Below the pieces are notes generated by a model. It saw only the letters and a program-made list of their open reading frames with translations. It had not been told where the DNA came from and did no database searches. A stretch of DNA of 64,000 bases. Origin: Terriglobia bacterium. Its GTDB lineage: Bacteria > Acidobacteriota > Terriglobia > Bryobacterales > Bryobacteraceae. The stretch spans positions 372,001-436,000 of the forward strand of contig JAJPHN010000006.1 of NCBI GenBank assembly GCA_021325235.1, given 5' to 3'. The position numbers and the translations under genes were made by a program. Positions 1 to 64,000 of this stretch are shown here, piece after piece; the first letter of the stretch is position 1, and the number at the start of each line of letters is the position of its first letter.

Positions 1-77
1 AGCAAAATCGTCACCGGCAATCGCAGATCGGCATACGGCTCGCTGCCCGCCGTCGCGCGATACGGAACTCGCTCCAC
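1..77 (-). CDS. Partial hypothetical protein, N-terminus only
   Basis: An open frame begins with GTG at 77, two bases after the TAG stop of the ubiD-like gene on the same strand, and runs off the left edge. The visible start reads VERVPYRATAGSEPYADLRL, followed by a hydrophobic PVTILL. Only about 25 codons are visible, so the family cannot be named. The tight spacing suggests co-transcription with the decarboxylase gene. The GTG start is inferred from spacing and no strong ribosome binding site is evident. Confidence 0.35.
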   Translation of the reverse strand, partial: MERVPYRATAGSEPYADLRLPVTIL

Positions 78-79
78 GC

Positions 80-1531
80 CTACTTTGCGAGTCCGGCTCT
101 GCGCCAGAGCTCGTCTACTCGCGACTTCACTTCCGGCGACATGGTAATCACATTTGGCCACCGGCGCGTGAAGCCTTCGGTCCTGAACTTCGTCGTGGCG
201 TCCACGCCCATCTTCGAGCCGTAATTGGGCAAGCGGCTCGCGTGGTCTAGCGAGTCGATGGGACCCATCGAGAATTCGATGTCGCGCTCGGGGTCGATGT
301 TGTTGAGCGCTTTCCAGGCTACTTCGGCGACATTCTGCACGTCCACATCCTCATCCACCACGACGATGCACTTGCTGAACATCGCCTGCCCCAGGCCCCA
401 GATCGCGTGCATCACTTTGCGCGCCTGCCCCGGATACGACTTGCGGATCGAGACGAGGATCAGATTGTGAAACACGCCCTCGGCCGGCATGCAGATATCG
501 CGCACTTCGGGCAGTTGCGTCTTCATCAGCGGCAGGAAAATGCGCTCGATTGCCTTGCCCATGTAGTAGTCCTCCATCGGCGGCGGCCCGACGATAGTGG
601 CCGCGTAGATCGGCTTTTTGCGGCGCGTGATGCACTCGATGTGGAATACCGGGTAGTCGTCATCGAGCGAATAGAAACCCGTGTGATCGCCGAACGGTCC
701 TTCGCGCCGCAGCTCGCCCAAATTCAGATAGCCTTCGAGCACGATTTCCGCCTGCGCCGGCACCTCCAGATCGCACGTTTCGCATTTCACCATCTCGACC
801 GATTTGCGCCGTAAAAAGCCGGCGAACATCATTTCGTCAATCGCGGGCGGTAGCGGCAGAATGGCGGAAAAGATGGTGGCGGGATCGCAGCCGATGGCGA
901 CCGCAACGGGCATGCGCGCCTCTTTACCATCAGCTGCGAGCTGCCGATAGTGTTCCGCGCCCTGTTTGTGCTTCTGCCAGTGCATCCCGGTGGTGCGCTC
1001 ATCAAAGACCTGCATGCGGTACATGCCGCAATTGCGCTTGCCCGTCTCCGGATTCTTTGAAAACACCATCGGCAGCGTGATAAAGCGTCCGCCATCGCCC
1101 GGCCAGCAATGCAGAATCGGAAGCTCACCGAGCGAGATGCGTTCGCGCTCGATCACTTCCTTGCACGGAGCATCGCTGACCATCTTTGGAAACACCGCGC
1201 CTAACTCAGACAGCCTAGGGAGCAGTTTGAGTTTGTCGATCCAGCCCTGCGGCTGCTGCATTTCGAGAAAGCCCGCAATTCGTTGCGCAATCTGTTCGAT
1301 GTCGGAAACGCCGAGCGCAATCTCCATCCGCCGCTTGCTCGCGAACGCGTTTATCAGCAGCGGAACCGATGATTTCGGATTCTCGAACAGCAGTGCTGGC
1401 CCACCATTCTTTACAGCGCGGTTGGCAAATTCGGTTATCTCCAGATACGGATCTACGGCGAACGGAATCCGCTTCAGCTCGCCTTCGCGTTCGAGCGCGC
1501 GCACGAATCCGCGCAGGTCGTCAAAATGCAT
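80..1531 (-). CDS. UbiD family decarboxylase
   Basis: This 483-residue protein has the length and appearance of the UbiD family, which decarboxylates aromatic or unsaturated acids with a prenylated FMN cofactor made by UbiX. Typical features are the opening MHFDDLRGFVRALEREGELK, the central LEGYLNLGELRREGPFGDHT segment and the later PVFHIECITRRKKPIY stretch. The E-x-PFGDHTG region carries catalytic acidic residues in this family. It could serve menaquinone or ubiquinone synthesis, or act on another aryl acid; the sequence alone does not settle the substrate. It is divergent from fabG, with only 37 bases between the start codons. No UbiX flavin prenyltransferase is seen in the window. Confidence 0.88.
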   Translation of the reverse strand: MHFDDLRGFVRALEREGELKRIPFAVDPYLEITEFANRAVKNGGPALLFENPKSSVPLLINAFASKRRMEIALGVSDIEQIAQRIAGFLEMQQPQGWIDKLKLLPRLSELGAVFPKMVSDAPCKEVIERERISLGELPILHCWPGDGGRFITLPMVFSKNPETGKRNCGMYRMQVFDERTTGMHWQKHKQGAEHYRQLAADGKEARMPVAVAIGCDPATIFSAILPLPPAIDEMMFAGFLRRKSVEMVKCETCDLEVPAQAEIVLEGYLNLGELRREGPFGDHTGFYSLDDDYPVFHIECITRRKKPIYAATIVGPPPMEDYYMGKAIERIFLPLMKTQLPEVRDICMPAEGVFHNLILVSIRKSYPGQARKVMHAIWGLGQAMFSKCIVVVDEDVDVQNVAEVAWKALNNIDPERDIEFSMGPIDSLDHASRLPNYGSKMGVDATTKFRTEGFTRRWPNVITMSPEVKSRVDELWRRAGLAK

Positions 1532-1568
1532 GCGTCACCGTCATCACCCATTATCATGAGAGGGAATT

Positions 1569-2303
1569 ATGACGAGACGGACGGCTTTTATTACAGGGGC
1601 AAGCCGTGGAATCGGGAAGGCGTGCGCACTGGCGATCGGCGCAGCGGGACATCGGGTAGCATTAGCGGCGCGGCAACGCGGAAAGCTCGAGGAAGTGGCG
1701 GAAGCGATACGCGCGGAAGGCGGCGAGCCGTTCGTGGTCGAGATCGATCTATCCGAGAGCGCATCCATCACAGAAGCATTCAAGAAAACAGCGCAGGACT
1801 TTGGCCGTATCGACATCCTGATTAACAACGCGGGTGTGACCAAGGACGGCCTGGCGATGCGCATGAAGCAGGCGGACTGGGAGACGGTGCTCAATACGAA
1901 CCTGAGCGGGGCATTCTATGCGATTCAGCAGGTGCTGCCCGGTATGATGCGCGAGCGCTGGGGACGCATTGTGAATATCTCGTCGGTGGTGGGCGAGATG
2001 GGTAATCCGGGGCAGGCGAATTATGTCGCTTCCAAAGCCGGATTGATCGGATTAACGAAAGCGCTGGCCAAGGAAGTGGGCAGCCGCAATATAACGGTAA
2101 ACGCGGTTGCGCCCGGCTTCATTGAGACCGATATGACTGGCGTTCTGCCCGAAGAACTGAAGAAGAAAATGATCGATGAAACGCCGTTGAAACGAATGGG
2201 TGCGCCGCAGGATATTGCGGCAGCGGTGAAATTTCTGATCAGCGAAGAAGCGGCGTTCATTACCGGGCACGTGCTCGACGTGAACGGCGGCATTTACATG
2301 TAG
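1569..2303 (+). CDS. fabG: 3-oxoacyl-ACP reductase, SDR family
   Basis: The protein has 244 residues, the standard FabG length. It shows the NADPH-binding TGASRGIG motif near residues 9-16, the NNAG motif, and the catalytic Ser/Tyr/Lys set in SSVVGEMGNPGQANYVASKAG-like sequence (Ser about 136, YVASK about 150). It would reduce 3-oxoacyl-ACP in type II fatty acid synthesis in the cytoplasm. AGGGA lies a few bases before the ATG. Other SDR substrates are possible because no acyl carrier protein or FabD/FabF genes are adjacent, but the overall sequence is very FabG-like. The downstream agmatine genes follow after 36 bases. Confidence 0.88.
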   Translation: MTRRTAFITGASRGIGKACALAIGAAGHRVALAARQRGKLEEVAEAIRAEGGEPFVVEIDLSESASITEAFKKTAQDFGRIDILINNAGVTKDGLAMRMKQADWETVLNTNLSGAFYAIQQVLPGMMRERWGRIVNISSVVGEMGNPGQANYVASKAGLIGLTKALAKEVGSRNITVNAVAPGFIETDMTGVLPEELKKKMIDETPLKRMGAPQDIAAAVKFLISEEAAFITGHVLDVNGGIYM

Positions 2304-2339
2304 CGCGGTGCGCGCGCCAATCATCCAAAATATTCCGAC

Positions 2340-3236
2340 ATGCCAGCCATAGCCAAACGAGATTCACGCTTCAAAATTGGTCTGGTGCAGATGACCTGCT
2401 CGACCGATCCCGACGCCAACTTGCAAAAAGCGATTGCAAAAACGCGCGAAGCCGCAGCGAAGGGCGCCGAGATCGTCTGCCTGCAGGAGCTGTTCCGCAG
2501 CCAGTATTTCTGCCGCGAGGAGAATGCCGAGCTGTTCGATTTAGCGGAGCCGATTCCGGGCCCGTCGACCGAAGCCCTCACCGCCGTCGCACGCGAGCTG
2601 CAGGTTTCGATCGTTGCGTCGCTCTTTGAAAAGCGCGCGCAGGGTCTCTATCACAACACCGCTGCCATCATCGATGCCGATGGCTCGCTGCTTGGCGTCT
2701 ATCGCAAAATGCACATTCCCGAAGATCCGCTGTATTACGAAAAGTTTTACTTCACGCCGGGCGATCTCGGTTTCCAGAATTTCGACACGCGCTACTCGCG
2801 GATCGGCGTGCTCGTGTGCTGGGACCAGTGGTATCCGGAAGGCGCGCGCATCACAAGTCTGCAGGGTGCCAATGTGCTGTTCTATCCAACGGCAATCGGC
2901 TGGCATCCTTCCGAAAAGGCGCAGTATGGTGAAGCGCAGCTCGACGCGTGGCGAACGATTCAGCGCGCGCACGCGATTTCGAACGGCGTATTTGTGGCGG
3001 CCGTGAATCGCACCGGCTTCGAGGGCACGCCCGAAAGCGGACTCGAGTTCTGGGGAAATTCGTTCGTGGCGGATCCATTCGGGCGCGTGATCGCGCAGGC
3101 CAGTGCAGATCAGGAAGAGACGCTCGTGGTTGAGTGCGACCCGAAGCAGATGGACGAAGTGCGCCGCAACTGGCCGTTTCTGCGCGACCGCCGCATCGAC
3201 GCCTACGCGCCAATCACAAACCGGTGGCTCGGTTGA
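2340..3236 (+). CDS. aguB: N-carbamoylputrescine amidase
   Basis: This 298-residue nitrilase-superfamily enzyme hydrolyses N-carbamoylputrescine to putrescine, CO2 and ammonia. The catalytic Glu-Lys-Cys triad is visible as E in CLQELFRSQYF, K in YRKMHIPEDPLYYEKFYF and C in VLVCWDQWYPEGAR. The sequence between and after these sites (NVLFYPTAIGWHP, FVAAVNRTGFEG) is characteristic of the AguB branch. The stop codon overlaps the next start by one base (TGATG), and the next gene encodes the preceding step of the pathway, which strongly supports the assignment. Confidence 0.93.
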   Translation: MPAIAKRDSRFKIGLVQMTCSTDPDANLQKAIAKTREAAAKGAEIVCLQELFRSQYFCREENAELFDLAEPIPGPSTEALTAVARELQVSIVASLFEKRAQGLYHNTAAIIDADGSLLGVYRKMHIPEDPLYYEKFYFTPGDLGFQNFDTRYSRIGVLVCWDQWYPEGARITSLQGANVLFYPTAIGWHPSEKAQYGEAQLDAWRTIQRAHAISNGVFVAAVNRTGFEGTPESGLEFWGNSFVADPFGRVIAQASADQEETLVVECDPKQMDEVRRNWPFLRDRRIDAYAPITNRWLG

Positions 3237-4261
3237 TGGCATCGCGTTTTCGCATGCCCGCCGAATGGGAACCGCATGAAGCGACCTGGATCGCGTGGCC
3301 CCATGAAGAAACGGATTGGCCGGGCAAATTCGAGCCAATCCAGTGGATCTACGGCGAAATCGTGCGCCATCTCGCGCGTGTAGAGCGCGTGCGCATCTTA
3401 GTGGAAAACGCGGACGCTCGCGAACAAGCGCACAACGTGCTGCGAAAGTGCCACGCCGATCTGCAGGCCGTCGACTTCTTCGAATTGCCTACCGACCGAA
3501 GCTGGACGCGCGATTTTTGTCCTACCTTCGTGCGCAACCAGGCCGGTGCGCTCACCATGCTCAACTGGCGCTTCAATGGCTGGGCGAAATACGAAAATGC
3601 AGCCGCCGATAATGCCATCACTCCTGCGCTGGGGAACCAGCTATCGTTTCCAATCGAAACCCCTGAGCACAACGGAACCCAGATCGTGCTCGAGGGCGGC
3701 GCCATGGAAGTAAACGGCGCAGGTGCGATTCTCACTACCGAAGAATGCCTGCTCAGCGATGTGCAGACACGCAATCCCGGCTTCACACGGGCCGATTACG
3801 AAACGATCTTCGCGAAATATCTCGGGGCAGCGAATACGATCTGGCTCCGCAACGGCATCGTCGGCGATGATACGCACGGGCACATTGACGATCTCGCGCG
3901 CTTCACCGACGAGGGCACGATTGTCATCGCATCGGAATCCGATCCTCGCGAAACGAATTACGAACCCCTGGCCGAAAATCTCGCCCTGCTGCAGGAGCGC
4001 GCGCCGGGAATGCGCGTCGAAAGGCTTCCGATGCCCGATCCCCTCTACTTCGATGAGCAGCGCCTTCCGGCGAGTTTCGCGAACTTCTACATCGCAAATG
4101 AAACGGTGCTGGTGCCTACATTCAACGATCCGAAGGACCGCATCGCGCTAAACAAAATCGCCGAACTGTTCCCCACGCGCACGGTCGTCGGGATTGCGTG
4201 TACCGATTTGGTGCTCGGCCTCGGAACACTGCACTGCATGACCCAGCAGCAGCCCGTCTGA
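3236..4261 (+). CDS. aguA: Agmatine deiminase
   Basis: The 341-residue protein starts with ATG at 3236 inside the stop of aguB (TGATG), giving the N-terminus MASRFRMPAEWEPHEATWIAWP, typical of peptidyl-arginine-deiminase-type agmatine deiminases. It converts agmatine to N-carbamoylputrescine and ammonia. Visible active-site regions are DRSWTRDFCPTFV, VLEGGAMEVNG, VGDDTHGHIDDLARF and the C-terminal nucleophile in GLGTLHCMTQQQP, where the more common GNIHC is GTLHC. Together with AguB it forms a two-step route from agmatine to putrescine. No arginine decarboxylase is present in the window. Confidence 0.93.
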   Translation: MASRFRMPAEWEPHEATWIAWPHEETDWPGKFEPIQWIYGEIVRHLARVERVRILVENADAREQAHNVLRKCHADLQAVDFFELPTDRSWTRDFCPTFVRNQAGALTMLNWRFNGWAKYENAAADNAITPALGNQLSFPIETPEHNGTQIVLEGGAMEVNGAGAILTTEECLLSDVQTRNPGFTRADYETIFAKYLGAANTIWLRNGIVGDDTHGHIDDLARFTDEGTIVIASESDPRETNYEPLAENLALLQERAPGMRVERLPMPDPLYFDEQRLPASFANFYIANETVLVPTFNDPKDRIALNKIAELFPTRTVVGIACTDLVLGLGTLHCMTQQQPV

Positions 4262-4262
4262 C

Positions 4263-5399
4263 GTGCTCTTACTCGTTCTCGCCGCGCTTTCGCTCGTGAT
4301 CTGGCTCTATCTCTTCTTCGCACGCGGCGATTATTGGCGTGTGCGCCGGAGTCTCATTCAGCACGGCGATCCGTTGCCCGCGCATGTAATCGCAGTGATT
4401 CCGGCGCGCGACGAAGCCGAGCATATCGGCCGCGCGGTGCAGTCGCTTTTACAGCAAAGCGTTCGTGTGCACGTCATCGTTGTAGATGATGCGAGCAGCG
4501 ATCGTACAGCGGATGCCGCGCGTCGCGCTGCCGAGACAATTCAGGCGGCTGAGCGGCTCCAGGTGCTCACCGGCAAACCCCTCTCATCGGGCTGGACCGG
4601 TAAGCTCTGGGCCGTTTCGCAGGGAATCGAAGAAGCGTTAAAGAGCGACCCCGACTACCTGCTGCTGACCGATGCCGATATTATGCACGGACCCAGCAGC
4701 GTAGCCGATCTGCTCGCGCAGGCGCAGCGCGAGAACACGGATCTGACTTCTCTCATGGTCAAACTCGCCTGTGGCTCAGTCGCCGAAAAGCTGCTCATCC
4801 CTGCTTTCGTATTTTTCTTCCTGCAGCTTTATCCACCCGCGTGGATTCGCGATACCAAGGCGCAAACCGCGGGCGCGGCAGGAGGCTGCATGCTCGTCCG
4901 CCCCTTGGCGCTGGAGCGTATCAGCGGCATCGCTGCAATACGCAACGAAGTGATCGACGACTGCGCTCTCGCCCGCGCTATCAAACGCAGTGGCGGCCAC
5001 ATCTGGATGGGACTAACAAACGACGCGCACAGCATTCGTCCATACGAAAGCTTCGGCGAAATCGGCCGCATGATCTCACGCAGCGCTTTCAATCAACTCC
5101 GCCACTCCACGCTGCTCTTGATCGCAACTATCCTCGGGCTGCTGCTCACCTACGTTCTTCCTGTTGCCGCGCTCTTTTCAGGTAACTTTGTAACCGCGCT
5201 GCTAGGATTGGCCGCTTGTCTGCTGATGACTATCTCGTATCTGCCGATGGTTCGCTTTTACGAGCGGAGCGCTCTTTGGGCGCTTACGCTGCCTGTCACC
5301 GCAGTATTCTACTTAGCGGCAACCGTGCACTCAGCGCTTCGCTACTGGACCGGTCGCGGCGGCGCATGGAAAGGCCGCACACAGGATATTCGGGAGTAA
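4263..5399 (+). CDS. HpnB-like family 2 glycosyltransferase
   Basis: The GTG at 4263 follows the aguA stop by one base. The 378-residue protein has an N-terminal membrane helix (about residues 2-19), a GT2 catalytic domain with VIPARDEAEHIGRAVQSLL, VVDDASSDRT and LLTDADIMH (DxD-like), a QTAGAAGGCML stretch, the acceptor-side DDCALARAIK, and two or three C-terminal membrane helices. This architecture matches hopene-associated glycosyltransferase HpnB and related membrane GT2 enzymes. No other hopanoid genes lie here, so the hopanoid link is family-based inference. It ends one base from the convergent RNA-binding gene. Confidence 0.75.
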   Translation: MLLLVLAALSLVIWLYLFFARGDYWRVRRSLIQHGDPLPAHVIAVIPARDEAEHIGRAVQSLLQQSVRVHVIVVDDASSDRTADAARRAAETIQAAERLQVLTGKPLSSGWTGKLWAVSQGIEEALKSDPDYLLLTDADIMHGPSSVADLLAQAQRENTDLTSLMVKLACGSVAEKLLIPAFVFFFLQLYPPAWIRDTKAQTAGAAGGCMLVRPLALERISGIAAIRNEVIDDCALARAIKRSGGHIWMGLTNDAHSIRPYESFGEIGRMISRSAFNQLRHSTLLLIATILGLLLTYVLPVAALFSGNFVTALLGLAACLLMTISYLPMVRFYERSALWALTLPVTAVFYLAATVHSALRYWTGRGGAWKGRTQDIRE

Positions 5400-5400
5400 C

Positions 5401-5721
5401 TTACCAGCGATTCTTGCTTCCGCCAAAATCGCGCTGACCGCGTTCGCCGCCGCCCTGCGAACGTTCGCGGCGCTCCGGCGGACGAGCCTCATTCACCACC
5501 AGCGCGCGCCCCATCAACTGCCGCCCGTTGCACGCCTGCACCGCCTGATTCGCCGCGGCATCGTCATTGATTTCCACAAACCCGAATCCCCGCGCCTCGC
5601 CGCTGAAACGGTCGCGCAGGATGCTCACGCTATCGACATGGACGCCAGCTTCGGCAAAAAATTGTTGCAAATCAGCCTCGGTGGCCTTGTAGGGCAGGTT
5701 ACCTACGAATAGCTTCGTCAC
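5401..5721 (-). CDS. RRM-domain RNA-binding protein
   Basis: The start is GTG at 5721, preceded by AGAAGGAGT at suitable distance; a longer frame to 5877 lacks any RRM-like sequence. The 106-residue protein contains one RNA recognition motif with RNP2-like LFVGNLPY and RNP1-like ARGFGFVEI, followed by a short Arg/Gly-rich tail (residues about 80-106). Such small single-RRM proteins in bacteria resemble glycine-rich cold-shock RNA-binding proteins and bind RNA in the cytoplasm. The targets are unknown. It is convergent with the glycosyltransferase gene, the two stop codons being separated by one base. Confidence 0.87.
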   Translation of the reverse strand: MTKLFVGNLPYKATEADLQQFFAEAGVHVDSVSILRDRFSGEARGFGFVEINDDAAANQAVQACNGRQLMGRALVVNEARPPERRERSQGGGERGQRDFGGSKNRW

Positions 5722-5884
5722 GGGACGCACTCCTTCTCGTTCGGAACTCGCAATATGCCGGTGAGCCAGGAGAGTATCCAAGCCAGGAAAATTCGAGGCC
5801 AAACTTACGCTCTTATCGTGCCATAAATACAGGCCGAATAAAACACTCGAGATGCTCGCTCGAATTTCTACCAACACGCCCTGA

Positions 5885-7090
5885 TTAGCGCGGTGTGATA
5901 AGTCCTCCGAGTTTGTCCTGCTCGCTTGCTGCGCGCCGGGAAAAACGGGTTGCGAACGCTTCCAGGTACTTCAGTCCCGAACCTGTGTTGAAGACCACGA
6001 TCTTTGCGTTGCGTTCGAGAAAGCCGGGGTCGAACAGGTGAGCGAGAGCTGCGATGCAAGCCCCGGTTTCCGGTGCGCCGAAAATCCCTTCAGCGCGCGC
6101 AAATGCAAGGGAGCCATCGAGCGCTTCCTGGTCATCCGCCGCGATTGCAGTTCCGCCGCTCGCCCGTATCGCGCGCAGCACCAGGAAATCGCCCAGAGCT
6201 TTGGGCACGCGCAGCCCGCTCGCCACCGTATGGGCATTGGCCCACGGCTCGCTTGTTTCTGCACCGCTCTCAAACGCCCGGACGATCGGTGCGCATCCCG
6301 CCGCCTGCACCGCGATCATCTTCGGCCGCTTGCTACCGATCCAGCCGAGCCGTTCCATCTCGCCAAAAGCCTTCCACATGCCGATCAAACCGACACCGCC
6401 GCCGCACGGATACAAAATCGCGTCGGGCAACTGCCATTCGAACTGTTCAGCGATTTCGTAGCCCATGGTCTTCTTGCCCTCAATGCGATAGGGCTCCTTA
6501 AGCGTGCTCACCTCAAACCAGCCATTCTTCTCTTTTTGTTCGCTGACGAGCCGCCCGCAGTCGCTGATGAGCCCATTCACAAGCGTTACCGAAGCGCCAT
6601 TCGCCATGCACTCCACGAAGTTCGCTTGCGGCACATCGCTCGGCATGAAAACGTGTGCTTCGAGGCCGGCGCGGGCGGCGTAGGCCGCTAAAGCGCCACC
6701 GGCATTACCGGCGGAGGGTGCGGCCAGTTTTTCCGCCCCGAGTTTGCGGGCCATCGTCACAGCGGCCGACATGCCACGCGCCTTGAACGAGCCGGTTGGG
6801 TTTGTTCCTTCATCTTTGACCCAGACGTTTTCGCCGAGGGAGGGCGTGCGAAGCAGGGGCGTCCAGCCCTCGCCGAGCGTCACGGCTTCCTCCAAACTCG
6901 CCGGCAGCACAGGTTCATACCGCCACATGCTTGCGATCGGGCTGATCCGTTCACGACCCCACGAACTGCGAATCGCGTCGAGATCGTATTCGACCAGCAG
7001 CGGACCGCCGCAGCTACAAAGATTACGTAGTTCGAGCGGCGAAAATGCCTGCGTGCACCGCCCACAGACGAGCTGTTTCGCTTCTCCCAT
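5885..7090 (-). CDS. thrC: Threonine synthase
   Basis: This 401-residue PLP enzyme of fold type II converts O-phosphohomoserine to threonine. Near the N-terminus a Cys-rich knuckle (CGRCTQAF then CSCGG) is typical of one threonine synthase group. The PLP lysine sits in NPTGSFKARG (about residue 103), and the phosphate loop appears as PCGGGVGLIGMWKA. The C-terminal GAPETGACIAAL and FNTGSGLKY segments also fit. The frame is on the strand opposite the following tRNA genes, and the start ATG at 7090 lies 76 bases from tRNA-Tyr. No other threonine-pathway gene is adjacent. Confidence 0.92.
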   Translation of the reverse strand: MGEAKQLVCGRCTQAFSPLELRNLCSCGGPLLVEYDLDAIRSSWGRERISPIASMWRYEPVLPASLEEAVTLGEGWTPLLRTPSLGENVWVKDEGTNPTGSFKARGMSAAVTMARKLGAEKLAAPSAGNAGGALAAYAARAGLEAHVFMPSDVPQANFVECMANGASVTLVNGLISDCGRLVSEQKEKNGWFEVSTLKEPYRIEGKKTMGYEIAEQFEWQLPDAILYPCGGGVGLIGMWKAFGEMERLGWIGSKRPKMIAVQAAGCAPIVRAFESGAETSEPWANAHTVASGLRVPKALGDFLVLRAIRASGGTAIAADDQEALDGSLAFARAEGIFGAPETGACIAALAHLFDPGFLERNAKIVVFNTGSGLKYLEAFATRFSRRAASEQDKLGGLITPR

Positions 7091-7166
7091 GTTTTGTGAC
7101 TATGGTGCCATGGCGGCGAATTCCGACTGTGTTATTCTCATCTTCGATCGCCTGGATTTCCAGTTT

Positions 7167-7255
7167 GGACAGGTGGGTGAGTGGTTAAAGCCAACAGACT
7201 GTAAATCTGTCCCTCCTTGCGAGGTACGAAGGTTCGAATCCTTCCCTGTCCACCA
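7167..7255 (+). tRNA. tRNA-Tyr (anticodon GTA)
   Basis: The acceptor stem GGACAGG (7167-7173) pairs with CCTGTCC (7245-7251), followed by discriminator A and an encoded CCA (7253-7255). The anticodon stem-loop AGACTGTAAATCT presents GTA, which reads tyrosine codons. A long variable arm precedes the GGTTCGAATCC T-arm, as expected for a bacterial tRNA-Tyr. Confidence 0.96.
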
Positions 7256-7275
7256 GTTTTCTGAGTGCGTCCGAA

Positions 7276-7351
<76 letters not shown>

Positions 7352-7416
7352 TTTCCTGTTAGCATCCGCCCTAAGCAAGCGATCGAAGCAGTTCCGCGCA
7401 GACGCTCGCCCTCGTG

Positions 7417-7493
<77 letters not shown>

Positions 7494-7591
7494 ACATGTT
7501 GCGCGGCTTTCCTCAGTCTAACCGGATTCATCGCGAAGCATCCGATTTGGGCCTCATTTCGAGACAGCGCTCGCTATCATAATGTCTTCGT

Positions 7592-7987
7592 ATGGCTGAA
7601 AGCACCAATACTCCGCCAGACTTTCCGCTTCCTCCGGCGAGCTTTGAATTCCTGATCGAATCGATTCTGATGCAAACTCAGATTCAGCTCGGTCTTCTTC
7701 ACCTGCGCGAAGGCGAAGAAAAGCAGGAGCCCAATCTCCCCTTTGCCAAGCACTCGATCGACATGCTCGCAATGCTGCAGGAGAAAACACGCGGCAACCT
7801 CTCGACCGAAGAGCAACGCCTCCTGGAAAACGGTCTCACAGAGCTCCGCTTCCGCTATGTGCAGATTGCCGATGAGCAGAAACGGAAGAATTCGCCCATC
7901 GCCACTCCGCCCTCACCGGAGAAAAAGGAAGACGATCGCCCGCTGATCATCACGGCCGACGGCGGCAAGGGGACAAAAACGGAGTGA
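7592..7987 (+). CDS. DUF1844 domain protein
   Basis: The 131-residue cytoplasmic protein has the DUF1844 pattern: a helical core running from FEFLIESILMQTQIQLGLL through KHSIDMLAMLQEKT to LLENGLTELRFRYVQ, and a polar, lysine-rich tail of about 35 residues. The family is common in Acidobacteriota and Deltaproteobacteria and has no established function. The gene precedes a metallo-hydrolase and ribF on the same strand with a 37-base gap. Confidence 0.85.
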   Translation: MAESTNTPPDFPLPPASFEFLIESILMQTQIQLGLLHLREGEEKQEPNLPFAKHSIDMLAMLQEKTRGNLSTEEQRLLENGLTELRFRYVQIADEQKRKNSPIATPPSPEKKEDDRPLIITADGGKGTKTE

Positions 7988-8001
7988 ATGATCCCGCGAG
8001 T

Positions 8002-8036
8002 CTCAGCGAGGCGAACACATAGGAATGCTCGCTGAG
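8002..8036 (+). promoter_or_regulatory. Inverted repeat bracketing a start codon
   Basis: CTCAGCGAG (8002-8010) and CTCGCTGAG (8028-8036) form a perfect 9-bp inverted repeat with a 17-base loop. The loop contains the AGGA ribosome-binding sequence and the ATG at 8025 of the metallo-hydrolase gene. In RNA this could present the initiation site in a hairpin loop. A role in translation control is inference, and chance is possible because the right arm is coding. Confidence 0.35.
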
Positions 8037-8822
8037 TTCGAGCATGCGTCCATACTCGTACTCGGCTCGGGCACGAGCGTTGGAGTGCCCATGGTGGGCT
8101 GCTCTTGTAAAGCCTGCACGTCGCAAGATCCGCGTGATCGCCGGCTTCGCCCGTCTGTTCTCCTCAAGCTCGGTGCAAAGCGCATTCTGATCGATACTTC
8201 ACCAGATTTCCGCTATCAAGCGCTCCACTATCGCATCGAGCGGATCGACGCCATTCTATACACCCACGCCCACGCCGACCATATCCTGGGCCTCGATGAC
8301 GTTCGGCCCTTCAACTTCATGCAGAAGGGCGAAATTCCGCTCTATGCGTCCGCCGAAGCTTTTGAAACGATTCGCCGCACCTTCAGCTACGTTTTCGACA
8401 GTGCACCTTCCGAATCGAGCCGGCCACGTCTGGTTCCCGAAATTTTCGCGAGCGCACCAATATGTGTTGCCGGAGTCGAGATACAGCCGGTACGCGCACA
8501 TCATGGCAGAGGTACCGTTTACGGATTCCGCCTCGGTGATTGTGCCTATTTGACTGACCACAGCGAAATTCCGCCGGAGAGCGAAGCTCTGCTGCACGAT
8601 CTCGACGTGCTCTTTCTCGACGCTCTGCGCCATAACCCGCATCCGACCCATTCCACCGTCGAAGAATCGCTGCGAACTGTCGATCGTCTGAAACCCAAAC
8701 GCGCATTTTTCACACACATCTCCCACGACCTGGTTCACGCGCCGACGCAGGCCCGCTTGCCGGCAAACGTTACGCTTGCCTACGACGGTCTGGAGATTCC
8801 GATCGGCTGGGGTGATGCGTGA
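8025..8822 (+). CDS. MBL-fold metallo-hydrolase, PhnP-like
   Basis: The 265-residue protein carries the metallo-beta-lactamase signature THAHADH at residues 80-86, plus ILIDTSPDFR, TDHSEIP and a late FTHISHDL histidine segment. Three cysteines in GCSCKAC (residues 26, 28, 31) resemble the extra zinc-binding site of PhnP-type cyclic phosphodiesterases. Members hydrolyse cyclic phosphodiester substrates, and YycJ-like homologues act elsewhere, so the exact substrate is unknown. A short AGGA lies just before the ATG. It overlaps ribF by four bases (GTGA), implying translational coupling. Confidence 0.85.
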   Translation: MLAEFEHASILVLGSGTSVGVPMVGCSCKACTSQDPRDRRLRPSVLLKLGAKRILIDTSPDFRYQALHYRIERIDAILYTHAHADHILGLDDVRPFNFMQKGEIPLYASAEAFETIRRTFSYVFDSAPSESSRPRLVPEIFASAPICVAGVEIQPVRAHHGRGTVYGFRLGDCAYLTDHSEIPPESEALLHDLDVLFLDALRHNPHPTHSTVEESLRTVDRLKPKRAFFTHISHDLVHAPTQARLPANVTLAYDGLEIPIGWGDA

Positions 8823-9802
8823 GCGCCGAGATCTTTCGCACGCTGGATGAAGCGCGCGGGCGCTTTGGCCCCTGCGCCGCTGCCATTGGAGTATTCGATG
8901 GTGTTCATATCGGGCACCAGCATCTGATTTCGGAGACTGTCCGCTCCGCTCGCGAGCGGAATGTAGCGCCCGCAGTCATCACATTCGATCCGCACCCAAC
9001 CGCTATCGTTGCACCTGCCCGCGTTCCGGCCCTTCTCTGCACACTGGAGGAGCGTCTCCAGCTGCTTGCGAAAGCCGGCGCCGAGAGGATCTTCGTCCTG
9101 CCGTTCACCAGCGAAATCGCGCGTCTCACACCCGAAGAATTCGTGCAGCAGATTCTGGTGGATGCGCTGGCGGTGCAGGCTGTGCTTGTCGGGACCAACT
9201 TCAATTTCGGTTACCGCCAGAGCGGCAATACAGACACTCTTCGAGCTTTGGGCGAGCGCTATGGGTTCGCAACGAAATTTCTCGATCCGGTCGTGCTGCG
9301 TGGCCGTGTCGTGTCGAGCACGGCGATTCGCAACGATCTCAGGCAAGGCAGGATTGCGCAGGCAGGGCGCATGCTGGGCCGTTGCTTTTCGATTCGTGGA
9401 CCCGTGGTACGCGGACGCGGCATCGGTTCCCGCCAGACAGTGCCCACTCTCAATCTCAGGCCCGATCCGCTCCTGCTTACCCCCGAGGGAATCTACGTCA
9501 CCGAAACGCTGGAACCGGGCACGAATCGGCGTTGGCCATCGGTCACCAGCTGCGGCTACAACGTCACCTTTGGCGCCACCGATCTCACGGTCGAAACCTA
9601 TCTGCTATCGGCACTCGAGGATCCCGCCCCGCGAGGAATTGAGGTTCGCTTCCGGCATTACCTGCGAGCCGAACAAGCGTTCCCGGATCCGGCCTCTTTG
9701 AAGGCGCAAATCCTGCGAGATGTCGCGCGCGCTGAAGCGTACTGGCGTCATTTTGATCGGCTCGCTCGCGCCCTTCGCAACGGCGCTCCTTCGCTATACT
9801 GA
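8819..9802 (+). CDS. ribF: Bifunctional riboflavin kinase/FAD synthetase
   Basis: The GTG at 8819 overlaps the preceding stop (GTGA). The 327-residue protein has an N-terminal nucleotidyltransferase domain with AIGVFDGVHIGHQHLI near residues 22-37 and STAIRNDLRQG, then a C-terminal flavokinase domain beginning RGPVVRGRGIGSRQTVPTLN; the usual PTAN motif reads PTLN. It phosphorylates riboflavin to FMN and adenylylates FMN to FAD in the cytoplasm. The riboflavin gene ribBA lies one gene downstream, so two flavin steps share this region. Confidence 0.93.
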   Translation: MSAEIFRTLDEARGRFGPCAAAIGVFDGVHIGHQHLISETVRSARERNVAPAVITFDPHPTAIVAPARVPALLCTLEERLQLLAKAGAERIFVLPFTSEIARLTPEEFVQQILVDALAVQAVLVGTNFNFGYRQSGNTDTLRALGERYGFATKFLDPVVLRGRVVSSTAIRNDLRQGRIAQAGRMLGRCFSIRGPVVRGRGIGSRQTVPTLNLRPDPLLLTPEGIYVTETLEPGTNRRWPSVTSCGYNVTFGATDLTVETYLLSALEDPAPRGIEVRFRHYLRAEQAFPDPASLKAQILRDVARAEAYWRHFDRLARALRNGAPSLY

Positions 9803-9857
9803 ACGTGCAACCGGGCGCGACCGCCAGGCGGCATTCCTTCGGTTGCGGAGAAACCAC

Positions 9858-10868
9858 ATGCAGCTTTCCGACGGCAAAATCAAACATCTCAACGCACTTT
9901 CTAACAAGGAAGGCGTCATCGCAGCAGCGGCTATGGATCAGCGCGGCAGCCTGCGCAAAATGATCGCAGGCGCGAAAGGCGTCGATCAGAAACAGATCCC
10001 CGACGAGATGCTGAGCGAGTTCAAGACCGCGGTGAGCAAGATTCTCACGCCGCACGCAAGTGCCATTCTGCTCGATACCGAATTCGGGCTTCCTGCTGCC
10101 AAAGCGCGCTCCAAGAATGCCGGCCTCCTGCTCGCTTATGAAGAGAGCGGATACGACAACACTCAGCCCGGCCGTCTGCCCGACCTGCTCCCGCATCTTT
10201 CGGCGCGCCGCATCCGCGAGTATGGCGCCAATGCGGTCAAGGTCCTCATCTACTACACGCCTTTCGAAAAGACGGACATCAACGATATCAAGCACGCCTT
10301 CATTGAACGAATCGGCGCCGAGTGCGAAACCCTCGAAATACCCTTTTTCCTCGAATTTGTCGGGTACGACGAAAATGGCGGCGATGAGAAGGGTCTTGAG
10401 TACGCCAAAAAGAAGCCGGAAGTCGTAATGGGCTCCATGAGAGAGTTCAGCAAAGAGCAGTACAAAGTGGATGTTCTCAAGGTCGAAGTACCGGTCAACA
10501 GCAATTTCGTGGAAGGCTCGCGCGGATTCAAGGGACAAGCCGCATATTCGCGCAAACAGGCGCTCGAATTGTATCGTAAAGCTGCTGAGATCGCAGAAAA
10601 GCCGTTCATTTATCTCAGTGCCGGCGTAAGCAATCCGGAATTCATCGAGCAGCTCGAGATGGCTGCCGAGGCGGCTACTGACTATTCGGGCGTGTTATGC
10701 GGCCGTGCAACCTGGAAAGACGGCGTTGCCATTTATGGCCAGAAAGGCGTGCAGGCTCTCGAAGACTGGCTCTCGGATCAGGGCGTCAAAAACATCGAGT
10801 CGGTCAACAGCGCAATCAAGACCGCCAAGCCCTGGCGCGCCAAACTGGGCGTCGCCGCCGTCGCGTAA
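9858..10868 (+). CDS. lacD: Class I tagatose-1,6-bisphosphate aldolase
   Basis: The start ATG at 9858 gives MQLSDGKIKHLNALSNKEG; the frame stays open upstream into ribF without related sequence. The 336-residue protein matches LacD-type class I aldolases: AAAMDQRGSLRKM near the N-terminus, ILLDTEFGLPA, YGANAVKVLIYY, and the probable Schiff-base lysine in DVLKVEVPVN. It would split tagatose 1,6-bisphosphate, and in some homologues fructose 1,6-bisphosphate, to triose phosphates. No tagatose kinase or lactose/galactose genes are adjacent, so its physiological substrate is uncertain. Confidence 0.87.
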   Translation: MQLSDGKIKHLNALSNKEGVIAAAAMDQRGSLRKMIAGAKGVDQKQIPDEMLSEFKTAVSKILTPHASAILLDTEFGLPAAKARSKNAGLLLAYEESGYDNTQPGRLPDLLPHLSARRIREYGANAVKVLIYYTPFEKTDINDIKHAFIERIGAECETLEIPFFLEFVGYDENGGDEKGLEYAKKKPEVVMGSMREFSKEQYKVDVLKVEVPVNSNFVEGSRGFKGQAAYSRKQALELYRKAAEIAEKPFIYLSAGVSNPEFIEQLEMAAEAATDYSGVLCGRATWKDGVAIYGQKGVQALEDWLSDQGVKNIESVNSAIKTAKPWRAKLGVAAVA

Positions 10869-10880
10869 GAAGATCGCTGT

Positions 10881-12059
10881 ATGCACTTCGCCACCATCCC
10901 CGAGGCCATTGAAGACTTCCGGCAGGGGAGGGTACTGATCATCGTCGATGACGAGGATCGCGAAAACGAAGGCGATCTGACCATTGCTGCCGAAAAAATC
11001 ACGCCGGAAGCGATCAACTTCATGGCCACGCATGGCCGGGGACTGATTTGTCTCGCGCTTGATGCCGAGATCTGCCGGCGGCTTGATCTGCAGCCTATGT
11101 CGGCTGTCAATACCGCGCGTTTTGCAACTGCCTTCTGCGAAGCGGTGGATGCGGCCGACGGTATAACGACGGGCATTTCGGCATACGATCGGGCGCATAC
11201 CATCCGCGTCGCCATGGATCCAAAGAGCCGGCCGCAGGATCTGGCGCGTCCCGGCCATGTGTTCCCGTTGCGCGCGCGTCCTGGCGGCGTGTTGGTGCGC
11301 TCGGGACAGACCGAAGCTGCGGTCGATCTTGCTCGATTGGCCGGTTTGCAGCCGGGCGGCGTCATCTGCGAAATCATGAACGAGGACGGAACCATGGCGC
11401 GCGTTCCGCAACTCGTGGAATTCTGCAAGCGCTACGGCCTGAAGATGATTTCCGTGGCGGACCTGATCCGTTACCGCCTCCATAATGAGCGCTTCATCGA
11501 ACTGGACGGTGAAGGACAGATCCGCACCGCTTACGGAGAGTTCAGAGTGCTGCGCTTCGTTAGCCGGATCGACAACGAAACGCACCTCGCGCTGGTTCAC
11601 GGCGAGATTGCGGGTAAAGAGAACGTTTTAGTGCGTGTGCATTCGCACTGCGTTTACGGTGATGTATTCAGTTCGCTCGATTGCGATTGTCACTCGCTTA
11701 TCCCAAGCGCGCTCGAAGCGATCGTGCGTGCCGGAGCCGGCGTTTTTGTCTACCTCCACCAGACGGGAGCCGGTCTTCAGGTTACGTGGCACGAAGGCAA
11801 ACGCGAGCTGATCGGACACTCGCGCGCACAAACTAGTTTCACTGCTTCCGAGCGCCATCAGCCGATGCAGCACGAGATCGGACTCGGCGCACAGATTCTC
11901 TCGTCGCTCGGCCTCTCGACCATTCACCTGCTTACGAATCACCCCCGCAAAGTTGTCGGCCTGGAAGGCTTCGGGATTCAGATCACGCGGCAGGTGCCGC
12001 TGTCGCTCGATGCCGCCGCGCCGAAACCAGAAACGCCAGTCAATGCCGGTTCCGTTTAA
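10881..12059 (+). CDS. ribBA: RibBA: DHBP synthase with degenerate GTP cyclohydrolase II half
   Basis: The 392-residue protein begins with a 3,4-dihydroxy-2-butanone-4-phosphate synthase domain (residues about 1-205) with the expected DDEDRENEGDL, MATHGRGLICL and HVFPLRARPGGVL motifs. The C-terminal GTP cyclohydrolase II-like domain (about 206-370) keeps the three zinc cysteines (257, 268, 270) and the late GLEGFGIQI. However, the normally invariant RQEGRGIG loop reads HQTGAGLQ (293-300), and the DTVEAN-x-LGF stretch is not recognisable. The DHBP synthase is likely active. The cyclohydrolase activity is doubtful and may be supplied by another gene. It overlaps thiE by 17 bases. Confidence 0.85.
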   Translation: MHFATIPEAIEDFRQGRVLIIVDDEDRENEGDLTIAAEKITPEAINFMATHGRGLICLALDAEICRRLDLQPMSAVNTARFATAFCEAVDAADGITTGISAYDRAHTIRVAMDPKSRPQDLARPGHVFPLRARPGGVLVRSGQTEAAVDLARLAGLQPGGVICEIMNEDGTMARVPQLVEFCKRYGLKMISVADLIRYRLHNERFIELDGEGQIRTAYGEFRVLRFVSRIDNETHLALVHGEIAGKENVLVRVHSHCVYGDVFSSLDCDCHSLIPSALEAIVRAGAGVFVYLHQTGAGLQVTWHEGKRELIGHSRAQTSFTASERHQPMQHEIGLGAQILSSLGLSTIHLLTNHPRKVVGLEGFGIQITRQVPLSLDAAAPKPETPVNAGSV

Positions 12060-12684
12060 GCTCCCTCGGTTCTACCCCATCCTTGATACAGCCCTACTCG
12101 CCGCTCACAAATGCTCCATACTTTCTGCGGCTGAGGGCCTCTTCGATGCAGGTGTCCGAATTCTTCAATACCGCCACAAAGACGAATGGACGCAGGCCCA
12201 TTTCGATGAAGCGAAGAAGATAGCCGAACGCTGTCAGGATCTGGGTGTGCTGTTTGTATTGAACGATCGCGCGGACTACGCCCGCCTGCTTCGCAGTGCG
12301 TTGCATATCGGCCAGGAGGATCTACCTCCCGCCGCGGCACGCGGCATCATCAGCGACGAAATTCTTGGGCTCTCCACGCATAACGAGGATCAGCTGATTC
12401 GCGCCGATCGGGAGCCCGTCGAATATCTCTCGATAGGTCCGATTTTCTCCACGCGCTCGAAACGCAATCCCGATCCTGAAGTCGGCCTGCAAGAGCTGTC
12501 GCGCCTGCGGCAACGCACTGCGAAGCCGCTTGTTGCAATCGGCGGCATAAAGCTCGAAAATGCGCGTGATGTGCTTGCCGCCAAAGCTGATTCGCTTGCT
12601 GTCATTTCCGGCTTCATCTCGGAAGGCGCGTCACGCAAGACCATCCGCCGCACCGCCGAGCAGTGGATCGAGTGGCTCGCCTGA
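12043..12684 (+). CDS. thiE: Thiamine phosphate synthase
   Basis: The start at 12043 (MPVPFKLPRFYPILD) lies inside the end of ribBA. The 213-residue TIM-barrel protein carries ThiE/TenI features: VRILQYRHKD, LFVLNDRADYARL, HIGQEDLP, EYLSIGPIFSTRSK and the phosphate-binding PLVAIGGI. It couples hydroxymethylpyrimidine diphosphate with thiazole phosphate to give thiamine phosphate. No TPP riboswitch or other thiamine gene is seen nearby. TenI-like paralogues exist, but the LNDRAD and GQEDLP motifs favour a true synthase. It is convergent with a DUF421 gene. Confidence 0.87.
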   Translation: MPVPFKLPRFYPILDTALLAAHKCSILSAAEGLFDAGVRILQYRHKDEWTQAHFDEAKKIAERCQDLGVLFVLNDRADYARLLRSALHIGQEDLPPAAARGIISDEILGLSTHNEDQLIRADREPVEYLSIGPIFSTRSKRNPDPEVGLQELSRLRQRTAKPLVAIGGIKLENARDVLAAKADSLAVISGFISEGASRKTIRRTAEQWIEWLA

Positions 12685-12702
12685 TTTCGTTCTGTCTTGC
12701 CG

Positions 12703-13146
12703 TTACTGCTTCTGTTTAATGATGCTGATGCCGCCGTTCCGCTCCAGCACGGCGTACTTGATCTCCGCAAGCTCCTTCACGCCTTTCGTGCGTGCCGCCG
12801 CCATCACATCTACATCGGTGAGCTGCAACCGCCGCATGATGTCCTGGTGCCATTCGCCATTTTCGAGCAGTACCAGCGGCGTGCCATCCACAACCCGGCC
12901 CATTCTTGGATAGCGCGTCTTGAGCCAGGAAACAGTTCGGTGCATGAGCCCGACCGTCATCACGGCGCAGACGGCATTCGTTTCAGAACGATCGTCGCCC
13001 ATCGTGGCTAAGATGATCACGCCGCCCACGAGAAAGATGATCACGAACTCAAATGGAGTCATCTGCGAGCCCGGCCTTCGGCTTAAAACCCGCACGACGA
13101 GCAGCAGGAAAAAGTATCCGCAAATTGCATACAAGATCGTGTGCAT
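12703..13146 (-). CDS. DUF421 (YetF-like) membrane protein
   Basis: The 147-residue protein has two N-terminal hydrophobic segments (about 3-22 and 32-50) and a C-terminal DUF421/YetF domain, with VVDGTPLVLLENGEWHQDIM and a final KYAVLERNGGISII. It lacks a clear third helix. DUF421 proteins are membrane anchored, and their soluble domains form small beta-sheet modules; the function is not established. It is the last gene of a minus-strand group MFS-DUF421-unknown-DUF421 and is a close relative of the other DUF421 copy at 13693-14142. Confidence 0.8.
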   Translation of the reverse strand: MHTILYAICGYFFLLLVVRVLSRRPGSQMTPFEFVIIFLVGGVIILATMGDDRSETNAVCAVMTVGLMHRTVSWLKTRYPRMGRVVDGTPLVLLENGEWHQDIMRRLQLTDVDVMAAARTKGVKELAEIKYAVLERNGGISIIKQKQ

Positions 13147-13151
13147 GGCTC

Positions 13152-13688
13152 TCAGGGCATGACAAAGATTCTCAAGTTGATGGGCGGCGACCCCGCCGCA
13201 CGTATCGGTAGCTCGTAGATACCGGGCGCAACCGGCTGAAGCGCAAATTTGACGGACGCCGGAGTACTCGATATGGGAAACACATAGCTGATTCCGCCTG
13301 CACCAACAATCGATTGATCGGGCTGCGGAATCACACGCTGCGCCCCCAGCGTTTTCACCAGGCTCTCGCCGACCCAGAGTCGCACCTGCCCGTTCTGGAT
13401 CGCAGGTTGACCGAAGTCGATGCGTAGAATCGAAGGTGCGCCGTATCGCTCGATACGCTCATACTTCACCACGATTCCGTTATCTGGCGTTCGAGCCGTC
13501 GCGTTGGCCAGCGGTCCGCGGCCGAAACAGCCGAGCAAATCAGCCACAATCACCGCCGCGAAAAAGATCCAAAGCCCGCGTGTGAAGCGCCACCACTTGT
13601 GTTGAAATTCGAGATCGGAGCCGACCGCAAGCTCGTCGTTCACCTTCTTGACGGAGTCTTCGACTGGTTTGGTAGATGTCGAGGGCAT
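13152..13688 (-). CDS. Unknown single-span membrane protein
   Basis: The ATG at 13688 lies four bases after the stop of the upstream DUF421 gene, giving the N-terminus MPSTSTKPVEDSVKKVNDEL; a longer frame to 13766 would overlap that gene. The 178-residue protein has a charged cytoplasmic N-terminus, one membrane helix around residues 39-56 (LWIFFAAVIVADLLGCF), and an outward domain of about 120 residues predicted to be beta-rich. No named domain is recognised. It is sandwiched between two DUF421 genes with spacings of 4 and 5 bases, so a shared membrane assembly is a fair guess. Confidence 0.65.
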   Translation of the reverse strand: MPSTSTKPVEDSVKKVNDELAVGSDLEFQHKWWRFTRGLWIFFAAVIVADLLGCFGRGPLANATARTPDNGIVVKYERIERYGAPSILRIDFGQPAIQNGQVRLWVGESLVKTLGAQRVIPQPDQSIVGAGGISYVFPISSTPASVKFALQPVAPGIYELPIRAAGSPPINLRIFVMP

Positions 13689-13692
13689 AGGT

Positions 13693-14142
13693 CTATTGAT
13701 CCTTGGGGGTCTGAATGACGCTGATTTCGCCGTTCCGTTCGAGAACGGCATACGCAACCTGATCAAGCCGCTCGAGGCCGTTGTCGCGTGCCATAGCCAT
13801 CACATCGTCGTCCTGTATGCGCATATGGCGCATAGCCTCAACCTGCCACTTGCCATTCTTTAGCAGCACCAGTGGAGTTCCATCGATGATGAGGCCGAGC
13901 GTCTTCCACCGCCGCTGCAGATAAGCAAGGACAAGATGGGTCAATGCAATCGAAATGATGATTGTGAAAGCGTTGGTGAGGGAGCGGTCGTCGCCCACCA
14001 TCGCGGTCAGGGTCAGGCCGCCCGCAAAGAATACAAAAACGAATTCAAAAGGCGCAATTTGCTTACCGGGACGGCGCCCGGCTGTCCGGACGATCAGCAC
14101 GAGGAAGCAATAGCCGAAAACGCCTCTTAGTACACCTGCCAT
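13693..14142 (-). CDS. DUF421 (YetF-like) membrane protein
   Basis: The start ATG at 14142 (MAGVLRGVFGYCFLVL) is four bases beyond the MFS stop (TGAAAAAATG), with GGAGG just upstream. The 149-residue protein has hydrophobic segments at about 4-20 and 34-60 and the domain sequence IIDGTPLVLLKNGKWQVEAM ending in AYAVLERNGEISVI. It parallels the 12703-13146 copy throughout, indicating an ancient tandem duplication with the unknown gene in between. Function unknown. Confidence 0.82.
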   Translation of the reverse strand: MAGVLRGVFGYCFLVLIVRTAGRRPGKQIAPFEFVFVFFAGGLTLTAMVGDDRSLTNAFTIIISIALTHLVLAYLQRRWKTLGLIIDGTPLVLLKNGKWQVEAMRHMRIQDDDVMAMARDNGLERLDQVAYAVLERNGEISVIQTPKDQ

Positions 14143-14146
14143 TTTT

Positions 14147-15634
14147 TCAGTCCTCCGATTGCAGCGGTTTCGAAATGGACTCGAGCGACTGCCGCTCGGC
14201 ATTGACGCCCCAGATCGCTTCGACCACGGCGCCCGCGAGCATAAGAACCGCCCCGAGCAGATAGCCCCAGAACAGTTCCGCGCGGCTGCCCGATGCAATC
14301 AACCGCGCGAAAAGCGAAGGAGCGCCGACGCCGCCGGCAAGAGTTCCGATGGCGTAGAAAATCGAAATTGCGAAGGCGCGGATCTCGAGCGGAAAAACTT
14401 CGCTGACCGTCAGGTACGCGGAGCTGGCCGCTGAGGAAGCGACGAAGAAGATGGCACAGAACCAGAGATCCTGTCCAACTGGTCCCATTCTGCCGCTGCG
14501 AAAGAAAATCGCCGATCCGATGAGCAACAGCCCGGCCAATGCATAAGTCCCGCTGATCATACGCCGTCTGCCGATCGAGTCAAAGAACCTTCCGAGAATC
14601 AATGGCCCGACAAAGTTGCTCAACGCAAGCGGCAGAATGAATAACGAAACACGCTCGCTGGCAACTTTGAAAAACTGGCTTAATACCAGTCCATAGGTGA
14701 AAAACACCGCATTGTAGAAGAACGATTGGCCGACCATGAGCACAAAACCGAGAGCCGACCTCTTCGGCTGATCCCGTAACATCGCACGCCAGACGTCCGC
14801 AAACGGCGTATGATCGCGGACCGTGATTTTCAAGCTGCCTTCCGGCGCGCTGAGATCGCCCTTCTCATTCTTCACGTGTTGCTCGATCGATTCGACAATC
14901 TCGTTTGCCTCTTTCTCGTAGCCTCGCAGCATAAGCCAGCGAGGGCTTTCGGGAACATGACGGCGCAGCAGCAGAATGATCAGACCGAGCACGGCGCCGA
15001 TGCCGAAAGCGAGGCGCCAGGCGAAGGTAGGCTGGACTGCGCCCGAGTTCAGAAGCAGAAGTGTGCCGCCCGAGCCGAGCGCAGCGCCGATCCAGAACGT
15101 TGCATTGATCACCAGGTCCACGTTCCCGCGAACTCGCGCGGGCACCAGTTCATCAATGGCCGAATTGATTGCCGCATACTCGCCGCCGATCCCTGCACCC
15201 GTGAGCACGCGGAAAAGAAGAAAGCTGGTGAAGTTCCACGAGAACGCCGTCGCCGCTGTGGCTGAAAGATAAAGCGCAAGCGTGATCAGGAACAACTTCT
15301 TGCGGCCGAGCCGGTCGGTAAGCCAGCCGAAAAAGAGAGCGCCCGCGACCGCACCCGCGAGGTACCCGGTAGCACTTGCGCCCACTTGCACACCTGTCAG
15401 CCCGAGAGCCCGCTTGTCCTGTAACAGGCTGGCAAGCGAACCCGCGAGGGTCACTTCCAGGCCGTCGAGCAGCCAGGTGATGCCGAGCGCGATGACCATC
15501 TTCATGTGCCAGCGGCTCCATGGCAAACGGTCCAGGCGCTGCGGAATGTTCGTTTCGACTCTGCGAGCCTGCTTCTGGTCGTTCTTCGAGACTTCGAGCT
15601 GCGGCACTGGCGAGACTCTCCGCCCCATAGACAC
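14147..15634 (-). CDS. MFS transporter, sugar/organic acid type
   Basis: The 495-residue inner-membrane protein has about 12 hydrophobic segments and an N-terminal polar stretch of some 45 residues. MFS signatures are FFGWLTDRLGRKKLFL (motif A), RVLTGAGIGGEYAAINSAI and RRHVPESPRWLMLRG, a combination typical of the sugar porter/metabolite:H+ symporter group. The substrate cannot be read from the sequence. It heads the minus-strand group with the DUF421 genes and is divergent from the M1 peptidase across 98 bases. Confidence 0.87.
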   Translation of the reverse strand: MSMGRRVSPVPQLEVSKNDQKQARRVETNIPQRLDRLPWSRWHMKMVIALGITWLLDGLEVTLAGSLASLLQDKRALGLTGVQVGASATGYLAGAVAGALFFGWLTDRLGRKKLFLITLALYLSATAATAFSWNFTSFLLFRVLTGAGIGGEYAAINSAIDELVPARVRGNVDLVINATFWIGAALGSGGTLLLLNSGAVQPTFAWRLAFGIGAVLGLIILLLRRHVPESPRWLMLRGYEKEANEIVESIEQHVKNEKGDLSAPEGSLKITVRDHTPFADVWRAMLRDQPKRSALGFVLMVGQSFFYNAVFFTYGLVLSQFFKVASERVSLFILPLALSNFVGPLILGRFFDSIGRRRMISGTYALAGLLLIGSAIFFRSGRMGPVGQDLWFCAIFFVASSAASSAYLTVSEVFPLEIRAFAISIFYAIGTLAGGVGAPSLFARLIASGSRAELFWGYLLGAVLMLAGAVVEAIWGVNAERQSLESISKPLQSED

Positions 15635-15689
15635 CTTTCCGCCTCACAACTGTTCCGCGCAGAAACCACAGGTTGCAATTGCCAGGAAG

Positions 15690-15703
15690 GCTGCTCGAGC
15701 AGC
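15690..15703. promoter_or_regulatory. 14-bp palindrome in divergent intergenic region
   Basis: GCTGCTCGAGCAGC is a perfect palindrome located 30 bases before the M1 peptidase start and 56 bases from the MFS start. It is the only strong symmetric element in this divergent region, so it may be an operator for either gene. The function is inferred from position only. Confidence 0.3.
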
Positions 15704-15732
15704 GGCGTCTTACCATACAAGGGAAAGCTTCT

Positions 15733-18384
15733 ATGTTTGCTGTACTGCGTCCTCTGTTTCCGGCAGCTGCATTTGTCGCCGCTGCCGCGCTGCTCCCTGC
15801 TGCCGATACGCCGCCTGAATTGCGCCTGCCGGGTGATGTTGTACCGGCTGGCTATCGTGCGACGCTGAAGCTCGATCCCACGCAGTCAATCTTCACCGGC
15901 GATATCCACATCGAGCTGAACATCAAGCAGCCGACCCGGACGATCTGGCTCAATGCTTCGCAAATCGAGATTCAAAGCGCAAAACTGACGCGCAACGGCT
16001 CGGCCACCAACGCTTCGCCGGTGCCGGGCAACAAGGATTTCCTTGGTGTCCAGTTGCCCCAGGCAGTTGAACCCGGTCCGGCCGAGCTCGAAATCGAATA
16101 TACCGCCCACGTGCGGCACGGCGCCAGCGCTGGCGTGTTCAGCATGGAGCAGGACGGCAACAAGTTTCTCTTTACACAATTCGAGAGCACCGATGCCCGG
16201 GATGCGTTCCCGTGTTTCGACGAGCCTTCTTACAAGGTGCCTTGGCAGCTCACGCTAACGATTCCCGCCGATGATGATGCGGTCAGCAACACCGATCCCG
16301 GCTCGACCGAGTCTCACGGCCCTGAGAAGACGCTGCACTTCAACCGCACGAAGCCGCTGCCGAGCTATCTGGTCGCATTCGCGGTCGGCAAATTCGACTT
16401 CGTGCCCGCTGGATACGCCGGAAAAAATCGTGCCCCGGTGCGTATCGTGACTCCGCGCGGTCATGCGCGTGAAGCGCAGTACGCCGCTGAAGTCACCGCA
16501 ACCATCCTGACGCGCCTCGAAGATTATTTCGGCATCCCATTTCCCTACGAGAAGTCCGACCAGGTAGCTATTCCGGTGACGTTCGGCTTCGGCGCGATGG
16601 AAAATGCCGGGATGGTGACCTACGCCGCCAATCTGCTGTTAGCGAATCCGGATCGTGATACCGAGCAGCGCCGGCGCGCCTACGCCTCGGTCGCTGCCCA
16701 CGAGCTTGCACATCAGTGGTTCGGCGATCTGGTGACCACGGCGTGGTGGAATGACATCTGGCTGAACGAGGCGTTCGCTACCTGGATGGAGCAAAAGCTG
16801 ATTGCGGAATGGAAACCGGAATGGGAAACGCGCTCGGCCGACGTGGATTCAAAGCTCGGCGCGCAGGCTGAAGACACGCTCACTTCAGCGCGCAAAATTC
16901 GCCAGGAGATCAAGTCCAAGGACGATATCAGCAACGCTTTCGATGGCATCACGTATCAGAAGGGCGCGGCCGTGATCGGAATGTTTGAAAACTGGGTAGG
17001 CGATGCGCAATTCCGTAAAGGCGTCCATGCGTACCTGACCAAATACGCCTTTGGTAACGCCAGCGCGCCCGAATTCCTCGCCTCCGTGAGCCAGGCGAGC
17101 GGCAAGGATATCACCGCGCCGTTCTCGAGCTTTCTGAATCAGCCCGGTGTGCCGCTGGTTTCCATGTCGCTGCGATGCGGCGGCGCTGCGCCCGTTCTGC
17201 ATCTCGAACAACGGCGTTCTCTGCCAGTCGGTGAAACTGGAGCGCACAACGAGACATGGCAGATTCCGGTTTGCGTTCGCTATGGTGCGGGCAGCACCGA
17301 GCAGCAGGCCTGCACTCTTTTCGGAGATCCGCGTGAAGACTGGAAGCTACAGGCAAAGGGTTGTCCTGCATGGGTCGAGGGCAATGCCAAAGCGGTGGGT
17401 TATTATCGCGTCGATTATCAGAACGAGTTGCTTCCGAAGTTGACATCCGACGCGAAACAGTTAAGCACACCCGAACGCGTCGATTTCCTCGGAAATGCAC
17501 AAGCGCTGGCCACCACCGGCGAACTCCCGGATGGGAAAGTACTCGGGCTGGTTCCCGAATTCAGTGGCGACCAAAGCCGCTACGTTGTGGAACGCGCCAT
17601 GGACATAGCCGGTATGCCGCGCGAGCATTTCGTGCCCGAAGAACTGCTTCCGAAATACCAGAAGTTTATCCGCGAGAATTTCGACGCGCGCGCACACGAG
17701 CTCGGCTGGCTTCCGAAGCCGGGCGAAAGCGACGACGCCAGGCTGCTGCGTCCTGCTCTCGTGCCGTTTGTCACGACCAGTGGTGGCGACGAGCAACTCG
17801 CCCGGCACGCACGTGAACTGGCACAAAAATGGGTGGCGGACCATAAAGCGATTCCGGCGGATGTCGCTCCGGCCATTCTGCGGACGGCGGCGTACTACGG
17901 CGACCGCGCATTTTTCGATCAGCTCATGACCGCACTCTCTACGTCCCACGACCGCCAGGAGCGCCGTTCCATCATAATGGCCCTGGCAAGCTTCCGCGAG
18001 CCCAACCTGCTTCGCGCCGGCATGCAGGCCGTGCTGGACGGGAAAATTCCCTTTATCGAAGGCATGCAGCTGCTCTTTGCCGGGCAGGGAAACTCCGGCA
18101 CGCGCAAAATCGCCTTCGATTTCATGAAGCAGAACTTCGATCAGCTTGCTGCCAAACGTCCGGTGGGCGGTGGTGCCGATGCCGGGGCACGCTTTGTGCG
18201 CGTCGGTTCGTCGTACTGCGATGAGCAATCCGCCAACGAGCTGAAAGATTTTTTTGAACCCCGCATCAAGCAGTTTGTCGGCGCGCCGAGGCTGCTGGCC
18301 CAGACGCTTGAAGAAATCCACGCCTGCATCGCTGAAAAGCAGGAGCAGGAGCCAAGCGTCGAAGAATTCTTGAAAGGAATCTAA
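15733..18384 (+). CDS. Secreted M1 family aminopeptidase
   Basis: The ATG at 15733 gives MFAVLRPLFPAAAFVAAAAL, a signal peptide ending near LLPAADTPP; 883 residues follow. The N-terminal beta domain leads to GAMEN at 287-291, the substrate N-terminus recognition motif, and HELAHQW with zinc ligands H323 and H327 plus the third ligand E in WLNEAFATWME. The ERAP1-like C-terminal helical domain occupies the last 350 residues. It would remove N-terminal residues from peptides in the periplasm or outside. The next gene, an M28 peptidase, starts directly after its stop codon. Confidence 0.92.
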   Translation: MFAVLRPLFPAAAFVAAAALLPAADTPPELRLPGDVVPAGYRATLKLDPTQSIFTGDIHIELNIKQPTRTIWLNASQIEIQSAKLTRNGSATNASPVPGNKDFLGVQLPQAVEPGPAELEIEYTAHVRHGASAGVFSMEQDGNKFLFTQFESTDARDAFPCFDEPSYKVPWQLTLTIPADDDAVSNTDPGSTESHGPEKTLHFNRTKPLPSYLVAFAVGKFDFVPAGYAGKNRAPVRIVTPRGHAREAQYAAEVTATILTRLEDYFGIPFPYEKSDQVAIPVTFGFGAMENAGMVTYAANLLLANPDRDTEQRRRAYASVAAHELAHQWFGDLVTTAWWNDIWLNEAFATWMEQKLIAEWKPEWETRSADVDSKLGAQAEDTLTSARKIRQEIKSKDDISNAFDGITYQKGAAVIGMFENWVGDAQFRKGVHAYLTKYAFGNASAPEFLASVSQASGKDITAPFSSFLNQPGVPLVSMSLRCGGAAPVLHLEQRRSLPVGETGAHNETWQIPVCVRYGAGSTEQQACTLFGDPREDWKLQAKGCPAWVEGNAKAVGYYRVDYQNELLPKLTSDAKQLSTPERVDFLGNAQALATTGELPDGKVLGLVPEFSGDQSRYVVERAMDIAGMPREHFVPEELLPKYQKFIRENFDARAHELGWLPKPGESDDARLLRPALVPFVTTSGGDEQLARHARELAQKWVADHKAIPADVAPAILRTAAYYGDRAFFDQLMTALSTSHDRQERRSIIMALASFREPNLLRAGMQAVLDGKIPFIEGMQLLFAGQGNSGTRKIAFDFMKQNFDQLAAKRPVGGGADAGARFVRVGSSYCDEQSANELKDFFEPRIKQFVGAPRLLAQTLEEIHACIAEKQEQEPSVEEFLKGI

Positions 18385-20655
18385 GTGCGACTCGCCCTTT
18401 TCGCCTTTATCGGTTCCCTGGTTCTGCCTGCTTTTGCGAATACAAATGCCACGCTCGATGGCTACACGCCTCAATCCAGCGACGCCGAGCGCGCGCTCGA
18501 GACGAAATTTCGCGCCATGCCGTCGCCTGAAAAACAGCGCGAGTATATGAAGCTGCTGTCTGCGCGCCCGCATCACGTCGGCTCGCCATACGACAAGCAA
18601 AACGCCGAATGGCTGCTGGCGCGCTTCAAGGAATGGGGTTTCGACGCAAAAATCGAAAACTTCGACGTCCTCTTTCCCACGCCGAACGGCAATCGAGTCG
18701 AAATGATCGAGCCGAAGCACTTCGTGGCAAAGCTTTCGGAGCCGCCGCTTGCCGTGGATCCGACAAGCTCGCAACGGGATGAACAACTGCCCGCCTACAA
18801 TGCCTACTCAATCGACGGCGATGTCACCGGACCGCTTGTCTATGTGAACTACGGCATGCCCGACGACTATAAGGAGCTCGAGCGGTACGGCGTTTCGGTT
18901 AAGGGCGCGATCGTAATCGCACGTTACGGCGCTGGCTGGCGCGGCATCAAGCCCAAAGTCGCGGCCGAGCACGGCGCCCTCGGTTGCATCATCTATTCCG
19001 ACCCGCACGACGACGGCTACGCGCACGGTGATGTATTTCCGCGCGGCCCGTTTCGCCCGCCGGAGGGAATCCAGCGCGGCTCTGTCATGGACACCGACTA
19101 TCCCGGCGACCCGCTTACACCCGGTGTTGCGGCCCTGCCCGGAGCAAAGCGCCTGAGCGTTGCAGAAGCACCAACCATCACCAAGATCCCGGTATTGCCA
19201 ATGTCCTATGGCGACGCCGAGCCGCTGCTCGCCGAACTTCGTGGCCGCGTAGTGCCACCGAACTGGCGCGGCAGCCTGGGCATTACCTATCGCTTCGGTC
19301 CCGGACCGGCGAAAGTACATCTGCGCGTCAAATCGAACTGGGATCAGAAGCGCCTATACGACGTGATCGCGAAAATTCCAGGATCCGAGTTGCCCGATCA
19401 ATGGGTGATTCGCGGAAATCATCACGATGCCTGGGTGAACGGCGCGGAAGATCCAATCTCCGGGCTCGTGGCCGAACTTGAAGAAGCGCGCGCACTCGGC
19501 GAACTGCTCAAACAGGGCTGGAAACCGAAGCGGACGATCATCTATGCTGCCTGGGACGGTGAAGAACCCGGCTTACTCGGCTCGACCGAGTGGGTCGAAG
19601 CTCATGCCGATGAGTTGCGCCAGCATGCGGTGGCTTATCTCAACAGCGATTCGAATGCTCGCGGCTACTTCGGTGCCGATGGTTCCCATGTACTGCAGAA
19701 GCTGATCAACGATGTGGCACGCGACGTGCCCGATCCCGAGAAAAAGATGTCCGTGCTCGATCGTGCCCGCCTGCGCGAAGTCGATGAAGCGAAGACGACC
19801 GAATCGCGGGAAGAAGCGCTTAAACGAGGCGATCTGCGTATCGGTGCGCTCGGCGATGGCTCCGACTACACCGCTTTTATCAATCACATCGGCATTCCCG
19901 CCGCTGACCTCGGTTTTGGCGGAGAAGCCAGCGGCGGCATTTATCACTCCATCTATGACGATTTCTACTGGTACACACATTTCGGCGATCCTGACTTCGC
20001 CTACGAAAAGGCGGAGTCGCAGGTAATCGGCTCAACCGTCCTTCGTCTAGCCGATGCTGAGGTGATTCCGTTCGATTTTGTCGGATTCTCAGAGATGATG
20101 AAGAAGTACGCCTCAAACGTGCAGGAGTTGCTCGAGAATGATCAGGCGGAATTTCGCGAGCGCAATAAGGAGCTTGAAGAAGGCGTCTTTGATGCGGTCA
20201 GCGATCCGACCAAACCGCTGAATCCGCCCCCCGCCGTGAAGGTTCCTCCGCACTTTAATTTCGCCCCCTTGCAGAATGCGCTCGACGCACTCTCCGATAG
20301 CGCGGAAAAGCTTTCAAAGGCATGGAACAAGGCGGAGTCGAATGGCTGGTCGTTGCCGGCGGCGAGTATCGCGCGCGTGAATGAACTTCTCATGCAGAGC
20401 GGTCCTGCGCTGCTCGATCAAGCCGGTCTGCCCCACCGCCCCTGGTTCAAGAACATGATCTATGCGCCGGGCGCTTACACGGGTTACGAAGCGAAACCGC
20501 TGCCCGGCGTGCTTGAAGCGCTCGACCGGCACGACTGGGCGGAAGCCGAATCGCAGATTCCGCGCGAAGCCGACGCTCTGATGCGCGAAACAAGAATCAT
20601 CAACCAGATCACCGCTGTCTTGAATGCGGAGCCGCGGCCATCATCTTCGCGTTAG
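18385..20655 (+). CDS. Secreted M28 peptidase, glutamate carboxypeptidase II-like
   Basis: The GTG at 18385 abuts the preceding stop. A signal peptide (MRLALFAFIGSLVLPAFA) precedes 756 residues arranged as in PSMA/GCPII: protease-associated domain (about 120-330), M28 catalytic domain (about 320-570) and a transferrin-receptor-like dimerisation domain at the end. Dizinc ligands fit H346 and D356 in NHHDAWVNGAED, E393/E394 in WDGEEPG, D in YLNSDSN and a late H in GIYHSIYDDFYW. It probably works with the M1 peptidase on extracellular peptides. Confidence 0.92.
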   Translation: MRLALFAFIGSLVLPAFANTNATLDGYTPQSSDAERALETKFRAMPSPEKQREYMKLLSARPHHVGSPYDKQNAEWLLARFKEWGFDAKIENFDVLFPTPNGNRVEMIEPKHFVAKLSEPPLAVDPTSSQRDEQLPAYNAYSIDGDVTGPLVYVNYGMPDDYKELERYGVSVKGAIVIARYGAGWRGIKPKVAAEHGALGCIIYSDPHDDGYAHGDVFPRGPFRPPEGIQRGSVMDTDYPGDPLTPGVAALPGAKRLSVAEAPTITKIPVLPMSYGDAEPLLAELRGRVVPPNWRGSLGITYRFGPGPAKVHLRVKSNWDQKRLYDVIAKIPGSELPDQWVIRGNHHDAWVNGAEDPISGLVAELEEARALGELLKQGWKPKRTIIYAAWDGEEPGLLGSTEWVEAHADELRQHAVAYLNSDSNARGYFGADGSHVLQKLINDVARDVPDPEKKMSVLDRARLREVDEAKTTESREEALKRGDLRIGALGDGSDYTAFINHIGIPAADLGFGGEASGGIYHSIYDDFYWYTHFGDPDFAYEKAESQVIGSTVLRLADAEVIPFDFVGFSEMMKKYASNVQELLENDQAEFRERNKELEEGVFDAVSDPTKPLNPPPAVKVPPHFNFAPLQNALDALSDSAEKLSKAWNKAESNGWSLPAASIARVNELLMQSGPALLDQAGLPHRPWFKNMIYAPGAYTGYEAKPLPGVLEALDRHDWAEAESQIPREADALMRETRIINQITAVLNAEPRPSSSR

Positions 20656-20657
20656 TT

Positions 20658-21035
20658 ATGATTCGGCTCACAGTTGTTCTTCGCCTGCTGCTTCGGATTT
20701 CCGGCGTACTCGCGCTCGCTCTTGGAATCGCGTTGTGGACCGGCCACGGCTATCAGTACCTGAAAGTTCATATGTGGCTGGGCTTCGTTCTCACATTCGA
20801 TCTTCTGCTGCTCGCCATCGTGGCGATCTTCGCCCGTGTTCAGCCGGTTCTGGGGCTCGTCTCGATCGTTTGGGCTGCTTCCGTTCCGGTGATCGGTATC
20901 GCGCAGATGCGGATTGTGCCCGGCTCGAATCATTGGATGATTGAGGTCCTGCACTTCATCCTCGGTCTCGGTGCGATTGCGCTCGGCGAGTCGCTGGCCA
21001 AGCGCGCCCTGCTACGCCTGCGCAGCGGCGTGTGA
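20658..21035 (+). CDS. Small four-helix membrane protein
   Basis: The 125-residue protein is almost wholly hydrophobic, with four segments (about 7-27, 36-59, 63-82, 93-112). No named family is recognised. It begins two bases after the M28 stop, and its last codons overlap the start of the Cas6-like gene (GTGA at 21032-21035). The C-terminus RALLRLRSGV is basic and probably cytoplasmic. A link to either neighbour is unproven. Confidence 0.72.
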   Translation: MIRLTVVLRLLLRISGVLALALGIALWTGHGYQYLKVHMWLGFVLTFDLLLLAIVAIFARVQPVLGLVSIVWAASVPVIGIAQMRIVPGSNHWMIEVLHFILGLGAIALGESLAKRALLRLRSGV

Positions 21036-21775
21036 TTTTTCAAGTTGCCATTACGCGCTTCGAGACCCCCGAAAGACTGACCCCCAACAGCGCAAATTTT
21101 TTTCGCGGTGTCCTGGGTGCTGTTCTCCATCGAGATATGGAACTCTACCGCAAGTGCTTCGATCCGGGATGGGCCTCCGGGCCGAGCGGCTATCGCAATG
21201 CGCCGCGCCCGTTCGTGCTTCGCCATCGGGAACGCAATCTCGAATTGATCACCTTCAGTTCGGAGTCGCACAACACCTTTGTTCACGGGCTTTTGCTCGC
21301 CTGCCCGATGGAAATCCAAACCGCCGAGAGCCTTACGCTCGATGCAGCAGGGAAGGAGTGGAGCGGCCGTGCCCGACTCGCATTCATCAGCCCGACAGCA
21401 CTGAAGTCGGGCGGCGCGATCGCCGAAAAACCGGAGTTCAAGATACTCCTCCCGCGTCTGGCCGAGCGCATTTCCGCGCTTGGGCGCTTGTACCAGGAGT
21501 GGCCAGCGAGTCTCGATTTATCTGAGCTCGCACACGCTGCAGCGCGCGTTGAACTGCTCGGCTACGAATGGAATCCCGTCAGCGGTGAGCGCCGGCAAAG
21601 CGCCCGCTCCGGCCACTCGCACGACCTGCGCGGATATACCGGCTGGGCCGAGTATGCGGGCCCGCTTGGCCGTTTGATGCCGCTTCTGGAAATCGGCCGC
21701 TACACGGGCGTGGGCCGGAACACCGTCTGGGGCAACGGCGAGATTCGGATAATAGAATCGTCGATAGACCAATGA
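21032..21775 (+). CDS. Cas6-like RAMP endoribonuclease (solitary)
   Basis: The 247-residue protein starts with GTG at 21032, overlapping the upstream stop. It resembles the stand-alone CRISPR pre-crRNA processing Cas6 family: an N-terminal ferredoxin-like half with NFFRGVLGAVLH and then a SGPSGYRNAPRPFVLR-type segment, and a C-terminal half with LRGYTGWAEYAGPLGRLMPL and the RAMP glycine-rich loop GRYTGVGRNTVWGNG at 222-236. Cas6 cleaves CRISPR repeat RNA. No other cas gene and no repeat array occur in the window, so it may serve a distant CRISPR locus or another RNA. It is coupled to the amidase gene by an ATGA overlap. Confidence 0.78.
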   Translation: MIFQVAITRFETPERLTPNSANFFRGVLGAVLHRDMELYRKCFDPGWASGPSGYRNAPRPFVLRHRERNLELITFSSESHNTFVHGLLLACPMEIQTAESLTLDAAGKEWSGRARLAFISPTALKSGGAIAEKPEFKILLPRLAERISALGRLYQEWPASLDLSELAHAAARVELLGYEWNPVSGERRQSARSGHSHDLRGYTGWAEYAGPLGRLMPLLEIGRYTGVGRNTVWGNGEIRIIESSIDQ

Positions 21776-23232
21776 ACACCGGTCTCACACGCCGCACTCT
21801 CCTGGCGGGCACCGCTGCCGCTTCCGTCCTGAACGCACTCCCCGCCTCGAATACAGATCCGGCAGATTGGACCCTGCTCGAGGCATCAGCTGCGCTTTCG
21901 AAACGGCGCATCTCGTCATTGGAGCTGACCGAGTGCCTGCTCGATCGCATTCGTAAGATTGACCCAAAGCTGAACGCGTTCATAACCCTGACCGCCGATC
22001 AGGCTCTCGCCGAAGCGCGAAACTACGACGAAAAACGCAACGCCCAAGGCAGCCCCTTGCGCGGTATCCCGATCGCGTTGAAAGACAACATCGACACCGC
22101 GGGACTGAAGACAACTGCCGCCAGCCGCGTTTTCGCAGATCGCGTGCCTGCGCAGGATGCCGACGTGACGCGCCGATTGAAGCAAGCCGGCATTGTGCTT
22201 CTTGGCAAACTCAATCTGGATGAAATGGCGTTTGAGGGTACGGGTACAACCAGCTGTTTCGGACCTGTCCACAATCCTTGGAGTCTGTCGCGCATCACCG
22301 GCGGATCCTCTGCGGGATCAGCGGCGGCCGTCTCCTCCGGTCTTTGTTTCGCCTCTGTTGGCAGCGACGATGGCGGCTCGGTACGCATCCCGGGTGCGTT
22401 CTGCGGTGTCGTTGGGTTCAAGACGACGTATGGCCGAGTGAGCACGCGCGGAGTTGTGCCTTCCGCTTATTCGCTCGATACCATCGGCCCGATCACGCGC
22501 ACGGTCGAGGATGCCGCCGTTATGCTGCAGGTGCTCGCAGGCTTCGATCCGCTCGATTCAATCACGCTCAACGTTCCGGTTCCGAACTATCTTGAAGCCA
22601 TCGGCCAACCCATCAGTGATCTGCGTGTCGGCATCCCGCGCGACTACTTTTTCGAGCAATTACATCCCGATGTCGCGACGCGCATTGAAGAAGCCGTTGC
22701 CGTTCTCGAGCCGAAAGTGAAGAGCACACGCGAGGTGAAGCTGCCGCGCTTCCAGTTTGTCGAAAATGGAGATTACAACGTCGAGCTCTACCATTATCAG
22801 AAGCAATTCTTCGACAAAACGCCCGAACTCTACCATCCGTGGTCCCGCGAAGAGCTGGACGACGTAAAGAATGTACAGACCGTTCCCTACATCGAGACCC
22901 TGAAGCGAATTCGTGAGTGTCGGCGCGATATCCGGCTCATCTTTGAAGATGTAGATGTTCTGCTGCTTCCGACCATGCGTGAGCCAGCGCCGCTCATTAC
23001 AGAAACCATAAATCGCACCCATAAACGGCCGCCCAGCAATACCAGCGCCTTCAATCGATTCGGCACGCCCGCGATGACGGTGCCCTGCGGACTCTCGCGC
23101 GACGGCCTGCCCGTGGGGCTTCAAATCGTAGGTCCGGCCTTTGCGGAAAAGCGCGTGCTTTCGGTGGCGTACGCGTACCAGCAGGCTGTCCCATTCCACC
23201 GTCAGTTCAAACCGCAATTCCGGGAGGCATGA
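21772..23232 (+). CDS. Amidase signature enzyme, probably exported
   Basis: The 486-residue protein overlaps the Cas6-like gene by four bases. Its N-terminus MNTGLTRRTLLAGTAAASVL looks like a Tat signal (R-R-T-L-L-A-G). Amidase signature residues are present: catalytic Lys in IALKDNIDTAG, the cis-Ser in SVGSDDGGSVRIPG and the nucleophile region TGGSSAGSAAAVSSG. It resembles GatA-like amidases, but the signal and absence of gatB/gatC make a tRNA role unlikely. The substrate is unknown. It overlaps the downstream iron-sulfur subunit gene by four bases, so amide hydrolysis may feed the molybdenum hydroxylase. Confidence 0.88.
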   Translation: MNTGLTRRTLLAGTAAASVLNALPASNTDPADWTLLEASAALSKRRISSLELTECLLDRIRKIDPKLNAFITLTADQALAEARNYDEKRNAQGSPLRGIPIALKDNIDTAGLKTTAASRVFADRVPAQDADVTRRLKQAGIVLLGKLNLDEMAFEGTGTTSCFGPVHNPWSLSRITGGSSAGSAAAVSSGLCFASVGSDDGGSVRIPGAFCGVVGFKTTYGRVSTRGVVPSAYSLDTIGPITRTVEDAAVMLQVLAGFDPLDSITLNVPVPNYLEAIGQPISDLRVGIPRDYFFEQLHPDVATRIEEAVAVLEPKVKSTREVKLPRFQFVENGDYNVELYHYQKQFFDKTPELYHPWSREELDDVKNVQTVPYIETLKRIRECRRDIRLIFEDVDVLLLPTMREPAPLITETINRTHKRPPSNTSAFNRFGTPAMTVPCGLSRDGLPVGLQIVGPAFAEKRVLSVAYAYQQAVPFHRQFKPQFREA

Positions 23233-23690
23233 TGCTCACCATCAACGGTACGAAACACCACGTCGCAGCGGACCCCTCGACACCGCTGCTGTTTGTATTG
23301 CGCGAGGAACTCCAGCTGACGGGTGCCAAGCCCGGGTGCGGCGAAGGGCAGTGCGGCGCCTGCACTGTTCTGGTTGGTGGCGAACCGGTGCACGCCTGTC
23401 TGACCACCGTTGCACAAGTCGGCGAACGGCCCGTCGAGACAATTGAGGGGCTCAGCAACAAGCCCGCATTCCAACGCATACAGCAGGCATTTCTGGAGGC
23501 CGGCGCTTTTCAGTGTGGCTATTGCACGCCGGGCATGGTAGTGGCCGTGTCGGCGCTGTTGCGAAAAAATCCGCACCCGAGTGCACCGGAGATTCGAAGT
23601 GCGCTTGAGGGCAACATTTGCCGGTGCGGTACCTACAATCGGATCGTTAAAGCGGTCCAGAAAGCGGCAGAGGTGAGCTCAAATGCTTGA
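23229..23690 (+). CDS. Molybdenum hydroxylase 2Fe-2S subunit
   Basis: The 153-residue protein has the two iron-sulfur domains of xanthine dehydrogenase-family small subunits: a plant-ferredoxin-like cluster with CGEGQCGACTVL and a later Cys, and a helical domain with GAFQCGYCTPGMV and EGNICRCGTYNRI. It transfers electrons from the molybdopterin subunit encoded next, whose start it overlaps by eight bases. No FAD subunit follows, which is the two-subunit arrangement of isoquinoline 1-oxidoreductase/aldehyde oxidoreductase types. Confidence 0.93.
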   Translation: MMLTINGTKHHVAADPSTPLLFVLREELQLTGAKPGCGEGQCGACTVLVGGEPVHACLTTVAQVGERPVETIEGLSNKPAFQRIQQAFLEAGAFQCGYCTPGMVVAVSALLRKNPHPSAPEIRSALEGNICRCGTYNRIVKAVQKAAEVSSNA

Positions 23691-25677
23691 GATCAGCCGG
23701 AAAATCACCCGTCGCGATGCGGCGAAACGCCTCGGCGCGGGCGTGTTGTTTACGTTCACTTTCGAATCGACGAAAGCCGGCGACGCCGGAAGCGAACTGC
23801 TCAGTTCGCGAATTCATGTGGGCGATGATGGCGCAATTACCGTGCTCACCGGGAAAGTTGAAATCGGGCAGGGGATTCGGACAACACTGGCGCAGGCCGC
23901 GGCTGAAGAGCTTCGAGTCCCGTTCTCGCAGGTACGGCTCATAATGGGCGACACAGCGCTGGTACCCGACGACGGTGGTACATGGGGCAGCCTCACCACC
24001 CCGCAGACCATGCCGGTGATTCGCCAGGCCTGCGCTTCTCTCCGCGAACTGCGCGTCCGCTGCCAGGCCAAGACCTACGCCGAGCTGGCCGGAATGCCGC
24101 AGTTTTCCCAGGCTCGTGCCCAGGATTCGCCCCTCACCGACCCCAAACAATGGAAAGTTCTCGGCACACCGGTTCCGAACGTCAACGGTCCCCACATCGT
24201 CTCCGGCAAGCTCACGTATTCCTCCGACCGTTTCCCGGAAAATGTTCTGCACGGCAAGATCATTCGCGGCCCGAACTACCGGTCAAAGTTGCTGGCTTTC
24301 GACGATAGCAAGGCTCGTTCGCTGGAGGGAGTTCGCATTGTTCACGAAGAAAATTTTCTCGGCGTCACCGCACCCACTCGCGAACTGGCCGAAAAGGCCG
24401 CTCAGCTGATTGAATCGCGCTGGAGCAGCGGCGAACTGGGCGATCCGAATTTGCTTTTCGATCGTCTGCGCAGGAACGCCAAACCGGTCGAGGGGGGAGG
24501 TGGACGTTATCCCTCGCTCATCCAATCCGGTTCGGTCGAGCAGGGCCTCGCTTCAGCCCACCGTAAGCTGAATGCTACATACCAGCTCGCCTATATCGCT
24601 CATATTCCGCTCGAATGCCGCACCGCCGTCGCGCAATGGACCGGCAACCGCCTCACGGTCCATTGCGGCACGCAGGCGCCCTTCCTGGTTCGCTCCGAAA
24701 TAGCCGAATTTTTCAAAATACCTGAGGAGAACGTGCGCGTCATTGTCTCCGACACCGGCTCCGGCTACGGCGGTAAGCATGCTTCCGAATGCGAGCTCGA
24801 GGCGGCACGTCTCGCTCGCGGAATAAATCAGCCCGTACGGCTTGCCTGGACGCGCAACGAGGAGTCGACCTGTGCTCACTGCCGTCCCGCCGCTCTAATA
24901 GACGTACGCAGCGGCATCGACCAGCACGGAAAGGTGATCGCCTGGGACTTTCACAACATCAACGGCGGCCCGGCCGGTCTTACTCCGCCCTACGAGATTC
25001 CAAACCGCTTTGCAGGTTTCCATGAATCGGACTCGCCGCTGCGCCAGGGTTCCTATCGCTCGCTTGCTGCCGCCGGAAATGCCTTTGCGCGCGAGTCCCA
25101 GATCGACGAAATGGCACATCTTGCCGGCCTCGATCCGCTCGAGTTCCGTCTGCGAAATATTTCCAACGAGCGCCTCAAGACTGTTCTGCTGCGGGCTGCG
25201 GATCGATTTGGCTGGTCCGGACGAAAAGCTGCCGACGGCACCGGATACGGACTCGCCTGCAATATCGAAAAGGGCGGCCATATCGCGCTCTGCGCCGAGC
25301 TCGAAGTGCGCGCGAGCGACGTGCACCTGCGCCGCTTCGTAGCTGCTTTCGATGCTGGCGCCGTCGCGAATCCAGACATGTTGAGCAATCAGGTCGAGGG
25401 CGCTCTGGTCCAGGGTATCGGCGGCGCACTCTTCGAAGAACTGCGATTCGATCGCGACCGGATCACCAACGGCGTTCTCTCGCGCTACCGCGTGCCGCGT
25501 TTCAGCGATGTCCCCGAGATCGAGGTGATTCTTGTCGATCGCCGCGATCAACCATCCGCCGGGGCCGGTGAGTGCCCGATTACGGCTGTAGCACCGGCAA
25601 TCGCCAACGCCATCTTCTCCGCAACCGGCAAACGTATACGCGAAATGCCCATGCTACCGGCCCTGCGTCGCGCCTGA
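23683..25677 (+). CDS. Molybdopterin-binding subunit, IorB-type
   Basis: The 664-residue subunit carries a twin-arginine-like start (ITRRDAAKRLGAG) and hallmark motifs of the isoquinoline 1-oxidoreductase/aldehyde dehydrogenase group: KVEIGQGIRTTLAQ, DTGSGYGGKHASECELEA, QGSYRSLAAAGN and the C-terminal GAGECPITAVAPAIANAIF with the probable catalytic Glu. It is somewhat shorter than typical IorB (about 700-780). It would hydroxylate an aldehyde or N-heterocycle, probably in the periplasm, and pass electrons through the 2Fe-2S subunit. The preceding amidase suggests an aromatic or heterocyclic amide pathway, which is inference. Confidence 0.88.
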   Translation: MLEISRKITRRDAAKRLGAGVLFTFTFESTKAGDAGSELLSSRIHVGDDGAITVLTGKVEIGQGIRTTLAQAAAEELRVPFSQVRLIMGDTALVPDDGGTWGSLTTPQTMPVIRQACASLRELRVRCQAKTYAELAGMPQFSQARAQDSPLTDPKQWKVLGTPVPNVNGPHIVSGKLTYSSDRFPENVLHGKIIRGPNYRSKLLAFDDSKARSLEGVRIVHEENFLGVTAPTRELAEKAAQLIESRWSSGELGDPNLLFDRLRRNAKPVEGGGGRYPSLIQSGSVEQGLASAHRKLNATYQLAYIAHIPLECRTAVAQWTGNRLTVHCGTQAPFLVRSEIAEFFKIPEENVRVIVSDTGSGYGGKHASECELEAARLARGINQPVRLAWTRNEESTCAHCRPAALIDVRSGIDQHGKVIAWDFHNINGGPAGLTPPYEIPNRFAGFHESDSPLRQGSYRSLAAAGNAFARESQIDEMAHLAGLDPLEFRLRNISNERLKTVLLRAADRFGWSGRKAADGTGYGLACNIEKGGHIALCAELEVRASDVHLRRFVAAFDAGAVANPDMLSNQVEGALVQGIGGALFEELRFDRDRITNGVLSRYRVPRFSDVPEIEVILVDRRDQPSAGAGECPITAVAPAIANAIFSATGKRIREMPMLPALRRA

Positions 25678-25683
25678 GCCAGC

Positions 25684-25890
25684 TTACGGCGTCTTCGTCT
25701 CCGGCCGCTTCTTTTTCTCGAGTTCCAGCGCCTCGCGCTCTTCTTTATCCCGGATGTTATTCATTGCGTAGTAGCCTTCAAGGGTCCCGTGCGAATCGAC
25801 CGCGTCCTCCAGGCTGCGCGCTTCCTGTTCTTCCTGTCCGGGACTCTCAACCAGGTTCTCGGGTTTATCGTGCTCGTCTTGTTTCGGCAT
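25684..25890 (-). CDS. Small charged protein, unknown
   Basis: This 68-residue frame encodes a highly hydrophilic, Glu/Lys-rich protein (MPKQDEHDKPENLVESPG at the start, EREALELEKKKRPETKTP at the end) with no hydrophobic core. It is convergent with the molybdopterin subunit, six bases apart, and follows the Uma2 gene by 40 bases. The ribosome binding site is weak. The composition, with no bias toward shadow-frame residues, favours a real small protein. Confidence 0.45.
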   Translation of the reverse strand: MPKQDEHDKPENLVESPGQEEQEARSLEDAVDSHGTLEGYYAMNNIRDKEEREALELEKKKRPETKTP

Positions 25891-25930
25891 GGCTGGAAAT
25901 TCGACTCGGTTCCGCAGCCGGCCGTTTCAC

Positions 25931-26431
25931 TTACTCTGGCGGGAGAACTTCACTCAACGCGATTTCGAAATCGCGCGAACGCAGAATACCGTCGCTCACT
26001 TCTGCCGGCGGCCGGTCCTGATCGATGATCCAGGCGCGGCGCTCGTAGGGGTCCACAATCCAGACGCATGGCACACCCATGGCGATATAGTCGGCAACTT
26101 TTTGGTTCACGCGATTCCAGCGATCGTCCGGCGAGAGAACCTCGATACAGAGCAGCGGGGGTTCGCTAATAACGGGTTGAAGCTGTTCGATCACGCAGAC
26201 GTCCGGAATACGAACTCGGTACTCAGCTACCCGAACTCGCTGCTCGGGCAAAACAAGCCGCCCGCGGTCCTCCGGTAGCTTACGAATCAGCTTGCCTTGC
26301 GTATACGAATGTTTTCCCTGACCCACGTTTCTTTCCAGCACGACGCCATCTACGTACTCACAATCCGGCGAGTAGTCGGTCCGCATGTACTCGTCAAGCG
26401 AAATCGCGCTGGGAGCCGTTGCCATGTTCAT
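25931..26431 (-). CDS. Uma2 family endonuclease-like protein (DUF820)
   Basis: The ATG at 26431 overlaps the DUF488 stop (ATGA), giving MNMATAPSAISLDEYMRTDY and 166 residues. The restriction-endonuclease-like fold is visible in YVDGVVLERNVG, VRIPDVCVIEQ, PPLLCIEVLSPDDRW and the Lys of NQKVADYIAMGVPCVWIVDP, the PD-(D/E)xK arrangement of Uma2/DUF820 proteins. These are abundant in cyanobacteria and Acidobacteriota, sometimes mobile, and their biological target is unknown. Confidence 0.87.
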   Translation of the reverse strand: MNMATAPSAISLDEYMRTDYSPDCEYVDGVVLERNVGQGKHSYTQGKLIRKLPEDRGRLVLPEQRVRVAEYRVRIPDVCVIEQLQPVISEPPLLCIEVLSPDDRWNRVNQKVADYIAMGVPCVWIVDPYERRAWIIDQDRPPAEVSDGILRSRDFEIALSEVLPPE

Positions 26432-26967
26432 TCCATTGTCGCGCAATCCGCGGGTCCTGGATAAGTTATGCGCGTTCCGTCCACGGTGGCCCACTTCGTC
26501 AACGCATGCGGGCGCGAACTGGTCGCGCTCATAATCTCAATCACCTCCACGCCGCGCACCAGAAGAGCATCCGCGACCAAGGACCGGTGACAACGCCACG
26601 GCACCGCCTCCGCGCACATGATGGCAGTCTTTTGTCGCGCTGCACGTGCGATTAATTCATCGATTGCGTGCGCGAACTCCTCCGTCTGCATGTAATCGGC
26701 GTATCCGCGAAACGAGTCATTACGCCAGGCTGTGTTGATGGAATCCTTCTTGGGATGCCGCAGCCCGCCGAGTGCTCGCAGATGCACATACTCGATCCCA
26801 TTCCTCGTGAGCGAACTTCGCAATGTCTCGGTCTCAAACTGTGGGTTGCGCCGCGAGCGCGGAATCGTCCGGATATCCGCTAACAGTTCGATTCCGTATG
26901 CCTGCAGGATGCCGATGAATTCGTCCGCGCTCCGCGTCGAATGCCCAATGGTATAAACCGGAAACAT
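26428..26967 (-). CDS. DUF488 family protein
   Basis: The ATG at 26967 overlaps the penicillin-acylase stop by one base (TGATG) and yields 179 residues. DUF488 motifs are clear: YTIGHSTRSADEFIGIL, LLADIRTIPRSRRNPQF, YVHLRALGGLR and the Cys-containing CAEAVPWRCHRSLVADAL. The molecular role of the family is not established; the conserved Cys/Arg/His points to a nucleic acid or small-molecule enzyme. It sits in an overlapping chain acylase-DUF488-Uma2. Confidence 0.9.
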   Translation of the reverse strand: MFPVYTIGHSTRSADEFIGILQAYGIELLADIRTIPRSRRNPQFETETLRSSLTRNGIEYVHLRALGGLRHPKKDSINTAWRNDSFRGYADYMQTEEFAHAIDELIARAARQKTAIMCAEAVPWRCHRSLVADALLVRGVEVIEIMSATSSRPHALTKWATVDGTRITYPGPADCATME

Positions 26968-29192
26968 CAGCGCTCCGGTCGAACCGTCAGCACATCCTTC
27001 GCTTCCACACGATCGAATTCCATCGGGAAACTTCTGCCCACGTAATACGCCGGCCACTCATCTTTGTAGTGACGCGATGCCACGTTGCCCGACTCGCCCG
27101 TCGTCAGGTTCTGCACCGATTTATCCCAGTCGCTCAGATCCGCCACCATTCGCTCCGATGGCCCGAGGGTGTCGGTTGTCTGTTTGACCGTGGTGCCTGA
27201 GCCGCTCATCTCGACCGGTCCGATATCGAAATAGCCGTCCACCACCGGAAGCGATTTCCCGACCGGATGCGCGAACTTCCATTGCAGCAACCGCCCCCAT
27301 CGCCAGTTTCGAACGCGCCCTCCCTGCTGCTTGCGTCCATCGGCTAGTGCTTCCCGCAGATTCGACAGCAAGAAGGCATCCCAGTCGTCATGCGGGACCC
27401 ATCCTCGCGGCCGCTTTTCAAGCAGATCCTGGATGACATCCGGTCGCGGCAGAATGTCCATTCCCTCGCGCTTGTTCGGCGGCAAGATGGCGTGCACCAG
27501 CGCTCTCGCCAAATGACTGCTCAGAGTTTCCGTAATCAGCGGCGCGGCCTCGCTCTTCTCCATCTGTCCGTTCCAGCTTTTCAGGATTGGAATCGCCTGC
27601 CTCACAAGTTCATCCTTTGTCGCGTTTCGGCCCGAAGCCGCCACAACCTCATCCGCCAAAAACTTGTCGTAGGCCGAATAGACATCCTTCTGAATCGCCA
27701 GCATGTCCTCCACGCCGAATTTCGGTTTGGCATGCAGCCGCGCATAGATCTGCTCGATCCGAAACCGATCGTGGTAATTCCCGGGAACTCGATACGGAAA
27801 ATCGGGCGGGAACGGATTCTGATTGGCTGTCGCAATCAGCCCGCTAGGCGGATTGAAAAAGCTCGGCAACTGCTCAAAAGAAATGTAAGGCCCCCATTCG
27901 AAGTTGCCGGAAGATCCGTCGAGCGGCTCGTCGCCCTCGAAACCTTTGCGAATGGGAAAGCGGCCGGTCAGATGATAACCGATGTTGCCGGCGCGATCGG
28001 CATAGACAAAATTCTGCCCCGGACCCTGAAAGTCGTGCACCGCCGCACAAAATTCATCCCAGTTCCGCGCGCGATCCACATCGAAGAAAGTAAGCGCAAA
28101 ACCGTCTGCCGCCGACCAGCGCATCGCGTAACTTGTTCCATTCTGCTGCGAAATAATCGGTCCGTGCCGCGTCACCCACGTATCCAGCACAACCGGTTTG
28201 GCATCGCGCACCCCGATTACCTCACGATCGAGTTGCGCCTGTTCCACCGCTCCTTTGAAGAGATAGCGGCCGGTGCGCGGATCGAGCTTCTCCGCATACA
28301 GGTCCATCACATCGGCCTGCGCATTTGTCACACCCCACGCGATCTGGTCGTTATGGCCCGTAATCACGCTCGGGACGCCGGGAAGGGAAGCGCCCGAAAC
28401 GTCCAGCCCCGGCGCTTTCAGATGCACTAAGTACCACGTCGGCGGAATGCCGTAGGTGAGATGCGGATCGTTGGCGACCAGCGGTTTCCCGTCCACGCTA
28501 TGCGTGCCCGACACGGCCCAGGCGTTGGATCCCGGCGCGATATACACGCCGTGCTCTGCTGGAAAAAGCACGTGCGCTTTTCCCGCATCGGTTGCGTGCG
28601 CAAAAAGCTGCCCTTTGGCAAGCTCGAACTTCGACGTGTCCGTCATATCGCGAAACATCACCAGGCCGATAATGATGGAATCGGTGATCGTCCAGTCGCG
28701 CGGATCGTAGGCGTGCCCCGGAAGAGAGAATTCCAGCGGGTAATTGCCGCGATGCTGCCGGATGTAATAGTTCACACCCTGCGCATAGGCCACCAGCACC
28801 GCGCGATCTTCGGGCCGAAGATGCAGCATGGCGTTTTCGGCTATCGCTCGCATCCGCATACGCCGCGATTCTTCGTCCGCTCCGAGCGCGCCGCTTCCAA
28901 AAACTTCCGCCAGATCGCCCGCCCCAAGCCGCCTCAAGACGTCCATCTGCCACAATCGATCTTGGGCCGTCACGAAGCCTTGCAGGAAAATCGCATCCTG
29001 CCAGGAAGAGGCTTCAATATGCGGAATTCCACGAGCGTCGCGCTTGATCGCAGCCGGCGCGCTTACCGGAGCAGCAATCTCCCCTGAGGTCTTGGGCAAC
29101 GGCCGAAACGCATACCAGTACACCGCTATGGCAGCCAGCAACAGCAGAATCGCCGCGCAGATGTTGATCAAACGCACGAGGCGTGAAGGCAC
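26967..29192 (-). CDS. Penicillin acylase family amidohydrolase
   Basis: The 741-residue precursor has an N-terminal membrane or signal segment (about 8-28) and the Ntn-hydrolase architecture of penicillin G acylases. The predicted autocleavage point is G221-S222 in APGSNAWAVSGTHS, making Ser222 the new N-terminal nucleophile of the beta subunit. Downstream landmarks are LVANDPHLTYGIPP, VITGHNDQIAWGVTN and RHGPIIS. Natural substrates may be acyl-homoserine lactones or acylated peptides, but this is family knowledge only. It is divergent from the CNNM protein gene across 42 bases. Confidence 0.92.
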   Translation of the reverse strand: MPSRLVRLINICAAILLLLAAIAVYWYAFRPLPKTSGEIAAPVSAPAAIKRDARGIPHIEASSWQDAIFLQGFVTAQDRLWQMDVLRRLGAGDLAEVFGSGALGADEESRRMRMRAIAENAMLHLRPEDRAVLVAYAQGVNYYIRQHRGNYPLEFSLPGHAYDPRDWTITDSIIIGLVMFRDMTDTSKFELAKGQLFAHATDAGKAHVLFPAEHGVYIAPGSNAWAVSGTHSVDGKPLVANDPHLTYGIPPTWYLVHLKAPGLDVSGASLPGVPSVITGHNDQIAWGVTNAQADVMDLYAEKLDPRTGRYLFKGAVEQAQLDREVIGVRDAKPVVLDTWVTRHGPIISQQNGTSYAMRWSAADGFALTFFDVDRARNWDEFCAAVHDFQGPGQNFVYADRAGNIGYHLTGRFPIRKGFEGDEPLDGSSGNFEWGPYISFEQLPSFFNPPSGLIATANQNPFPPDFPYRVPGNYHDRFRIEQIYARLHAKPKFGVEDMLAIQKDVYSAYDKFLADEVVAASGRNATKDELVRQAIPILKSWNGQMEKSEAAPLITETLSSHLARALVHAILPPNKREGMDILPRPDVIQDLLEKRPRGWVPHDDWDAFLLSNLREALADGRKQQGGRVRNWRWGRLLQWKFAHPVGKSLPVVDGYFDIGPVEMSGSGTTVKQTTDTLGPSERMVADLSDWDKSVQNLTTGESGNVASRHYKDEWPAYYVGRSFPMEFDRVEAKDVLTVRPER

Positions 29193-29234
29193 GGACCGAT
29201 TTTACTCTGCTGTGCAGATTCGTCCTCCCGCCGC

Positions 29235-30581
29235 ATGACTATCCGATTCCTGGTACTGGCGCTCATACTGGCTGCCAACGCATTCTTCGCGGCCGCGGAA
29301 GTCGCGCTCGTCTCCGTGCGGCAATCGCGTATTCGCGAGCTGGCCGCGACCGGAAATGCGGGCGCGCAGGCCGCGCTCAATCTTCTCTCAAATCCCGGCC
29401 GCCTCTTATCCGTAACACAGGTCGGTATCACACTCGCCAGTCTCGGCGTCGGCTGGGCGGGCGAAGATACTCTCTACCGTCTGCTCCGCGGCACTCTCGA
29501 CCCGCTGCAGATACATGCTCCGCCGGCGCTCGTGCATACCCTCGCCTTCGGCATCGCGTTTCTGGTGATCAGCTTCTGCCACGTCATCGTTGGCGAGGTC
29601 GTGCCAAAAAATCTCGCCATTCAAAAAGCCGACCGTCTCGCCGTCCTGGTCGCGCCCGCCCTGCTCGTCTTTTATAAAATCTCGCAGCCATTTGTGTATG
29701 TGATCGAACGCGCCACCGCCATCATCTTGCGCGTACTCGGCATCGCAGGCGGTCACAGCCATGGCGGCCATAGTGCCGAGGAACTCAAGTACATCATCCA
29801 GTCGATCCGCAGCGAAGGCCAGCTCGAGCAATTTGAGGAAGAAGCGATTCAGCGGCTTATCGGGCTTTCCGAATACAATGCTCGCGAGATCATGACGCCG
29901 CGGCACAATATCGTTTCGCTGCCCGCCGATGCCGATATCGAAACCGCCATCTCCATTGCCGCCGAGCATCAGTTTACGCGCATGCCGGTATACGAAAATC
30001 GTCCTGAGCAAATCATCGGCATCGTTCATTACAAGGATCTGATGCGCGCCTGGCAAGAGCGTTTGCCCGGCTACGATCGCCGTCCAGGTGCGCGCCCCTT
30101 CCGTCTCCGCCGCCTCATTCGCAAACCCATGGTCGTTCCCGAGACCAAGCCGCTTAACCAGCTGATCGATGATTTCCGCGCCAATCACACCCGCATGGCC
30201 CTCGTCGTCGATGAATTCGGCACCGTTACCGGTCTGGTCACCTTCGACGATGTCCTGGAGCAGATCTTCGGCGACGTCAGCGACGAGCACGACGTCCCCG
30301 TCCCCGTGCATCGCCCCGGCCTGCTTCAGCTCGATGGCACAACCACCATTCGCGATCTCGAAACCCGCTACCAGATCGCGCTTCCTGCCGATGCCGGGTT
30401 TGAGACACTCGCCGGATTCTTGCTGTTTCAGTTCGGCCACATCCCGCGCGACGGCGAATCCATCGACTACGAAGGCCGCCGCTACACCATCGCTCGCATG
30501 GATCGAAATCGAATCGCTTCCGTCATCATTGAAAAAGTCGAACCCGCGCAGCCGTCCGCTGCCGAATCCCGGCTCGCATGA
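29235..30581 (+). CDS. CNNM/HlyC-CorC family membrane protein
   Basis: The 448-residue protein has a DUF21/CNNM transmembrane domain (about 1-185) with AAEVALVSVRQSRIREL and the EVVPKNLAIQKA segment, a paired CBS module (about 200-330) with MTPRHNIVSLP and VDEFGTVTGLVTFDDVLEQI, and a C-terminal CorC_HlyC domain (about 350-435). Homologues take part in magnesium or other divalent cation export. Despite the hemolysin name, no haemolytic role is implied. It overlaps the EamA gene by four bases. Confidence 0.93.
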   Translation: MTIRFLVLALILAANAFFAAAEVALVSVRQSRIRELAATGNAGAQAALNLLSNPGRLLSVTQVGITLASLGVGWAGEDTLYRLLRGTLDPLQIHAPPALVHTLAFGIAFLVISFCHVIVGEVVPKNLAIQKADRLAVLVAPALLVFYKISQPFVYVIERATAIILRVLGIAGGHSHGGHSAEELKYIIQSIRSEGQLEQFEEEAIQRLIGLSEYNAREIMTPRHNIVSLPADADIETAISIAAEHQFTRMPVYENRPEQIIGIVHYKDLMRAWQERLPGYDRRPGARPFRLRRLIRKPMVVPETKPLNQLIDDFRANHTRMALVVDEFGTVTGLVTFDDVLEQIFGDVSDEHDVPVPVHRPGLLQLDGTTTIRDLETRYQIALPADAGFETLAGFLLFQFGHIPRDGESIDYEGRRYTIARMDRNRIASVIIEKVEPAQPSAAESRLA

Positions 30582-31504
30582 AAAACGCTCGCATCGCGTA
30601 CGCTGCGCTGGCGGCGGTCTGCTTCTTCTGGGGCACAACCTATCTCGGCATTCGCATCGCCATCGAGACCATTCCGCCTCTGTATCTGATCGCAATTCGC
30701 TACACAATCTCCGGCACCATACTGCTCATTGGCGCCAGGCTTGGCGGATTTACCCTCCCCTCCGGCCGCGAATTGCGGCAAACCGCCATCTGCGGCATCA
30801 TCTGCATCGGCATCGGCAACGGATTTCTCGCCATCGCCGAGCTGCTGATCCCGAGCGGGCTCGCCGCGCTCTTCTACACCACAGCACCGTTCTGGATGGT
30901 GGGTCTCGACGCGCTGCTGCCGCAGGGCAAGCGGCCTTCGCTCGCCACCGTTGGTGGACTCTGCATCGGTTTTGCCGGGGTGGCCTTTCTCGTCTACCCG
31001 GCAGCCCGGCAGGAAGGTTTCGGCGGCCATACGATCTCCGGCTTCTTACTGCTCGAACTGAGCGCCGTCGGCTGGGTGCTCGGCGCGTTACTCCAAAAGC
31101 GCGTTCAAACCAGCGCCCAGCCCTTTGTGAATGGCGCCGTTCAGCAGTTGGCGGCAGGGCTCGCCACTTTTGTCCCGGCGGCCCTCTTTGAAAAGCTGCC
31201 GCACGCGGTTTCGCTCCGTTCGGAGTTCGCCGTTGCCTATCTCGTCGTCTTCGGATCGCTGGTCGGCTTCTCCGCGTTCATCTACGCCATGACACATCTG
31301 CCGGTCGCGATCGTTTCGATCTATACGTTCGTCAATCCGGTGGTCGCGATTCTGCTCGGATGGCTTTTCTTTCGCGAACCGTTCGGTGTGCGCGAACTCG
31401 CCGCCATGCTCATCATCTTTTCCGGTATCGGCGTCGTGCGCTGGAGCGAGTCCATCGCCGAGCGCAGACGCGATCTGGTCAGTACTCGTATTCCGGCGGC
31501 TTGA
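30578..31504 (+). CDS. EamA/DMT family transporter
   Basis: The 308-residue protein has ten hydrophobic segments in two EamA repeats, starting ALAAVCFFWGTTYLGIRIAI and ending with the second-repeat FVNPVVAILLGWLFFREPF. This is the drug/metabolite exporter pattern, and the substrate is not predictable. Its ATG overlaps the CNNM stop. The 3' end overlaps the convergent DinB gene by 26 bases. Confidence 0.92.
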   Translation: MKNARIAYAALAAVCFFWGTTYLGIRIAIETIPPLYLIAIRYTISGTILLIGARLGGFTLPSGRELRQTAICGIICIGIGNGFLAIAELLIPSGLAALFYTTAPFWMVGLDALLPQGKRPSLATVGGLCIGFAGVAFLVYPAARQEGFGGHTISGFLLLELSAVGWVLGALLQKRVQTSAQPFVNGAVQQLAAGLATFVPAALFEKLPHAVSLRSEFAVAYLVVFGSLVGFSAFIYAMTHLPVAIVSIYTFVNPVVAILLGWLFFREPFGVRELAAMLIIFSGIGVVRWSESIAERRRDLVSTRIPAA

Positions 31505-31988
31505 TTCCCTTCGCGCGCAGATACATTTCGGCCGAGGCGCGATGATGTGTCGAGTGATCCAGCATGCCCATGATCAACTCGATCCCTGTTTGACTGCCTT
31601 CCTCACCTGAATATGTCTTGTGCAACTGCTCGGGCGTCAGCTTCGATACTTCATCAATAGCCTTGTCGTATTGCGACTTGATCAGCGCAATTACTGCGTC
31701 TTTATTGTTCGTATCGACTTTTGGTGGATTCGGCTGCTTGCCCTCTATCGGTGCAAGAAAGTAGTCCAGGCCCTGCGACAAATGCGCAAGCTGCTCGCCA
31801 AAGCTGTACTGCGGCGGAGTGAGCTTAAAACTGTAATCGGCCGCGGGCATCGCCTCGGCAACCTTCACCGTGAAGTCGCGCGAGGTCTTCAGATGCTTCA
31901 CCAGGAGCGCCTGCGGGTCGATCTCCTGTGCCGAAACGAACCCGGCGCTCGCGGCTAGCAGAGAAAGAGAAACGAGCAGTTTGGTCAT
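31479..31988 (-). CDS. Secreted DinB-like protein
   Basis: The 169-residue protein has a signal peptide (MTKLLVSLSLLAASAGFVSA, cleavage before QEI) and a DinB-type four-helix bundle. Candidate metal-binding histidines are in QLAHLSQGLDY and MLDHSTHHRASAEMY. The Acidobacteriota encode many exported DinB proteins of unknown enzymatic role; cytoplasmic relatives include thiol S-transferases. It is convergent with and overlaps the transporter gene. Confidence 0.9.
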   Translation of the reverse strand: MTKLLVSLSLLAASAGFVSAQEIDPQALLVKHLKTSRDFTVKVAEAMPAADYSFKLTPPQYSFGEQLAHLSQGLDYFLAPIEGKQPNPPKVDTNNKDAVIALIKSQYDKAIDEVSKLTPEQLHKTYSGEEGSQTGIELIMGMLDHSTHHRASAEMYLRAKGIKPPEYEY

Positions 31989-32031
31989 GTGAACCCCCCG
32001 TACAGTTTACAGGGGCACGAATCAGCCCGTC

Positions 32032-35007
32032 TCAGAAAGTAAACGCAAAGCCGAGAGTGAATCGCTGCTGCAGATAGGCGTGATCCAGCCCCGCGCGCGT
32101 GATGGTCGCGTCGTAGCCGTCGTCGACGAAATACTTTTTCGTATAGCTGTTGCTGATAAATTCCGGATTCTTGCTCAAGGTCTGCCGCCAGTCCGCATCA
32201 ATGGTAAAGCGCGGCGTAATGCGGTACTTCATGCCGCCACCGTAATTCAGACCGAGCGCGAACACCCCGCCGCCATCAAGCGGAGGTGTGCTGCCGGTCT
32301 CGAACGCCGCTACCAGCAAACCCACATTCTTCAATCCGAGCTTGAAAGGTCCGGCCGGCTTCTTCAATGTGGCGTCCGAAAGCGATGTCAAAATCAAAGC
32401 CGGTCCTCCGGCCACATATACGTGCAGCCGCGAGCGCTTCGGAAGAAAATTCCACAGCAGGTTGTAGTCAAACTGCCGTGTCACCAATCCGGAATGCCCC
32501 TCCTCCAGATACACATCCGGCTTAGTGAAGATATTGGCGTAGTCGTATTTCCCCCGCTGATAGATGTACGTGAACTCGTTTGAAAACCAGTTCCACGTGT
32601 TCAGCGTCAGCGAAACGCCCGCGCTCCAGCCGCCTTCAAACTGGTTTGCTAATCCCGTGGCATAAACCGGAAACTGCTGATTTGGATTCGTCAGCGCATC
32701 CTGCGAAATCGCCAACATGTTTACAAACTCGCGCCTTGCGTGAGGAAAATTCATGTACCCGCCTTGAATCCCGATTTCATAATGCGGCGGATCCCAGCGG
32801 TGCGACTCCTCCAGCGCCTTGGCAGCGCTGTCCGGCTCCGGTGGGGGTGGCACGGATTGCCGTTCCGGTGAAACATTCCCCACGCCCTTGAACCGCGTGC
32901 CCGACTGATCCGTAGTCCGCCAGGCTCCCGTTTCCGGCTTTAGTTGATCCCGCGTTGCAAAGTAAGTCCGCGTCCAGCGCACGCCGGCTACGCCCTGGTA
33001 CACCAGGTTTCCGCGATACACATCGTTGCGCACCGCCAGTACTGTATCGCGTGTGACGCGCTTTAACCGGTTTGGCTTCTCGGCCGGTGTCTCGGGCGTT
33101 GTTCTCGGGTTCGTACAGTCGCTGATGCGCATCACCGCGACCGCGCCATCCGTATGCAGTTGATCGCCCGTCGCGTTATAGAGTCCTTTCGGCACCCAGG
33201 GTCGCGGCACCAGATCCATCGCCTCCACGCAGCCGGTAAACTCCAGGTCGTCCACCACCTTCGCCCGCTCATTATCGATGTACCCGTCGATCACATGGAT
33301 AAACGTCTTCTGCTTTCTGGAGAACGCAATGCCGATATCCTGCGTCGACGAAGAGGTCAGCACTGTCTGCCCGTCATACTTCGTCAGCGGATCGAAAACC
33401 CGCAGATGATGCCTCGAAGCGAACGTGTCCGTGGTCTTGGTGAGCGTGAAGATCGGTGGCCGTTCGTCGAGCAGCAGCGTCGACATGGGCGCCTGATTGT
33501 AAATCTCATTTCCACCCACGGTCTTCATCGTTAAAAACGTCGAACCCGCCGTCAGTGTGTCCACCGCGATCCAACCCGCCGCCTTGAATGCGCGCCGCAG
33601 TCCTTCCGCCGATCCGATAAAAACCAGGTTCGTGATGTCCGAAGGCTTGTTCGAGCCTTTTGTCGCCGTGCGAAATGGCAGATTGCGGACCATCTGTGTC
33701 AGCCGCCGCTGATCCTCCGCTTCGCCCGGAAATTCCGCTACAGCCCGAGGATAAGTCTTCGCCGTGATCAGCGGTTCCGTGAATTCGATCAGCAACTCCG
33801 TGCCGGCCGGATACAGAATCTCCGGTTCGGCGAAACCGAGAGCGGCCGTTGCCGCCGAGGCTGTGAACAAATACGAAACCGGGTCGAGCGTCGCAACGGA
33901 TTCAATCTTGCTCTCCGCCGAATACCCGAGCGTGCCGGTGGCTCGTACGCCTTCTACCGTCCCATTCTTCACGGCCTCCCGCGAGTTCTCCACCTGGTAC
34001 AAGCGCGTATGCACCGCAAGCGTCGTACCGTCCGGCAGCTTCACCGAATCGAATTCCACCGTAAGCGCAGCCGTCTCGTGCGCCACTCCCAGACCTACCC
34101 CGTGCGCGTTCGTGAGCTTGCCCTCGAATTCGCTTCCCTGCGGCAACAGAATCCGATCTTCCACCGTGCCGGGCGAGATCAGCACCGCGTGTACCGGATC
34201 GCCTGTTTTCGCCTTTGCCGAATCGAGCGGTTCGAGTAAGCGAACATTGAGCCGCGTTCCGGCCGGAATGCCGCTTACCGAATGCAGCAGCTTGCTGGGC
34301 CAACTCATCCGGTTCCCGTCCGGTCCGGTAATCGTCATCATCTCGCCGTCCGTGCGCCAGGTTCCCGCACGGAAGCCGTCGGTCGGATCGCCCACCAGCG
34401 CCGTCCCGTTCCGTTCGAACTGCGCATAGTGCCCGTTCACGAACCGCGCGTCGTAGATTCTGTCGGTTCCTTCTGCCAGCAGGGAAGTAAGCGGGACGGT
34501 CTTGCGCGGTCCCGCGGGTCCAGCAGTGTACGCCAGCGAATCACCCTCAATCACGCCGTCGCGCGCGCCCGAAATGAAGCCGTGCACGGCGTGCAACCCG
34601 GCCACCGCAATCGCCGGCTGCGAGCTACCCGTTCTGCCGTTCAGCACGAATGCCCACGACCCGTCGGCGAGTTCGTGTTCAGTGACCGTTGCCGAGCGAA
34701 GGTCGATCGCACCCAGATCCCGATACTTACGCGTCGCGCCCTCATAGAACCGCAGATGCGGCTCTCCCGAACTCTTCCGATCGCTGTTCGCAACCAGCAC
34801 CAGCGCGTTCTGGCCGCCCATAACGGGCCACGCCGCGATTGCATGCTGGGCGACCCGCTTCTCTTTGCCAGCTACGGTTACAACCGCCGGACCGGTTAAA
34901 GTATCACCTTTCTTTTCAACCCGAATACTCTGATAAACAGCGGTTTGCCCGAACAGGACAGAGCTGGCAAATAGAAAGTAACACCACAAGCGCGATTTTC
35001 CGGTCAC
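32032..35007 (-). CDS. LssY_C domain protein with C-terminal outer-membrane beta-barrel
   Basis: The GTG at 35007 gives a signal peptide (LWCYFLFASSVLFGQ) in a 991-residue product. The first 430 residues are beta-rich, with a segment reading RLNVRLLEPLDSAKAKTGDPV and DRILLPQGSEFEGKL that resembles acidobacterial pilus/secretion-like modules. An LssY C-terminal-type domain follows (about 440-660) with DITNLVFIGSAEGLRRAFKAAGW and DIGIAFSRKQKTFIHVIDGY. The last 250 residues alternate in beta-barrel fashion (YEIGIQGGYMNF) and end with terminal Phe in FTLGFAFTF, the outer-membrane insertion signature. It is probably an outer-membrane protein. The role is unknown. Confidence 0.75.
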   Translation of the reverse strand: MTGKSRLWCYFLFASSVLFGQTAVYQSIRVEKKGDTLTGPAVVTVAGKEKRVAQHAIAAWPVMGGQNALVLVANSDRKSSGEPHLRFYEGATRKYRDLGAIDLRSATVTEHELADGSWAFVLNGRTGSSQPAIAVAGLHAVHGFISGARDGVIEGDSLAYTAGPAGPRKTVPLTSLLAEGTDRIYDARFVNGHYAQFERNGTALVGDPTDGFRAGTWRTDGEMMTITGPDGNRMSWPSKLLHSVSGIPAGTRLNVRLLEPLDSAKAKTGDPVHAVLISPGTVEDRILLPQGSEFEGKLTNAHGVGLGVAHETAALTVEFDSVKLPDGTTLAVHTRLYQVENSREAVKNGTVEGVRATGTLGYSAESKIESVATLDPVSYLFTASAATAALGFAEPEILYPAGTELLIEFTEPLITAKTYPRAVAEFPGEAEDQRRLTQMVRNLPFRTATKGSNKPSDITNLVFIGSAEGLRRAFKAAGWIAVDTLTAGSTFLTMKTVGGNEIYNQAPMSTLLLDERPPIFTLTKTTDTFASRHHLRVFDPLTKYDGQTVLTSSSTQDIGIAFSRKQKTFIHVIDGYIDNERAKVVDDLEFTGCVEAMDLVPRPWVPKGLYNATGDQLHTDGAVAVMRISDCTNPRTTPETPAEKPNRLKRVTRDTVLAVRNDVYRGNLVYQGVAGVRWTRTYFATRDQLKPETGAWRTTDQSGTRFKGVGNVSPERQSVPPPPEPDSAAKALEESHRWDPPHYEIGIQGGYMNFPHARREFVNMLAISQDALTNPNQQFPVYATGLANQFEGGWSAGVSLTLNTWNWFSNEFTYIYQRGKYDYANIFTKPDVYLEEGHSGLVTRQFDYNLLWNFLPKRSRLHVYVAGGPALILTSLSDATLKKPAGPFKLGLKNVGLLVAAFETGSTPPLDGGGVFALGLNYGGGMKYRITPRFTIDADWRQTLSKNPEFISNSYTKKYFVDDGYDATITRAGLDHAYLQQRFTLGFAFTF

Positions 35008-35043
35008 GTACTATCGTACAAACCATGCCCGCGCTGGCTCTGA

Positions 35044-35370
35044 TCAGCGATTCGATCTTTCTTCCGCGTCGCGTGTCGGACCGGTGTCCGCCGCCCAGTC
35101 CTCCGCCGGTTTCCCGCCCACGTTGGTCAGTCCCAACCGGCCGTCTTCCGGCTGCATGGTCTCGAATCCGTCTGTGTCGAGCAGTTCTTCTTTCGGGTCG
35201 AAGCGATCCGAGGACGAGTGCGCAATCGACGACTCCCCGCCGAAGCTGGTCGTATCCACCGTCGGCTGTGCATCGCCGGAACCGAGTTCGTCCGGGCGCG
35301 CCTGATTGTCGCCCGTATCCAAGCGATCGCCGCGTTTAATCGTGCTGTCAGGTTTGGAAGGCACGATCAT
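35044..35370 (-). CDS. Small hydrophilic protein, unknown
   Basis: The 108-residue acidic protein is rich in Asp, Gly, Ser and Thr (starts MIVPSKPDSTIKRGDRLDTG) and has no membrane or signal segment. GGAGGGAG lies a few bases before its ATG at 35370, a strong ribosome-binding sequence that supports the call. It precedes the large beta-barrel gene by 36 bases. It looks intrinsically disordered. No family recognised. Confidence 0.5.
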   Translation of the reverse strand: MIVPSKPDSTIKRGDRLDTGDNQARPDELGSGDAQPTVDTTSFGGESSIAHSSSDRFDPKEELLDTDGFETMQPEDGRLGLTNVGGKPAEDWAADTGPTRDAEERSNR

Positions 35371-35394
35371 TTGACTCCCTCCGCCTGCCGCCGG

Positions 35395-35412
35395 TGACGT
35401 GTTAAAACGTCA
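35395..35412. promoter_or_regulatory. Inverted repeat in divergent intergenic region
   Basis: TGACGT (35395-35400) and ACGTCA (35407-35412) are perfect inverted arms separated by GTTAAA, ending eight bases before the ATG at 35421. The site lies between two divergent starts and overlaps the place where a promoter for the right-hand gene would be. An operator role is inferred from symmetry and position only. Confidence 0.35.
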
Positions 35413-35420
35413 TTAGTTTC

Positions 35421-36227
35421 ATGAGCGGGATTTGTGTAGCCAAAGCAGCGTGCGCTTTGTTGCTGGCGGCCGGGATGACTCTGGGCGGCCAGGAGACGCC
35501 CTCCCAGGCCGAACAGGATCGCATGATCTCCGCCATGCGCGATTACGCTGCCGATTACACCGCCAAATTGCCCAACTTCATCTGCCAGGAAGTCGTCTCT
35601 CAGTTCGAAGCCGGCCGCAAACCGACCAAGTGGAAACAGGGCGACACCCTGACATCCAAACTGATCTACAACAACGGCAAAGAAGAACGAACTTTGCTGC
35701 TCGTCAACGACAAAAGTGTGGACGGTAACCACCGCGGCTGGCGCAGACCGCTCACCACCGCCGGCGAATTCGGCCTCTGGCTCACCAATGTCTTCGATCC
35801 CGCCACCCAGACCCGCTTCACCTGGGCGGGCTGGGAAGATCTAAGCGGCCACCATCTCGCAAAATTCGACTACGCCGTCAGCCAGGAGCATTCCACGTTG
35901 AGCCTGAGCCTCAGCGATCTTGCAACGGCCGTTGTCGCCTATCACGGCACCGTATGGGCCGATCCGCAGACCGGCGACGTTTGGAAAATCGTCACCGAAG
36001 CCCAGGACATCCCCAAAGCCGTCCGCACCCGCAGTTCCGTCACCACCATCGACTACAACGCCGTGCCCATCGGCGGCAAAACATATCTGCTGCCGGTCAG
36101 CGCGGAGGTGATCATGGCCACCGACACCAATCACATCCGCAACGAGATGCGCTTCGAAGCCTACCGAAAATTCGAAGCCGAATCGACCATCAGTTTCGGC
36201 GACGGATCGGCAGGGCCCAAGCAGTAG
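35421..36227 (+). CDS. Secreted protein with LPNFICQE motif, unknown
   Basis: The 268-residue protein has a signal peptide (about residues 1-23, cleavage near LGGQ) and then a helix with MRDYAADYTAKLPNFICQEV. The LPNFxC(Q/R)E pattern followed by a long beta-sheet region (GDVWKIVTEAQDIPKAV, YLLPVSAEVIM) recurs in many exported Acidobacteriota proteins of unknown function. The single Cys after the helix may be structural. It is convergent with an amidase, three bases apart. Confidence 0.78.
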   Translation: MSGICVAKAACALLLAAGMTLGGQETPSQAEQDRMISAMRDYAADYTAKLPNFICQEVVSQFEAGRKPTKWKQGDTLTSKLIYNNGKEERTLLLVNDKSVDGNHRGWRRPLTTAGEFGLWLTNVFDPATQTRFTWAGWEDLSGHHLAKFDYAVSQEHSTLSLSLSDLATAVVAYHGTVWADPQTGDVWKIVTEAQDIPKAVRTRSSVTTIDYNAVPIGGKTYLLPVSAEVIMATDTNHIRNEMRFEAYRKFEAESTISFGDGSAGPKQ

Positions 36228-36230
36228 CCG

Positions 36231-37604
36231 CTACGGCGCTCTCCAACCGCCAAACTCTTCCTCAATTGCACTCGCCACGGCCAGTGCCGTCATATCCTCC
36301 CAGGGCCGGGCGATGATCTGAACATTGATCGGCAGATTCATCGATTCGGCACAGCGCACCGTAGCTGCCGGAGCACCCGCCAGGTTCCAGGCCATGGTGT
36401 AGCTGAAGCCTTCGAAGTTCGCCACGATTGCTGAGTGGCCATGCTCGAGCGCCGGTTGCGTGTAAACGGGCGATAGCACTACGTCATATCGCTCAAAAAA
36501 ATTGTGCAAGCCAGCCCGATACTCATCCCATCGGCTCCAGAGACGCGACAATTCCTGCGCCTGAACCCGGCGCGATCGCAGATGAGTCAAGAACGCTGTC
36601 TGCAGAGGATGCACTCGCTCGCTGCCGGCCGCCTCCAGATACTGATCTATTCCGCGCGCTCCATCTGCCCCCAGAATTGAGAGTTCGAGATCATAGGCAT
36701 TCTCCAGTCCTGGTGGCCGGCGTTCCTCCACCTGCGCGCCCGCTTCCTCCAGAAACGCCGCGCAGTTGCGCACCGCCGTCGCCACCGGTTCTGCGCACCT
36801 CGCAAAGCCATTGTCCGTGAAAAACGCGACCCGCAAGCCGTCCAGATCGCGCGACTCGACCAGTGGAATTGGCATAGCGCGGAAATCTTCCCGGTCCGGA
36901 AACGCCAGCAGTTCCATAGCAAGCTGTAGATCCTCTACATACCGCGCCATCGGCCCGATATTCCAGAGCGATTCGAACCAGAGTCCGGCCGGCGGAACGT
37001 GGCCTGTGCGCGGCATCCGTCCGCTGGTCGGCTTGATGCTCGCAATACCGCAAAACGCGGCCGGAATCCGCACGCTGCCCAGGCAGTCGCTTCCCAGCCC
37101 CAGCGGCGATCCGCACGCTGCGATCAACGCCGATTCGCCCCCGCTGCTGCCGCCCGGCGTTCGCGTCACATCATACGGATTGTTTGTGCGCCCGAAGATC
37201 AGGTTGTCCGTCTCGAAAGAAAAGAGCAGATCCGGCAGATTCGTCTTGGCGATCGGAATCGCCCCCGCGGCACGCAATCGCGCCACCACCGTCGCATCGC
37301 GCTCCGCCGCCTCAGCTTCCCGCCGCCCGAGCGTTCCCGCGGTCGTGCGCACCCCCGCCACATCCATCGAGTCTTTTACCGAGAAGGGAACTCCGTGCAG
37401 CGGGCCGATTCGTCCTCCGGCCGCCACTTGCCGGTCCGCGCGTGCCGCACTCTCCTTTGCCGCGGACGTCAGTAACTCGACCACAGCATTCAGCCCTCGA
37501 TTGATCCGCGCAATCTGATCGAGCTCCGCCTCGACAAGTTCGGTTGCGGAAATCTCCCCCGCGGCCACCAGCGCCGCCATCCTTTTCGCACTGAGTTCGA
37601 GCAA
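36231..37604 (-). CDS. Amidase signature family enzyme
   Basis: The 457-residue cytoplasmic-looking amidase has the Ser-cisSer-Lys triad regions FSVKDSMDVAGVRTT, TPGGSSGGESALIAACGS and LGSDCLGSVRIPAAF. It lacks a signal peptide, unlike the amidase at 21772-23232, and ends with a C-terminal domain of about 180 residues typical of fatty-acid-amide or general aliphatic amidases. The substrate is unknown. It is divergent from the TPR-ASPIC gene across 68 bases. Confidence 0.9.
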   Translation of the reverse strand: MLELSAKRMAALVAAGEISATELVEAELDQIARINRGLNAVVELLTSAAKESAARADRQVAAGGRIGPLHGVPFSVKDSMDVAGVRTTAGTLGRREAEAAERDATVVARLRAAGAIPIAKTNLPDLLFSFETDNLIFGRTNNPYDVTRTPGGSSGGESALIAACGSPLGLGSDCLGSVRIPAAFCGIASIKPTSGRMPRTGHVPPAGLWFESLWNIGPMARYVEDLQLAMELLAFPDREDFRAMPIPLVESRDLDGLRVAFFTDNGFARCAEPVATAVRNCAAFLEEAGAQVEERRPPGLENAYDLELSILGADGARGIDQYLEAAGSERVHPLQTAFLTHLRSRRVQAQELSRLWSRWDEYRAGLHNFFERYDVVLSPVYTQPALEHGHSAIVANFEGFSYTMAWNLAGAPAATVRCAESMNLPINVQIIARPWEDMTALAVASAIEEEFGGWRAP

Positions 37605-37672
37605 GCAAATAATCTACCAGCGCAATGTGCCCCGCCATCACAGCAGATACACTAGGAGCGTTACAAACCAGC

Positions 37673-40600
37673 ATGAACGTGTTTCGGATCGCGGGCCTCG
37701 TCGCCGTCGTTTGCTCGTTGCTTCTCCTTGGCGTAGAGCGCGTAACTCCCGCCGATCAGCAACTCTGGGAATACCGCAATCTCGGCAAAGCCTTCTACGA
37801 GAATCCCGACACCCACGTGCAGGCCGTCGAGGAACTGAAGAAAGCGCTCGATCTGAAGCCCGATTCCGTACGCGAACGCATCAACTACGGCCTTGCATTG
37901 CTACGCGCCGGGCAGACCGACAAAGGCGTCGCCGAGCTGCTTCAGGCTCAGAAGCAGGATCCCTCGTTGCCCCACACCTGGTTCAATCTCGGCATCGTCT
38001 ATAAAAACAACGCCGACTACGACAAGGCAATCGAGCAGTTTCGCGGCATGATTAAACTCGCGCCGAATGAACCTGCCGGACACTACAACTTAGCCGCCGT
38101 CCTGCGCTCACGCGGCGATACAGATGCCGCGCTGCCGGAATTTCTCGAAGCCGAGCGACTCAATCCGAATCTCGCAGGTCCTCATTTCCAGCTCTTCACG
38201 CTCTATCAGCGCATGGGCAAAAAAGATGATGCCGCGCGCGAGCGCAAGCTCTTCGAAGAAGCCAAGAAGCGCGACGAGGGCGCCGCCGTTCCCGAAAACA
38301 TGGAGTGGTGTTTCTACGCCGAGCTCTACGATCCGCGCGATCCGCGGCCTACCGCCCTCGCAACCAACACCCGCTACGACGATCATCCGCTGAGCCAGGG
38401 TTGGGATCCGGCTCATTCCGGCTTAGTACTTATCGACGCCGACAGCAGCGAGCATGCTGATCTGCTGGCCTGGTCCGCTGACAGGATCGCTCTTTACCGG
38501 CACGGCGCAATCGAACAAAAGCAAACCGGTCTCGAAGGAATTAAAGGTGTGCTGGACGTTGCGGCCGGCGATTTCGACAACGACGGCTTTCCCGATCTCT
38601 GTGTCCTTACCGCCGACGCCGCGATCTTGTTCCACAACGATCACGGCCAATTCCGAAAGTTCGCCGAGCTTCCGGGCACCGCCGGCGCAACCCGCGCCAT
38701 CTGGTTCGATTACGACCACGACAACGACCTCGATCTGCTGCTCTTCGGTCCGCATCCGGTGCTGATGCGCAACGACGGCGAGAACAAGTTCGAAGACAAG
38801 GGTCCCGCATTCCCCTTCGTCAAAGGCGATGCGCTCAGTGCGGCTCCCTTCGCCGTCCGTGGCGATACCGCAGCGCGCGATCTGGTCGTCTCTTATGCGG
38901 ATCGCCCGGCCGTCCTCTATCGCGACAAGCTCAACGGCATGTTCGAAGCGACTGATCTGCCGCAAATCCCGGCCGGTTCTGCCATGCTCGCGGCCGAAGA
39001 CGTCAACCACGACGGATTGCTCGACCTGGTCGCCTACGCGCCACAACCTCTGACAATCATCAACGCCGCCAAAGACGTGAACGCGCCCGCCGTTTTCAAA
39101 GTTCTCGATAAAGCCCAACTTCCGCCATCGCCCCTCCGCGCCGACTTCAACGGTGACACCCGCGAGGATTACGCCCGCATTCTGCCCGACGGCAGCCTGC
39201 ATGTCTATACCAATGCCTCCGCCGATCAGCACTGGTCAACCGTCTCGATTCGCGGCCAGAAAAACATCAAACTGGCAAACAATTCGACGATCGAGATGAA
39301 GTCCGGCGCCTATTACGGAAAACGCATTTCGCAAGGTGTGCCCATCGCGTTCCCCGTTGACGACCGCGCCGACATCGATACCATCCGCATCACCTGGCCC
39401 AACGGTCTCATCCAGAACGAGCCCCGCCAGAAACGCGGCGAGCTGCTCAAAATTCCCGAAGCCCAGCGCCTCTCCGGTTCCTGCCCGATGATCTTCACCT
39501 GGAATGGCGAGAAATTCCAGTTCATCACCGACGTACTCGGTGTCGCGCCGCTCGGAGCCAGCTCAGGCGACGGTCATTACTTCCCGGTCGATCACGACGA
39601 ATACATCCAGATCCCCGGTTCCGCGCTCAAACTCCGCAACGGCAAATATCAGGTCCACATCACGGAAGAACTGCATGAAGTCTCGTACCTCGATCAGGTG
39701 AAATTGATCGCCGTCGATCATCCTGCCGCCCAAAGCATCTACACCAACGACAAATTTAAGTCCCCGCCGTACCCTGAGTTCCGTCTCTTCGGCGCCGAAA
39801 AGAAAATCCATCCGCTCCGCGCCACCGATGCTCATGGCGTCGATGCCACCGCCCGCGTGCAGGCGCTCGATCATCGCTACCCCGATGCATTCCGGCATAA
39901 CAGCGCCGGCGTCGCCGAACTGCACACGCTCGATCTCGGTTTCGGCAGTGCCGCCCGCGACAACAAAGCAGCTTTGGTCCTGAATGGCTGGGTCGACTGG
40001 GCCGACGGCAGCACGTTCCTCGGCGCCGCGCAAAGCGGTCACGGGCTGATCTTTCCCTATCTGCAGGTGAAAGACGCCGCGGGCCAATGGAAAACCGTCG
40101 TCGCTGACATGGGCATCCCGTCCGGCAAGCCGAAGACCATCGTCGTCGATCTCGCCGGTAAATTTCTGTCGCCGTCGCGCGAAGTCCGGATCGTCACGAA
40201 CCTCTGCGTCTATTGGGACGAAGTCTTCCTCATCGAAAATTCCGCCGCGCCGCAAGTACGCATGGCGCAGCTCGATGCTTCACAAGCCCAACTCCATTTC
40301 CGCGGCTTCTCCAGGCCGGTCATCGATCCCGCACGCCAGCAGCCCGAACAGTTTCTCTACGACCAGGTGCGGCCCGTCTCGAGCTGGAATCCCACGCGCG
40401 GCCGTTACACCCGTTACGGCGACGTTCTCCCGCTGGTCAAAAACATCGACGATGAGATGGTCATCATGGGTTCCGGCGATGAGTTGATGCTCGAGTACTC
40501 CGCCTCCGACCTGCCCGCGCTTGCACCCGGCTGGACCCGCGATTTCCTGCTCCTCGTCGATGGCTGGGCCAAGGACTCCGATGCCAACACCGCCTTCAGC

Positions 40601-40759
40601 GAAAGCGTTCTTCCGCTTCCGTTCCACGCTATGAGCGCTTATCCGTATCCTAAAGCCGAAGCGTATCCAAACGATCCCGAGCACCAGCGCTACCTTCGCG
40701 AATACCTGACCCGGCCGGCTCTCGAATTAATCCGCCCGCTCGCACATACCGGTTACTGA
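37673..40759 (+). CDS. TPR-FG-GAP/VCBS-ASPIC (UnbV) secreted protein
   Basis: The start at 37673 (MNVFRIAGLVAVVCSLLLLG) provides a signal or anchor in a 1028-residue protein. TPR repeats fill about 30-200 (for example HTWFNLGIVYKNNADYDKAI). Then come FG-GAP/VCBS-type calcium loops: DFDNDGFPDL, DYDHDNDLDL, DVNHDGLLDL, DFNGDTREDY. An ASPIC/UnbV domain (about 520-560) follows with TIRITWPNGLIQNE. The last 450 residues form an unassigned beta-rich region. Similar CRTAC1-like proteins are exported and may bind surface polymers. A Nif3-like gene starts three bases later. Confidence 0.85.
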   Translation: MNVFRIAGLVAVVCSLLLLGVERVTPADQQLWEYRNLGKAFYENPDTHVQAVEELKKALDLKPDSVRERINYGLALLRAGQTDKGVAELLQAQKQDPSLPHTWFNLGIVYKNNADYDKAIEQFRGMIKLAPNEPAGHYNLAAVLRSRGDTDAALPEFLEAERLNPNLAGPHFQLFTLYQRMGKKDDAARERKLFEEAKKRDEGAAVPENMEWCFYAELYDPRDPRPTALATNTRYDDHPLSQGWDPAHSGLVLIDADSSEHADLLAWSADRIALYRHGAIEQKQTGLEGIKGVLDVAAGDFDNDGFPDLCVLTADAAILFHNDHGQFRKFAELPGTAGATRAIWFDYDHDNDLDLLLFGPHPVLMRNDGENKFEDKGPAFPFVKGDALSAAPFAVRGDTAARDLVVSYADRPAVLYRDKLNGMFEATDLPQIPAGSAMLAAEDVNHDGLLDLVAYAPQPLTIINAAKDVNAPAVFKVLDKAQLPPSPLRADFNGDTREDYARILPDGSLHVYTNASADQHWSTVSIRGQKNIKLANNSTIEMKSGAYYGKRISQGVPIAFPVDDRADIDTIRITWPNGLIQNEPRQKRGELLKIPEAQRLSGSCPMIFTWNGEKFQFITDVLGVAPLGASSGDGHYFPVDHDEYIQIPGSALKLRNGKYQVHITEELHEVSYLDQVKLIAVDHPAAQSIYTNDKFKSPPYPEFRLFGAEKKIHPLRATDAHGVDATARVQALDHRYPDAFRHNSAGVAELHTLDLGFGSAARDNKAALVLNGWVDWADGSTFLGAAQSGHGLIFPYLQVKDAAGQWKTVVADMGIPSGKPKTIVVDLAGKFLSPSREVRIVTNLCVYWDEVFLIENSAAPQVRMAQLDASQAQLHFRGFSRPVIDPARQQPEQFLYDQVRPVSSWNPTRGRYTRYGDVLPLVKNIDDEMVIMGSGDELMLEYSASDLPALAPGWTRDFLLLVDGWAKDSDANTAFSESVLPLPFHAMSAYPYPKAEAYPNDPEHQRYLREYLTRPALELIRPLAHTGY

Positions 40760-40762
40760 TTC

Positions 40763-41617
40763 ATGAAACTCGCTCTTCTCGTCCTCGCTGCCACATCGCT
40801 CCAGGCGCAGCAAACCATCACCGCCCGCCAGGTCATCGATCGCATTCAGCAGCATCTCGGCGTTACGCTCCCGGCAAACACCGTCGACACCTTTAAAGCC
40901 GGTAATCCCGACGAGCCGGTGAAAGGCATTGCCGTAACCATGATGGCAACCTACGACGTCCTCGAACGTGCCGCGCGCGCGGGCAACACTCTGGTCATCA
41001 CGCACGAGCCAACCTTCTACAACCATCTCGACAAGACCAGCGATCTCGAAAAGCAAGACGATCCCGTTCTCGCAGCCAAGCAGAAATTCATCACCGATCA
41101 TCACCTCGTGGTCTGGCGCTTTCACGATGGCTGGCATCTGCACAATCCCGATGGCATTCTGCTCGGCATGACCAGGGCTCTCGGCTGGCAAAGATACCAG
41201 AATGCGGACCAGCCCCACTTGTTCCAGTTGCCCGAAACCTCGCTCAGCGAGCTCGCCGCCAGCGTGAAGTCAAAACTCAACATCAACGTCCTTCGCGTCG
41301 TGGGCGACCGCAATCTCCGTGTCGCGAAAGTCGCCATGCTGCCCGGCGCTGCCGGGTCCGCGAAGCAGATTCAGCTACTCGAGCGCCCTGACGTCGAGGC
41401 ACTCGTGATCGGCGAAACTCCCGAATGGGAAACTGTCGAATACGTGGCCGACGCCGCCTCCGAAAGCCGCCATAAAGCGCTTCTCATTCTCGGCCACATT
41501 CCCTCCGAACAAGCCGGCATGGAAGAATGCACAGCCTGGCTGCGCGGCTTCATCTCCGAGGTGCCTGTCACCTTCGTCCCGGCCAAAGAACCCTTCTGGC
41601 TGCCCGGCTCGCGCTGA
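40763..41617 (+). CDS. Nif3-like protein with signal peptide
   Basis: The 284-residue protein has Nif3/GTP cyclohydrolase I type 2-like features: an N-terminal PVKGIAVTMMATYDVLERAA, a metal-site-like ITHEPTFYNHLD, and a C-terminal HKALLILGHIPSEQAGMEEC. Most Nif3 proteins are cytoplasmic dinuclear-metal hexamers of uncertain function, but this one begins MKLALLVLAATSLQAQQ, a signal peptide. The first catalytic site therefore may act in the periplasm. It follows the TPR-ASPIC gene by three bases and precedes the rhamnose operon by 73. Confidence 0.82.
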   Translation: MKLALLVLAATSLQAQQTITARQVIDRIQQHLGVTLPANTVDTFKAGNPDEPVKGIAVTMMATYDVLERAARAGNTLVITHEPTFYNHLDKTSDLEKQDDPVLAAKQKFITDHHLVVWRFHDGWHLHNPDGILLGMTRALGWQRYQNADQPHLFQLPETSLSELAASVKSKLNINVLRVVGDRNLRVAKVAMLPGAAGSAKQIQLLERPDVEALVIGETPEWETVEYVADAASESRHKALLILGHIPSEQAGMEECTAWLRGFISEVPVTFVPAKEPFWLPGSR

Positions 41618-41639
41618 ACGTTTCGCATTGTAAACCGCG

Positions 41640-41683
41640 CCTGTTCGATCCCGCTCCCCGCTGCTATATTTGATCGCAACAGG
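41640..41683 (+). promoter_or_regulatory. Inverted repeat and -10 element before rhaI
   Basis: CCTGTTCGATC (41640-41650) and GATCGCAACAGG (41672-41683) form an inverted repeat that is perfect except for one extra base, with a 21-base centre containing a -10-like TATATT (41665-41670). The start codon of the rhamnose isomerase follows at 41691. This fits an operator for a repressor or activator of the rhamnose genes; no regulator gene is present nearby. Inference from position. Confidence 0.45.
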
Positions 41684-41690
41684 CCGCGAG

Positions 41691-42875
41691 ATGAAGCTCA
41701 CTCAAACTGTCTTTGAAGCGCTTGACAGGTTTCGCATCGAGATTCCATCTTGGGGCTTCGCCAACACCGGTACGCGCTTCGGGAAATTTATCCAGCCCGC
41801 CGCCGCCACCACCACCGAGGAAAAATTCAGCGATGCCGGTCAGGTCCAGGCGCTCACCGGCGTTTGCCCAACAGTCGCGCTGCACGTACTCTGGGATCTG
41901 CCCAACGGCCTTGCCGATGTTCCCGAAGTCGAGAAGCTCGCCGCGCACTATGGTGTCCGTCCCGGCTCTATCAACCCGAATCTCTTTCAGGACCAGATTT
42001 ATAAATACGGCTCCTTCGCCAATCCCGACGAGAGCATTCGCCGCGAAGCTGCGCGCCACGCCGAGTTATGCGTGGAGATCGCAAAACGTCTCAATAGCCG
42101 CGACATCTCTTTCTGGTTTACCGACGGTTCCAATTACCCCGGCACCGCCAATATCCGCGAACGCAAGCATCTCTTCACCGAGGCTCTGAAGCGCGTTCAT
42201 CGGGAACTCGCCGCCGATCAGCGCATGCTCGTCGAGTATAAGCCGTTTGAGCCCGCTTTCTATCACACCGACATCGCCGATTGGGGCATGGCGCTCCTGC
42301 TCGCGCGCCAAGCCGGGCCCCAGGCCAAGGTCCTTGTCGATACCGGCCACCATTACGCCTCGCAGAATATCGAGCAGATCGTAGCCTGGCTGCTCGATGA
42401 AAATATGCTCGGCGGTTTCCACTTCAACGATCGCCGCTACGCCGACGACGATCTCACTCTCGGCTCCATCGACCCTTATCAGGTCTTTCGCATCTTCCAC
42501 GAGATCCGTTTCTATGAATGGGACGCTGGGAAGCAGGCCGATATCGCCTACATGATCGATCAGAGCCATAACCTCAAAGGCAAAATCGAGGCCATGCTGC
42601 AGACGGTCGGCATGGCGCAGGAGCTTTTCGCCAAAGCCGCCCTCATCGATTACAAGCGGCTCGTTCGCGCGCAGAAGAACGCCGATCTCGTCGCGGCCGA
42701 GTCCTGTCTGCAGGACGCCTTCGCGACCGATGTGCGTCCCGCCGTGTGGGAATGGCGCGAATCGAAGGGTCTGCCGCGCAATCCGCTGGAAGCATTCCGC
42801 GGCAGTGGTTATCTGGAACGCATCACCGAAGAACGCGCCGCGCGCAACGCAGCCGGCATCTCCTCCTACGCCTGA
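41691..42875 (+). CDS. rhaI: L-rhamnose isomerase, RhaI type
   Basis: The ATG at 41691 gives 394 residues; the frame opens 21 bases earlier only with a TTG. The protein converts L-rhamnose to L-rhamnulose and belongs to the metal-dependent xylose-isomerase-like fold. Metal-binding segments are DISFWFTDGSNYPG, MLVEYKPFEPAFYHTD, VLVDTGHHYASQNIEQ and GGFHFNDRRYADDD. This matches the Pseudomonas stutzeri-type rhamnose isomerase rather than the E. coli RhaA family. The aldolase/dehydrogenase fusion follows after 31 bases. Confidence 0.9.
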   Translation: MKLTQTVFEALDRFRIEIPSWGFANTGTRFGKFIQPAAATTTEEKFSDAGQVQALTGVCPTVALHVLWDLPNGLADVPEVEKLAAHYGVRPGSINPNLFQDQIYKYGSFANPDESIRREAARHAELCVEIAKRLNSRDISFWFTDGSNYPGTANIRERKHLFTEALKRVHRELAADQRMLVEYKPFEPAFYHTDIADWGMALLLARQAGPQAKVLVDTGHHYASQNIEQIVAWLLDENMLGGFHFNDRRYADDDLTLGSIDPYQVFRIFHEIRFYEWDAGKQADIAYMIDQSHNLKGKIEAMLQTVGMAQELFAKAALIDYKRLVRAQKNADLVAAESCLQDAFATDVRPAVWEWRESKGLPRNPLEAFRGSGYLERITEERAARNAAGISSYA

Positions 42876-42906
42876 CAGCGCTGCCGTTTCACAATAAAGA
42901 AGGCCT

Positions 42907-45126
42907 ATGCCCGAAATCAGCGACATTGTTCATCTCAAAGATCTCTGGGACGAAAAAGAAGCAGCCTCACTCGCCGGCAACCCGCTGGCGCTGCTGCGCT
43001 ACCGTTCCAATCTGCTCGGAGCCGACCTGCGCATCACCAACTTCGGCGGCGGAAATACCAGTTCCAAATTCGAGCTGCCCGATCCGTTCACCGGCAAGCC
43101 CGCGCGTGTGCTCGCCGTCAAAGGCAGCGGCGGCGATCTCGGCTCGATTCAGGAATCCGGCTTCGCGCTGCTCTATCTCGACCGCCTCGAACAGCTCAAG
43201 AACCGTTACCGCGGCGAGCAATATGAAGACGAGATGGTCGACTACTACCCGCTCTGCGCCTTCGGGCAGAATCGAGTCGCCGCTTCCATCGACACGCCTC
43301 TGCACGCCTTCGTTCCCGCGCCGCATGTCGATCATCTGCATCCCGACTGGGCCATTGCCATTGCCGCAGCCGCTAACGGTAAGCAGAAGCTCGAAGAATT
43401 CAATCGTAAATTCGGCCGCAAAATTGTCTGGCTTCCCTGGCAGCGCCCCGGTTTCGAACTCGGTCTGCAGCTCGAGCGCGCCATCAAAGACAACCCTGGC
43501 TGCGACGGTGTTCTGCTCGGCAGCCACGGCCTCTTTACCTGGGGCAGCACCCAGCGCGAGTGCTATCTGAGCAGCATCCACACCATCGACCAGATGGGCG
43601 AGTTCATTCTCGAGCATCAGAAAAAGTCGGGCCCTGTATTCGGCGGTCTGGATCACGCAGCGCTTCCAAACCGCGCCGACGTGGCCGCAGCCATTCTTCC
43701 CGCTCTGCGCGGCATCGCTTCTTCTAACAAGCGCGTCATCGCGCATTACACCGATCACGAAGACGCGCTCACCTTCGCTGGATCGAAATGGGCCGCTGAG
43801 TTAGGTCAATTGGGAACCAGCTGTCCCGACCACTTTCTGCGCACCAAAATCTGCCCCATGTTCGTCGACTGGGATCCCGCCAAACAAACACTCGACGATC
43901 TCAAAGCCCAGATCGAAAAGCGCGCCGGCGAGTATCGCTCCACCTATGCCGCTTACTACAAAGATTGGGCCACTCCTCAATCTCCGAAGCTGCGCGATCC
44001 GAATCCATCCGTCGTACTGATTCCGGGCGTTGGCCTTTTCGGTTTCGGCAAGAACAAGAAAGAAGCGCGCATCACCACTGAGTTCTTCATCAACGCCATC
44101 CACGTCATGACCGGCGCTAGTGCGCTTTCCGAAGGTGAAGCATCGCATCCCTACCCGCAGTCGCGCCATCCCGAGCGATCCAAGGAGTTCGCCAGCGCCC
44201 GCAATTACGTCGCGCTGCCGCGCTCTGAAGCATTCCGCATCGAATACTGGGCGCTCGAAGAAGCCAAACTCCAGCGCATGCCTCCCGAGGCCGAATTCAG
44301 CCGCAAAATCGTCCTGATCGTGGGCGGTGGCAGCGGCATCGGCCGCGAAACCGCGCTGCTGCTCGCCGGCAAGGGTGCGCATATCGTCGTCGCGGACATG
44401 AACGAAAGCGCCGCATCGGAAGTAGCAAAGGAAGCCGCCGCCGTTGCGGGTAAAGACGCCATTTCGCACACTGCTGTCAATCTCTCCTCCACCGAAAGCA
44501 TCGCCGCCGCGCTCCGCCACACAATTCTCCAGTTCGGCGGCGTCGACGTGGTCGTCAATACCGCGGCCATTTTCCCGGTGGGCGCAAATCCCGACGGAAC
44601 ACTCACCGAAGCGCAATGGGACACCACGTTCCGCGTCAACGTCACCGGCAATTACCTGCTGGCGCGCGCCCTCGGCAACTTGTTCCGCGAACAGAAACTG
44701 CCGGCCTCCATCGTTCTGACCAGTTCCGCCAACGCCGTCGTCCCGAAAGCCGGTAGCGAAGCCTACGACATCAGCAAGTCGGCGCTGAATCATCTCATCC
44801 GCGAGCTCGCGCTCGGACTCGGGCCACTGGTGCGCGTCAATGGCATCGCACCTGCCACCGTTGTCGCCGGTTCTACGATGTTCCCGCGCGATCGCGTCAT
44901 GCAGTCGCTCAAAAAATACAAGATCGAATTCTCCGAGTCCGAATCCACCGAAGAGCTGCGCGGCAAACTCGCCGATTTCTACGCCCAGCGCACCATCACG
45001 CGCCGTCCCATTCTTCCGGCTGACTGCGCCAACGCCATCCGCTGGCTCGCCAGCGACGAAAGCGCCAAGACAACCGGCCACATCATCCCCGTCGATGGCG
45101 GTCTCTCGGAAGCCTTTCTGCGCTGA
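42907..45126 (+). CDS. Rhamnulose-1-phosphate aldolase/dehydrogenase fusion
   Basis: The 739-residue fusion has an N-terminal class II aldolase/adducin domain (about 1-420) with TNFGGGNTSSKFEL, a zinc site in HVDHLHPDWAIA and LLGSHGLFTWG, and a C-terminal SDR domain (about 460-739) with LIVGGGSGIGRET and YDISKSALN. The aldolase splits rhamnulose-1-phosphate into dihydroxyacetone phosphate and L-lactaldehyde, and the SDR domain oxidises or reduces lactaldehyde. This is the RhaEW/YuxG-type architecture known in bacilli and rhizobia. It needs a phosphorylated substrate, but no rhamnulokinase gene is in the window. Confidence 0.92.
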   Translation: MPEISDIVHLKDLWDEKEAASLAGNPLALLRYRSNLLGADLRITNFGGGNTSSKFELPDPFTGKPARVLAVKGSGGDLGSIQESGFALLYLDRLEQLKNRYRGEQYEDEMVDYYPLCAFGQNRVAASIDTPLHAFVPAPHVDHLHPDWAIAIAAAANGKQKLEEFNRKFGRKIVWLPWQRPGFELGLQLERAIKDNPGCDGVLLGSHGLFTWGSTQRECYLSSIHTIDQMGEFILEHQKKSGPVFGGLDHAALPNRADVAAAILPALRGIASSNKRVIAHYTDHEDALTFAGSKWAAELGQLGTSCPDHFLRTKICPMFVDWDPAKQTLDDLKAQIEKRAGEYRSTYAAYYKDWATPQSPKLRDPNPSVVLIPGVGLFGFGKNKKEARITTEFFINAIHVMTGASALSEGEASHPYPQSRHPERSKEFASARNYVALPRSEAFRIEYWALEEAKLQRMPPEAEFSRKIVLIVGGGSGIGRETALLLAGKGAHIVVADMNESAASEVAKEAAAVAGKDAISHTAVNLSSTESIAAALRHTILQFGGVDVVVNTAAIFPVGANPDGTLTEAQWDTTFRVNVTGNYLLARALGNLFREQKLPASIVLTSSANAVVPKAGSEAYDISKSALNHLIRELALGLGPLVRVNGIAPATVVAGSTMFPRDRVMQSLKKYKIEFSESESTEELRGKLADFYAQRTITRRPILPADCANAIRWLASDESAKTTGHIIPVDGGLSEAFLR

Positions 45127-45136
45127 GTAGAAACGC

Positions 45137-46312
45137 ATGCTTCCCAATCCTGTCATCGGCGTCATCTTTCACTGGTTGGGAGGCCTCGCCTCCGGCAGCT
45201 TCTACGTCCCCTACCGGTTCGTCAGGCGCTGGTCGTGGGAAACGTACTGGCTGGTCGGAGGCGTCTTCAGCTGGATCATCGCACCCTGGCTGTTTGCGTT
45301 CCTGCTCACGCGCAACCTGCCTGCCGTTCTCTCCGCTACTCCCGCGCGCACCTGGTTCTTCTGTATCCTCTTTGGCTTAATGTGGGGCGTCGGCGGCCTC
45401 ACCTTCGGGCTCACCATGCGCTATCTCGGCCTCTCGCTCGGCATGGCCATCGTCCTCGGGCTCTGCGCCGCCTTCGGCACTCTCGTGCCGCCCATCTTCA
45501 ACGGCACCTTTGTCTCCGAAGTGCTCGGCACAAACTCCGGCCGCGTCATCCTGCTCGGCGTCTTCGTCTGTCTGGCCGGCATCGCTATCGCCGGACTCGC
45601 CGGCATTTACAAAGAGCGCGAAATGTCCACTGAGCAGCAGCGCGCCGCCATCCAGGAATTCGATCTCCGCAAAGGTTTTCTCGTAGCGCTGCTCTCGGGT
45701 GTCATGAGCGCCTGTTTCAAGTACGGTCTCGACGCCGGCGCAGCCATGAAAGCTCTGACCGTCCAGCAGGGCACGCCGCCTCTGTGGCAAGGCTTGCCCG
45801 TTCTGATCGTCGTCCTCATCGGCGGTTTCGCCACCAACTTCATCTGGACCCTCTATCTCAACATCCGCAATCGCACCGGCCACGAATACCTCGCAAAAGA
45901 GCTGCCGGTTTCTCCCAACTCCGCAGGCGGTCCGATCCCGGTCGAAGACACGGCACTGAACGGCCCCACAGCCGCCGCGTTCGCGCATACCGCAACCCAG
46001 ATTCTTCCCGAAACCGTCCGCGTCCCACTGCTGCGCAACTACGTTCTCTGCGCCGTCGCCGGCGTCACCTGGTATCTGCAGTTCTTCTTCTACAGCATGG
46101 GCGAAACGAAGATGGGTATCTACACCTTTTCGAGCTGGAGCCTGCACATGGCGAGCATCGTCATCTTCAGCACCCTCTGGGGACTCGGCCTCCACGAATG
46201 GCGCGGTGCGAGTAAAAAGCCGATGCGCCTGCTCTTCCTCGCTCTTGCCACTTTGATCGGCTCTACTCTGATCATCGGCTACGGCAACTATCTCGCCGCC
46301 CCTGTTCACTGA
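45137..46312 (+). CDS. rhaT: L-rhamnose/H+ symporter
   Basis: The 391-residue membrane protein has about ten hydrophobic segments and RhaT-family features: GSFYVPYRFVRRWSWETYW near the start, WGVGGLTFGLTMRYLG and VMSACFKYGLDAG. RhaT imports L-rhamnose with a proton. It is longer than E. coli RhaT by about 45 residues, with a cytoplasmic insert (about 245-285). It lies ten bases after the aldolase gene and two bases before the amidohydrolase, clearly one operon. Confidence 0.92.
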   Translation: MLPNPVIGVIFHWLGGLASGSFYVPYRFVRRWSWETYWLVGGVFSWIIAPWLFAFLLTRNLPAVLSATPARTWFFCILFGLMWGVGGLTFGLTMRYLGLSLGMAIVLGLCAAFGTLVPPIFNGTFVSEVLGTNSGRVILLGVFVCLAGIAIAGLAGIYKEREMSTEQQRAAIQEFDLRKGFLVALLSGVMSACFKYGLDAGAAMKALTVQQGTPPLWQGLPVLIVVLIGGFATNFIWTLYLNIRNRTGHEYLAKELPVSPNSAGGPIPVEDTALNGPTAAAFAHTATQILPETVRVPLLRNYVLCAVAGVTWYLQFFFYSMGETKMGIYTFSSWSLHMASIVIFSTLWGLGLHEWRGASKKPMRLLFLALATLIGSTLIIGYGNYLAAPVH

Positions 46313-46314
46313 AC

Positions 46315-47223
46315 ATGAACCGCCGCGAATTTGCCACGGCCGTGTTCGCCGGCGCTATGGATTCGCCGCCAATTCCCATCATCGACACGCATATCCACCT
46401 CTTTGATACACGTCGTCCGCAGGGCGTTCCCTGGCCGCCCAAAGATAATCCGATCCTGTATAAACCCGCGCTGCCCGATCGTTATCGCCGAATCGCCCAG
46501 CCACTCGGCGTAGTGGGCGCTATCGAGGTCGAAGCGAGTCCCTGGCTCGAGGACAACCAGTGGGTGCTCGATCTCGCCGCGCACGATCACATCCTGGTCG
46601 GCACCATCGGCGATCTCGAACCGGGCCAGCGCGAATTTCCCTCGCAACTCGAGCGCTTCCATAAGAACCCGCTCTTCCGCGGCATCCGCTATGGCAATCT
46701 CTGGGGACGCGATCTCAGCGCCCGCATCTCCGATCCGGTTTTTCTCGCCCATCTCAAGCTTCTCGCCCGGGCCGGCCTCGTCCTCGACACCGCCAATCCC
46801 GACACCAGGCTGGTAGCAGCCGTTGTGCGTCTGAGCGATCGCTTGCCGGATCTCCGCATCGTCCTCGATCATCTGCCGAATCTCGAAATCCCAACCGATC
46901 CTCAGGCTCGCCGCGCTTACGAGGCCGACCTCGATCACCTCCGCCATCGCAAACAGGTCTTCGCAAAGATCTCCCAAGTGCTGCAGGTGAAAAACAGGCG
47001 CGAAGTCCTCGACCAGCTCTGGGACGTTTTCGGCGAAGATCGCGTCCTCTACGGCAGCGACTGGCCCAATAGCGATCCGTTCGGAACCTACGCCGAAGTG
47101 CTTGCCGCGGTTCGTCCCTATGTCGAATCCAAAGGCCGCGCCGCCGCCGAGAAATACTTCTGGAAAAACTCGCTCACCGCCTACCGCTGGGTCAAGCGCG
47201 ACGCAGCCCAGCCTACCGCCTAA
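46315..47223 (+). CDS. COG3618-type amidohydrolase, lactonase-like
   Basis: The 302-residue TIM-barrel metal-dependent hydrolase has PIIDTHIHLFDTRRPQG near residues 20-37 (HxH metal site), LRIVLDHLPNLEIP and VLYGSDWPNSDPFG with the terminal Asp. The group includes L-fuconolactonase and L-rhamnono-1,4-lactonase. An NRREFATAVFAGA start may be a degenerate Tat signal. In a rhamnose operon it may hydrolyse rhamnonolactone or a related lactone, though the phosphorylative route encoded here does not need it. Its end overlaps the convergent rhamnosidase by 11 bases. Confidence 0.8.
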   Translation: MNRREFATAVFAGAMDSPPIPIIDTHIHLFDTRRPQGVPWPPKDNPILYKPALPDRYRRIAQPLGVVGAIEVEASPWLEDNQWVLDLAAHDHILVGTIGDLEPGQREFPSQLERFHKNPLFRGIRYGNLWGRDLSARISDPVFLAHLKLLARAGLVLDTANPDTRLVAAVVRLSDRLPDLRIVLDHLPNLEIPTDPQARRAYEADLDHLRHRKQVFAKISQVLQVKNRREVLDQLWDVFGEDRVLYGSDWPNSDPFGTYAEVLAAVRPYVESKGRAAAEKYFWKNSLTAYRWVKRDAAQPTA

Positions 47224-49873
47224 CCAGCCGAACAGGACCCAGAATCCCTGCTGGCAGCGGTCGCAGATTCTTCATATCCTGCGGCTCAAAACGCTGCCCG
47301 TAGCGCAGATCGAGCAGCCGATAATCCGGCGCTGCCTCACCAGCCATTTCATTGATCGCCAGATTGCCCACCCGAATCACAAATGTGTTCTCTCCCGCAT
47401 GGAGATGTCGTGTCACGTCGATCTCATAAGGCGGATGCCAGACCGATCCAACCCGTCTACCATTCACGATCACTTCCGCCGCTTCGCGAATGGGTGAATC
47501 GAGCAGCGCCTCCATTCCCAGCGCCACGCCTGAAGGCGGTTCCACCGGCGTACCTGGTCCAAAGTCAAGCACAATCCGCGAGCCCGCTCGCAGAAAACTT
47601 TCCGGAATTGTCACGGCCTTCGCATACACCGCCTCGCCCGAATAAAAACGCGCATCCTCCAGAGTCGTCCACGATCGGAGGCGCGGCATCACAATCTTTT
47701 TACCCGTCCGCGTGAACTGCACGTCCCAGTCCGCACTCAGATCCATCGTTTGCGAATCCGGCCCATCCGGACCCGGCTCGATCGAACCATCCGTCTTACT
47801 AAACACGAGCACGCGCGATTCATACGGCGCCAGCTGCAGCCGAATCCTGGTACGATCCGATTCCGCCGTATAACTCAGCGCCCGAGTCTCTCCGCTGAAC
47901 GGGTCCCACGATTCCGTCTTTAGCCCATGCACCCGCACCGAAGCGTCCGTCTCCAGCGCATGATTCGATGCATTCGCCACGAAATAAATATCCGCATCTT
48001 CCAGCTTTCGGTGCACGAACCCGATCGCCGCCTGCTCGCTGCTGCACGCAAAATCGGGCGGAAGCAGCGAATGCAAAGTTTCTCCCAACGCATTCTCCCG
48101 CTCCACAAATCGCGCACGCGCCGCGCCCGGTGCAAAGAGCTGTTTCGCCATCTCCGCAATCCGCGCCGAATCCCGTTGTTCTTCCAATAAGCCCGGACCC
48201 AGCGAGGGCAGGGAACGCGTCGCCACCAGCAAACCACCGCCCGCAACGTATCGCTGTAGCCGCTCGAGAGTCGCCAGCGGTATTCGCTCGATTCCAGGCA
48301 GTATCACGACCTTGTACGGAATGCCCACGCTCGCCATCGCGCGATCGTCGATGAAATCAAAGTTGTAACCCGCATTCAAGATCTGCGGCACGAGCGCCGG
48401 CCCTAGCAGCGTATCCGCCATCTCATCCACTGCCGTCTTACCCAGCTGTAAATGCGCCCAGGCGTCATCCGTCGGCACATAAATCGCAACATCGTTCGCC
48501 GGTTTGCCCTGCCGCAGCAAATAACTTAGGCGCTGCAGATACCGTGCCAGATCCGGCATCACAAAAAACCACGGATTGTGATCGTTGAACGCGCCCGCCG
48601 CGTAAAAGCGCCACCCCGGTTCGCCCGCTGAAGCTGGTGAATACGGCCACCCATGCCCAACGAGCTGATTGATGCCCTCCACAAAATGCCGGTCCGCTTC
48701 CGCTTTCAGATCGAGCGGCGTCGCGCGAAACGCAGGCGAATGCAGCCACGTCCACGTCTCCGTCGAAGCCACCGGGACACCGTACAAGTGGCTCGCCGAC
48801 GAAGCCCATCGCGCCGCGCTGAACCGTCTCCAGAGCGGCCCGTGTTCGCCCTCCGGCAGATCCACATACGCATTGCTCGAAAGAATCACGGGTGGCTCGC
48901 CATAGGTCTGCGATCGAAACAAAGTGCCATGCGCATGCGCCCACTCGCGTGTCGGCAGCAGATAATTTTCTTCCGCCATCTCCGTCAGCGTCTTCGCCCA
49001 GTCATGGCGCAGCGCCCGCGTGCGCATCCCGCCCTCATCGGCAAACTCCGGCAGATACGGCGTCAGATCATATCCGCGCCGCTTCTGGAATTCCGTCAGA
49101 AAGTCCGGCGTCCAGTCCGAACCGTACACCTCGAGACTGTCGCTGAATACCGAATGCGGCGGCGTCTCACCAAACGCCCGCAGCAGCGGCTCACCCACCA
49201 CTTTCAAATGATTCGCAATCGCCTCCCGATCGTAGTGGTCCAGCACAAAACCCTCCGCGCCAACCGTGGGACGCTTCACCTGCTGGCCCGTCCGGCTCGC
49301 GATAAAAAACACCAGCACATCCGCGCCTGAAAGCCCCTCCGGAAGCTCTACTCGTCCATCATGAAATGCACGAACCTGCTGCCCCGCCACAAACGCCGCT
49401 ATCAGATGCTCGCCATTTTCCAGAGCCGGCACCGGCATCGATCGCACACCCTCCGGCACGTTCACGCGCTCCACCCGCAGCCGCCCGGCCGCATGCGTCA
49501 CCAGCGTCTCCGGCCCGCCATACGGCCATCCACTGCCCAGCGTGATATCTACCCTCAGCCCGAGCTCGTGCGCTTTGCTCGCCGCAAACGCAATATTCCT
49601 GAGAAACGCCGGCGACAGATACTCGAGGTTCTTCACCCCCCGCGCCGGATCGTCCAGTTCGAGCGGATAAACCGGTTGAATCTCGACCCCGCCAATTCCG
49701 GCATCCTTCATCACGCGCAATTCACGCTCGAGTTCGCCCGGCTCAACCGCGCCCCCAAACCACCACCAGCGCATTAGAATGCGCGCGTCATCCGGCGGAT
49801 TTTGAAACGCATGCCGGACGTCCGCGATGGAAGGCGCCGCGGCGAAAAACGCCAGCAAAGGAAGAAAGAACAT
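47213..49873 (-). CDS. GH106-type alpha-L-rhamnosidase, secreted
   Basis: The start at 49873 (MFFLPLLAFFAAAPSIAD) supplies a signal peptide and yields 886 residues; the frame extends upstream into the YfhO gene. The GH106-like catalytic part contains ILMRWWWFGGAVEPGELE, MKDAGIGGVEIQPVYPL, LGLRVDITLGSGWPYGG, FSDSLEVYGSDWTPDFL and DYVLTP-type active-site regions. The C-terminal beta domain ends with VIVNGRRVGSVWHPPYEIDV and a carbohydrate-binding fold. It would hydrolyse terminal alpha-L-rhamnosyl residues of plant or microbial polysaccharides in the periplasm, feeding the adjacent convergent rhamnose operon. Confidence 0.87.
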   Translation of the reverse strand: MFFLPLLAFFAAAPSIADVRHAFQNPPDDARILMRWWWFGGAVEPGELERELRVMKDAGIGGVEIQPVYPLELDDPARGVKNLEYLSPAFLRNIAFAASKAHELGLRVDITLGSGWPYGGPETLVTHAAGRLRVERVNVPEGVRSMPVPALENGEHLIAAFVAGQQVRAFHDGRVELPEGLSGADVLVFFIASRTGQQVKRPTVGAEGFVLDHYDREAIANHLKVVGEPLLRAFGETPPHSVFSDSLEVYGSDWTPDFLTEFQKRRGYDLTPYLPEFADEGGMRTRALRHDWAKTLTEMAEENYLLPTREWAHAHGTLFRSQTYGEPPVILSSNAYVDLPEGEHGPLWRRFSAARWASSASHLYGVPVASTETWTWLHSPAFRATPLDLKAEADRHFVEGINQLVGHGWPYSPASAGEPGWRFYAAGAFNDHNPWFFVMPDLARYLQRLSYLLRQGKPANDVAIYVPTDDAWAHLQLGKTAVDEMADTLLGPALVPQILNAGYNFDFIDDRAMASVGIPYKVVILPGIERIPLATLERLQRYVAGGGLLVATRSLPSLGPGLLEEQRDSARIAEMAKQLFAPGAARARFVERENALGETLHSLLPPDFACSSEQAAIGFVHRKLEDADIYFVANASNHALETDASVRVHGLKTESWDPFSGETRALSYTAESDRTRIRLQLAPYESRVLVFSKTDGSIEPGPDGPDSQTMDLSADWDVQFTRTGKKIVMPRLRSWTTLEDARFYSGEAVYAKAVTIPESFLRAGSRIVLDFGPGTPVEPPSGVALGMEALLDSPIREAAEVIVNGRRVGSVWHPPYEIDVTRHLHAGENTFVIRVGNLAINEMAGEAAPDYRLLDLRYGQRFEPQDMKNLRPLPAGILGPVRLVRR

Positions 49874-49890
49874 CGGTACCGATACCGATA
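49872..49890. repeat. Palindrome and short repeat at the GH106 start
   Basis: ATCGGTACCGAT (49872-49883) is a perfect 12-bp palindrome that includes the first base pairs of the GH106 start codon. It is followed by a second CCGATA, so the 17-base gap to the YfhO gene is filled by CGGTA/CCGATA units. It may be a regulatory site for the rhamnosidase, but no promoter elements are recognisable. Confidence 0.3.
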
Positions 49891-52101
49891 TCACGACTCG
49901 ATTGCGGATTGCCTCGCGCCGGCCAGCAGTAACGCCAGGCCCAACACCGCCGCCGCGCAGAGCCATCCCCAATGCGACGGTAGATACGAGAACACAACCG
50001 TCGAATCACCCCGCGGCAACGAAACGCTCTGGAAGATCGAGCGCGCCTCCACCGGCACTCCCCGCCCGTTAACCGTTGCGCGCCATCCCGGGTAAAACAG
50101 CTCTTTCCGAATCAGCACTGCCGGCGTATCGCACCACGCGCTCACTCGTTCCCGCGCGACATTCGTTACTCTGCATGCACCACCCTCAGTCGCGAAGTAA
50201 CGCGAGGGTCCCGGCAATTGGAACACATCCGCCACCAGCCCGCGATATACGCGTGACGGCTGATCCGCGCCGCTCTCCTCAGCAAACGGATTCACCCCGC
50301 GTGGTGTGACCACGTACCGCACCCCGAGTTCCTCAAAATTTGCCCGGTTCGTGCACAATGCCCGATACCGATCCTCCATAGGGCCCGGCGTGTACCCCAC
50401 AAAGATCGGATCCGCGACTGCCGGATCGAGCTGCGTATGCACATACCGCATCCACGAAGCAGGAATCGGCACCGCGTTGTGATTAATCGACGCTACTCCG
50501 AAATACGCTCCATAATTCGGCGCGAACGGACCGAACGTGTAAAAGCGATCGAACGCCGCGTGCTCCTGCAAAAATCGAACCAGCCCATAATCGGTTTCAA
50601 CGTATCGATATCCGGAAAGCGTCGGTATCGCAAACAGCGCCGCAGCGTTCAGCGTCACGAGCGCCGCCATCGCCACACTCATGCGCCGCCCCGAACGCCG
50701 CAGCCACGAAACGGAAATTGCGATCGTCATCAGCAGCGCCCATCCGGTAGAGCCCCAGAACCACGTCCCGTAATGCCGCACATCGCTCTCATGCCACAGA
50801 CTCGCGCTGATCTGCCGCCCAAGCCACACCGCCAGGAGTTCGAGCCCCACGAAACCGATCACCAGCGCGAGAATCGCCCTCCTGCTCATCAGCCAGCCCC
50901 GCCGCCACTGATCTAATCCATAGGCGCCCAGCACAACCGCCGCCATCGACCACGACGTCTCGCAATATCGCTCTACGGCGAGCACGTTCATTCCCGGAAT
51001 CAGATCCAGCAGATAACCGATATGAAGCAGCGCCATGATGCGCAGCAGAAAAACCGCCATCCACACCGCCAGCACGATTCGCAATCCGCGATCCCGCCGT
51101 CCGCTAAACAACCCCACGCACGCCAGCAGCAACAGCGTGCCATCCAGATACCCTCCGCCTCCACCCCACAGATCCTGCAGATGTCCCGACGGCTCACTGT
51201 ACGCACTGATCGGGCCAAAGATATACGGCATCAGCAGCGCCGCGAAGACAGAAACATTCCGTCCGCTATCCGGCGGCAACGTGTGCTGAATCGCGGACAA
51301 ATGTTGATACTCCAGAAACGGCACTACGATCGGCAGAGCCATCAGAACACCTGCCGCTCCGCCCGCCACCACCTTCGCTGCAAACCGTCCACGCGATTCT
51401 CCCGCCGTCGCAAATCGCACGAGCGTCCAGCACAGCGCCAGCAGCCCATCGAGATACGCCACCTCCGGAAACCCTGCATACAGCGAGTAAGCGAGCGCCA
51501 CCCCGAGCAGCACCCATCCGCCTCGCCGCCGCTCTCGCGCACTCACACGCACCCGCTCAATTCCCAGCAGCAGCAACGGCAAGAACGGCGCCGGCGCAAT
51601 GGGTGCATGCGCAAACCACGCCAGCGAACCATGAAACTCATACAGCACCGCGCCGCAAAAGCACGCCACCCGCACCAGCCCCAGTTCCCGCAGCAGTGCA
51701 TACGTCGCCAGCGCCGCCACAATCTGCAGCGCAATCTTCAAAAAAATCGCCCCATACGCAAAATGCAGCAGCAGCACGAACGGCAGAAAGAACGAGAGCG
51801 TCTGCATCTCCGCCGCCAGCGGCACGCCCGCGCCCGTGTACGGATTCCACCACGGCACTCGTCCATGCAGCCAGTCGTCCGCCGAAAGCTTGCCCAGCGC
51901 CTGCACCGTGAATCCGGTATTCGGATCGAGCCACGGGCCTCCCAGAATGTGTCCCCGAATCTGATGCGTATCCAGACTGCCGCCGTAATGAATCGGATCG
52001 AGCGTCAGTCCCAGCACAACGGCCGGCACATACGGCACGAATGCCGCGATTACCAAAACCGCCGCGCAGATCCAGTCGCGTTTCTCCAAAGTGGCGAGCA
52101 T
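49891..52101 (-). CDS. YfhO-like multispanning membrane protein
   Basis: The 736-residue protein has about 12-14 membrane helices, beginning ICAAVLVIAAFVPYVPAVVL, with the YfhO-type motif region around GRVPWWNPYTGAGVPLAAEM near residues 75-95 and a C-terminal soluble extracellular part before a final helix (GWLCAAAVLGLALLLAG). YfhO proteins are GT-C-fold membrane proteins linked to lipoteichoic or cell-envelope glycosylation in Firmicutes; the donor is usually polyprenyl-linked. The function here is uncertain. It precedes the GH106 gene by 17 bases. Confidence 0.82.
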   Translation of the reverse strand: MLATLEKRDWICAAVLVIAAFVPYVPAVVLGLTLDPIHYGGSLDTHQIRGHILGGPWLDPNTGFTVQALGKLSADDWLHGRVPWWNPYTGAGVPLAAEMQTLSFFLPFVLLLHFAYGAIFLKIALQIVAALATYALLRELGLVRVACFCGAVLYEFHGSLAWFAHAPIAPAPFLPLLLLGIERVRVSARERRRGGWVLLGVALAYSLYAGFPEVAYLDGLLALCWTLVRFATAGESRGRFAAKVVAGGAAGVLMALPIVVPFLEYQHLSAIQHTLPPDSGRNVSVFAALLMPYIFGPISAYSEPSGHLQDLWGGGGGYLDGTLLLLACVGLFSGRRDRGLRIVLAVWMAVFLLRIMALLHIGYLLDLIPGMNVLAVERYCETSWSMAAVVLGAYGLDQWRRGWLMSRRAILALVIGFVGLELLAVWLGRQISASLWHESDVRHYGTWFWGSTGWALLMTIAISVSWLRRSGRRMSVAMAALVTLNAAALFAIPTLSGYRYVETDYGLVRFLQEHAAFDRFYTFGPFAPNYGAYFGVASINHNAVPIPASWMRYVHTQLDPAVADPIFVGYTPGPMEDRYRALCTNRANFEELGVRYVVTPRGVNPFAEESGADQPSRVYRGLVADVFQLPGPSRYFATEGGACRVTNVARERVSAWCDTPAVLIRKELFYPGWRATVNGRGVPVEARSIFQSVSLPRGDSTVVFSYLPSHWGWLCAAAVLGLALLLAGARQSAIES

Positions 52102-52110
52102 CGAGTCCGT

Positions 52111-52716
52111 CTACTTACTTAAGCAGGCGTTCCCGAGCCACACAAAACGCAGCGGCCAGTCCGCGCACTTCGTAATCCCGATCCGCGGCGTCACGCCAAT
52201 CTCAAACTCCGGCTTTTCTCGAAACTCCCGAATCGTCAACTCCCCGCGATCCAGTCTCTGCCCGTATTGCGCGCGCGTGATCCTCAGCGCCTGCGTCAGC
52301 TTCCCCGGTCCGTTCGCCAGCCCGCGCACCGCTCCCTTCCAGTTCCGCCGCTCGTACATCTCCGCAATGCCGGTCAGCGGCTCCAGCGCCCGGATCAGCA
52401 CGCAACCCGGCTCTCCCGCCCGGTCTGCCACCACGTTCAGACACTCATGCATCCCATAGATGAAATACACGTACGCGCGTCCCGGCGGCCCAAACAGCAC
52501 CCGTGTCCGCTCTGTCAATCCGCGCGAAGCATGCGCCGCCAGATCGCTCAAGCCGAGATACGCCTCCGTTTCCACGATCGTTCCCGCCGTCCGTCCATGC
52601 ACCAGCACGCATCCCAGAAGCCCCCGCGCCAGCTCCACCGCCGGACGCGCAAAAAACTCGATCTTCACCCCGCTCGTCGCGCGCTTCAGTTGAGCCTCTG
52701 AGTACACGTCCTCCAT
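52111..52716 (-). CDS. DNA-3-methyladenine glycosylase (AAG/MPG family)
   Basis: The ATG at 52716 (MEDVYSEAQLKRATSG) yields 201 residues; the open frame to 53106 continues only as non-homologous sequence antisense to thpR. AAG family motifs are visible: LARGLLGCVLVHGRTAGTIVE, TEAYLGLSDLAAHASRGLT, PGRAYVYFIYGMHECLNVV and LANGPGKLTQAL, with the catalytic Glu in the ETEAY segment. It excises alkylated purines in base excision repair. The Ada gene of alkylation repair lies 10 kb away. Confidence 0.92.
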   Translation of the reverse strand: MEDVYSEAQLKRATSGVKIEFFARPAVELARGLLGCVLVHGRTAGTIVETEAYLGLSDLAAHASRGLTERTRVLFGPPGRAYVYFIYGMHECLNVVADRAGEPGCVLIRALEPLTGIAEMYERRNWKGAVRGLANGPGKLTQALRITRAQYGQRLDRGELTIREFREKPEFEIGVTPRIGITKCADWPLRFVWLGNACLSK

Positions 52717-52758
52717 GCGTCCCGGTTTACGATACGCTAGAACATTAACAAGACCGTC

Positions 52759-53337
52759 ATGCGACTCTTCACAGCTATTGCTCTGCCGCAAGAGATACTG
52801 CTCCGGCTCGACCGCCTGATGGCTGCCCTCCGTCCGGAAGCTTTGATCAAATGGAGTCCGCTCGATAACCTGCACATCACAACCAAATTCATCGGCGAAT
52901 GGCCCGAAGCGCGTCTCGATGAGCTGCATTCCGCGCTCGCAGATGCTGCTCCCCGCACACCCTTCGAAGTGGAAATCTCCGGCCTCGGCTGGTTTCCCAA
53001 CGAACGCGCGCCACGCGTGCTCTGGGCCGGTGTCCACGGCGCCGAACCGCTTTCGCAATTGGCTCGCGACACCGACGAACGCCTGCAATCTCTCGGCATC
53101 CCGCATGAAGATCGCGAATTTTCACCGCATCTGACGCTCGCCCGCATCAAGAGCCCGGTTCCGCTTCGTCCTCTGCGCGAACGAGTCGCGCGCCTGCAAC
53201 CCGCGCAGATCGGCAAATTCGAAGTCTCCCACTTCGCCCTCTACCGCAGCGACCCCGGTTCAAACGCCAGCATCTATCGCAAGCTCCGCGAATATAAATT
53301 TGAGGCCTCCATGGCTGCCTCCAGCGCGAGACAGTGA
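52759..53337 (+). CDS. thpR: RNA 2',3'-cyclic phosphodiesterase
   Basis: The 192-residue protein belongs to the 2H phosphoesterase (LigT) family. The two H-x-T-x motifs are HITTKFIG (about residues 36-43) and HLTLARI (about 124-130). It opens 2',3'-cyclic phosphates to 2'-phosphates on RNA or nucleotides in the cytoplasm. The stop overlaps the plsY GTG start (GTGA), so the three genes thpR-plsY-gpsA form a coupled operon. Confidence 0.92.
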   Translation: MRLFTAIALPQEILLRLDRLMAALRPEALIKWSPLDNLHITTKFIGEWPEARLDELHSALADAAPRTPFEVEISGLGWFPNERAPRVLWAGVHGAEPLSQLARDTDERLQSLGIPHEDREFSPHLTLARIKSPVPLRPLRERVARLQPAQIGKFEVSHFALYRSDPGSNASIYRKLREYKFEASMAASSARQ

Positions 53338-53957
53338 CCGAGTCCTCTTTTCTCTCGCGCGCCGTCCTCACCCTCCTCGCTTATCTCATCGGAGGACTGC
53401 CCTTCGGCTATTGGTTCGTGCGCCTGCGCCTCGGCAAGGACATCCGCACCATGGGCAGCGGCAACATCGGCGCCACCAACGTGCATCGCACTGCAGGCGG
53501 CAAGGCCGGAGTCATCGTTCTCCTCCTCGACATCCTCAAAGGTCTGCTTGCCGTCTGGATCGCCTGGGCCACCAGCCGCGGCGATACCGTCACCATCGCG
53601 CTCGCCGCCGCCGCCGTTATGCTCGGCCACTGCTATCCCGTGTTCCTCAAATTCAAAGGCGGCAAAGCAGTGGCGTGTTTCATCGGCGCTTTCGGCTTCA
53701 TCGCTCCTCTCGCCCTGTTAGCCTCCGCCGCTATCTTTGTCCTGGCCGTCTGGCTCAAGCGCTACATCTCGCTCGGCTCCATCGTCGGAGTCGCCGTCTT
53801 CCCGCTCTTCTTCTTTGCCATTTACCGTCCCGCTCCCGCCCTGCTCGGCGCTTCCATCTTCGCCGCGCTCCTCATCATCTACCGCCACCGCGGCAACATC
53901 TCGCGCCTGCTGGCCGGTACTGAAAACGTTTTTTCCTTCCGGAAAAAAGCAGCTTGA
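53334..53957 (+). CDS. plsY: Glycerol-3-phosphate acyltransferase PlsY
   Basis: The 207-residue membrane protein starts at GTG in the overlap GTGA. PlsY signatures are present: GGLPFGYWFVRLRLGKDIR, GSGNIGATNVHRT, GHCYPVFLKFKGGKAVACFIG and five or more hydrophobic helices. It uses acyl-phosphate to acylate glycerol-3-phosphate. The next gene gpsA supplies that substrate, a common pairing. The frame ends at the TTG start of gpsA (TTGA). Confidence 0.95.
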   Translation: MTESSFLSRAVLTLLAYLIGGLPFGYWFVRLRLGKDIRTMGSGNIGATNVHRTAGGKAGVIVLLLDILKGLLAVWIAWATSRGDTVTIALAAAAVMLGHCYPVFLKFKGGKAVACFIGAFGFIAPLALLASAAIFVLAVWLKRYISLGSIVGVAVFPLFFFAIYRPAPALLGASIFAALLIIYRHRGNISRLLAGTENVFSFRKKAA

Positions 53958-54943
53958 GCCGTCTCTCAATCCTCGGCGCAGGCAGTTGGGGCACCGCTCT
54001 TGCCATCGCCCTCTCTCCACGTTTCGAATCCGTTCAGATCTGGACCCGTAACGCCGGCCGCGCCGCAGAAATCGACTCCCGCCGCGAAAACGCCCGCTAT
54101 CTCCCCGGCTTCCGTCTTGCGGAAAACATCACTGTTTCCTCCGAAATCGCGCAGGTCGCCGCGTCTGCCGATTTCCTGCTCGCCGTCGTGCCCTCCGAGC
54201 ATCTGCGCCAGGTTCTCGAAAGCGCGCGCCCCTTTCTGCCTGCCCACGCTCACGTCGTCAGCGCCACCAAAGGCATCGAACAGCAGCGCCTCTGCCGCAT
54301 GTCCTCGCTCGCTTCCGAAGCGCTCGATCGTACCCCCATCGCCGTCCTCTCCGGCCCGACCTTCGCTAAAGAAATCGCGGCCGGCGAACCAGCTGCGGTC
54401 GTCATCGCCTGCCAGGAGAGCAGGATCGCCGAACACATTCAGCACGCTTTTTCCACCAATACCTTGCGCTTCTACACCAGTACCGACGTCATCGGCGTGG
54501 AACTCGGAGCCGCTCTCAAAAACGTAATCGCCATCGGCGCCGGCATCTGCCACGGCCTCGGGCTCGGCAGCAACAGCATCGCTGCGCTCGTCACTCGCGG
54601 CCTCGCCGAAATCACCCGTCTCGCCGTCCATCTCGGCGCTGAACCGCGCACTCTCAGCGGACTCGCCGGTCTCGGCGATCTCGTCCTCACCACCACCGGC
54701 AATCTCTCCCGCAATCGCTATGTCGGCACCGAGCTCGGTCAGGGGCGACCGCTCCAGGAAATCCTCGCCGGCATGACCATGATCGCCGAAGGCGTTTCCA
54801 CCTGCCGCGCCGCGCATCAGCTCGCGCTTCGCCACAGCATCGAAATGCCCATCGTTCACAAGATGTACGAAATCCTCTACGAATCGAAAGACCCGCGCCG
54901 CGCCCTCCGCGAACTCATGGACCGCCCGCTCACCAGCGAGTAA
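53954..54943 (+). CDS. gpsA: NAD(P)-dependent glycerol-3-phosphate dehydrogenase
   Basis: The TTG at 53954 overlaps the plsY stop (TTGA). The 329-residue protein shows SRLSILGAGSWGTALAIAL at the start, VVSATKGIE, LSGPTFAKEIAAGEPAAVV, the catalytic Lys in VELGAALKNVIAIGAGI and GLAGLGDLVLTTTG. It reduces dihydroxyacetone phosphate to sn-glycerol-3-phosphate for phospholipid synthesis. The coupled order plsY-gpsA supports the assignment. Confidence 0.95.
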   Translation: MSRLSILGAGSWGTALAIALSPRFESVQIWTRNAGRAAEIDSRRENARYLPGFRLAENITVSSEIAQVAASADFLLAVVPSEHLRQVLESARPFLPAHAHVVSATKGIEQQRLCRMSSLASEALDRTPIAVLSGPTFAKEIAAGEPAAVVIACQESRIAEHIQHAFSTNTLRFYTSTDVIGVELGAALKNVIAIGAGICHGLGLGSNSIAALVTRGLAEITRLAVHLGAEPRTLSGLAGLGDLVLTTTGNLSRNRYVGTELGQGRPLQEILAGMTMIAEGVSTCRAAHQLALRHSIEMPIVHKMYEILYESKDPRRALRELMDRPLTSE

Positions 54944-55033
54944 GAGCGATTCCAGCCTCCTCACGTTTGACATAGAATATGGCCACATCGACCCACTCCG
55001 GGTCCAGTCAAACATGCAATTCCTGGAGGTTTT

Positions 55034-55639
55034 GTGAAGCAAAATTGTTTGTGGATATTCTTACTGAGCGCGCCGCTTCTCAGCGCAAGTTCGCTGGGTT
55101 TTCAGGCGGCCTGCAGCGGCACTACATGCACCGGAAGCTACAACGGAAACACGTTCACCTTCAACGGACCTTTCACCAACGCCCCGCCCTATAACCCGTT
55201 CATCGACTTTTCCATTGGCACCAACGGCGGAGCTTTCACCTACGGCGGCAACACCTGCGATTACGGTGTTCTCCTGGGCGGCGGCAACTGCTACGGCGAA
55301 GTCGCATTTGGAGCGAACATAGGACCGCCTGATCCGGCCGGATATTCACTCGGAGCGGTAGTCAGCGTTCAGGGCACTGGTACAGCCGAAGGCTGGTTTT
55401 GTTGGGCCAGCGCGTGTCCCGCCAGTGGCCCTCCGCCTCCGCTTTTCAATGTCGATGTCAGAGCCATTTATCAATTCACGCTGACTAATCCAGGCGCCAC
55501 GGAACCGTTCACCTGGACCGCAGCTCAGTTCAGTCCGGTTCCCGAGCCAGCAACCGTTGTATTCGCCGCTCTCGGATTGCTGGCACTGGCAGGCTTCTCG
55601 CGCGTGCGCCGTTTTATCGCACAGCACCACCAGGTCTGA
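55034..55639 (+). CDS. PEP-CTERM sorting domain protein
   Basis: The GTG at 55034 is preceded by GGAGG at 55025-55029. The 201-residue protein has a signal peptide (KQNCLWIFLLSAPLLSAS), several Gly/Cys-rich, beta-like segments (CSGTTCTGSYNG, CDYGVLLGGGNCYG), and a C-terminal tripartite PEP-CTERM signal: VPEPATVV, a hydrophobic helix and RVRR. This signal directs cleavage by exosortase and probably attachment to the surface. No exosortase is in the window. The cysteines may form disulfides. Function unknown. Confidence 0.9.
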   Translation: MKQNCLWIFLLSAPLLSASSLGFQAACSGTTCTGSYNGNTFTFNGPFTNAPPYNPFIDFSIGTNGGAFTYGGNTCDYGVLLGGGNCYGEVAFGANIGPPDPAGYSLGAVVSVQGTGTAEGWFCWASACPASGPPPPLFNVDVRAIYQFTLTNPGATEPFTWTAAQFSPVPEPATVVFAALGLLALAGFSRVRRFIAQHHQV

Positions 55640-55693
55640 GCCTCAGATTGGATGGGCGCGGGCGATAATCGACACCGATGTTCACCCTCGCCC

Positions 55694-56125
55694 TCATCGC
55701 CCCGACGATCCGAATCCGCCCGCCCCGCGCACCGAATCCGCCAGCTCGCTCTCCTCCCACTCCACCGCCTCATACCGCGCCACCACCATCTGCGCAATCC
55801 GATCCCCTTCGTGGATCTCATAGGCCGCCGTACCCAGGTTCAGCAGAATCACTTTCAACTCGCCCCGATACCCCGGATCGATCGTCGCCGGTGAGTTCGG
55901 CAGCGTGATCGCATGTTTCAGCGCCAGCCCGCTCCTCGGCCGCACCTGCACTTCGTAGCCGCTCGGTATCTCCAGCGCCAGCCCCGTGCGCACAGCCTGC
56001 GGAATCTGCGGCTCGAGCACCACATCCTCAATCGCGCGAATGTCCATTCCGGCATCTTCGTGCGGCCCATGTGCGTACTCGGGCAAATGTGCTTTGCTGT
56101 CCAGCTTTTTAATTCGTATGCGCAT
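55694..56125 (-). CDS. dut: dUTP diphosphatase
   Basis: The 143-residue trimeric dUTPase has its five motifs: HEDAGMDIRA (motif 1), RPRSGLALK (2), TIDPGYRGE (3), GDRIAQMVV (4) and the Gly/Arg-rich RGAGGFGSSGR tail (5). It hydrolyses dUTP to dUMP, the substrate of thymidylate synthase encoded divergently 66 bases away. The pairing keeps uracil out of DNA while supplying dUMP. Confidence 0.95.
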   Translation of the reverse strand: MRIRIKKLDSKAHLPEYAHGPHEDAGMDIRAIEDVVLEPQIPQAVRTGLALEIPSGYEVQVRPRSGLALKHAITLPNSPATIDPGYRGELKVILLNLGTAAYEIHEGDRIAQMVVARYEAVEWEESELADSVRGAGGFGSSGR

Positions 56126-56191
56126 GCGAGAATCCGTTATGATCCCACGATCGCGCGCGAAACTCGCTTTCGCAACAGTTCAACGTATTCG

Positions 56192-57622
56192 ATGACCAAC
56201 GCTAAACGTGTCCTCACCGTCGCGCCCATGCCGCCCGAGAAGACCGCCTATGCTCTGGCGCGCTATAGCCGTTCTCCCGATTCCATCCGCGATTCTCTCG
56301 AGTGGGTGCGCTCCCACGATTCGTCCAAATTTCTCGAAAGCTTTTACTTCCAGTACGGCCACGCCTCCATCGCCGATCTCGGCCACGTCACCGTTTGTTT
56401 CGAGGGTGTCTCCGAACTCGCCGCCACCGAAATCGAGGACGAACAGCTCTGGGACGGTCAGGCCCGCAGCTCGCGTTACCAGGATTTCTCCAAAACCAGC
56501 GCCGTCGTGCCGCCTGAGTTGTTGCCCGACGAACAGGAGACCTATGCGGCCGCCACCGACAGCCTGCTGAACACCTACCGGCAGGTGCAATCCGCCGTCC
56601 TCGCGCATCTCGAAGAACAACTTCCGCGGCCCGATGAAATGAAGCCCGATGCCTATCGCCGCAACCTGGCCGCCCGCGCCTTCGATGTCGCTCGCTACTT
56701 GCTTCCCTTTGGCATTCCTACAGGTGTCGGCCAGGTCACCAGCATCCGTACTCTCGAAAAGCAGATCCGCCGTCTGCGCGGCTCCGAGTTCCAGGAGCTG
56801 CGCGAAATTGGCGATGAGCTTAGCCGCGCCTGCGCCGCTCCCGCCGAATGCCTCTGGAGCGAGCACGATTTCAGCGAGCCGGTCGCGCCCACTCTCGCCC
56901 GCCATGCGCATCCCGACGATTCGCCCCGTCATCTGCGCGCCGATGTAGCCGAGTGGGCCGCGCATCACTTGCCTCCATCCGCCGCGCCCGAGCTCCCCGA
57001 AGTCGATCTCCTCGAACCCGCCGATCGCCTCGCCGATATCTGCGCCACGCTCCTCTACACCGTCACGGATCGACCCTTTCGCGAGCTCTACGAAATCGCC
57101 CGCTCCTGGCCCGATGCCCGCCGTCAGGAACTGATCGATATCGCGCTTGGCAAGCACAATCGCCGCGACGAACTCCCGCGTCAGTTCCGCAGCGCACCGT
57201 ACGTCTTCGACATTGTCATGGATATTGGCGCCTACCGCGATCTCCATCGCCATCGCCGCTGCCAGCAGTTCCGTCAGCACTACACCAACCGCCTCGGCTA
57301 CTCCACTCCCGCGCTCATCGAGCGATGCAACTTGACAAAAATCTACTCGGAGGCCCTGCAGCACGCCGATCGCGCCATCGCCAGACTGCCGCAGCCAGCC
57401 GCTCAATACGCGCTTCCATTCGCCGCCCGCTCCCGTTTCCTGTTCAAAATGGACTTCGCCGAAATCGAGTACATCTCGCGCCTGCGCAGCGGTGTCAAAG
57501 GGCATTTTTCGTACCGCAACGTCGCCTGGGAGATGAAGCAGGCCATGGAACGCCTCAATCCCGCGCTCGGCCGCCTCATCGACGCCACTCCGCCCTGGAT
57601 TGAAGATCCCCTGAAGCGCTGA
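56192..57622 (+). CDS. thyX: Duplicated FAD-dependent thymidylate synthase
   Basis: The ATG at 56192 gives 476 residues, about twice a standard ThyX (220-260); the open frame to 55913 runs back over dut. The N-half has HASIADLGHVTVCFEGVSEL and ends its motif as DGQARSSRY (residues 89-96), without RHR. The C-half has HRHRRCQQFRQHY (352-364), keeping RHR, and later GHFSYRNVAWEMKQAM. Thus the usual RHRxxSxNxxSxRY signature is split between repeats. It would methylate dUMP with methylene-tetrahydrofolate and FAD. No thyA is present. Confidence 0.88.
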   Translation: MTNAKRVLTVAPMPPEKTAYALARYSRSPDSIRDSLEWVRSHDSSKFLESFYFQYGHASIADLGHVTVCFEGVSELAATEIEDEQLWDGQARSSRYQDFSKTSAVVPPELLPDEQETYAAATDSLLNTYRQVQSAVLAHLEEQLPRPDEMKPDAYRRNLAARAFDVARYLLPFGIPTGVGQVTSIRTLEKQIRRLRGSEFQELREIGDELSRACAAPAECLWSEHDFSEPVAPTLARHAHPDDSPRHLRADVAEWAAHHLPPSAAPELPEVDLLEPADRLADICATLLYTVTDRPFRELYEIARSWPDARRQELIDIALGKHNRRDELPRQFRSAPYVFDIVMDIGAYRDLHRHRRCQQFRQHYTNRLGYSTPALIERCNLTKIYSEALQHADRAIARLPQPAAQYALPFAARSRFLFKMDFAEIEYISRLRSGVKGHFSYRNVAWEMKQAMERLNPALGRLIDATPPWIEDPLKR

Positions 57623-57696
57623 ATCTCATCATTGCGGCGTCAGTTCCGGTTGACATGCGTGCGCTCAAAGTCGATCGGCGGCGATATCATGCAAAC

Positions 57697-57716
57697 GGGG
57701 ACCGACCGCTGTCCCT
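57697..57716 (+). repeat. Short GC hairpin before the VOC gene
   Basis: GGGGAC (57697-57702) and GTCCCT (57711-57716) can form a stem of five G-C-rich pairs around an eight-base loop, 13 bases before the VOC start codon. It may be a small repeat unit, as seen in acidobacterial intergenic DNA, or simply a translation-affecting hairpin. Confidence 0.25.
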
Positions 57717-57728
57717 CCCCAACCCGAC

Positions 57729-58205
57729 ATGAAGCCAAAAAATACGATCTGCCTCTGGTTCGACAAAGACGCCGAGCAGGCGGCGCGCTTCTACGCTGCC
57801 ACCTTTCCGGACAGCGAAGTTCACGCCGTCCACCACGCTCCGTCCGATTATCCAAGCGGGAAAAAGGGCGACGTGCTCACGGTTGATTTCACCGTCGTGG
57901 GCATCCCCTGTCTCGGCCTGAACGGCGGCCCGGCTTTCAAACACAGCGAGGCTTTTTCCTTCCAGATCGCCACCGATTCGCAGGAAGAAACCGACCGTTA
58001 CTGGAACGCGATCGTCGGCAATGGTGGCAGCGAAAGCGCCTGCGGCTGGTGCAAGGACCGCTGGGGGCTCTCCTGGCAGATCACCCCGCGCGCCCTAACC
58101 GATGCGCTGGCCGCCGGTGGCGCTGAAGCTCGCCGCGCCTTCGAAGCCATGATGCAGATGAAGAAAATCGACGTCGCCGCCATTGAAGCCGCACGCCGCG
58201 GCTGA
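57729..58205 (+). CDS. VOC superfamily protein (PhnB-like)
   Basis: The 158-residue protein has the glyoxalase/bleomycin-resistance-like fold of the PhnB/3-demethylubiquinone group: TICLWFDKDAEQAARFYAATF at the start, FTVVGIPCLGLNGGP and CGWCKDRWGLSWQITPRAL. Members are small dimers without one shared activity. An SD sequence is not obvious. The gene is probably monocistronic: it is 106 bases from thyX, and a new promoter lies 65 bases after it. Confidence 0.85.
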   Translation: MKPKNTICLWFDKDAEQAARFYAATFPDSEVHAVHHAPSDYPSGKKGDVLTVDFTVVGIPCLGLNGGPAFKHSEAFSFQIATDSQEETDRYWNAIVGNGGSESACGWCKDRWGLSWQITPRALTDALAAGGAEARRAFEAMMQMKKIDVAAIEAARRG

Positions 58206-58269
58206 CGCAAACCCTCCCGCCCGCCCACACTCCGCTCGTAGCACCCAGCCGCCTGATCGCAGAAAGAGC

Positions 58270-58309
58270 TTGACGCCGTTTCTTAACTGTGTATACTGAA
58301 TATACACAG
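58270..58309 (+). promoter_or_regulatory. Sigma70-type promoter with embedded operator
   Basis: TTGACG (58270-58275) and TATACT (58292-58297) are spaced by 16 bases. A perfect 9-bp inverted repeat, CTGTGTATA (58287-58295) and TATACACAG (58301-58309) around CTGAA, covers the -10 element and ends directly at the GntR start codon (58310). A regulator bound here would block the promoter, so autorepression by the YtrA-type protein is likely. The predicted transcript start around 58303-58306 leaves almost no untranslated leader. Confidence 0.75.
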
Positions 58310-58717
58310 ATGCCGGGAGCGCTGTTCCTATCGCAGTCCGACAAACGTCCGATTTACTTCCAGATCATGGAGCAGATCAAGCAGCGAATCGCAATAGGTG
58401 ACTGGGTCGAAGGCCAGCCGATCCCCTCCATCCGCCAGCTGGCCGTCGATCTCGAAGTGAGCGTCATCACCGTCAAGCGCGCCTATTACGAGCTCGAACG
58501 CGAAGGGGTAATCGTTACCCAGCACGGCAAAGGCTCGCGCGTCGCCTCGAAACCGGGGCTCGGTGCACAACTGCGCGAGCAGGAGTTGCAGCAGCATCTG
58601 GAGCAGGCCGCGCGCATTGCCGCGCAAATGGGGATTCCGCCGAAGCAGCTGCAGCATCGCTTGCGCGAAGCCGGCGATCGCGTCGCCGAAGCGGATAAAG
58701 AAAAGGAGCTGACATGA
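58310..58717 (+). CDS. YtrA-type GntR family regulator
   Basis: The ATG at 58310 is preferred because the earlier GTG at 58289 lies inside the operator. The 135-residue protein has an N-terminal winged helix (PIYFQIMEQIKQRIAIGDW, PSIRQLAVDLEVSVITVKRAY, HGKGSRVA) and only a short helical tail of about 50 residues, as in the YtrA subfamily, which usually controls ABC transporter genes. The stop overlaps the ATP-binding subunit start (ATGA). It probably binds the inverted repeat just upstream and responds to an unknown effector. Confidence 0.92.
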   Translation: MPGALFLSQSDKRPIYFQIMEQIKQRIAIGDWVEGQPIPSIRQLAVDLEVSVITVKRAYYELEREGVIVTQHGKGSRVASKPGLGAQLREQELQQHLEQAARIAAQMGIPPKQLQHRLREAGDRVAEADKEKELT

Positions 58718-59622
58718 AAGAGTACGCCACCGACGCCGCCATCGAGATGCATGGAGTCAGTAAGCACTATCGCTACTTCACGCTCGACAACATCAGTCTG
58801 AAACTCCCGCGCGGACAGATCATGGGCCTCATCGGAGCGAATGGCGCCGGCAAATCCACAACCATTCGCATCTTGATGGGCCTCGTGCATCACGATTCCG
58901 GCCACGTCCAGGTGCTCGGCCACAACATGCCCGCCCAACAGGTCGCAGCCAAGTGGAACATCGGCTTCGTATCGGAAGACATGCGGCTCTACGACTCCAT
59001 GACGCTCGGCTGGCACATCGATTTCATCCGCTCCATCTACCCGAACTGGGATGCCGCGTACGCCCAGCAACTGCTGAAGCGCTTCGGGCTCCGCAGCGAG
59101 CAGAAGATGAAAGGCCTCTCCCACGGCCAGCGCGTGAAGGCGGCGCTGTTGCTCGTTCTGGCGCGTAAACCGGAGCTGCTCGTCTTGGACGAGCCGACTA
59201 CCGGTCTCGATCCGGTCGCGCGTCACGAGGTGTTGCGCGAACTGACAAACGTCATGGCCGACGAAGGCCGCAGCATCCTGTTCTCGTCGCACAACACGCA
59301 GGATGTCGAGCAGATCTCCGATCAGATCACCTTCATCGATCGCGGCCGCATCATCGACTCCATGGATAAGGAGCGCTATCTCGACCGCTGGCGTCGGCTC
59401 CGTCTCGAAGTGCCTCGTGGAGTCGACCTGCCCGCGCTGCCCGGCATCATCGGCATCCGCCGCGACGGTAGTCTGGCTGTTGCCACCTCCAACGCCTTCG
59501 AGCCCGAGCTGGCCAGCGCTTACGAAAGCACCGGAGTCCACGTCCGCCGCGTCGAGAACATGACGCTCGAAGAAATCTTCATCGCCAACGTAGAACACAG
59601 CCGCGACGAGGTGGAAGCATGA
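58714..59622 (+). CDS. ABC transporter ATP-binding protein
   Basis: The 302-residue protein has Walker A GANGAGKST, an ABC signature LSHGQRVKAAL in place of LSGGQ, Walker B LLVLDEPTTGLD and a switch histidine in SSHNTQD. A C-terminal extension of about 70 residues is typical of CcmA/YtrB-type exporters. It is coupled on both sides by ATGA overlaps with the regulator and the permease gene, forming a complete regulator-ATPase-permease operon. Cargo unknown. Confidence 0.95.
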   Translation: MKEYATDAAIEMHGVSKHYRYFTLDNISLKLPRGQIMGLIGANGAGKSTTIRILMGLVHHDSGHVQVLGHNMPAQQVAAKWNIGFVSEDMRLYDSMTLGWHIDFIRSIYPNWDAAYAQQLLKRFGLRSEQKMKGLSHGQRVKAALLLVLARKPELLVLDEPTTGLDPVARHEVLRELTNVMADEGRSILFSSHNTQDVEQISDQITFIDRGRIIDSMDKERYLDRWRRLRLEVPRGVDLPALPGIIGIRRDGSLAVATSNAFEPELASAYESTGVHVRRVENMTLEEIFIANVEHSRDEVEA

Positions 59623-60290
59623 ACCCGGTCATCAGCCGTCTCATTCTCAAGGACTGGCGCCTGCATCGCCGTCTCATCATCGCGTGTAGTCTCACCGGTA
59701 TCGGCGCGCTTGCGCTCGTTCGCTTCGGCAATGAGAGCGCCCGTCTGTTCGGTGCAGTATGGTTCTTTGTGGCGCTGATCGTTCTCGGCGCCATGCTCCC
59801 TTCCACCGCCATCCTCAACGAGCGCAAAAAACAGACCCTTGCCTTCCTCATGAGTCTCCCGGTCTCCTCGCTTCACTACACCATCGCCAAAATTACGTCT
59901 CTCTGGACCATGTTCCTGCTCCCCTGGCTCGCGCTGCTCGTTGCTGCTGTGCTTTTCGTGAATGCCAGCCACACCATCCCGCATGGCGTCATTCCCATGC
60001 TGATCATCCTTGCGATGCTTCCGGTGCTCGGGTTCTCTCTCATCGCCTCGGCCACTTTGGTCGGCGAATCCGAGGGATGGCTCATGGGCGCAAGCCTCCT
60101 CTGCAATTCCTCTTACTGGTTTGTCTGGTATCTGCTCAGCCGCATTCCTTCGCTGACCGACCACTGGGGAGACTCGCTACCCGTTTGGAATACTGCTGCG
60201 CGGACAGTTCTTTCAGCCGAACTCAGTGTGATTGTGCTCATCGTGGCCGTCACGCTCTTCCTTCAGTCCCGAAAGCGTGACTTTATTTAA
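59619..60290 (+). CDS. ABC-2 type permease
   Basis: The 223-residue membrane protein has about six hydrophobic segments (for example LFGAVWFFVALIVLGAML and LLPWLALLVAAVLFV) and an ABC-2-like layout with an N-terminal cytoplasmic LILKDWRLHRRLIIA. It is the membrane partner of the preceding ATPase. At this size it probably forms a homodimer. The substrate is not predictable. Confidence 0.85.
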   Translation: MNPVISRLILKDWRLHRRLIIACSLTGIGALALVRFGNESARLFGAVWFFVALIVLGAMLPSTAILNERKKQTLAFLMSLPVSSLHYTIAKITSLWTMFLLPWLALLVAAVLFVNASHTIPHGVIPMLIILAMLPVLGFSLIASATLVGESEGWLMGASLLCNSSYWFVWYLLSRIPSLTDHWGDSLPVWNTAARTVLSAELSVIVLIVAVTLFLQSRKRDFI

Positions 60291-60327
60291 CTCCGCCGTT
60301 CACATTTCTCTCCCGGAAAGGAAATCC

Positions 60328-62160
60328 ATGCGATACGTGTCTCTGCTCGTATTCCTCACTTCGCTGCTCCGCGCCCAGGATGGCGCGGCACTCTACAAAC
60401 AGCGCTGCGCCATATGCCATGATTCGCCCGGGCCCCGAGTGCCAGCGCTCAGCACCATCAAGGCGATGAGCGGCGAAGCGATTTATCAGGCCCTCACCGA
60501 GGGCGTTATGAAGACCCAGGCAGCGGGCCTTTCGCCTGCGCAAATCGTGGCCATCATCCGCTACATCGCTCCCACTGGTAAGACCCAGTCCGCCGCTGCC
60601 GCCGTCACCCGAACCTGCAAAAGCGATCCACCCTTTCCGGCGCTTTCAAACACTCCGGAATGGAACGGCTGGAGCCCGGATGTTGACAATTCGCGCTTCC
60701 AAAACGCGGCGGCCGCTGGCCTTACCGCCGGCGATCTGAGCAAATTGAAGCTCAAATGGGCCTTCAATCTGGGCGCTGTCAGCGAAGCTCGTTCGCAGCC
60801 CGCCATACTCGGCGCTTACGCATACATCGGCAGCGGTACGGGAGCGTTCTACGCCCTCGACATTCGCTCCGGCTGCACTCTCTGGGGTTTTCGTGCCGCT
60901 TCCGCCATTCGCGGCGGCGCCGCCATTGGCGAGGCAGGTGGCAAGCCTGCCGTCTTCTTCGCCGATACCAAAGCAAACGTGTACGCTCTCAATGCACAAA
61001 CCGGTCAGCTGCTCTGGAACGTTCACCCCGCTGATCATTTCACCACGCTCGCCACCGCCACGCCTCGCTATGACAAGGGCGTCGTGTACCAGGCCTTCTC
61101 CTCCTTCGAAGAAACCATGGCCGCCGATCCCAAATACGAGTGCTGCACATTTCGCGGCAGCGTTGTCGCTCTGAATTCCGCAACCGGCGATAAGCTCTGG
61201 CAGGCTTTCAGCATCTCCGATCCTGCAAAGCCGGTTGGCAGGAGCCCGGCTGGAATTCCCACCCACGGTCCCTCCGGCGCGGGCGTCTGGTCTACGCCCA
61301 CCGTTGATGAACAAAAGGGCGCGCTCTATTTCTCCACCGGCGATAACTACTCCGATCCTCCGACCGATACGAGCGATGCCGTTCTCGCCGTCGATCGAAA
61401 GACCGGAACTCTGCTCTGGTCGGTTCAGCTCACCAAAGATGACGCTTTCAACAGCGCCTGTGGCGTACCCATCCCCGGTAATTGTCCCGAGACACACGGC
61501 AATGACTCTGACTTCGGCCAGCCGCCTGTCCTACTCGATCTGGGCGGCGGCAAACGGATTCTCGCCATCGCGCAGAAATCGGGAATGGCGTACGGCCTCG
61601 ATCCCGATGCGCAAGGCAAGTTGCTCTGGCACACGCGTCTGGGCAAGGGAGGCGTGTTCGGAGGTAGCCAGTGGGGTTCGGCTTCCGATGGCAAAAAGGT
61701 TTATGTGGCCATCTCCGATCTCAAACCCAATGTCATCGTGGATCCGAAATTGCCAAAGGGTTATCGATTCACACTCGATCCGAAGCAGGGCGGCGGCCTA
61801 TACGCGCTCGATCCGGCGACCGGCAAGATCATCTGGAGCGCTCCGGGCATTCCGTGTGCCGCTGATCGGACCGACTGCTCCCCTGCGCAATCAGCGGCTG
61901 TTACCGCGATACCTGGAGTCGTCTTCTCCGGCTCCGTAGATGGTCACCTGCGCGCCTACGCAGCCGAAACCGGCAAGATTCTCTGGGATACAAATACCGC
62001 ACAAGAATTCAGCACCGTCAACGGCCCCGCCGCGCATGGCGGTTCCCTCGACGTCGCGGGTCCCGCTATCGTCAATGGCACGATTCTCGTAAATTCCGGC
62101 TATGGGCAGTGGGGCGGTATGCCCGGTAACGTGCTGCTGGCGTTCTCAACTGCTCAATAG
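60328..62160 (+). CDS. Cytochrome c-PQQ dehydrogenase fusion, exported
   Basis: The ATG at 60328, preceded by GAAAGGAA, gives a signal peptide (MRYVSLLVFLTSLLRAQ). A class I cytochrome c domain follows with CAICH at residues 27-31. Residues about 120-610 form an eight-bladed PQQ-type beta-propeller with repeated W motifs (LKLKWAFNLGAVSEARSQP, YALNAQTGQLLWNV, GTLLWSVQL). The order cytochrome then propeller resembles polyvinyl-alcohol dehydrogenase. It would oxidise an alcohol in the periplasm and pass electrons to the attached haem. It lies 37 bases after the permease gene; cotranscription is possible. Confidence 0.85.
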   Translation: MRYVSLLVFLTSLLRAQDGAALYKQRCAICHDSPGPRVPALSTIKAMSGEAIYQALTEGVMKTQAAGLSPAQIVAIIRYIAPTGKTQSAAAAVTRTCKSDPPFPALSNTPEWNGWSPDVDNSRFQNAAAAGLTAGDLSKLKLKWAFNLGAVSEARSQPAILGAYAYIGSGTGAFYALDIRSGCTLWGFRAASAIRGGAAIGEAGGKPAVFFADTKANVYALNAQTGQLLWNVHPADHFTTLATATPRYDKGVVYQAFSSFEETMAADPKYECCTFRGSVVALNSATGDKLWQAFSISDPAKPVGRSPAGIPTHGPSGAGVWSTPTVDEQKGALYFSTGDNYSDPPTDTSDAVLAVDRKTGTLLWSVQLTKDDAFNSACGVPIPGNCPETHGNDSDFGQPPVLLDLGGGKRILAIAQKSGMAYGLDPDAQGKLLWHTRLGKGGVFGGSQWGSASDGKKVYVAISDLKPNVIVDPKLPKGYRFTLDPKQGGGLYALDPATGKIIWSAPGIPCAADRTDCSPAQSAAVTAIPGVVFSGSVDGHLRAYAAETGKILWDTNTAQEFSTVNGPAAHGGSLDVAGPAIVNGTILVNSGYGQWGGMPGNVLLAFSTAQ

Positions 62161-62170
62161 CGCCGGATAC

Positions 62171-62728
62171 TTATGCCAGGTTCAGCGTCTTTCGCACCGT
62201 TCCGCGCTCGGCCTGAATCTTCTGCTGCAGCAGCATGATCGAATAGATCAGCTGCTCGGGCCGCGGCGGGCAACCGGGCACATAGACGTCTATGGGAATC
62301 ACCTGGTTCACCGGCACCAGTGCGTAGTTGCTGAACACGCCGGTCGAGGTCGCGCAGGCGCCCATCGAGATCACCCATTTCGGCTCCGGCATCTGCCGGT
62401 ACAGCCGCCGGATCACCGGCGCCATCTTGTTCGATACACGGCCGGCGATGATCATCAGATCCGATTGCCGCGGCGAACCGCGCATCACCTCCGCCCCGAA
62501 ACGCGAAATGTCGTAGCGCGACGCCATCATCGCCATCATCTCGATCGCGCAGCACGCCAGGCCAAAGCTCATCGGCCAGATCGAGTTCTTCCGCGCCCAG
62601 TTCAGCGCATTATCGAGCGTTGTCGTAATCACGCTCTCGCGGATCAGTGCGTCTGCTTCCTCGTCTACCCGCGCAAACAGCTCCGGCGGCTGGCTGATTT
62701 CGAATCGTTCGGTATCGCCCACGACCAT
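62171..62728 (-). CDS. nuoB: NADH-quinone oxidoreductase subunit B (isolated)
   Basis: The ATG at 62728 gives 185 residues, normal for NuoB. The N2 cluster cysteines are present: adjacent C59 and C60 in [11 protein letters not shown]125 in GACATSTG and C153 in [11 protein letters not shown]. The subunit sits in the peripheral arm of complex I near quinone. Normally it is encoded with nuoA, C and D, but here the neighbours are the convergent PQQ gene and ada upstream (41-base gap). It may be a second NuoB or a complex I gene dispersed in this genome. Confidence 0.92.
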
Positions 62729-62769
62729 ATTTTCCCACGACGCCCGCGCCTCGTCAGCGAGGCGAAGGC

Positions 62770-63819
62770 TCAAACCGACTGCCGTTCGCGCTCCAGCAGC
62801 GCCGTCTTTCGCTCGATGCCCCAGCGATATCCCCCGAGCGCGCCGTCCTTTCTCACCACCCGGTGACATGGAATCGCAACCGCCAGTTGATTCGACGCAC
62901 ACGCCTGCGCCACGGCCCGCACCGAACGCGGCGCTCCAATGCGTTCCGCAATTTCTTCATAACTCGCCGTCTTGCCGGCCGGGATCTCCCGCAGAGCCTG
63001 CCAGACCTGCTCCTGAAACGCCGTTCCGCGAATATCGAGCGGCAAATATAAAGCGCGCCCCGGCTGCTCCACCTGTGCAATCACGCGCGCCACCAGCTCT
63101 TCAAACTCCGCATCGCCGCCGATCAGGTTTGCTCCCGCAAACCGCCGCTCCAGATCCCCCAGCAGCTTGCTCGGCTCGTCGCCCAGCAGTATCGAGCAGA
63201 CGCCCTTTTCCGTCGCCGCCACCAGAATCGAACCGAGCGAGCACTCCCCGATCGCAAAACGGATCGTGACCCGGCTGCCCGCCTCCTGAAACGCCTTCGG
63301 CTTCATCCCCAGCAATTCATTCGACTTCGCGTAAAACCGTCCATTCGACTGGAATCCCGCGCCGTAAATCGCATCCGTTACCGTCCTGCTTTTCGCCAGT
63401 TCCTGCTGCACTCGTTCACGCCGGTGCGCGGCAAAATAGGCGTGCGGCGTAATCCCGGTCGTTTCTTTGAAGACCCGCTGGAAATGGAAACGGCTCATGC
63501 CAGCTTCGGCCGCAATCCGGTCGAGATCGGGCTTGTCCTCGGATGCCAGCTTTCGGCACGCCTCTTCTATCGCCCGCGCCTGCGGGAGCTCGGTCCGCTC
63601 CAGATTCGGCCGGCACCGTTTACACGGACGGAAACCTTCTTTCTCCGCCGCCCCGCGTGTATCGAAGAATCGCACATTCTCCCGCCTCGGTTGCCGCGCT
63701 CCGCACCACGGCCGGCAGTAGACACCCGTCGATTGCACCGCGTAATAGAACACGCCGTCTGCCAGCCTGTCGCGCCCCTGCACCGCCAACCACCGCTCTT
63801 TATCGGTTCCGTATGCCAT
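62770..63819 (-). CDS. ada: Ada: regulator and O6-methylguanine methyltransferase
   Basis: The 349-residue protein is a full-length Ada. The N-terminal zinc domain has C35, C39, C66 and C69 ([21 protein letters not shown]), one of which accepts methyl groups from phosphotriesters. An AraC helix-turn-helix follows (about 85-180, [12 protein letters not shown]). The C-terminal methyltransferase domain has the active-site C318 in [11 protein letters not shown]. After methylation it activates adaptive-response genes. AAGG lies just before the ATG. The gene precedes nuoB by 41 bases. Confidence 0.95.
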
Positions 63820-63904
63820 ACCTTATTCTTCGATGATCTTGCCCTTCCGGAAACTCCGCTTTTTGCGCTCAAATTCCGGCCGCTCCACAGCCCGAACTGG
63901 ATTG

Positions 63905-63938
63905 TCGATGATCGAGGTGTTATGCTGTCGATCATCGA
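63905..63938 (+). promoter_or_regulatory. Twin palindromes upstream of padR
   Basis: TCGATGATCGA (63905-63915) and TCGATCATCGA (63928-63938) are perfect 11-bp palindromes of the form TCGATNATCGA, centres 23 bp apart, within a longer direct repeat GTCGATNATCGAGGT. A -10-like TATGCT (63921-63926) lies between them. The ATG of padR follows nine bases later. They are good candidates for PadR operator sites with autoregulation. Confidence 0.6.
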
Positions 63939-63947
63939 GGTATTCTC

Positions 63948-64000
63948 ATGCCGAAGCCTTCCGACCTGCTCCAGGGCACGCTCGACCTCCTCATCCTGAA
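63948..64000 (+). CDS. PadR family regulator, N-terminus only
   Basis: The frame beginning MPKPSDLLQGTLDLLIL is cut by the right edge after 17 codons. This opening is characteristic of PadR-type winged-helix regulators that precede FtsX-like ABC permease genes in Acidobacteriota. The palindromes just upstream fit an autoregulated promoter. The rest of the gene and its target are outside the window. Confidence 0.8.
   Translation, partial: MPKPSDLLQGTLDLLIL

Follow-up and report, generated by a model that had tools for sequence, protein, structure and literature searches.

The solitary cas6 gene and its neighbours

The window, a 64,000-nucleotide stretch of a Bryobacteraceae genome (G000), carries a cas6 gene at 21032-21775 on the plus strand, which starts with GTG, encodes 247 aa and was recognised by PF10040, PADLOC, AF2 modelling and Foldseek. 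It sits within a run of overlapping peptidase, amidase and oxidoreductase genes, all on the plus strand. The first gene of the run shown here encodes an M1 aminopeptidase (15673-18384; PF01433, E 1.8e-68), followed by an M28-type peptidase gene (18385-20655; PF04389, E 3e-17) and a small hydrophobic ORF of 125 aa (20658-21035), which had no family match in Pfam, NCBIfam or PADLOC and overlaps cas6 by GTGA. At its other end, cas6 overlaps an amidase gene (21772-23232; PF01425, E 3.6e-114) by ATGA, and the run continues 3' of the amidase with genes for a [2Fe-2S] protein (23229-23690; PF01799) and a molybdopterin oxidoreductase subunit with MoCoBD domains (23683-25677). A gene for a Uma2-family putative restriction-type endonuclease (PF05685) lies on the minus strand at 25934-26494. 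Elsewhere in the window there are three close-set tRNA matches at 7167-7493 (two on the plus strand and one on the minus strand) and a borderline Rfam match to the Vibrio RNA AS9 at 10978-11068 on the minus strand (50.8 bits against a cut-off of 50), which is probably due to chance.

The first-pass annotation, made from the window alone, had described a Cas6 with no other cas gene or array in the window, coupled by its two overlaps to a membrane protein and an amidase. The isolation was borne out, as none of the Cas1, RAMP, Csm2 or Csx1/Csm6 matches of G000 falls inside the window and an array finder detected no array in its 64 kb. Both overlaps were also confirmed, but a meaningful coupling was not: the neighbours differ among the cas6 loci of 20 relatives, where adjacency to the amidase is not conserved, and what the close relative G001 (locus L051) has beside its cas6 homologue is the M28 peptidase (71% identical). 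There were weak matches to the amidase and the membrane ORF near the G014 copy, and to the FeS and MoCo genes near the G044 copy. Judging from these comparisons, we take the peptidase and amidase genes as a probable chance transcription context of cas6, and the tie to the amidase as incidental.

The assignment to RAMP-type Cas6 agreed with both profile and structure checks. PF10040 (CRISPR_Cas6) matched residues 116-238 (E 2e-15; 57.7 bits, above the cut-off of 25) and the PADLOC Cas6 profile PDLC01477 matched with an E value of 4.7e-35; with the stricter NCBIfam equivalog TIGR01877, the protein scored 16.3 bits and did not reach the cut-off of 58.65. The AF2 model, built on an alignment from 47 relatives, had a mean pLDDT of 91.5 and a pTM of 0.89. 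In a Foldseek search of PDB with this model, ranks 1-43 (E ≤3.4e-4) were all Cas6-type proteins or CRISPR effector complexes, with 6fjw as the best match (E 1.8e-12); the tail of the list is noise, because rank 44 is a peroxidase (E 7e-4). A single-sequence search of PDB gave weak Cas6 matches. With the Cas6 profile, PDB gave no match at E 0.01 on which the catalytic residues could be aligned with those of a solved Cas6.

The protein has in common with Cas6 RAMP endoribonucleases (PF10040, PDLC01477; PDB 6fjw and 4c98) the fold, the glycine-rich loop and the RG-x-x-G and PRPFVLR-type segments; the loop and the PRPFVLR-type segment had been pointed out before and are indeed present. Residues R25, G26, G29, R59 and R64 are invariant across the 47 relatives, as are G226, G228, R229, W233, G234 and G236 of the loop, and Y154 and H197 are invariant as well. 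No canonical catalytic histidine was located. The sequence group of the window protein differs from other Cas6 in an invariant S-x-x-x-x-x-x-H (S190 and H197) near the glycine-rich C-terminus, and the window protein also stands apart in being encoded alone and in missing the TIGR01877 cut-off. It keeps 24 of the 25 columns that are invariant in the other 46 relatives. On the other hand, it is shorter than most relatives (247 aa against about 300 aa), its terminal branch in the tree is 1.46 and its closest relative, G001, is only 44% identical. Sequence and model together indicate that 21032-21775 is a true Cas6, apparently undamaged, and plausibly an intact enzyme that evolves more quickly and is shorter than its kin. 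A pattern search of the relatives' contigs with the window Cas6 alone retrieved no relative, as a single sequence that evolves this fast gives patterns of too little breadth.

Cas6 across the Bryobacteraceae

PF10040 was found in 49 of 60 genomes of the family and in 3 of 40 genomes outside it. A clade-profile search of the 11 negative family genomes gave pieces in four and nothing in seven. Of the 66 PF10040 matches, 57 were placed in a tree, where eight proteins split off with support of 100/100 and a branch length of 2.24; at least four of these eight (G017c, G026b, G042b and G067) have cas1, RAMP genes or an array as neighbours. The window Cas6 groups with 47 others, away from these eight of the cas-linked kind. 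One row, G017b, is a long outlier. Relations within the 48-member group are poorly resolved, since 26 of the 54 inner branches remain open and bootstrapping had not converged.

The first-pass annotation had weighed against its own reading the case of a gene displaced from a cas operon only here. However, 35 of the 37 group loci with longer flanks look solitary as well, with no array and no match to the cas protein set, on flanks that range from pieces of 4.9 kb to the 64-kb window and with a partial query set that missed RAMP genes placed by another search in the G023 locus. Among the group members of G000 to G035, a Cas1 or RAMP match lies near Cas6 only in G006 and G023, the two exceptions to the solitary placement. 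The G006 locus (L052:1-11237) is of type I-D, with cas10d, cas11d, cas7d, cas5d, cas3d and cas1, and its array of at least 12 units lies 2 bases from the solitary-group Cas6. The G006 repeat, allowing up to three mismatches, was absent from the other 59 genomes searched. The Cas6 of G006 clusters with those of four genus-mates and one G051 copy (93/97); thus, the I-D module may have come to the enzyme, not the reverse. In G023, an array adjoins the group Cas6, and the core csm2 described below is absent from this genome. Because members adjoin real arrays in both genomes, the group Cas6 is compatible with canonical repeats, which suggests that it can go with those of visiting systems.

The core csm operon and other type III loci

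The first-pass annotation had also suggested that the enzyme may act on RNA from a distant CRISPR locus or on some other RNA. A genome search indeed gave CRISPR-type loci, namely three type III loci on contigs C60, C49 and C55, none of them on the window contig and none with a detected array. C49 encodes a full-size Cas10, RAMP/Csm-type proteins and a CARF-HEPN protein; beside the Cas10 and Csm-type genes, it also has a cas1 match (L033:14429-15024), which falls into two pieces and contains an in-frame stop. The 10.7-kb contig C55 (L032) encodes a Cmr2-type Cas10, RAMP proteins and a CARF-HEPN protein whose end is of the Csx20 type, and no array was found on it. C60 carries the operon cas10-csm2-csm3-csm4-csm5 (L031:443-5786), and all five genes had PADLOC and Pfam matches. 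An AAA ATPase gene lies 3' of this operon and adjoins it in most relatives compared.

The array search in G000 covered the window, C49 and C55 in full, the start of each of the 60 contigs, and 19 pieces from contig ends along with other stretches (1.39 Mb, or 27.7% of the genome), and found none. A whole-genome search with two array patterns, which would miss arrays with other repeat ends, was likewise negative. An array-like start of contig C15 proved to be a 34-bp tandem repeat. The pattern search may overlook arrays, because 5 of the 16 family genomes with a cas1 match (G000, G011, G016, G024 and G028) gave none.

The Csm2 profile had a single match in each of 52 of the 60 family genomes (the G011 match counted here is a fragment) and in none of 40 genomes outside. 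A sample of 396 genomes from the phylum yielded three strong Csm2 matches, all in the family, and three weak ones elsewhere. When 17 loci were compared with that of G000, Csm2 was 70-93% and Cas10 38-65% identical; Csm2 has a nearly invariant core and a variable, RG-rich N-terminus. Csm2 and Csm3 barely vary, in contrast to the rapidly diverging Cas6, and this mismatch counts against the trans-acting role proposed below. Further examination covered the best 80 of 209 csm loci. There, cas10 is present in 79 (median length 488 aa among 73 complete) and Csm3 has an IGGxD motif in 79. The GGDD-like motif of Cas10, allowing the tolerated variants listed in the accessible text of PMC11229360, is kept in 63 and lost in 14 of 77 proteins, after two of the 79 rows were dropped for gaps. 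The C60 Cas10 is 492 aa long, and Pfam found palm2 only and no HD; its model aligns to Csm1 of solved Csm complexes, with the HD domain absent. This domain is common, though not universal, in Cas10 of type III-A.

None of the best 80 loci had cas6, cas1, a CARF-HEPN gene or an array beside csm, as seen with a small query set in flanks of up to 8 kb, many of them cut by contig ends. Three array-like matches in these loci were tandem repeats without spacers, and tandem repeats of about 67 bases lie directly upstream of the core cas10 at L048:7029-7363 and L251:6079-6413. A Csx1/Csm6-type protein (PDLC01032) was found in 2 of 36 family genomes. Across the 60 family genomes, cas6 and csm2 are both present in 44, csm2 only in 8, cas6 only in 5 and neither in 3, which is not beyond chance (Fisher p 0.15) in a test that is weak because both genes are near-universal. 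Moreover, neither PF10040 nor the clade profile detected a Cas6 in three csm2-bearing genomes that are 96-98% complete (G002, G009 and G047). Both results count against a tight pairing of cas6 and csm.

The C60-type operon shares gene order and protein families with type III-A (Csm) systems; unlike them, it lacks the Cas10 HD domain, has no cas6, cas1, CARF-HEPN gene or array found adjoining, and occurs in one copy in most genomes of one family. Reductive evolution of Cas10 as seen here is also described for types III-G, III-H and III-I in the accessible part of PMC12669027, but there the palm is inactive or lost, whereas here HD is missing and GGDD mostly kept. The same part of that source gives the palms of III-G and III-H as inactive and about 97% of Cas10s as predicted active, and reports most III-B, III-C, III-E and III-F loci as lacking arrays.

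A covarying hairpin lies in the csm leader (L031:389-445) in the genus of the window and some neighbours. Over 15 sequences, both sides had changed in 11 cells, compared with 2.2 in shuffles, and the paired share of cells was 89.3%, compared with at most 47.8% on sliding; these 15 leaders were picked by eye from 49 for sharing the hairpin, which favours the pair counts, with no control for relatedness. The hairpin is not unusual in folding energy (z -0.68 to +0.42 in five sequences). A model of the hairpin found one strong copy, at csm, in 13 of 17 genus genomes, mostly members of the training set, and otherwise weak, scattered matches; with one strong copy per genome, a dispersed repeat is ruled out. 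In the window, the model had one chance-level match (E 0.71) away from cas6 and none near it. A search for conserved ncRNA near csm (17 upstream and 16 downstream regions) yielded nothing family-wide and, in the genus and some neighbours, this leader hairpin alone. It may be a site for Cas6, it may be autoregulatory, or it may be neither of the two.

Possible roles of a resident Cas6

We lean, by a modest degree, towards a resident Bryobacteraceae Cas6 that would act in trans, maturing the guides of the core Csm complex as well as those of visiting cas modules. The enzyme would cut a repeat-type RNA hairpin and make guide ends, and its products would load into the chromosomal type III-A-like Csm complex encoded elsewhere (HD-less Cas10 and Csm2 to Csm5), where Csm would hold the guide and Csm3 would cut. 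The same Cas6 would supply acquired cas modules without their own cas6, in G000 perhaps the type III loci of C49 and C55. We infer the RNA cutting by Cas6, its RNA substrate and the transfer of the product to Csm; consistent with such a role, the window Cas6 is the sole PF10040 match in G000 (5.03 Mb in 60 contigs), a genome with three type III loci. The family-wide spread of the Cas6 group and of one-copy csm2, the conserved IGGxD of Csm3 and the arrays adjoining group members in G006 and G023 also favour it. Against it, no array that would supply a substrate was detected in G000. One Cas6 feeding several effector modules is known from Pyrococcus furiosus and Sulfolobus, according to the available portions of PMC11127173 and PMC4041471; those organisms have arrays, whereas none was detected here, where the effector is encoded by a core operon found across the family.

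A domesticated, array-independent system is a tentative alternative that we rate clearly lower. Here, the HD-less, array-less core Csm and the dispersed solitary Cas6 may act on chromosomal non-CRISPR RNA, using fixed guides or the csm leader itself, possibly its hairpin, so that host RNA would be regulated or destroyed, cut or held through Csm3. The core-gene pattern of csm favours this possibility, as do the covarying leader hairpin of related genomes, the rarity of Csx1/Csm6-type proteins and the lack of any cas6, cas1, CARF-HEPN gene or array found in the searched flanks of the 80 csm loci. Similarly, 12 of 36 family genomes have csm2 with no cas1 and no array by the two patterns, and nine of these have cas6 (lone pattern matches in G013 and G028 were excluded from this tally and the one in G009, with repeat-like sequence, was included). 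A closed Bryobacteraceae genome is reported without CRISPRs in the accessible text of PMC8759368, and the available part of PMC4041471 offers a precedent in S. solfataricus Cas6-3, which cuts a non-CRISPR RNA present in the CSM complex. The Cas10 features point both ways, in that the lost HD, and the GGDD lost in 14, fit domestication, but the motif kept in 63 of 77 suggests that signalling remains useful. Moreover, arrays with other repeat ends would escape the patterns, no guide gene was found, two members of the Cas6 group adjoin arrays, and csm occurs also where Cas6 was not found.

It is improbable that the role of Cas6 is limited to transient modules with arrays (type I-D and III) and that its co-residence with core csm is coincidental. 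The arrays beside Cas6 in G006, with its type I-D locus, and in G023, which has no core csm2, would fit this explanation, and so would the weak co-occurrence of cas6 and csm2, but Cas6 is kept in the nine genomes just mentioned, where neither cas1 nor an array was detected. A non-functional relic, which the short length and long end branch could suggest, is very unlikely in view of the retained columns, the open frame with translational overlaps to both neighbours and the confident predicted fold.

In the literature outside subscription journals, as far as its available text goes, we found no report of the solitary Cas6 group or of a core array-less Csm operon in Bryobacteraceae. The accessible portions of PMC8730458 and PMC11742911 treat exaptation and the CRISPR loci of soil Acidobacteriota and do not describe this Csm/Cas6 set.

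Whether or not the trans-acting role holds, the main context of the window gene is the family-wide Csm operon, which is invisible from one window, and the object of interest is the family-wide set of Csm and Cas6 without visible memory. As a rule, CRISPR effector genes are mobile and patchily distributed. Here, a one-copy Csm operon in most genomes of the family, with a near-invariant Csm2 core and no array found adjoining, together with a separate group of lone Cas6s, suggests a function that is worth keeping even in the absence of adaptive memory. Were the guides chromosomal, a common soil lineage would possess an RNA-guided system for regulation or surveillance. If they are not, the family would show the extent to which a resident Cas6 can uncouple from arrays.
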